Below are positions 1 through 23,620 of a DNA stretch of 23,620 nucleotides, piece by piece; positions within the stretch are counted from its first letter, which is position 1, and every line of letters begins with the position of its first letter. The DNA is from a virus. The notes under the pieces were generated by a model. It was not told the DNA's origin and did no database searches. It saw only the letters and a list, made by a program, of their open reading frames with translations. The position numbers were made by a program, and so were the translations under genes. The DNA is taken from positions 1-23,620 of the IMG/VR virus record IMGVR_UViG_3300017768_000087; one strand, written 5' to 3'.

Positions 1-124
1 ATTCGGGGGTTTTCGGTGACGACGATAATTTGGAACCGAATAGGGTTATGTAGTGTTTCACGATATAAGAAACAACCTTTGGTGATTTGGTGTAAATCAC
101 CTGCAAATTTATTTCCCATATCAT
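1..124. other. Left-edge segment, coding state unresolved
   Basis: This stretch lies beyond the terminator that closes the sheath gene. Several frames are open to the window edge. On the minus strand an ATG at 117-119 opens a frame beginning MGNKFAGDLHQITKG, and an ATG at 122-124 opens another. On the plus strand one frame reads in from the edge and stops at 124-126, and another stops at 51-53. None has a convincing ribosome binding site or a recognised product. The 117-119 minus frame looks most protein-like to me, as the start of a gene continuing off the left edge, but this is weak. Confidence 0.25.
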
Positions 125-128
125 AACA

Positions 129-156
129 AAAAACCCCCAATTTCTTGGGGGTTTTT
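129..156 (-). terminator. Rho-independent terminator after tail sheath gene
   Basis: A perfect 12-bp stem (AAAAACCCCCAA at 129-140 pairing with TTGGGGGTTTTT at 145-156) encloses a 4-base loop that reads GAAA on the minus strand. Five consecutive G-C pairs are followed by a T tract on the minus strand. It begins 17 bases past the sheath stop codon, as expected for the end of this late transcription unit. The A and T tracts are symmetric, so it could also stop plus-strand transcripts. Confidence 0.9.
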
Positions 157-173
157 CTTAATCAATATTCCTA

Positions 174-2561
174 TTATTCTGGGAATGTTGCTCCTGTTGG
201 TTGAACTGCAAAGTCCAATACAATGAACTCAGCTGTTCTTGTAGGTTGGATAAAGATTTGACCAATTAATTGGTTTCTATCAACAACATCTGGTGTGTTG
301 TTTGATTCGTCCATTACTACTCTGAATGCTGTAAGTCCTGCATTTGCTTGAACTTCTTCCATATATGGATTTACAAGATTTAAGAATCTTTGTCTTAAAG
401 CTGTATTGTTCTGTTCAAATACTAAGAAGTTAGAAGTTGATGCGATAAACTTTCTCAAGTTAATCAACAATCTTCTTACATTGATTCTGTCTAACGCACT
501 TGGTTTACCTTGAAGTGTTTTCTGACCAAACACGACTACACCTTGACCTGGGAAAGTTGCGATAGGATTAATACGATTTTCGTATAAATCATCTCTTTCT
601 AAGTTCGTTAGTCTTGTTTTAGCTTCTAATACTTCTGTTAAACCACCACGATTTAAACCTGCTGGTGCGAACCACTCTTGTCCAATTCTATCATTATTTG
701 CGTAAACGCCTGGTAGAACTACTGAAGGTGGAACCCAAGTAGGTTTATTTTTAACTTCATCAAGAACTTTAACCCAAGGATAATATGTTGCTACATAATT
801 ACTATCTAATGATTTTACATCATTGATAGCACCCTGTATTGTTCTTCCGTATTTTGAACCATCTAAGATAAAGAAGCAATCTGCTCTATCTTCGACTTTA
901 TCAATTGCGTGATTTGTTACTGATGAGTGAATTGAATGAATAACACCTGGAAGTGCTAATAAATTAATATCAAACTCATCTGGATTAGATATTGCGTTTA
1001 AAGCTCTTTTATAAGCTAGTGAACCAGTTGTATTGGCTCCACTTAAATCGAATCCTTGTGTATTATTTGCAACAATATTTGTTCCAATTTTTCTTTCTTT
1101 TGCTGGATTTGAACCATCAAAACCACCTTGGAAAGGAACTGCGAACTTTAATTGTCTGTAATCTGAACCACTTAATGATAATGGATTGTTACCTGATGAG
1201 TATTGTGTACCCAAAGATGAAGCATCATCATTACCAACACAATCTTCTAAACTCATTGTCAAGTTATTTCCTACTGCTGCGTCTGTTGGTAGTGGTGCTA
1301 AATATTGTTGTTGGTCAACATTATTAAAGTCAAATCCATAGTATACATTTGTATCAAATGTTCCTCTTGAATTTTTCTGTGCTGAACCACTATTTGTACC
1401 AATAAACGAAGCACTTGGGAACGACATTACAACGGTACTACCGCTTGGTGTTGTTAGTGTTGTTTTATGTGGTTGTAAGACTTTATCAAATCCCATAGGA
1501 ACTAAGTCTTTTGAAATTCCTGTCAATTTATCGTAATTAGAAATATAAATGTACTTAGATTGATTTGGATAATCACCATTGTTGGTTAATTTTCCTTGAT
1601 TATCAATTGTAGTATATCTATCACCAATTACTCTTGGTAGGAAGTTTACTGAATCCTCGTCAAAATTTAGATTTTGGAAAGTTTCTAAAACTGTTCCGTT
1701 GTCATTTTGACCTGGATTATTTACAATCACTTGTAAGCTAAATGAACCATAATCTGAACCGGCAACATCTGATGGTCTTTTAACATCAGCAATACCAACT
1801 CTAAATTTAGAGTTCATATTTGTTCCGTGTGATATGGTGTTAACTTTAAATAAGTCGGTTCTTGAACCACCGACTAATTGTGATTGAATTGATGGTGTTG
1901 TAGCAACCGAGTAATCAAATGAGAAGCCTTCGTTGCTTCCACTATTGATATATACTCTATCACTTGAACCCATTTTGTTTTGTGTGTCTTGGAAATTTGA
2001 ATACACATGCACCTTTTTACCAGTATTTTGTGCGTCTTCACTAAATACTTTTGTAATGTAGTTAGCTGAACTTGAATCAAATGATAATGCAAAAGCTTGT
2101 GTACTTCTGTCATTATCTACATCAAGATTCAATGTAAATGAAGATTTGGTTCCAGCATCATCAACTGAGGCACTTGTTGGCCCAGCTAAGTCAGTATTGT
2201 CTACATCGGTTGCTCCTCTTGAAGATTTCAATGTAGCGACAGCAAAGTGTCCTTTTGAACCACTAATACTTAATGTTACGGTGTCGTTTGCGTATCCTCC
2301 CAATCCTAAAACACGAACTATTGTTAATGTTCCTGCGTTACGAAGATATTGCTTCGCAGCAAAAGGAACATAAAAGTCTTGGTTTTCTTTACCAAAGATT
2401 GTTTCAAATTCACCGAAGTTTCTGATGATTGTTGGAACAAATGCTGGACCCATTTCTGTTGGTCCGATTAATGCTGCTCCAATTTCACCAATACCTTGTG
2501 GTAAGAATGTTAAATCTTTTTCTCGTGTAAATACACCAGGACTGACTATTCTTTCAGCCAT
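174..2561 (-). CDS. Contractile tail sheath protein (T4 gp18-like)
   Basis: This 795-residue protein is the contractile tail sheath, which polymerises around the tail tube and shortens to drive infection. The N-terminus (MAERIVSPGVFTRE, then IGPTEMGPA and a Y-x-V-x-F-A-A segment before residue 75) is the usual opening of myovirus sheath proteins. The C-terminal part, roughly residues 520-795, carries the conserved polymerisation region, with D-R-I-N-V-R-R-L around residue 690 and the closing segment TAEFIVLDFAVQPTG. The middle, about 100-520, is Ser/Asn/Gly-rich and probably forms the variable outer domains. T4 gp18 is 659 residues, so the extra length is likely there. The start has a good AGGAGA site, within which lies a 10-bp palindrome (2571-2580). 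It is the last gene before the terminator. I am confident of the family. Confidence 0.95.
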   Translation of the reverse strand: MAERIVSPGVFTREKDLTFLPQGIGEIGAALIGPTEMGPAFVPTIIRNFGEFETIFGKENQDFYVPFAAKQYLRNAGTLTIVRVLGLGGYANDTVTLSISGSKGHFAVATLKSSRGATDVDNTDLAGPTSASVDDAGTKSSFTLNLDVDNDRSTQAFALSFDSSSANYITKVFSEDAQNTGKKVHVYSNFQDTQNKMGSSDRVYINSGSNEGFSFDYSVATTPSIQSQLVGGSRTDLFKVNTISHGTNMNSKFRVGIADVKRPSDVAGSDYGSFSLQVIVNNPGQNDNGTVLETFQNLNFDEDSVNFLPRVIGDRYTTIDNQGKLTNNGDYPNQSKYIYISNYDKLTGISKDLVPMGFDKVLQPHKTTLTTPSGSTVVMSFPSASFIGTNSGSAQKNSRGTFDTNVYYGFDFNNVDQQQYLAPLPTDAAVGNNLTMSLEDCVGNDDASSLGTQYSSGNNPLSLSGSDYRQLKFAVPFQGGFDGSNPAKERKIGTNIVANNTQGFDLSGANTTGSLAYKRALNAISNPDEFDINLLALPGVIHSIHSSVTNHAIDKVEDRADCFFILDGSKYGRTIQGAINDVKSLDSNYVATYYPWVKVLDEVKNKPTWVPPSVVLPGVYANNDRIGQEWFAPAGLNRGGLTEVLEAKTRLTNLERDDLYENRINPIATFPGQGVVVFGQKTLQGKPSALDRINVRRLLINLRKFIASTSNFLVFEQNNTALRQRFLNLVNPYMEEVQANAGLTAFRVVMDESNNTPDVVDRNQLIGQIFIQPTRTAEFIVLDFAVQPTGATFPE

Positions 2562-2570
2562 TATGTTTCT

Positions 2571-2580
2571 CCTAATTAGG
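2571..2580 (-). promoter_or_regulatory. Sheath ribosome binding site inside a palindrome
   Basis: The sheath Shine-Dalgarno (AGGAGA) overlaps the self-complementary decamer CCTAATTAGG. The palindrome could be chance in AT-rich DNA. Confidence 0.4.
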
Positions 2581-2605
2581 TTATCTTTTTCGAGATTTTA
2601 CTAAG

Positions 2606-2614
2606 TATAAATAT
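2606..2614 (-). promoter_or_regulatory. ATATTTATA motif upstream of the sheath gene
   Basis: Reading along the genes the sequence is ATATTTATACTTAG, 45 bases before the sheath start, in the short gap after the coiled-coil gene. The same core recurs in other gaps of this block. T4-like phages use TATAAATA as the late promoter core. This motif, TATA(CT)TA in gene direction, is only similar to it, so the promoter role is inferred from placement and recurrence. Confidence 0.35.
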
Positions 2615-2670
2615 CAAATTAAAATCTCAAAATATATTAAGATAGAAAAAAAATGTTACTTTATTTTCTA

Positions 2671-3021
2671 TTATGCTGATGCTGATTCGTCACTAGATGA
2701 TTTAGAAGACTCTTCTAATTCAACATTTTCGACAGCTTCAACTGGTGTAAATACACCTGTTTGAATGTCTAAACTACCTTGACCATACTTTTCAGTTAGT
2801 CCTTTAACTAACTCAGTTTCTGATTCAAGTGCTTCGTTATATGATTCTTCTAAACGAGCTCTTTCTTCATCCATACTTGATAGTCTTTGTTCAGTTTGCA
2901 TTCTTGAAACTTCTAAAGCACCAAATGATAGAGTAAGATTATTGTAATTTACTCTTAAGTCACTTAAAGATTTTAGTTCATCTTCAGTGAATTGTATTTG
3001 ATTTGTTTCTACTTCTGACAT
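2671..3021 (-). CDS. Small coiled-coil protein of T4-like tail region, unknown function
   Basis: This acidic 116-residue protein is predicted to be mostly helical. Residues about 10-80 form a long charged helix with leucines at heptad-like spacing, suggesting a coiled coil. It is followed by KYGQGSLDIQTGVFTP (about residues 78-93) and a disordered Glu/Ser-rich tail. I recall similar small proteins, a coiled coil plus K-Y-G-x-G-x-L-x-x-x-T-G-x-F-T-P, in structural gene clusters of marine T4-like phages; no function is known to me. A strong AAGGAG site precedes the ATG. It lies between the Hint-domain gene and the sheath gene. It could be a virion component or an assembly chaperone; the sequence does not decide. 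Confidence 0.75.
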   Translation of the reverse strand: MSEVETNQIQFTEDELKSLSDLRVNYNNLTLSFGALEVSRMQTEQRLSSMDEERARLEESYNEALESETELVKGLTEKYGQGSLDIQTGVFTPVEAVENVELEESSKSSSDESASA

Positions 3022-3056
3022 AGTTATAACTCCTTGTTTGTTACTATTCTATTGTT

Positions 3057-3067
3057 AATAAATATAA
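3057..3067 (-). promoter_or_regulatory. ATATTTATT motif upstream of coiled-coil gene
   Basis: This is a variant of the recurring ATATTTATA motif (TATATTTATTA in gene direction), about 36 bases before the start at 3021. Its promoter role is inferred only from placement. Confidence 0.25.
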
Positions 3068-3091
3068 TGTAAAAGTCTGTTATTACATTAT
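3064..3091 (-). other. AT-rich inverted repeat after Hint-domain gene
   Basis: Nine-base arms (ATAATGTAA at 3064-3072 and TTACATTAT at 3083-3091) enclose a 10-base loop in the gap downstream of the Hint gene. The stem is too AT-rich to call a terminator with confidence, and there is no strong T tract in the minus direction. Confidence 0.3.
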
Positions 3092-3102
3092 TTTTTAATT
3101 TT

Positions 3103-4203
3103 TTACGAAATTTCTGAGTTCACCAATACCCCATTTGCATAGAAGTTATTGTTCTTAGTTTTTATCGTGTAAGTCCAGTGTTTTTTAGGAAAACCTTCAA
3201 GTCTGTGTACATTTGCATAGTATTTTCCATCTAATATTTTTAGTAAATCATTTGGTTGTATTTCAGTTGCATCTAAATCATAATTAGATTTACTTAATCC
3301 TGGGTCTTGAGAAACCATATTTCCATCTTGTTTGTAAATAGGGTGGTCTGATGTTAGAATCAATTCTTTCAATTCTTCACCATCCGTTTCATCGTTAGGG
3401 TCTGATAATATTATCTTGTATAGATTTTCGTGTAGTCTTTTTTCTATTTGTTGTATTTCTACTTCTTCTTCTTGACCGGTTGACCAATTATAAGACATAA
3501 TCATATCTCCAACATTTAAGTCGTGTATAATTGCAGTTCCGTCTTTTAAATTAACCGGAATGTGTTCATAAATACACAATCCACCACCACCACCAGAAAA
3601 TGTAATATTACCAGTCACAGTAGCAGATACACCATTGTTTGTTAGTGTTAATGTGTAGGCTCCTGTTCCGTCTTTATTGGAGGGTGAGTGTGCCCATTGA
3701 GTTCTAATGTATCGTGTTCCTGAATTATGACTACTAAATAATGAATTACTATTTGCTGTAGAAGTACTGATAAATCCTGTTCCACTATTTGATGTTCCGA
3801 GTACACCTGGGTCACCACCACTTGAGATAGCTAATGTAAATGTTCCGAATGGACCACCAGTAGTAGATACTGAACAACTTGTTCCACCAGTACCACCGGT
3901 CACAGTCATCTGTGCGTCTTTAATACTCTGTTCAGTACCACCTGGTAAACCAGTTATATTTACTCCAGTATTATCTACAACACTCCAAGATGTAGATGCT
4001 AAATCGTGGTCATAAGAATAAAATTCTGACATTGCGTGCGGAGCCGAACCATCCGGTCTATCTGCTGAATCGTTTGCAGTATTGATGGTTGCGTAAGTTC
4101 CGTCTGATTGGTCTTCCAACGAAGTATTTGCCGTTGTTGAAGTCCTACCAAGTTCTGTATTGATTTCACTCATCTTGATTTGACCTGATGAAGTCAATGA
4201 CAT
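3103..4203 (-). CDS. Phage structural protein with C-terminal Hint autoprocessing domain
   Basis: This 366-residue protein has three parts. Residues 1-70 (SGQIKMSEINTELG, then SAPHAMSEFYSYD) resemble the short N-terminal segment common in T4-like phage structural proteins. Residues about 71-203 are Ser/Thr/Gly-rich and probably a beta domain. After a run of five glycines (204-208), residues 210-366 look like a Hint domain, the self-cleaving fold of inteins and hedgehog proteins. Cys210 is the likely nucleophile, followed by the L-x-x-G-D-x-x-x-S-Y-N element and the T-S-D-H-P-I-Y box (Thr284, His287). The end, FYANGVLVN, matches the last intein block, but the usual His before Asn362 is absent and only four residues follow. 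Splicing is therefore unlikely; N-terminal thioester cleavage is plausible. The AGGAGAAACCAATG start is clear. Confidence 0.85.
   Translation of the reverse strand: MSLTSSGQIKMSEINTELGRTSTTANTSLEDQSDGTYATINTANDSADRPDGSAPHAMSEFYSYDHDLASTSWSVVDNTGVNITGLPGGTEQSIKDAQMTVTGGTGGTSCSVSTTGGPFGTFTLAISSGGDPGVLGTSNSGTGFISTSTANSNSLFSSHNSGTRYIRTQWAHSPSNKDGTGAYTLTLTNNGVSATVTGNITFSGGGGGLCIYEHIPVNLKDGTAIIHDLNVGDMIMSYNWSTGQEEEVEIQQIEKRLHENLYKIILSDPNDETDGEELKELILTSDHPIYKQDGNMVSQDPGLSKSNYDLDATEIQPNDLLKILDGKYYANVHRLEGFPKKHWTYTIKTKNNNFYANGVLVNSEIS
3106..3576 (-). other. Hint (hedgehog/intein-type) domain within the 366-aa protein
   Basis: The domain runs from Cys210 to the C-terminus. Its blocks are in the expected order: N-terminal Cys with P-V-x-L-x-D-G; I-x-x-L-x-V-G-D; the TSDHPIY box; a second N-D-L-L-K element at 318-322; and the terminal F-Y-A-N-G-V-L-V-N. 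The length of 157 residues suits a Hint fold without a homing endonuclease. The missing penultimate His argues against complete intein splicing. Confidence 0.8.
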
Positions 4204-4228
4204 TGGTTTCTCCTGTTAATTATACTAA

Positions 4229-4252
4229 TATAAATATATTATGTATAAATAT
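4229..4252 (-). promoter_or_regulatory. Two ATATTTATA motifs upstream of Hint-domain gene
   Basis: Two copies (4229-4237 and 4244-4252) sit 26 and 41 bases before the start at 4203, in the only gap between the 82-aa and Hint-domain genes. The second overlaps the end of the 82-aa gene. Both read ATATTTATA in gene direction. They are candidate late-promoter elements by position and recurrence only. Confidence 0.35.
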
Positions 4253-4500
4253 TATGCGTCGTTACTACCACTAATGGTTGTAATTGATGCTAAAGCTGTC
4301 ACTAATTCAGAATGTGATGCTGAAGCTTGTGTTACCATAGCTGTGTAGTTGATTTTTGCTTCGTGTACTGAAATAGATTCTTGATAATCTAAGATGGTTC
4401 TTTCATTACCATCGATATCATTTTGTGCTCTTGTATGTTTAATACTTACTTGAGCAAATCCACTTCCTGACACTGTTGCGTCTGCTACTATTCTACCCAT
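4252..4500 (-). CDS. Hypothetical 82-aa protein coupled to the giant fibre gene
   Basis: I do not recognise this 82-residue protein. It has no membrane segment or signal peptide. Residues 1-35 look like beta strands, and the middle to C-terminal part (about 40-75, with S-V-H-E-A-K-I-N-Y and H-S-E-L-V-T-A-L) could be helical. Its ATG overlaps the end of the giant fibre gene by 8 bases, and a strong GAGGAG site lies inside that upstream gene, so the two are translationally linked. Position suggests a fibre-associated protein or fibre chaperone, but nothing in the sequence proves this. Confidence 0.7.
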   Translation of the reverse strand: MGRIVADATVSGSGFAQVSIKHTRAQNDIDGNERTILDYQESISVHEAKINYTAMVTQASASHSELVTALASITTISGSNDA

Positions 4501-7500
4501 TTGATTTCTCCTCTAATTTGGTTAATCGTTGTTGCTGTTCTTCTATTGTTTTTTGTTGTTCTTTGTTTTGTTTTGTCAATTCTTTAACCGACTCAACTAA
4601 CAATGGAACTAATTTTTCGTATTGTACTGTTAAATAATCTTCACCAGATATAGAACCACTTGCATCTGTATCAAATGGAGCCAATTTAACTGCCTCTGGT
4701 TGAACTTTTTTAACTTCTTGTGCAGAAACACCAACATAATTTTGTTCGGTGTCGTAGTCTGCTAATTCTTTTGCAGTATTGTTAAAATTGTAAGTAAATC
4801 CAGATAGTTGACTTACTTTTTCTAATGGACTTTCAATCAATTTAATATTTCTTTTTAGTCGTTCATCAGACGCAAAAGCCGTAATATCATTTGAAGCGGC
4901 TATCTGACCACTTACATCTAATGCATAAGTTGCTCCTGGAGCTGTGCCGTCAGATATTCCATATCCTACTCTTACACTATGTGCTACATTTAATTTACCC
5001 TCAGTATTTAATGACATAGCTCCCTGTCCAGAACTATGACTGGTCTTTCTCCATAAAAAACCTCTATTTGTTTCATCACTAAAAGTAAATGTCATAGCCC
5101 AAGAATCAACAGCTCCAAAACCAGTTGAAGAAATCATACCTATACAATAAGCACCTGATGTTGAATATAGTCTATATTTAGTATAGCTTGATTCGTTGTG
5201 TGCTCTAAAGCTATGTCCAGAAGTTAAAGTAATATTTCCACCAACACTAACATTTCCTGATGAATCTATTCTCATTCTTTCTACATTGTTTGACTTAAAG
5301 AATAAATCATTTGTCGCACAAAACATTCCATTGTAATAATCTCCACCCGTATTACTATCCTTTACTGCAATACCACTACCTGCGTCTGTTGATGCTACAA
5401 CTAATCCTATATCAGTTGAACCAATAAATCTTCCTTGTCCAGCAGCATCTACTCCAAATACCTTAGAACCACCGAGGTAAAAGTCATAAGTTCCAGCACC
5501 TCTACCAATAGAAAATCTCATCAAACCAGTACCACTATTATCATAATATGCTATTTTAGCATTTTCATAAGTATTACTACCGGGTGTATTTGTACCACCC
5601 ATAAAATTAATACCAGGAGCATAATCACTACCTCCGTGGTCTATGTACATTTCTCCAGTAAAGTTAGAAGTACCATCTACATCAAGTCTTGTACTTGCAA
5701 AAGTATTACCTGTACCAAGATGTAACCCTGTACCATTTATTGAACCAAAGTATGTACCACCAGTTGCACTTCTAAATCTATGTCCTCCCGCATCGTGGTA
5801 ATTATTTCTATCTCCACCATCTCCAAGATAAAGACAAACAGCACCATCATTATTTAATAGTTTTGTATATGTACTATCTTTTGCTAATACTGTTTTGAAT
5901 CCGTGTGTTCCATCCCAAATTTGAATACCACCATTACCTGCTTGGACTGCACTTGAAACATATAATACTCCTGAACCATTCATTGTAAATCTTGTTGAAC
6001 CACCAGTTGCAAATCCTATTGTATCTTCTGCAGTTCTTAACATACCAGTATTTGTATCTGATACAAAACTATAACTTGGGGTTCCTGCACTTCCAACAAC
6101 ATTGTTTCTTATACCATAACTACCAAACCTTGCTCTTTCTACCGAATCTCCAATAACCTTAGTTTCTGATGCTTCTACTACAATTCTGTCATCATCATTC
6201 AGTCCTCTAGCTAATGTAGCATTAACATCATAAATACTTCTGTAATATCCTGTTTGAGATGCGTAATCACCTGGTGTTTCAGTCACATCATACTGAGTCA
6301 TATTTGCTATGTACCAAGTAAATGCTGTATCACTACCACCCGTAACATAAATAAAACCAGAAGTACTAAATGTACCACTATCTCCAGCATGACATACTCT
6401 TGCATACCATTCCCATTTACCAGTACCTTCCGGTGAAGTTAAGAAATGGTCCGTAGAATTATTTCCCATTGAATTAGCTGCTGTAACAAATGTTCTACCA
6501 CTTGGAAGTTTAGCTTGGAATATCTGTACAAATGTATGATTTTCCTCAGTATTTATAAGTTGATAAACACCACCAAAACCTGGACTTGTACTTCCGTTAC
6601 CATTATATGCAACTTTTATTACTTTACCACTTGAATTTGGAGGAACTATACTATCGTCTGATGCTGTAATTCTTGAAACGACAAGATTAGTACCACCTGC
6701 ATTATTGTATAAAGTTACACTATTAGTACCATTATTAAAGTCTTCATCTAAATATCTTTGTTTACCACTATTTCTAAGTCCTGCTATAATTGCGTGAAAT
6801 CCACCTCTATCAGTAGAATTACTTGGAGTGTCGTATATTCTTCTATCATCTATGTAGTAACCTGAACTATTTAATGAATTGATTCCAGATGAATTTATTT
6901 CAGCACGAACTACTCCTCCTGTTGATAAACCTATTTTATCCCCAGTAATAAGATACATACCAGTATTGGTATCGTTAGAAAAACTATATGTTGGTGTTCC
7001 AACACTTCCATTTGGTGCTCTAAAAACACCAGCTCCAGTAATACCTTGAGTTGCTCCATCTACAAAGAAACCACTATCTGCTCTTATATATCTTGGTGTA
7101 TAAATATTTTTAGCAGTAGACTGATTTATTCTTAGCCAACTAGTATCATTAGCTCCAATATCTCCTACCGTAGTACCGTTATATTGAATATATAATCTTT
7201 CTCCAGTATCTGAAAAATTCATAGTGACTTGTTCAGTAAATGTTTTTTGACCAGTAAATGTTTGTGTTCCTGATAAATGTGCTGTGTCTGCGTCTAAGTA
7301 AGCACTTGCAATAACACTTCCGTTCCAAGTACCAGTAGTGATAGTTCCTAATGAAATTATGTTTGTTGAATTACCAGCGTGGAATACTCTGTACTTATTA
7401 CCATTACCATAACTCCAACCACCAACAGCTAAATCATTGATAGCGCCGTCTATTCCGAAATATCCAGCAAAATCGCCATTAATATGAAATGTCATAAACG

Positions 7501-10500
7501 CATCTGCACCACCTGTATCTTGATATACTTGTAGTCCAGATTGATTTCCAGAACTTGTTTCAATATTATCGTTAGAAGTAAATGTAGTAATATTACTTAG
7601 AGTATTTGATGATAAGCTTCCTTTTGTTACAACCGAATTACCATTAGAAGTAACATCACCAGTTACAGTTAAAATTCCTGTAACATCAGCTCCAGCAGTG
7701 TCCGCTCTAAATCTTTCAGTATCATTAACAATTATTCTTGAATAATCAGCTGTAATATCTATTCTATCAGAACTACTATCGTGTGCTCTTCTTAAACTTA
7801 AGTCTTCATCATAAGCACTTACAATACCACTATCTACTGTAATTTGTTTATTGAAATAAAATTTATCTCTATCGGTTTGTATATGTCCCCAACTTGAATT
7901 ACCTGGTCCTAATTCTATGTACCCACTTGCAGTTGTAAATCTATGATAATTGTTTGGGGAATAATAATGAGCTCTGGAACTATCTGAATGTAATCTTAAA
8001 TAATCAGAAGTATCTCCAGCTTCGTATATGAAGAAATATTTGTCGTGAGTAAGTTGTGCAGCCTGTTCCGCTGTACCTGACCTTGATGTCCAAAACTCTA
8101 AATTACCAGCTCTACCAGATTCACTTCCATTTAATAAATGGGTCTCAAGTCTTGCTACTTGTGTAGTTCCAGCCTGACTATGTCCAAATATTAATTGTGC
8201 TCCACTTCCTGCACTTGTAGCTGTGTTTCTAATTTCTAATGTAGGATTACTGGATTGACCAGTTAATAAGTTTCCTGTTATGTTTGTGTCTTTAGCTATT
8301 TCAACCGTAGAAGCACTACCATCTAATGTCAAGTACGTAGCAACTCCACCACTTCCGTCATCTGTTTTAAATATAATATCAGAATCATCTGCTCTATTTT
8401 GGAATATTAAATGTCCAGTATAATTATCGGCTCCGAAGCTATTTGTTCCATTGTGATAGATTTGTAAATCAGAACTAGCACCATACATACTTTTAATACT
8501 ATCAGCAAACCTCATATTTTTTGCTACATCAATCAATGTTGAAGCACCATTTAATGTTAGGTAAGCAGTAGTTCCACCTGAACCATTATCACATCTTAAT
8601 GCTAAATTTCCATCATCTGTTAGTTGGTCAATATACAATCCACCGGTTTGATTTCTAATAAAAGAATCACTTCCGTCGTGATACATATATAAATCTTCAC
8701 CAGCACCTAATGCAAGTGTATCATTATCATTTGGTATTCTTACTCCTGAATTTTCAGTAATTCTAAATTGTGCGGTTCCACTTGAACTACCTACCGTTCC
8801 ACCACTTCTAAATTCTAAATTACCACCAGAACCATACATTGTAAATGTTGTATCGTCTTGTTTAAACATCAATCTTGCAGAAGTGTTGCTATCGGAAGTT
8901 TGTTGATTTAATAATATACCATTAACACCACTTGAAAAAATATCTAATGTTGTATCGGGTGATGTTGTGCCAACACCTAATTTATTTGTAATCCAAGAAT
9001 CACCATTTCCTCTTAATCTAATTCTTTCACTATAAGTTGCATCAGATGAAGGATTTAGTGCCTCGTAAATAGATAAACGAGATTCTCCTGCACTACTATA
9101 TAATGCTGCAACTGGAACTGCTCCACCTTGACCACCTCTCGCCCAAGTGTTTTGGAATCCCCATCTTGTTCCGTAGATTTCTAAATGGTCTCCAGAGGTT
9201 AATCCTGATGTTCCACCGGAAGTATCATCAAATGTACTTATTTTATATAATGGTGTTGTTGGGGTGTTTGCAAGTTGTCCTAATCCCAATACATATCCTT
9301 CTGAATCCACACCTCTTATGTGAGCACTACCACTAACCACATCTAATTTTTCTTGTGGTGATGTGGTGCCAATTCCCACTTTTTGAGCAGTACTAATAGT
9401 TATCGCATTAGTATTGTTTGTATTTAAATAAATTGGTTGAGATACTGCAGTAAGTATATTTAATGGACCACCATTACTTCTAACATAGTTATTATTATTA
9501 GATGATAAATGAAATAGTCTCAATCCATTAGTTAAATCATTACCGACATATAAAACTTTGTCATCATTTAGAATGGTATCTTGATGAAGTATAGTGTTGG
9601 TTGCACTTCCATCTAATGTTATGTAAGGTGTTATTCCACCACTACCATCGTCTGTTTCTAATGTTATATCTGCATCATCAAGAGTATTTCTAATCTGTAA
9701 AGTTCCAGTATAATTATCTATTCTACTATTAGTTCCATTGTGCCTAATTCTTAAATCACTACCTGTTCCAAATCTTGCGTCTACATCATCATTAAATCTC
9801 ATTAGTTTTTGAACTGTTGTAAATCCAGCACTACCATCTAAAGTTATGTAAGCAGCTGTTCCACCACTTCCGTCATCTGATTTTAGAATAATATCTTTGT
9901 CATCAGCAGTATTTTCAATTTCCATATCACCCGTGATGTTAACGAATTTAGCAGCTGTAGAACTATGATATAAAAGTATATTTCCTGATGCTCCAACTTT
10001 TAATGCCTGATTCCAATTAGGTAAGTGTACATTACCGATTTCACTTGAATCTATTTTAAGGGCAGTTTTAGTAACACCACCATCATTTACCCTAATAAAG
10101 AAATCTGAATCTTGGCCAAGTGCATCAATATATAATGCACCAGTTCCATTCACTAAAGAGGAATTAGTTCCATCGTGTTTCATATACATATCAAGACTAT
10201 TACCAGCACCTAATAATATATTATCTCCTACTCTTACATAGTCTGTTCCACCCTCAACCATAGTTAGCATCTGTTGTCCACCAACTACAAAGTCTAATGT
10301 ATCTGCTGCTTGTTCATAGATATAAGTATGAGTACCACCATCTAAGTAAAGTTTATTAGTAGCACTGATTTCTACATCACCTACAACACTTTGAGAACCT
10401 GTTATTTGAACTGAACCTGTAAATTGATGTGTGTCGTCTATGGAATCACCGAATATTGTTGAACCACTTGAAAAACTTTGTGTCATATAAGTTATTGATG

Positions 10501-13500
10501 AACTTACGATATAATTTTGTGCTGTTAAATCTCCTTCAACAACTAAATTTCCTTGAATTTCTGTTCTTGTTGGTGGTGTTAATAATAGGTCTCCAGTGCT
10601 TCCGTCTAATGTTATGTAAGGAGTAACTCCACCAGAACCATCGTCACTTCTAAGTATCAAATCAGAATCATCGGCTTGTTGGTCTATGTAAAAAGGAGCT
10701 ACTGCATTTTGTTGTATATAAAAAGCTCCAGTATAATTTTTAAATTGTGAATTACTTCCATTGTGAAGTAATCTTATATCACCACTTGCTCCAAGAGTGA
10801 ATTCTATGGAATCACTCGGAATACTTACAAATTTTTGACCACCATCTAATGTTAGGTAAGCAGTAACTCCACCAGAACCATCATCACATTTTAGAATTAA
10901 ATCTCCATCATCTGTTTGTTGTTCAATAGATAAATTACCAGTTCCATTTCTAATAGTTGCATTAGAACCATCGTGCAAAATATCCATATCAGCACCAGTT
11001 CCTATTTGCAATTGAACACTATCGTGTAATCTAAAATTTTTGAATGTTCTGATTAAATTTTCATCACCTTTGAATTTCATATAGTCGGTAACACCACCAC
11101 TACCATCATCTGTTTGAATAATTATTTGTTTATCGTCTGTTGTGTTGCGAATGTATAAATGTCCAGTTCCTACTTGGTCTATGTAAGAATGTGAACCATT
11201 GTGGTATATTTGTAAATCTGCACTATCACCAAAGTTTGCTGTAACACTATCAAGATGTTTAGTGTCTATATGAAATTTTGTTAGTGAAGCACTACCATCT
11301 AAGGTTAGGTAAGCAGTTGTACCACCAGAGCCATCATCTGATTTTAAAACTATATCTCCATCATCGGTATTATTTGTAATGTTTAAAGTTCCAGTATAAT
11401 TATCAATAAATGAATTTGTTCCATTATGAGTAAATTGTAAGTCAGAACCTGCACCTATTTTTAATGGGTGTGAATCTACTGGTATTTCTACACCATTTCC
11501 TGCTTCAGTTAATTTTAATTGAACTTCTCCACCAACAACAATTTCTAATATGTCATCTGCTTGTTCGTGGATATAAGTATGACCACCACCATCTAAATAA
11601 AGTTTCTTGGTAGCTGTAAGTTTTACATCTTGTTCTATATTTACTGATGTAGCACTACCATCTAATGTTATGTAAGGAGTACTTCCACCACTACCATTAT
11701 CACTTCTAAGTGAAATATCTTTATCATCAGCAAAATTCTGAATAATAAAATCTCCAGTATGATTATTTAGATAAGTGTCTGTTCCGTTGTGAACAATTCT
11801 AAAGTCATTAGATGCTCCCACATAAAAGTTTTGGTTGTCATTAGGTAAAACAAGACTACCAGAATTACTTGCATCTATTTGAATAGCAGTAATCTGACCC
11901 CCACCAGCGTTTACGGAAAAAATTATATCTTGGTCAGATGACAAGTTTCTAAGTTGCATACCTGCTGCAGCATTTTGGTCTATGGTAAAATAGTTGTTAC
12001 TGTTTGAAATATAAGAAACTGAACCATTGTTATATAAGTTTAAGTCGTAACCTGCACCAATAGTTAATTTTTGATTGTCATTTGGTAATATTACTCTACC
12101 TACATTACTTGAATCTATTTGTAATGCAGTAATCGTTGAACCACCATCATTAACCAATATACTAAAATCTTGGTCGGTAGTATTGTTTCTTAAAAAATTA
12201 TTAGAGCCATCGTGATAGAATTGTAAATCACTACTTGCTCCTAACAAAAGCTTTTGTCCGTCATTAGGTAAAACAATATTTGCAACCTCACTTGAATCAA
12301 TAATAAGTGCATTGATAGTAGAACCACCATCGTTTACTGTAAAATAAACATCTGCATCGCTTTTTGTATTTTGTATATAATTATGAGAACCATTATGATT
12401 TATTACAAAAGCATCACTTGCACCCATAATTACAGCACTATTATTAGGAAGTCTTAAATGACTTCCATCAAAAGTAAGATTAGATTCTACATCAATGTTA
12501 TCGGTTCCACCATAAGTTAGTAGTCCGTTTGCAGTAGAACCATCCATTGTGATATCACTACTTCCACCACCAGAACCACCGGCTGCTAACGATGCTGAAG
12601 TAAATACTCCACCACCTACAACGATTCTTTCAAAAGAACCTGTTCCACTACCACTAATGTCTCCTTCTACGGTTAATTCACTTGTTGGTGTTGTTGTGCC
12701 GATTCCGACATTTCCTGATGAGTCTATTCTCATAGCTTCAGAAGTGTTGGTTGTAAATCTCATAGAGTTGTCAGAATTATTATATTCTAAAATACCAGCA
12801 TCTTGGTCATCAATATCTCCAAATTCTATTTTTGAAGCATTGTTAGTTGGTGTTACCATAGTTAATCTAACAGTAGTATTATTCTCAATTAATAGTTGTG
12901 AATTACTTGCAGTAAATGTTCCAGCAGAAGCGTTCTTAACATGCAACTTAGCTTCAGGACTCGTTTCTCCTATCCCGACGAAATGATTATCTCCAGTTAT
13001 ATTTAAAACATAAGCTTTAGTACCACTACTATCTTCAGTAGCAAATTGCATTTTACTTCCGTGAGATAAACTGTCAAAGAAGAAATGACCAGTTATATTT
13101 TCTATAAAACTATTAGAACCATTGTGTCTCATTCTTAAATCGTCACCAGCACCAACCATTAGATATTGATTGTCATAAGGCAAACGAACAGCTTTATCTG
13201 CAGCTCGTAATCGTAGTGCTGATTGTACACTTCCACCATCATTAACTTGAAAAGCCATATCTTGGTCTTGAGCAGAGTTCATTAAAATCAGCTGACCAGT
13301 GACATTTTTTATAATACTATTTCCACTTTGATGATATAACTCTAAATCATTACTTGCACCAATAGATAGTTTTTGATTATCATTTGCTAATTTAACTCTT
13401 GCGTTGTCACTTGCATCTATTCTGATAGCATTAATAGTACTACCACCATCATTAACTTGTAAAAATATATCTTCGTCTTGTGATGTGTTTTTTATTATGG

Positions 13501-13891
13501 TAGAACCTGCTCCCGCATTTTGTATAGTAAGTGCACCATTGAAATTTACAATATTGGAAGTATCATTTGTATGATAAAATCTTAAGTCTTGACCTGCACC
13601 AATAGTTAATTGTTGGTCATCATTAGGTAGTTTAACTCTACCAATTTCACTTGAATCTATTTGAATAGCAGTAGTAGTAACACCACCATCATTAACTCTA
13701 AGTTTAAAATCTTGGTCAGAAGTTGCTAAATCTATATAATTAGATGTACCGTCGTGATAAATCTGTAAATCATTACCAGCTCCTAGCATTAATTTTTTAC
13801 TATCTTGCGAGATTATAATATCACTGGATGCAGTGACTGCGTTAAGATGAGCGTTTGAACCGCTCGATATGAGTTTTTTCCAACTTGGCAT
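4493..13891 (-). CDS. Giant repetitive tail fibre with C-terminal S74 chaperone domain
   Basis: At 3132 residues this is far longer than the T4 long-fibre proteins (gp34 is 1289). The N-terminus MPSWKKLISSGSNAHLN matches the start of the 440-aa protein and may be a shared attachment segment. Next comes an array of about 17 units of roughly 60-80 residues, pattern GAGxDLxxYHxGSxSxIxN then D(D/N)GSGG or VNDGG, arranged in four blocks. Between and after them are G-I-G-T-T-S-P segments typical of trimeric beta-rich fibres. Residues about 2345-2555 look different, perhaps a jelly-roll. Residues 3008-3132 form an S74 intramolecular chaperone with SDERLK, the VGVSAQEV segment and a terminal coiled coil. 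The AAGGAGA site supports the start. The frame is uninterrupted. It is likely trimeric and concerned with adsorption; the receptor is unknown. Confidence 0.92.
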   Translation of the reverse strand: MPSWKKLISSGSNAHLNAVTASSDIIISQDSKKLMLGAGNDLQIYHDGTSNYIDLATSDQDFKLRVNDGGVTTTAIQIDSSEIGRVKLPNDDQQLTIGAGQDLRFYHTNDTSNIVNFNGALTIQNAGAGSTIIKNTSQDEDIFLQVNDGGSTINAIRIDASDNARVKLANDNQKLSIGASNDLELYHQSGNSIIKNVTGQLILMNSAQDQDMAFQVNDGGSVQSALRLRAADKAVRLPYDNQYLMVGAGDDLRMRHNGSNSFIENITGHFFFDSLSHGSKMQFATEDSSGTKAYVLNITGDNHFVGIGETSPEAKLHVKNASAGTFTASNSQLLIENNTTVRLTMVTPTNNASKIEFGDIDDQDAGILEYNNSDNSMRFTTNTSEAMRIDSSGNVGIGTTTPTSELTVEGDISGSGTGSFERIVVGGGVFTSASLAAGGSGGGSSDITMDGSTANGLLTYGGTDNIDVESNLTFDGSHLRLPNNSAVIMGASDAFVINHNGSHNYIQNTKSDADVYFTVNDGGSTINALIIDSSEVANIVLPNDGQKLLLGASSDLQFYHDGSNNFLRNNTTDQDFSILVNDGGSTITALQIDSSNVGRVILPNDNQKLTIGAGYDLNLYNNGSVSYISNSNNYFTIDQNAAAGMQLRNLSSDQDIIFSVNAGGGQITAIQIDASNSGSLVLPNDNQNFYVGASNDFRIVHNGTDTYLNNHTGDFIIQNFADDKDISLRSDNGSGGSTPYITLDGSATSVNIEQDVKLTATKKLYLDGGGHTYIHEQADDILEIVVGGEVQLKLTEAGNGVEIPVDSHPLKIGAGSDLQFTHNGTNSFIDNYTGTLNITNNTDDGDIVLKSDDGSGGTTAYLTLDGSASLTKFHIDTKHLDSVTANFGDSADLQIYHNGSHSYIDQVGTGHLYIRNTTDDKQIIIQTDDGSGGVTDYMKFKGDENLIRTFKNFRLHDSVQLQIGTGADMDILHDGSNATIRNGTGNLSIEQQTDDGDLILKCDDGSGGVTAYLTLDGGQKFVSIPSDSIEFTLGASGDIRLLHNGSNSQFKNYTGAFYIQQNAVAPFYIDQQADDSDLILRSDDGSGGVTPYITLDGSTGDLLLTPPTRTEIQGNLVVEGDLTAQNYIVSSSITYMTQSFSSGSTIFGDSIDDTHQFTGSVQITGSQSVVGDVEISATNKLYLDGGTHTYIYEQAADTLDFVVGGQQMLTMVEGGTDYVRVGDNILLGAGNSLDMYMKHDGTNSSLVNGTGALYIDALGQDSDFFIRVNDGGVTKTALKIDSSEIGNVHLPNWNQALKVGASGNILLYHSSTAAKFVNITGDMEIENTADDKDIILKSDDGSGGTAAYITLDGSAGFTTVQKLMRFNDDVDARFGTGSDLRIRHNGTNSRIDNYTGTLQIRNTLDDADITLETDDGSGGITPYITLDGSATNTILHQDTILNDDKVLYVGNDLTNGLRLFHLSSNNNNYVRSNGGPLNILTAVSQPIYLNTNNTNAITISTAQKVGIGTTSPQEKLDVVSGSAHIRGVDSEGYVLGLGQLANTPTTPLYKISTFDDTSGGTSGLTSGDHLEIYGTRWGFQNTWARGGQGGAVPVAALYSSAGESRLSIYEALNPSSDATYSERIRLRGNGDSWITNKLGVGTTSPDTTLDIFSSGVNGILLNQQTSDSNTSARLMFKQDDTTFTMYGSGGNLEFRSGGTVGSSSGTAQFRITENSGVRIPNDNDTLALGAGEDLYMYHDGSDSFIRNQTGGLYIDQLTDDGNLALRCDNGSGGTTAYLTLNGASTLIDVAKNMRFADSIKSMYGASSDLQIYHNGTNSFGADNYTGHLIFQNRADDSDIIFKTDDGSGGVATYLTLDGSASTVEIAKDTNITGNLLTGQSSNPTLEIRNTATSAGSGAQLIFGHSQAGTTQVARLETHLLNGSESGRAGNLEFWTSRSGTAEQAAQLTHDKYFFIYEAGDTSDYLRLHSDSSRAHYYSPNNYHRFTTASGYIELGPGNSSWGHIQTDRDKFYFNKQITVDSGIVSAYDEDLSLRRAHDSSSDRIDITADYSRIIVNDTERFRADTAGADVTGILTVTGDVTSNGNSVVTKGSLSSNTLSNITTFTSNDNIETSSGNQSGLQVYQDTGGADAFMTFHINGDFAGYFGIDGAINDLAVGGWSYGNGNKYRVFHAGNSTNIISLGTITTGTWNGSVIASAYLDADTAHLSGTQTFTGQKTFTEQVTMNFSDTGERLYIQYNGTTVGDIGANDTSWLRINQSTAKNIYTPRYIRADSGFFVDGATQGITGAGVFRAPNGSVGTPTYSFSNDTNTGMYLITGDKIGLSTGGVVRAEINSSGINSLNSSGYYIDDRRIYDTPSNSTDRGGFHAIIAGLRNSGKQRYLDEDFNNGTNSVTLYNNAGGTNLVVSRITASDDSIVPPNSSGKVIKVAYNGNGSTSPGFGGVYQLINTEENHTFVQIFQAKLPSGRTFVTAANSMGNNSTDHFLTSPEGTGKWEWYARVCHAGDSGTFSTSGFIYVTGGSDTAFTWYIANMTQYDVTETPGDYASQTGYYRSIYDVNATLARGLNDDDRIVVEASETKVIGDSVERARFGSYGIRNNVVGSAGTPSYSFVSDTNTGMLRTAEDTIGFATGGSTRFTMNGSGVLYVSSAVQAGNGGIQIWDGTHGFKTVLAKDSTYTKLLNNDGAVCLYLGDGGDRNNYHDAGGHRFRSATGGTYFGSINGTGLHLGTGNTFASTRLDVDGTSNFTGEMYIDHGGSDYAPGINFMGGTNTPGSNTYENAKIAYYDNSGTGLMRFSIGRGAGTYDFYLGGSKVFGVDAAGQGRFIGSTDIGLVVASTDAGSGIAVKDSNTGGDYYNGMFCATNDLFFKSNNVERMRIDSSGNVSVGGNITLTSGHSFRAHNESSYTKYRLYSTSGAYCIGMISSTGFGAVDSWAMTFTFSDETNRGFLWRKTSHSSGQGAMSLNTEGKLNVAHSVRVGYGISDGTAPGATYALDVSGQIAASNDITAFASDERLKRNIKLIESPLEKVSQLSGFTYNFNNTAKELADYDTEQNYVGVSAQEVKKVQPEAVKLAPFDTDASGSISGEDYLTVQYEKLVPLLVESVKELTKQNKEQQKTIEEQQQRLTKLEEKSNG
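4496..4870 (-). other. S74 self-cleaving chaperone domain of the giant fibre
   Basis: Residues 3008-3132 start with Ser-Asp-Glu-Arg-Leu-Lys. In this family (endosialidase and T5 L-shaped tail fibre type) cleavage occurs just before this Ser, using a Ser-Lys pair, here Ser3008 and Lys3013. The domain continues through G-V-S-A-Q-E-V and Y-E-K-L-V-P-L-L-V-E-S to a Gln/Glu/Lys-rich coiled coil. It is probably released after trimer folding. Confidence 0.88.
6220..6860 (-). other. Non-repetitive, possibly jelly-roll receptor-binding region of the giant fibre
   Basis: This segment lacks the fibre repeat patterns. It contains aromatic-rich strands such as GKWEWYARVCHAG and FVQIFQAKLPSGRTF, and an opening YLDEDFNNGTNS that resembles carbohydrate-binding-like sandwich folds in other fibres. 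The assignment to a fold is by pattern only. Confidence 0.4.
8285..8735 (-). repeat. Fibre repeat block 4 (two units)
   Basis: Two coding units with GAGEDLYMYHDG and GASSDLQIYHNG, each followed by a D(D/N)GSGG strand and TYLTLDG-type end. Their equivalent bases are about 240 apart. Confidence 0.8.
9450..10360 (-). repeat. Fibre repeat block 3 (three units plus variants)
   Basis: The block begins with the variant KLYLDGGTHTYIYEQ. Three GA(G/S) or GTGSDL units follow, one ending in VNDGG and two in DDGSGG. A diverged unit (YVGNDLTNGLRLFH) closes it. Confidence 0.75.
10580..12465 (-). repeat. Fibre repeat block 2 (about eight units)
   Basis: This is the longest array. It begins with VNDGG-type units and switches to D(D/N)GSGG-type units, with a KLYLDGGGHTYIHEQ variant between. 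Nucleotide similarity is still high: 10605-10647 and 10845-10887 differ at only three of 43 bases, 240 bases apart. Confidence 0.82.
13000..13795 (-). repeat. Fibre repeat block 1 (four units)
   Basis: Four units directly follow the N-terminal segment: GAGNDLQIYHDG, GAGQDLRFYHTN, GASNDLELYHQS and GAGDDLRMRHNG. Three have the VNDGG-A-(I/L)-x-(I/L) second half; the fourth diverges into a G-I-G-E-T-S-P segment. Confidence 0.8.
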
Positions 13892-13963
13892 TTAGTTCGT
13901 TCTCCTTATGGTTGGTTACCTATTTGGCCCACTTCCTTGATTGCCACATCAAGGCCAATAAAG

Positions 13964-14179
13964 TTATTTTTGTTTTTTGTAATTCTGTTGTAGTTTTTCC
14001 ACTACTTGTACTGCTTCTATTAATCTTTTGCCAGGAATATTTCCTTCTTGTATCATATATAAAAGAAATTCTATTTCTCTTTTACTAAATTTTATAGAAG
14101 GTGTTGATTTAACAACACTTTCTTGCTTTTCAGTCGATACTCGTAGTTTATCTACTTTTTTATTTTTTACTAATCCCAT
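13964..14179 (-). CDS. Small basic protein, unknown function, upstream of giant fibre
   Basis: This 71-residue Lys-rich protein has a basic, probably disordered N-terminus (1-28) and a helical C-terminal part, FSKREIEFLLYMIQEG then RLIEAVQVVEKLQQNY. Short proteins with a similar E-I-E-F-L-L ... V-V-x-K-L-Q-x-x-Y pattern occur in other T4-like aquatic phages as far as I recall, without assigned function. An AAAGG site precedes the ATG. It sits directly upstream of the giant fibre gene, the kind of place where a fibre-assembly helper could lie (T4 gp57A is a small fibre chaperone of similar size), but there is no sequence match to that protein that I can see. Confidence 0.7.
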   Translation of the reverse strand: MGLVKNKKVDKLRVSTEKQESVVKSTPSIKFSKREIEFLLYMIQEGNIPGKRLIEAVQVVEKLQQNYKKQK

Positions 14180-14203
14180 ATAAACCTTTATTAAGTTTTA
14201 ATC

Positions 14204-15526
14204 TTATTCTACATAAATGTAGATTTCTCCACCTTGAACTCTAATGTTACCATTCTTTTGATAATTAGAATCATCAGATGTCACTACTGATGCAATGTAA
14301 GAATCTGGTGCGATTGCTGTTGCATCTTGTGCTAATTTAGTTCCAACTTGTAAACCAAATCTACCTGCTGAATCATCCCAACCAAATGCTGTACCTGTGA
14401 ATCCTGCTTCAGTCTGAACAATAAATCCACCATCACCTGATGATGAACCACTATTCATCAATATAAATCTATCCTCTACTAATAAGTTTGTAGTGTTGAT
14501 TGTTGTAGTTGTTCCCGTAACATCTAAATTACCGGCGATTATTGCGTTTCCTGTTGTCGTTACGGATGCAAATGTTACATTTGCATTTGTTGCAACATCT
14601 TGTCCAATAGCTATATCATTTGCGTTTGCTGTAACACCTGTTCCACCAACTACATTTAGAGTTCTGTTTGCTGCGATTGTTCCACCACCAGTTAATCCTG
14701 TTCCAGCAATTACACTTACTGATGTGTGGTCAATGTGTTCGTTTGCTACAAAGTTTGTAGTAGCGTCGTGGTCAACATTTACTGATGCTGATAAAGCACC
14801 AATTGCATTACCAATTGTTGCTGCTGTGATTGTACCACCTAATGATGTGTCTACACCTGCAATGGTAATTCCATCATTTGATAATTTTCCATTAGCGATT
14901 GAACCGGCCAACATATCGTTTTCAACTGAACCATTTGCTATTGTTAAAGCACCTCCAGCTGCGATTGTAGCATCTCCACTAACATTAGCAAAAACACTAT
15001 CTTCTAAATTACTAAATGTAATTGATTTCTCTGTTCCGTTGTCCGATACTAAAAATTTGTCTTGTGTTTGATGTAATGTTCCTGCACCATACGCATTTAA
15101 TAATTCAATATCTTGTGCAACACCTGTTAGATTACTTCCGTCTCCACTGAATGAACCAGTGAAAGAACCTGTAATGTGTGAATCTGATACTGCAGATGCG
15201 TTTATTAAATTATCTACGGTCGCATTACCTGTGTTTAAAGTAGATGTTCCGTTATCAATATTTCCGAAACCACTTGAAATAGCACCCGCATTTAATGTTC
15301 CTACGGTAGTTACATTTGATAATGTATCCAGTGCGGATTCAATGGTTGCTTCTGTTGTTGCGTCAAGGGCATCAATGTTGTTTAGTGATGTTGTGTCTCC
15401 ACCTGAAAAAATACTGGTTGCACCTAAAGTAATGTCTCCACCTGATACGGTTAAGTCACCACTTAAAGTCAATCCATTTAGTTCAGCGTCGGAACCACTA
15501 ACAATTACTTTCTTCCAACTCGCCAT
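14204..15526 (-). CDS. Fibre-like structural protein sharing the giant fibre's N-terminus
   Basis: This 440-residue, Thr/Ser/Gly/Ala-rich protein is predicted to be mostly beta structure with no S74 domain. Its start, MASWKKVIVSGSDAELNGLT, closely matches the giant fibre N-terminus. Residues 113-135 (SDSHITGSFTGSFSGDG) and 270-340 (AGTGLTGGGTI, IAIGQDVATNANVTF, AGNLDVTGT) are patterns common in phage fibre and baseplate-adaptor proteins. The IGQDV segment also occurs in the 288-aa and gp15-fusion proteins. The C-terminus (EDRFILMNSGSSSGDGGF to EIYIYVE) looks like a compact terminal domain. A clear AGGAGA site precedes the start. It is probably a short fibre or the inner segment of a longer one; which structure it joins is not shown by sequence. 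Confidence 0.85.
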   Translation of the reverse strand: MASWKKVIVSGSDAELNGLTLSGDLTVSGGDITLGATSIFSGGDTTSLNNIDALDATTEATIESALDTLSNVTTVGTLNAGAISSGFGNIDNGTSTLNTGNATVDNLINASAVSDSHITGSFTGSFSGDGSNLTGVAQDIELLNAYGAGTLHQTQDKFLVSDNGTEKSITFSNLEDSVFANVSGDATIAAGGALTIANGSVENDMLAGSIANGKLSNDGITIAGVDTSLGGTITAATIGNAIGALSASVNVDHDATTNFVANEHIDHTSVSVIAGTGLTGGGTIAANRTLNVVGGTGVTANANDIAIGQDVATNANVTFASVTTTGNAIIAGNLDVTGTTTTINTTNLLVEDRFILMNSGSSSGDGGFIVQTEAGFTGTAFGWDDSAGRFGLQVGTKLAQDATAIAPDSYIASVVTSDDSNYQKNGNIRVQGGEIYIYVE

Positions 15527-15565
15527 TATTTTTCTCCTAAGATTATCTCATTTTAATTCTTTGTA

Positions 15566-15594
15566 GTAAATATATTATTACTAACTATAAATAT
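15566..15594 (-). promoter_or_regulatory. ATATTTATA motif upstream of the 440-aa gene
   Basis: In gene direction the gap reads ATATTTATAGTTAG (motif 15586-15594), followed by a second partial copy ATATTTAC at 15566-15573. It lies 40-68 bases before the start at 15526. This is one of the larger gaps in the cluster and a plausible late-promoter position. Confidence 0.35.
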
Positions 15595-15608
15595 TAATTC
15601 AAAAAGTT

Positions 15609-15929
15609 TTATGAATCAAAACCTAAGTAAAAATTACTACCACTATACATCAATCCACCCTCTTGTGCGGTTGGTGATGTGGTTTGTTCATTCAATACGA
15701 TTGAACCTGTAAATCTACTTATGTCTGTTACGAAGAGGTTTGTTACCTGAACTTCACCACCATTCGAAACATTTAGATTTGAAAAGGAACCACTTAAATA
15801 CGGAACCGTAGCACTACCGATATTATATAAATTTGCGGCATCCGGTATTAATGAACCACTTACAACATCTATACTAGCTGTTGAAAATGTCAATAAGTTT
15901 GCTAATTGTTTTGATTTTAAATTTGCCAT
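15609..15929 (-). CDS. Small fibre-associated structural protein (106 aa)
   Basis: I do not recognise a named family. The protein begins MANLKSKQLANLLTF and contains SGSLIPDAANLYNIGSAT and a DISRFTGSIVLNEQTTSP segment, both typical of phage fibre-like proteins in which sheets are punctuated by F-T-G-S. It ends YLGFDS, recalling the GKFDS and GKFNS ends of the two proteins encoded just upstream. Only a weak AGAG ribosome site precedes the start. It is placed within a run of fibre/adaptor genes and is probably a small adaptor or fibre segment. Confidence 0.75.
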   Translation of the reverse strand: MANLKSKQLANLLTFSTASIDVVSGSLIPDAANLYNIGSATVPYLSGSFSNLNVSNGGEVQVTNLFVTDISRFTGSIVLNEQTTSPTAQEGGLMYSGSNFYLGFDS

Positions 15930-15939
15930 AATATTTCTC

Positions 15940-15952
15940 TATTTATAAATAT
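15940..15952 (-). promoter_or_regulatory. Self-complementary TATTTATAAATA motif before 106-aa gene
   Basis: The motif contains a perfect T4-type late core TATAAATA in gene direction (15940-15947) and its reverse. It is only 11 bases from the 106-aa ATG, which would leave almost no leader and no ribosome site, so it may not serve that gene as a promoter. Confidence 0.3.
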
Positions 15953-16819
15953 CTAACTATTAAATTTACCAAACGCAATTATCTCATCTTGTGATGATAA
16001 TTCATATCCAAGTGAATTGGTATCCAATAATAGTTCTAAGTTTGTTGAAATTTGTTGTATAGTAAGTGCGTCATTCTCTACCAACATACCATTTATAAAA
16101 AACATAAAATCATCTTCAGTTGTAGAAGAAAGAACCGGTGGTGCTGATGCTGTAACTGCACTAAATCTTGAAGTAGAGCTATTTACAAAACTGCCCGTAT
16201 GAACAAATGATTTTCTTAAATAAGACTTAACTGGTGAGTTGTTTGAAAAATATGTATATGCAGCGTACTCAGTTACGATATCATTTTGACTTTTATCAGA
16301 TAAAGAAGCATCATTTGAAATATCTTTAACCAATGGTCTATATTGATTTAAATTGTAAGAGCCGGAAACATCTAAACTACCTGTTAAAAAATGTTTATGT
16401 GAACTTAAATTTGAACCAAATACATTAGAACCAGTATTGTTTGATTGTGTTACATTAGTAATACTTGATGTAAAAGAAGTAGCTGTTTGAGTACCAGTGT
16501 AGGTTAAATTACCTATTGATTGAAAATCATTAGTTGTTTTTACATTATCTTGAAATTGTAAATCACCAACTATTTTACCATCACTGAAAACTAATGCGTC
16601 TGAACCTGTTCCTACGGTTAAACTATCACTACCGAGAACTACTTGATTAAATTGAACACCAGCATTTGTTGATACATCTTGACCGATAGAAATACGAACA
16701 TTAGACTTATCGGTTCCGTCAAAATCCTTTTTTGTGAATCCCTTTCCATCAACGGATAAAGATACACCTGTACCTGACTTTAAAGTAATTGGTTTTTTTG
16801 TTTTAAACGTAAGTGCCAT
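15953..16819 (-). CDS. Fibre/adaptor protein paralogous to the C-terminal half of the gp15 fusion
   Basis: This 288-residue protein aligns along nearly its whole length with residues about 290-566 of the preceding fusion protein. Shared blocks in order are GTGV(S/T)LS; (S)IGQ(D/S)V and VQFN (residues 44-58); a weaker FG..L..(H)..F.TGS segment (134-148); ISNDASLSD (167-175) and VTEYA; RFSAVTASAP (218-227); DDFMFFING (236-244); and the closing SLGYELSSQDEI..FGKFNS. Differences are spread throughout, so this is an old duplication rather than an assembly artefact. The start has an AGGAG site that overlaps the stop of the upstream gene; the gap is 10 bases. Probably a free copy of the same fibre-anchoring or fibre-tip module. 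Confidence 0.85.
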   Translation of the reverse strand: MALTFKTKKPITLKSGTGVSLSVDGKGFTKKDFDGTDKSNVRISIGQDVSTNAGVQFNQVVLGSDSLTVGTGSDALVFSDGKIVGDLQFQDNVKTTNDFQSIGNLTYTGTQTATSFTSSITNVTQSNNTGSNVFGSNLSSHKHFLTGSLDVSGSYNLNQYRPLVKDISNDASLSDKSQNDIVTEYAAYTYFSNNSPVKSYLRKSFVHTGSFVNSSTSRFSAVTASAPPVLSSTTEDDFMFFINGMLVENDALTIQQISTNLELLLDTNSLGYELSSQDEIIAFGKFNS

Positions 16820-16829
16820 TTAATTACTC

Positions 16830-18530
16830 CTATGAATCAAATTTACCAATTGCTAATATCTCGTCATCACTTTCTAAATCATAACCAATAGAGTCTGTGT
16901 TTACCTTTAATAAAAATGTACCACCATCTGATTGCTGAATAGATACTGCGTCGTGTTCCATATATTGTCCATTGATAAAGAATACAAAATCATTTTCACT
17001 TGTTGATGTTAAATCACCTGGAGCAGAAGCTGTCACTGCACTAAAACTTGCGGTATTCGTACTGATAATAGTATTTGATTTTTTGTAAAAATTCTTTCTT
17101 AAATAGTCTGTTTCGTTTGTTGATACCCCACTAATACTAAAATTAGCTAATGCGTACTCCGTAACTAAATTAGTTTGACTGGCGTCAGTTAATGCAGGGT
17201 CATTTGAAATTCCATTTACTTCATATCCATTCAAACTGAATGAACCCGTGATATCAACTGAACCAGTAAACTCGTGACTATCATCTAAGGTATCACCAAA
17301 TTCATTTGAACCTTGTGAAAAGTCTATTGATTGAGTAGTTATTTCAGTTATGAATACTTGTGAAACTAAACTACCAGTAACGGTTAAATCTCCAACTACC
17401 GTCATACTACCGGTTATTGCGGTAGACCCTGTTATTTCTATTGTTCCGTCTGATGAACTAATACTTCCATCTGCAATTACAGTAGTTCCTGTTCCTATTT
17501 GAACTGAGTTTGCAGTTAATGTGTTGAATTGAACATTGTCAGATGTTCCGACTGATTGTCCAATTGAAAATTCTTGTGTTAGATTGTCAGAACCATCAAA
17601 AGAAAATCCATTGTTAGATAAGGTTACACCAGTTCCTTGTTCAAACAACAATCCATTTGAAATGTTGATTGAAAATATATCTTTTGTTTCTTCACCAAAT
17701 TCTGCTGCATTAGAACTCAATCCTACTCTTTTACCAGTATCGTCTACTAATGTTGTATCTGTACTTTCTCTAACAATCAATTTTTTAGGTGATAAGTATT
17801 TTTGAGTAGTGTTATAGTTGTTATATGACTCTGGTAAAATATAACCATTTAAAGTCATTGTAAAGTTTGTCTTGATTAATCTTTCACCCTCAACTTCAGT
17901 AGCGTTTGAAAAACTATCAATTGAAGTTCTGAATTTCATTTTACCAGGCTCACCCCAATAAGAACCATCAGAGTAATTTACTTTTTCAACGATACGATTC
18001 ATTTGTTCAATGTAAGATGTCCAAATGATAAACTCATATGTTAAAGTTACATAATCTGGTATTGCAACATTATAGTACTCTCTACCTGGTATTAGGTTTT
18101 GTTGAACTGAAAATTTATCAAAACGATTTTGTTGTGAATATTTTTTCTGAAAAGAATAAAATAATTTTGGGTCATTAGCATCTAATTTATCTACGGAAAA
18201 ATTATCATTACGACTCATACTTGTTCTTTTGAAAGCAATCAACGGAACAATAATTTGTCTTTTTTTGTCTCGTAAATATCCTTGTTTAGAAACTTGGGTC
18301 CATCTTTCTGGTGAAGCATAAATACAAGGAACTTTAACTTTTTCCTCATTTACTTCTACATCGGGTTTAATTACTTCGTTGAAGTAATACATAACTGCTG
18401 AATCCATATCCATAATACCTACGGATAAATTCTTTACATCGTCTTTAACACCCGCTGGATTACGACTAATCTTTTCTCCACGATTGAATATTTTTCTCTG
18501 ACTTCTTGGTATTGGTTTACTTCTTGCCAT
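16830..18530 (-). CDS. gp15-like tail completion protein fused to a fibre-like module
   Basis: Residues 1-262 are a second copy of the tail completion/sheath stabiliser protein. They align without gaps with the neighbouring 267-aa protein; by hand count about 175 of 260 positions are identical, including SKQGYLRDKKRQIIVPLI (81-98) and YWGEPGKMKF (191-200). Residues about 290-566 are a fibre-like module paralogous to the 288-aa protein, with FSIGQSVGTS (321-330), EFGDTLDDSHEFTGSVDITG (410-429), SFSAVTASAP (495-504) and the closing EILAIGKFDS. The gap after the first gp15 copy is 4 bases and I see no Shine-Dalgarno, so translation probably depends on the upstream gene. T4 gp15 is 272 residues and lacks such an extension. 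I infer a gp15 subunit that carries a fibre attachment arm. Confidence 0.88.
   Translation of the reverse strand: MARSKPIPRSQRKIFNRGEKISRNPAGVKDDVKNLSVGIMDMDSAVMYYFNEVIKPDVEVNEEKVKVPCIYASPERWTQVSKQGYLRDKKRQIIVPLIAFKRTSMSRNDNFSVDKLDANDPKLFYSFQKKYSQQNRFDKFSVQQNLIPGREYYNVAIPDYVTLTYEFIIWTSYIEQMNRIVEKVNYSDGSYWGEPGKMKFRTSIDSFSNATEVEGERLIKTNFTMTLNGYILPESYNNYNTTQKYLSPKKLIVRESTDTTLVDDTGKRVGLSSNAAEFGEETKDIFSINISNGLLFEQGTGVTLSNNGFSFDGSDNLTQEFSIGQSVGTSDNVQFNTLTANSVQIGTGTTVIADGSISSSDGTIEITGSTAITGSMTVVGDLTVTGSLVSQVFITEITTQSIDFSQGSNEFGDTLDDSHEFTGSVDITGSFSLNGYEVNGISNDPALTDASQTNLVTEYALANFSISGVSTNETDYLRKNFYKKSNTIISTNTASFSAVTASAPGDLTSTSENDFVFFINGQYMEHDAVSIQQSDGGTFLLKVNTDSIGYDLESDDEILAIGKFDS
16833..17663 (-). 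other. Fibre-like C-terminal module fused to gp15 copy
   Basis: Residues about 290-566 of the fusion. The module is absent from the neighbouring gp15 copy and present as a separate gene immediately downstream (288 aa). The junction is a short linker at about 262-290 (V-D-D-T-G-K to D-I-F-S-I-N-I). Confidence 0.85.
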
Positions 18531-18534
18531 AATA

Positions 18535-19338
18535 TTATTTATTAATTATATCCTCTAACTTTTTATCAGTTTGTTCCCTGATAATAATTTTTTTTGGTGT
18601 GTAATACTTTTGTGTTGTAGTTTTATTGTTAAAGTGTTCTGGTAATATATAACCATTTAACACAACACTAAATTTTGTTTTAATAATTTTTTCATTATCT
18701 AATTCAGTAGAATCTTCAAAAGTATTAATTTCACTTTTAAATTTCATCTTACCTGGTTCACCCCAGTATGCTCCGTCTGAATAGTTAATCATTTCTATAA
18801 TTTTATTCATTTGGTCAATGTAAGAAGTCCATATTGTAAATTCATATGTAAGTTTAACATAATCTGGCATAACAACATTATAAAACTCTTTTCCTGGTTT
18901 AGTTCCTTGTAAAATATCAAACTTATCAAATCTATTGTGATTTGTATTTTTTCTTTCAAAAGAGTAAAACAAATTAGGATTATTTGCATCTAACTTGTCA
19001 ATAGACATATTTGTATTTTTTTCCATAGATGTTCTTTGAAAAACAATCAAAGGAACTATAATCTGTCTTTTTTTATCTCTTAGATATCCTTGTTTAGATA
19101 TTTGATTCCATTTTTCATTTGAACCATAAATACACGGGACATCAACTACTTCTTCATTTACTTCTACTTTTGGTTTAATCACATTATTGAAATAGTACAT
19201 AATAGCACTATCCATATCCATTAAACCAATGGATAAATTTTTTACATCATCTTTTACTGCAGGTGAATTACGACTTATTTTTTCTGCACGATTAAAAGAT
19301 AATTTTTCGTTTCTTGGAACCGGTTTACCTCTTACCAT
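18535..19338 (-). CDS. Tail completion and sheath stabiliser protein (T4 gp15-like)
   Basis: In T4-like phages gp15 forms a hexameric ring that caps the finished tail, binds the last sheath ring and joins tail to neck. This 267-residue protein is near the T4 length (272) and sits directly after the gp13- and gp14-like genes, as in T4. It shows the family layout: an early V-P-C-I-Y segment (67-71), R-Q-I-I-V-P-L-I (91-98), K-L-T-Y-E-F-T-I-W-T-S-Y-I-D-Q-M (162-177) and L-N-G-Y-I-L-P (227-233), the counterpart of T4's VNGWMYPP. The ATG overlaps the upstream stop (TAATG) behind an AGAGG site. Because it lacks a fusion, this is likely the standard ring subunit, with the next gene encoding a specialised paralogue. 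Confidence 0.85.
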   Translation of the reverse strand: MVRGKPVPRNEKLSFNRAEKISRNSPAVKDDVKNLSIGLMDMDSAIMYYFNNVIKPKVEVNEEVVDVPCIYGSNEKWNQISKQGYLRDKKRQIIVPLIVFQRTSMEKNTNMSIDKLDANNPNLFYSFERKNTNHNRFDKFDILQGTKPGKEFYNVVMPDYVKLTYEFTIWTSYIDQMNKIIEMINYSDGAYWGEPGKMKFKSEINTFEDSTELDNEKIIKTKFSVVLNGYILPEHFNNKTTTQKYYTPKKIIIREQTDKKLEDIINK

Positions 19339-19823
19339 TAGAAACCTCTATATTCTTCTAAGTTTGTGGTTGGCATTCTTGTTAAATGAGCCTGTACCAC
19401 TATTGAATGAGATTTTGTTGGGTCCCCACCTACTAATTGGTTTTCGTTATAGTTTTTAATTTCAAAATAACCTTCGTTCCATTTCAATATATCACCGATG
19501 TCTGGTCGTATATCTGATTCTACTAAGTATGCTCTTTGAAATGCAAATGATACATTTTGTCTGTTATCTGCACCGAAGTCATCATAGTTGAAATCAAAGT
19601 CCTCAGCATTAACAATACACGGAAGTTTTACACCTTGTTTGTAAGTTTTACCTTGTGAAGCTTCACCATACATATTTGTTTCTGTATCATATACTGAAGT
19701 TCTGTAAAGAATTACAAACTGGTCGATTATCCCACAATCGTCTTTATTTGGTTCACCTAAAAGTTCTTTGTTGAACTTTTCTATGGTTGCCAAATCTTTT
19801 GCTCCATAATATCTTTGTGGCAT
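19338..19823 (-). CDS. Neck protein (T4 gp14-like)
   Basis: This 161-residue protein lies between the gp13- and gp15-like genes, the gp14 position in T4-like phages. Its pattern fits marine gp14-like proteins: V-I-L-Y-R-T-S then T-E-T-N-M-Y-G-E-A (47-60), an N-Y-D-D-F-G-A-D segment (79-86), R-P-D-I-G-D-I-L-K-W-N (about 106-116) and Y-F-E-I-K-N (118-123). T4 gp14 is 256 residues, so this is a short form, and the gene order carries much of the assignment. Gp14 with gp13 forms the neck that closes the head and accepts the tail. The gap to the upstream gene is 4 bases, and an AGGAT site overlaps the gp13 stop. Confidence 0.72.
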   Translation of the reverse strand: MPQRYYGAKDLATIEKFNKELLGEPNKDDCGIIDQFVILYRTSVYDTETNMYGEASQGKTYKQGVKLPCIVNAEDFDFNYDDFGADNRQNVSFAFQRAYLVESDIRPDIGDILKWNEGYFEIKNYNENQLVGGDPTKSHSIVVQAHLTRMPTTNLEEYRGF

Positions 19824-19827
19824 TGAT

Positions 19828-20976
19828 TTATCCTACGTAAATTGGGTAAGGTACTTTTTTCAAAGTTTCTTGTTGAGAGTCTTGCTCTTCTCTTTGAGCT
19901 TCTAACAACGCCTTACGACTTGTTTGTTCTAAATTTTCTCTTAGTTGTTCTATTAATTGTTCTTTTTCTGCAGTTGCTTCTGCTCTTAAAGTATCTCCGT
20001 CAAGTGAAACTTCTGCGTTTGGAATTGGAATACTACCATACTTGGAACGAATAATTCCTAATAACTCTTTTGATAGTGCTAATGCGTATTTTCTAATCCA
20101 TTGTTTACCCACATCATTGATGTTTGAATAAGTCATAAAATCATAACTAGCATTTGAGTAATCTGAAACTACTCCTAATGAACCACTATAACGAGTTTTT
20201 ACTGGATTGTCTCTATCGTCTGTTTTTATATAATCAATCCAAACTGAGCCTGAAGATGTTGGAACTGGAAATATTCTTAAATTATTATTTTGAATATCAA
20301 AAGAGTAAGCTGACTTTCTAATCTGGTCATTGAACTCGATTGCTTGAACTCTCAATAAATCTGCATATATTGGTTGCATTACAAATGTAATTGCTGGTGA
20401 TTGATTTCCAAAACCAAAACCATCCAACATATTGTATGTTCCCATTCCTGTCATAGCATATGGGTCAAAGTATCTCGATACTGCTGGTCTTGCTTCGTAA
20501 TGAACTCGTTTAACTTCTATAGCACATTGTTCCGTATCAGCTATTAATTCATTCAAGTCATAAGTTTGACTACCTGAACCAACTGCAATTGAAGTTCTTT
20601 TGTATTCTACGGTTCCTCCGACTCCAGCTTCTGAACCATAATCTTCTGCTATAAATACATTTTCAGAAAGTCCTGATTTAACTCGTTTGTGAGTAAAGTT
20701 TGAACTGGTTGATTGACCTCTTAAATGTAATAAGTTATCACGAATGTTGAATTGATTGACTTGTGCTGAGTATTCAGAAATACTTTCTTCTAAACAAGCG
20801 TAAAATTGTTGGTCTTGAAGTTCAATATCTATGATTGGATATCCAAGTCTTTTTGCACACCAAGTTGCTACTTGTGGTGCTTCATTTTGAAATTCTGTAT
20901 CGCTGTCGTATAGTCCGAATGGTGTTTTACCATAAACACTCGAACCACTTCCTGGCCATATTGGTTCTTGAGCCAT
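19828..20976 (-). CDS. Neck protein (T4 gp13-like)
   Basis: Gp13 is a neck protein that, with gp14, completes the packaged head and joins it to the tail. In this 382-residue protein the N-terminal region has W-C-A-K-R-L-G-Y-P-I-I-D-I-E-L (39-53) and L-E-E-S-I-S-E-Y (62-69), like the C-L-R-x-L-G-x-P-V-x-D-I-x-V start of the family. The C-terminal region has K-W-I-R-K-Y-A-L-A-L (286-295), I-P-N-A-E-V-S-L-D-G (317-326) and a long charged helix (331-377), as in other T4-like gp13 proteins. It is longer than T4 gp13 (309). A good AGGAG site precedes the ATG. It starts the neck block of overlapping or nearly touching genes. Confidence 0.85.
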   Translation of the reverse strand: MAQEPIWPGSGSSVYGKTPFGLYDSDTEFQNEAPQVATWCAKRLGYPIIDIELQDQQFYACLEESISEYSAQVNQFNIRDNLLHLRGQSTSSNFTHKRVKSGLSENVFIAEDYGSEAGVGGTVEYKRTSIAVGSGSQTYDLNELIADTEQCAIEVKRVHYEARPAVSRYFDPYAMTGMGTYNMLDGFGFGNQSPAITFVMQPIYADLLRVQAIEFNDQIRKSAYSFDIQNNNLRIFPVPTSSGSVWIDYIKTDDRDNPVKTRYSGSLGVVSDYSNASYDFMTYSNINDVGKQWIRKYALALSKELLGIIRSKYGSIPIPNAEVSLDGDTLRAEATAEKEQLIEQLRENLEQTSRKALLEAQREEQDSQQETLKKVPYPIYVG

Positions 20977-21011
20977 TAAAATTCTCCTATTAATAGTCTA
21001 TTTGTATACAT

Positions 21012-21022
21012 TAATAAATATA
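21012..21022 (-). promoter_or_regulatory. ATATTTATT motif upstream of gp13-like gene
   Basis: This reads TATATTTATTA in gene direction, 36 bases before the gp13 start, in the gap after the fibre gene. It is the same variant seen before the coiled-coil gene. A late promoter for the neck block is plausible but unproven. Confidence 0.3.
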
Positions 21023-21028
21023 ACAATA

Positions 21029-23620
21029 TTATAATTTATTCTTTAAGTCTTTAATTTCTTTTTGTTGTTCTTCAACGGTAGTTTTTAATTCTTTGATTGA
21101 TTCTACTAAATAAGGTATTATTTCTTCATACCTTAATACTTTATAATCTTTTTCATCGTCTGAGTGTAATGGGAGTTCTCTTTCGTCTACTAAGTGTGGT
21201 AATACTTTTTCTACTTCTTGTGCTTTAAATCCTGCACTTAATCTATCTCCACCCTTTTTCCAATTAAATGTTTGACCATCTAATTTGCTTATAATATCTA
21301 ATCCATTATCAATCTTTGTAAAATTCTTTTTTAATCTTATATCCGATGGTACCGATGAAAACGCAACTACATCTGCCTTTACATGCATATCTCCATCATT
21401 TTCAATTCTAACTTTTTCATCATTACCTACACTTATTATTATATTAGTAGTGGCTACATTATTAATATACATTTGCCCACCATTACTTTGGAAATGTCCA
21501 TTACCATCGTGTCGTATAAATACTTCATTATTATCCCCAGCTGCTAAATAAGCATTATCAGGAACTGCTAAATAAGTAGTAGTTAATTGCATTCTTCTTG
21601 AATTACCACAATAAAATTCCATTACATTAGCACTTGATTCTTTTATAAAGGTATCATTACCACCATCTAAGAATAGTTTTTGTGTAGGTTGTACATAAAG
21701 TCCACCGCTTTCAATACCAACATTAGCACTATTGTCAGTATAAAATCTTGCTCTACCACTACTCTCTACACTAATTTGCAATCTTGTGGAAGCATCATAT
21801 TGTATACTTGCTTGGTGCGTGCCTGTGTCATTTACTGTAAATTTATTTTGTGGATTTGACAAACCAATTCCAACATCTCCACCACCCTCTATAATAAATA
21901 AAGCATTGCTTCCTTGTGCTACTGAACTATCGTGTGAGGCAACTGATGTTTTTCTACATACTGCCCAAGCATCATTTGCATATAAAGTTCCACTAAAATA
22001 TTCTATATCACTTGCCGCATCGTGATTAAATACACCGGTTCCTCTATAACTTGCATCATCATCACTTCCTTGAAATACAATTTGACCTGATGTATAACCA
22101 TTACCCGCACCATCTATAAAAAGAGTGGTATTACCTGTTGAGGAAATTTTTGTACTTCCATCATTAACATGCAATTTATACCCAGGTGTTGTAGTGCCTA
22201 TTCCGACAAATCCAGTATCATCAATAGTCATTTGATTTGATAATGTTCCTGATGTATTAGAAGTTAAAAATCTTAATTGACTTGCAGAATCGTTATGTGA
22301 GTTTGCAAAGTGTCTAATAGCAGCATACCCAGTATTATTTGTTGTATTTGCAAATAATAAAGTTTGATAATTAGATAAATGCCCACCACCGACTGTGTGC
22401 ATATCAGCACTAATGGTTAAATTATTAGCACTTGCACTACCTTTAATGTCAAGCTTACCTCCGGGCGAATTGGTTCCTATTCCGACATTTTGGGAACTAT
22501 CTATTCTCATTGCTTCAGCATTACCTGAATACCACACGTGACCACTTGTACTTGAAGCAGCACCATAAAGCATAAATCCACCAGCATAGGCATTATCTTT
22601 TGGACCAATGTAAACATTATTATTAGAATGTATTCCAAGTAACCCTATATCATCTCCATCAGCATCTTCGCCCATAAAGAATGTATTATTAGAAATCATT
22701 ACATTTCCAGCTACGTGAAGCTTTTGTGCGGGTGATGTGGTGCCGACTCCGACATTTCCAGTTGAAGTACCTGCTAAAATTTTATTTGCAGTTCCATTAC
22801 CTCTAAAATCAAAAGTTAATCTATCGGCACTATTATTAGCATCTTGAACATAAAATCTTGTTTGACCCCAAGTTCCACTATTAACAAATTCCCATACACC
22901 ACTTGTTCCACCTGAACCACCATTAAAGGTTACATCATTATAAAGTCCATCTGTATGGAATAATTTACCATCAGTTCCACTTCCTATTTGTAAAGTAGCA
23001 TCAGGTGATGTATCAAGTAATCCTACCCTGTTAGTAGAAACATCTACATAAAAAGTACCTGAATCTATATTTACATCTCCAGCACTATATGATAAAGTAT
23101 CTACATCTCTTGTCCATTGATAATCAGAACCCCAACCATGCAATGTTCCATCATCAGCTGCCATATCCCAAAGTTCTACAAAATATAAAATATTATATGT
23201 AGATGAATGATTATGATATGCTTTTAAATTACTACCATCTACTATTGCAAGTGGATGATTAGAACTACTACCATTTCTTGATACAAGGTGTAAATCCCAA
23301 GCTCCACCATCTTGGTCATAAGTTAAAATATATACTGCTCCAGTGTCAGTACCAGTTCCTGTTGTATTTAAAGTAATTTTGTATTGATAATTAACGTGTA
23401 AAGTTGTTCCTAATTCTGTACTTAAAGTTATGGCTTGTCCATTTCCACTACCAGCTCCAGCTACACTCACAGTACCTCTATTATATTTTCTACCAGCAAA
23501 TTCTATACTACCATCTACGTGTAGCAATTCTCCAATAGAGCTAGTTCCAATACCTACTCTATCAGTACTTGCATCAGTATATAATAAAGTATCATCGTTT
23601 TGTCCTTTAACAATAAAGTC
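21029..23620 (-). CDS. Tail fibre with S74 chaperone domain (5' end outside window)
   Basis: The reading frame is open to the right edge, so the gene is partial; 863 residues are visible. A TTG at 23525-23527 is not a credible start, because the codons before it continue the fibre pattern (D-R-V-G-I-G-T-S-S). The protein is built of G-I-G-T-x-(S/T)-P segments alternating with beta-rich stretches, typical of trimeric fibres, and has one KLFLDGGNDTFIKE unit related to the giant fibre's variants. Its last 105 residues are an S74 domain: SDIRLKKN, then G-F-K-A-Q-E-V, R-Y-E-E-I-I-P-Y-L-V-E-S and a terminal coiled coil. It lies just before gp13, where T4 carries gene 12 and wac (whisker fibritin). 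It is therefore a fibre of the tail or neck; receptor and location are not shown. Confidence 0.9.
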   Translation of the reverse strand, partial: DFIVKGQNDDTLLYTDASTDRVGIGTSSIGELLHVDGSIEFAGRKYNRGTVSVAGAGSGNGQAITLSTELGTTLHVNYQYKITLNTTGTGTDTGAVYILTYDQDGGAWDLHLVSRNGSSSNHPLAIVDGSNLKAYHNHSSTYNILYFVELWDMAADDGTLHGWGSDYQWTRDVDTLSYSAGDVNIDSGTFYVDVSTNRVGLLDTSPDATLQIGSGTDGKLFHTDGLYNDVTFNGGSGGTSGVWEFVNSGTWGQTRFYVQDANNSADRLTFDFRGNGTANKILAGTSTGNVGVGTTSPAQKLHVAGNVMISNNTFFMGEDADGDDIGLLGIHSNNNVYIGPKDNAYAGGFMLYGAASSTSGHVWYSGNAEAMRIDSSQNVGIGTNSPGGKLDIKGSASANNLTISADMHTVGGGHLSNYQTLLFANTTNNTGYAAIRHFANSHNDSASQLRFLTSNTSGTLSNQMTIDDTGFVGIGTTTPGYKLHVNDGSTKISSTGNTTLFIDGAGNGYTSGQIVFQGSDDDASYRGTGVFNHDAASDIEYFSGTLYANDAWAVCRKTSVASHDSSVAQGSNALFIIEGGGDVGIGLSNPQNKFTVNDTGTHQASIQYDASTRLQISVESSGRARFYTDNSANVGIESGGLYVQPTQKLFLDGGNDTFIKESSANVMEFYCGNSRRMQLTTTYLAVPDNAYLAAGDNNEVFIRHDGNGHFQSNGGQMYINNVATTNIIISVGNDEKVRIENDGDMHVKADVVAFSSVPSDIRLKKNFTKIDNGLDIISKLDGQTFNWKKGGDRLSAGFKAQEVEKVLPHLVDERELPLHSDDEKDYKVLRYEEIIPYLVESIKELKTTVEEQQKEIKDLKNKL
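21032..21346 (-). other. S74 self-cleaving chaperone domain of the partial fibre
   Basis: Cleavage is expected just before the Ser encoded at 21344-21346 (Ser-Asp-Ile-Arg-Leu-Lys); the Lys five residues later completes the Ser-Lys pair. The domain is recognisably the same family as the giant fibre's, but differs clearly in sequence and lacks the D-T-D-A-S-G insert seen there. Confidence 0.88.

What the first reader, a model, noticed from the sequence alone, without database searches (positions are those of the whole stretch)
3103..4203. Hint-domain structural protein with incomplete splicing residues
The Cys210 nucleophile, the TSDHP box and the terminal ANGVLVN block fit a Hint domain, placed after a five-glycine linker at the end of a phage structural protein. 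The His before the terminal Asn is missing and no C-terminal extein exists. Established Hint chemistry allows N-terminal thioester formation without splicing, so the likely result is self-release or attachment of the N-terminal domain to another molecule, like hedgehog proteins. Such virion autoprocessing beside two S74-processed fibres is notable.
Basis: partly seen in the sequence, partly recalled or inferred. Interest (0 to 1): 0.75.

Follow-up and report, generated by a model that had tools for sequence, protein, structure and literature searches.

The report
Phage fibre-cassette protein with self-cleaving tail
A protein encoded right after the tail-fibre gene in uncultured marine viruses ends in an intein/hedgehog-type domain that has kept the residues for cutting itself off its front half, or passing that half to another molecule, but has lost those for splicing; if active, it would be a virus structural protein that finishes itself by thioester chemistry.

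Summary
The ORF is real: window 3103-4203, minus strand, 366 aa. Its last 157 residues are a Hint domain: AlphaFold pLDDT 91.5, pTM 0.87; the top 50 PDB fold matches are all Hint domains; the family profile matches the NrdJ-1 intein at 2e-9. About 55 distinct relatives from uncultured viruses show a modular protein: a 66-aa N-terminal module, a variable beta domain, a linker, and an optional C-terminal Hint. Cys210, Thr284 and His287 (thioester-forming residues) are invariant. The Asn-cyclisation residues are gone family-wide: the Asn slot is always Ser (S363), block-F Asp is Thr, block-F His is lost. One detail in the finding is misaligned: the terminal 'Asn' (N362) sits in the penultimate-His slot, where 44 of 49 relatives have His. 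The Hint part is under strong purifying selection (dN/dS 0.09). It was gained or lost at least four times; a fossil Hint tail survives beside one Hint-less copy. Some Hint-less relatives end naturally where cleavage would end the protein. An S74 fibre gene lies directly upstream in 32 of 34 contigs. Most likely: a B-type-BIL/Hog-like autoprocessing domain that releases, or transfers by thioester, a tail-fibre-associated protein. Activity is inferred, not shown.

The parts
3103..4203 (-). whole gene, 366 aa plus stop
   Evidence: ORF list and translation; RBS AGGAG; family of about 94 distinct complete relatives
4006..4203 (-). N-terminal module, residues 1-66 (MSLTSSGQIKMSEIN...EFYSYDH), shared by Hint-bearing and Hint-less relatives
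   Evidence: alignment A4, 58-92% identity to the window; 266 stretches in viral contigs encode relatives
3595..4005 (-). central beta domain, residues 67-203, most variable part
   Evidence: AlphaFold strands, pLDDT mostly about 57-88; dN/dS 0.28
3577..3594 (-). GGGGG linker and Leu209, the predicted -1 residue
   Evidence: -1 is F or L and -2 is nearly always G across Hint-bearing relatives
3106..3576 (-). Hint domain, residues 210-366
   Evidence: fold model pLDDT 91.5, pTM 0.87; Foldseek PDB; profile search; dN/dS 0.09
3574..3576 (-). Cys210, block A nucleophile
   Evidence: 49/49
3340..3354 (-). TSDHP, block B; Thr284 and His287
   Evidence: T, D, H, P each 49/49
3136..3174 (-). block F TYTIKTKNNNFYA; the usual Asp is Thr346, the usual His is Asn352
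   Evidence: T346 49/49; position 352 is N/D/K/S/E, never His; register from HMMER alignment to NrdJ-1 intein
3115..3120 (-). block G: Asn362 in the penultimate-His slot, Ser363 in the terminal-Asn slot
   Evidence: H 44, S 3, N 2 at 362; Ser 49/49 at 363
4493..13891 (-). upstream fibre gene ending in an S74 chaperone domain
   Evidence: PF13884 E 2.4e-13; S74 directly upstream in 32/34 related contigs

Best explanation
It is a minimal Hint autoprocessing domain, lacking splicing residues, fused to the C-terminus of a protein of the phage tail-fibre cassette (perhaps a fibre-tip protein). Shown: gene, family, Hint fold, invariant thioester residues, loss of the Asn-cyclisation set, purifying selection, repeated gain or loss at one boundary, position after the S74 fibre gene. 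Inferred: Cys210 attacks the Leu209-Cys210 peptide bond, helped by Thr284 and His287, to give a thioester; water, a thiol or an amine then resolves it, so the 209-aa front part (21.1 kDa, ending GGGGGL) leaves the 157-aa Hint (18.1 kDa). The front part is then like the Hint-less relatives. Hydrolysis or thiolysis (self-release) is the simplest outcome; transfer to an amine is the alternative.
For: Hint fold and profile homology. Cys1, block B Thr and His invariant over 49 distinct domains that go down to about 41% identity with the window, while block F Asp/His and the terminal Asn are lost in all. Hint has the lowest dN/dS of the three parts, 0.09 against 0.15 and 0.28. Hint-bearing and Hint-less exteins up to 82% identical; at least 4 changes of Hint state on the tree; Hint-tail fossil downstream of Hint-less L068. 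Hint-less relatives end in ...GGGFP, GGGFAP, GGGGGLQP, CRLSGL: the G-[FL] end pattern is in 6 of 20 clusters against 3% background. The same Hint sits on an unrelated N-terminal domain, again after a Gly run and at the end of the protein (L148-L152). Residue roles: PMC4031507; N-terminal cleavage by B-type BILs: PMC7765530.
Against: No biochemical data. Block F position 4 (Asp) also helps the N-terminal reaction in inteins (PMC4031507), and here it is Thr, so the first step could be slow or differently catalysed. The window copy also lacks the penultimate His. The invariant Ser363-Glu364 have no explained role. Virion location is inferred from gene order only.
Confidence: 0.68

Rival explanations
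1. Covalent transfer: the Cys210 thioester hands the C-terminus of the front domain to a lysine or another nucleophile (fibre subunit, neighbouring copy, or host surface molecule), as hedgehog does to cholesterol and Tetrahymena BIL2 does to lysine.
For: Closest solved fold is BIL2 of the BUBL1 locus, reported to form an isopeptide bond that conjugates ubl4 to lysines of substrates (PMC8616854). The front part ends in a flexible Gly run. Invariant Ser363, Glu364 and His258 have no role in simple release.
Against: BIL2 keeps its C-terminal Asn (the solved form is C1A-N143A); this family does not. No acceptor is identified. No sterol-recognition region follows the Hint. Hint-less relatives exist without it.
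Confidence: 0.25
2. The Hint fold is kept uncleaved as a stable C-terminal domain (binding or folding role) and does no chemistry.
For: Loss of block F Asp/His and Asn; no demonstrated activity; Hint absent in many relatives.
Against: Cys210, Thr284, His287 invariant in 49/49; a purely structural domain would not need all three, nor the conserved G-[FL]-C junction.
Confidence: 0.15
3. A decaying intein remnant without function.
For: Splicing residues missing; sporadic presence; one true fossil exists (L068).
Against: dN/dS 0.09 for the Hint part, open frames in all about 55 copies, the same loss pattern in all, no C-extein to splice to.
Confidence: 0.03
4. Half of a trans-splicing system with a partner elsewhere.
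For: Split inteins occur in phages (prior knowledge).
Against: The domain is complete from block A to block G, and the terminal Asn and +1 nucleophile are absent; no more than one Hint match per contig in the 34 contigs searched.
Confidence: 0.02

Closest known systems
BIL2 domain of Tetrahymena thermophila BUBL1 (PDB 6tmm, 6y75)
   Same: best fold match (E 1e-10, TM 0.78-0.83) and strong profile match (2e-7); conjugates its front domain rather than only splicing (PMC8616854)
   Different: BIL2 keeps the C-terminal Asn and lies between two ubiquitin-like domains; this one is C-terminal, has Ser in the Asn slot, and is in phages
B-type bacterial intein-like (BIL) domains
   Same: intein motifs present except the C-terminal one; expected N-terminal cleavage (PMC7765530)
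   Different: sits on a phage fibre-cassette protein rather than a bacterial protein; activity untested; no direct profile comparison with B-type BILs made
Hedgehog Hog/Hint domain (PDB 1at0)
   Same: C-terminal processing domain with no C-extein; fold match (E 9e-6, TM 0.64-0.70); uses only the first acyl shift (PMC7664689)
   Different: no sterol-recognition region; low sequence similarity; no known acceptor
Class 1 inteins such as NrdJ-1 (8ubs) and gp41-1 (6riz, 6qaz)
   Same: Cys1, block B TxxH, fold; NrdJ-1 is the best sequence hit (2.3e-9)
   Different: terminal Asn, block F residues and +1 nucleophile absent; cannot splice
T2-type gp38 fibre-tip adhesin
   Same: a second protein at the tip of the distal fibre, with its N-terminal part binding the fibre (PMC12892980); here too the gene follows the fibre gene
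   Different: no sequence or fold similarity shown; no Hint in gp38; the analogy is by gene position only

Membership tests
Hint superfamily | Hint fold | tested here: met
   Model pLDDT 91.5, pTM 0.87; top 50 PDB matches all Hint/intein/BIL/Hog/Vint
Hint superfamily | Block A nucleophile and block B Thr/His | tested here: met
   C210, T284, H287 in 49/49
Hint superfamily | Sequence profile similarity | tested here: met
   Family profile against PDB: NrdJ-1 2.3e-9, BIL2 2e-7, KlbA 6e-5. Window sequence alone is below Pfam cut-offs
Intein (class 1) | Terminal Asn (or Gln) for cyclisation | tested here: not met
   Ser363 in 49/49
Intein (class 1) | +1 Cys/Ser/Thr and a C-extein | tested here: not met
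   Glu364 in 49/49, then only a few residues to the stop
B-type BIL | All intein splicing motifs except the C-terminal motif | tested here: inconclusive
   Blocks A and B present and C-terminal Asn lost as required, but block F Asp and His are lost too; definition from PMC7765530
B-type BIL | N-terminal autocleavage | not testable with these tools
   needs protein expression
A-type BIL | C-terminal His-Asn | tested here: not met
   N-S in the window, H-S in the family
Hog domain of hedgehog | sterol-recognition region after the Hint | tested here: not met
   Protein ends 3 residues after Ser363 in the window, and soon after it in all relatives seen
Hog domain of hedgehog | covalent lipid or other adduct on the front domain | not testable with these tools
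   needs mass spectrometry
Fibre-tip protein (gp38-like position) | gene directly downstream of the distal fibre gene | tested here: met
   S74 domain 102-1100 bp upstream on the same strand in 32/34 contigs; in the other two the gene lies at the contig end
Fibre-tip protein (gp38-like position) | present in the virion, bound to the fibre | not testable with these tools
   needs virions

The most novel reading that the evidence does not exclude
A widespread group of marine viruses builds its tail-fibre-associated protein with an ATP-free conjugating domain: the Hint thioester couples the protein's Gly-rich C-terminus to a fibre subunit or to a host surface molecule, giving a covalent virion joint or a covalent attachment to the host cell.
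Probability: 0.2. Interest if true: 0.88.

Novelty: new variant of a known kind. Interest (0 to 1): 0.62.

Why it matters
Hint domains in phages are best known as inteins inside enzymes such as terminases, polymerases and reductases. Here a splicing-dead Hint that keeps its thioester residues is a conserved, swappable end-domain on a protein encoded next to the tail fibre, in diverse uncultured viruses. If active, it would be a second self-processing step beside the S74 chaperone, and possibly a way to make covalent joints in a virion. It would also be a natural source of Hint domains that cleave only at the N-terminus. The test is simple: one small protein and one Cys-to-Ala control.

Tried and rejected
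Pfam, NCBIfam and PHROGs on single sequences: nothing above cut-offs for the window protein. Searches for relatives in sequenced phages and in the GTDB genome contigs: none convincing, so no host and no cultured relative was found; the weak Ruminococcus phage hits for the L149 protein (E 0.05) were not followed. Decaying intein: rejected by selection and open frames. Splicing in cis or trans: rejected by missing Asn and +1 residue. Foldseek hits of the full-length model to sialidase and adhesin domains: low TM, not used to name the central domain. Literature searches for a phage structural Hint of this kind found none in the open-access library, but subscription papers are not held. One call failed on a wrong frame. 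Equating His258 with the catalytic Asp of hedgehog was considered and dropped: no structural alignment at residue level was available.

Full report
What is there. The window (a 23,620-base virus record in IMG/VR) carries on its minus strand, at 3103-4203, a 366-aa ORF with a ribosome-binding site. It lies between a 3,132-aa fibre gene ending in an S74 chaperone domain and a tail sheath gene, with one small ORF on each side.

Is it Hint? Alone, the sequence is below the cut-offs of Pfam and gives no PHROGs or NCBIfam hit. Relatives settle it. Close relatives come from 21 viral contigs; the N-terminal part and the Hint part each bring in many more. A profile of 18 diverse Hint parts finds the NrdJ-1 intein at 2.3e-9, Tetrahymena BIL2 at about 2e-7, the KlbA intein at 6e-5, gp41-1 at 3e-4 and a bacterial BIL at 4e-3 among solved structures. 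AlphaFold2 of residues 206-366 gives pLDDT 91.5 and pTM 0.87, and the top 50 PDB fold matches are all Hint domains, BIL2 first, hedgehog 1at0 among them.

Which residues are kept. In 49 aligned domains Cys210, Thr284, Asp286, His287 and Pro288 are invariant; these include Cys1, Thr B:7 and His B:10 of the intein literature (PMC4031507). Block F position 4, usually Asp, is Thr346 in all; the block F His slot is residue 352 and is never His (register from the HMMER alignment to NrdJ-1). The penultimate His slot (362) is His in 44, Ser in 3 and Asn in 2 (window and L002). The terminal Asn slot (363) is Ser in all, followed by Glu in all. So the finding's 'Asn without the preceding His' is a shift by one: Asn362 replaces the His, and no member seen has the cyclising Asn.

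Family structure. Of 94 distinct complete proteins with the N-terminal module, 55 have the Hint and 39 do not. Hint-bearing junctions read [FL] then Cys, with Gly at -2 in 14 of 16 clusters; several Hint-less relatives stop close to the same point (GGGFP, GGGFAP, GGGGGLQP, CRLSGL; G-[FL] end pattern in 6 of 20 clusters, 3% background). Exteins with and without Hint can be 80-82% identical. A tree of the front parts needs at least 4 changes of Hint state. In L068 a short Hint tail, ending as in the Hint-bearing genes, lies just downstream of the stop of a Hint-less gene: a fossil of replacement or deletion. A different N-terminal domain also carries the same Hint after a Gly run, again at the end of the protein (L148-L152).

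Selection. Within the window's clade the median dN/dS is 0.09 for the Hint, 0.15 for the N-terminal module and 0.28 for the central domain; dS is near saturation for many pairs, so these are rough, but they do not fit a decaying element.

Setting. In 32 of 34 related contigs an S74 domain lies 102-1100 bp upstream on the same strand (median 130 bp); in the other two the gene is at the contig end. A sheath gene was found only in the window's near twin among these contigs; most are fragments, so absence is weak evidence, but the cassette seems to cross virion types. The window's sheath is 48% identical to that of Microcystis phage Mel-JY01 and 38% to Flavobacterium phage immuto; their annotations show no Hint gene next to the sheath gene, and no sequenced phage or GTDB genome contig gave a convincing relative.

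How it probably works. The kept residues are those that make the first thioester; the lost ones include those that release the C-terminal side. Together with the absence of a C-extein this points to N-terminal cleavage or transfer, as for B-type BILs (PMC7765530) and hedgehog. The product would be a 209-aa protein much like the Hint-less relatives. BIL2, the nearest fold, is reported to pass its front domain to lysines (PMC8616854), so transfer is a live rival. Caveats: block F position 4 also matters for the first step in inteins, and here it is Thr; the constant Ser363-Glu364 and His258 are unexplained; nothing here shows activity or presence in the virion.

Known or new. Hint domains are known in many phage proteins, also in uncultured Caudovirales, and BIL/Hog-type processing is known. 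A splicing-dead, thioester-type Hint as a conserved exchangeable end of a fibre-cassette protein was not found described in the open-access literature searched. I rate it a new variant of a known kind.

Noticed in passing
Hint alignment A3: Members match the ataxin-1 AXH domain in Pfam (best E 1.5e-8, 17 of 18 members) about as well as PT-HINT, and the profile hits ataxin-1 chains at E 0.012: possible Hint-AXH relationship.
   Followed up: no
L068 5386-5451: Fossil Hint tail (DTILTKNNNFYAGGVLVHSEIGE) just downstream of a Hint-less gene of the same family.
   Followed up: partly
L148, L149, L150, L152, about 5650-6444: Same Hint on an unrelated N-terminal domain (MAGPAVGTSNVG...), in L149 and L150 also just after an S74 fibre gene.
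   Followed up: partly
window 16830-18530 and 18535-19338: Two adjacent proteins share a similar N-terminal part (RSKPIPR/RGKPVPR..., VPCIY...YLRDKKRQIIVPLI), the first with an added fibre-like tail: looks like duplication and fusion of a tail gene (the second has a weak PHROG match to tail sheath stabilizer).
   Followed up: no
window 4493-13891: 3,132-aa fibre with many repeats of the type 'LPNDNQKLTIGAGNDLQIYHDGSNSYI ... DDGSGGVTPYLTLDGS'; a second S74 fibre occupies 21029-23620, cut by the contig end.
   Followed up: no
L004, L005, L009, L012, L020: first two genes after the Hint gene: Conserved small genes follow: a short protein starting MEVGKDTKFTLSIET (or MEIGKDSKF...) and a thioredoxin-like protein with a hydrophobic N-terminus (VVQVNAAWN...KVVPTII).
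   Followed up: no
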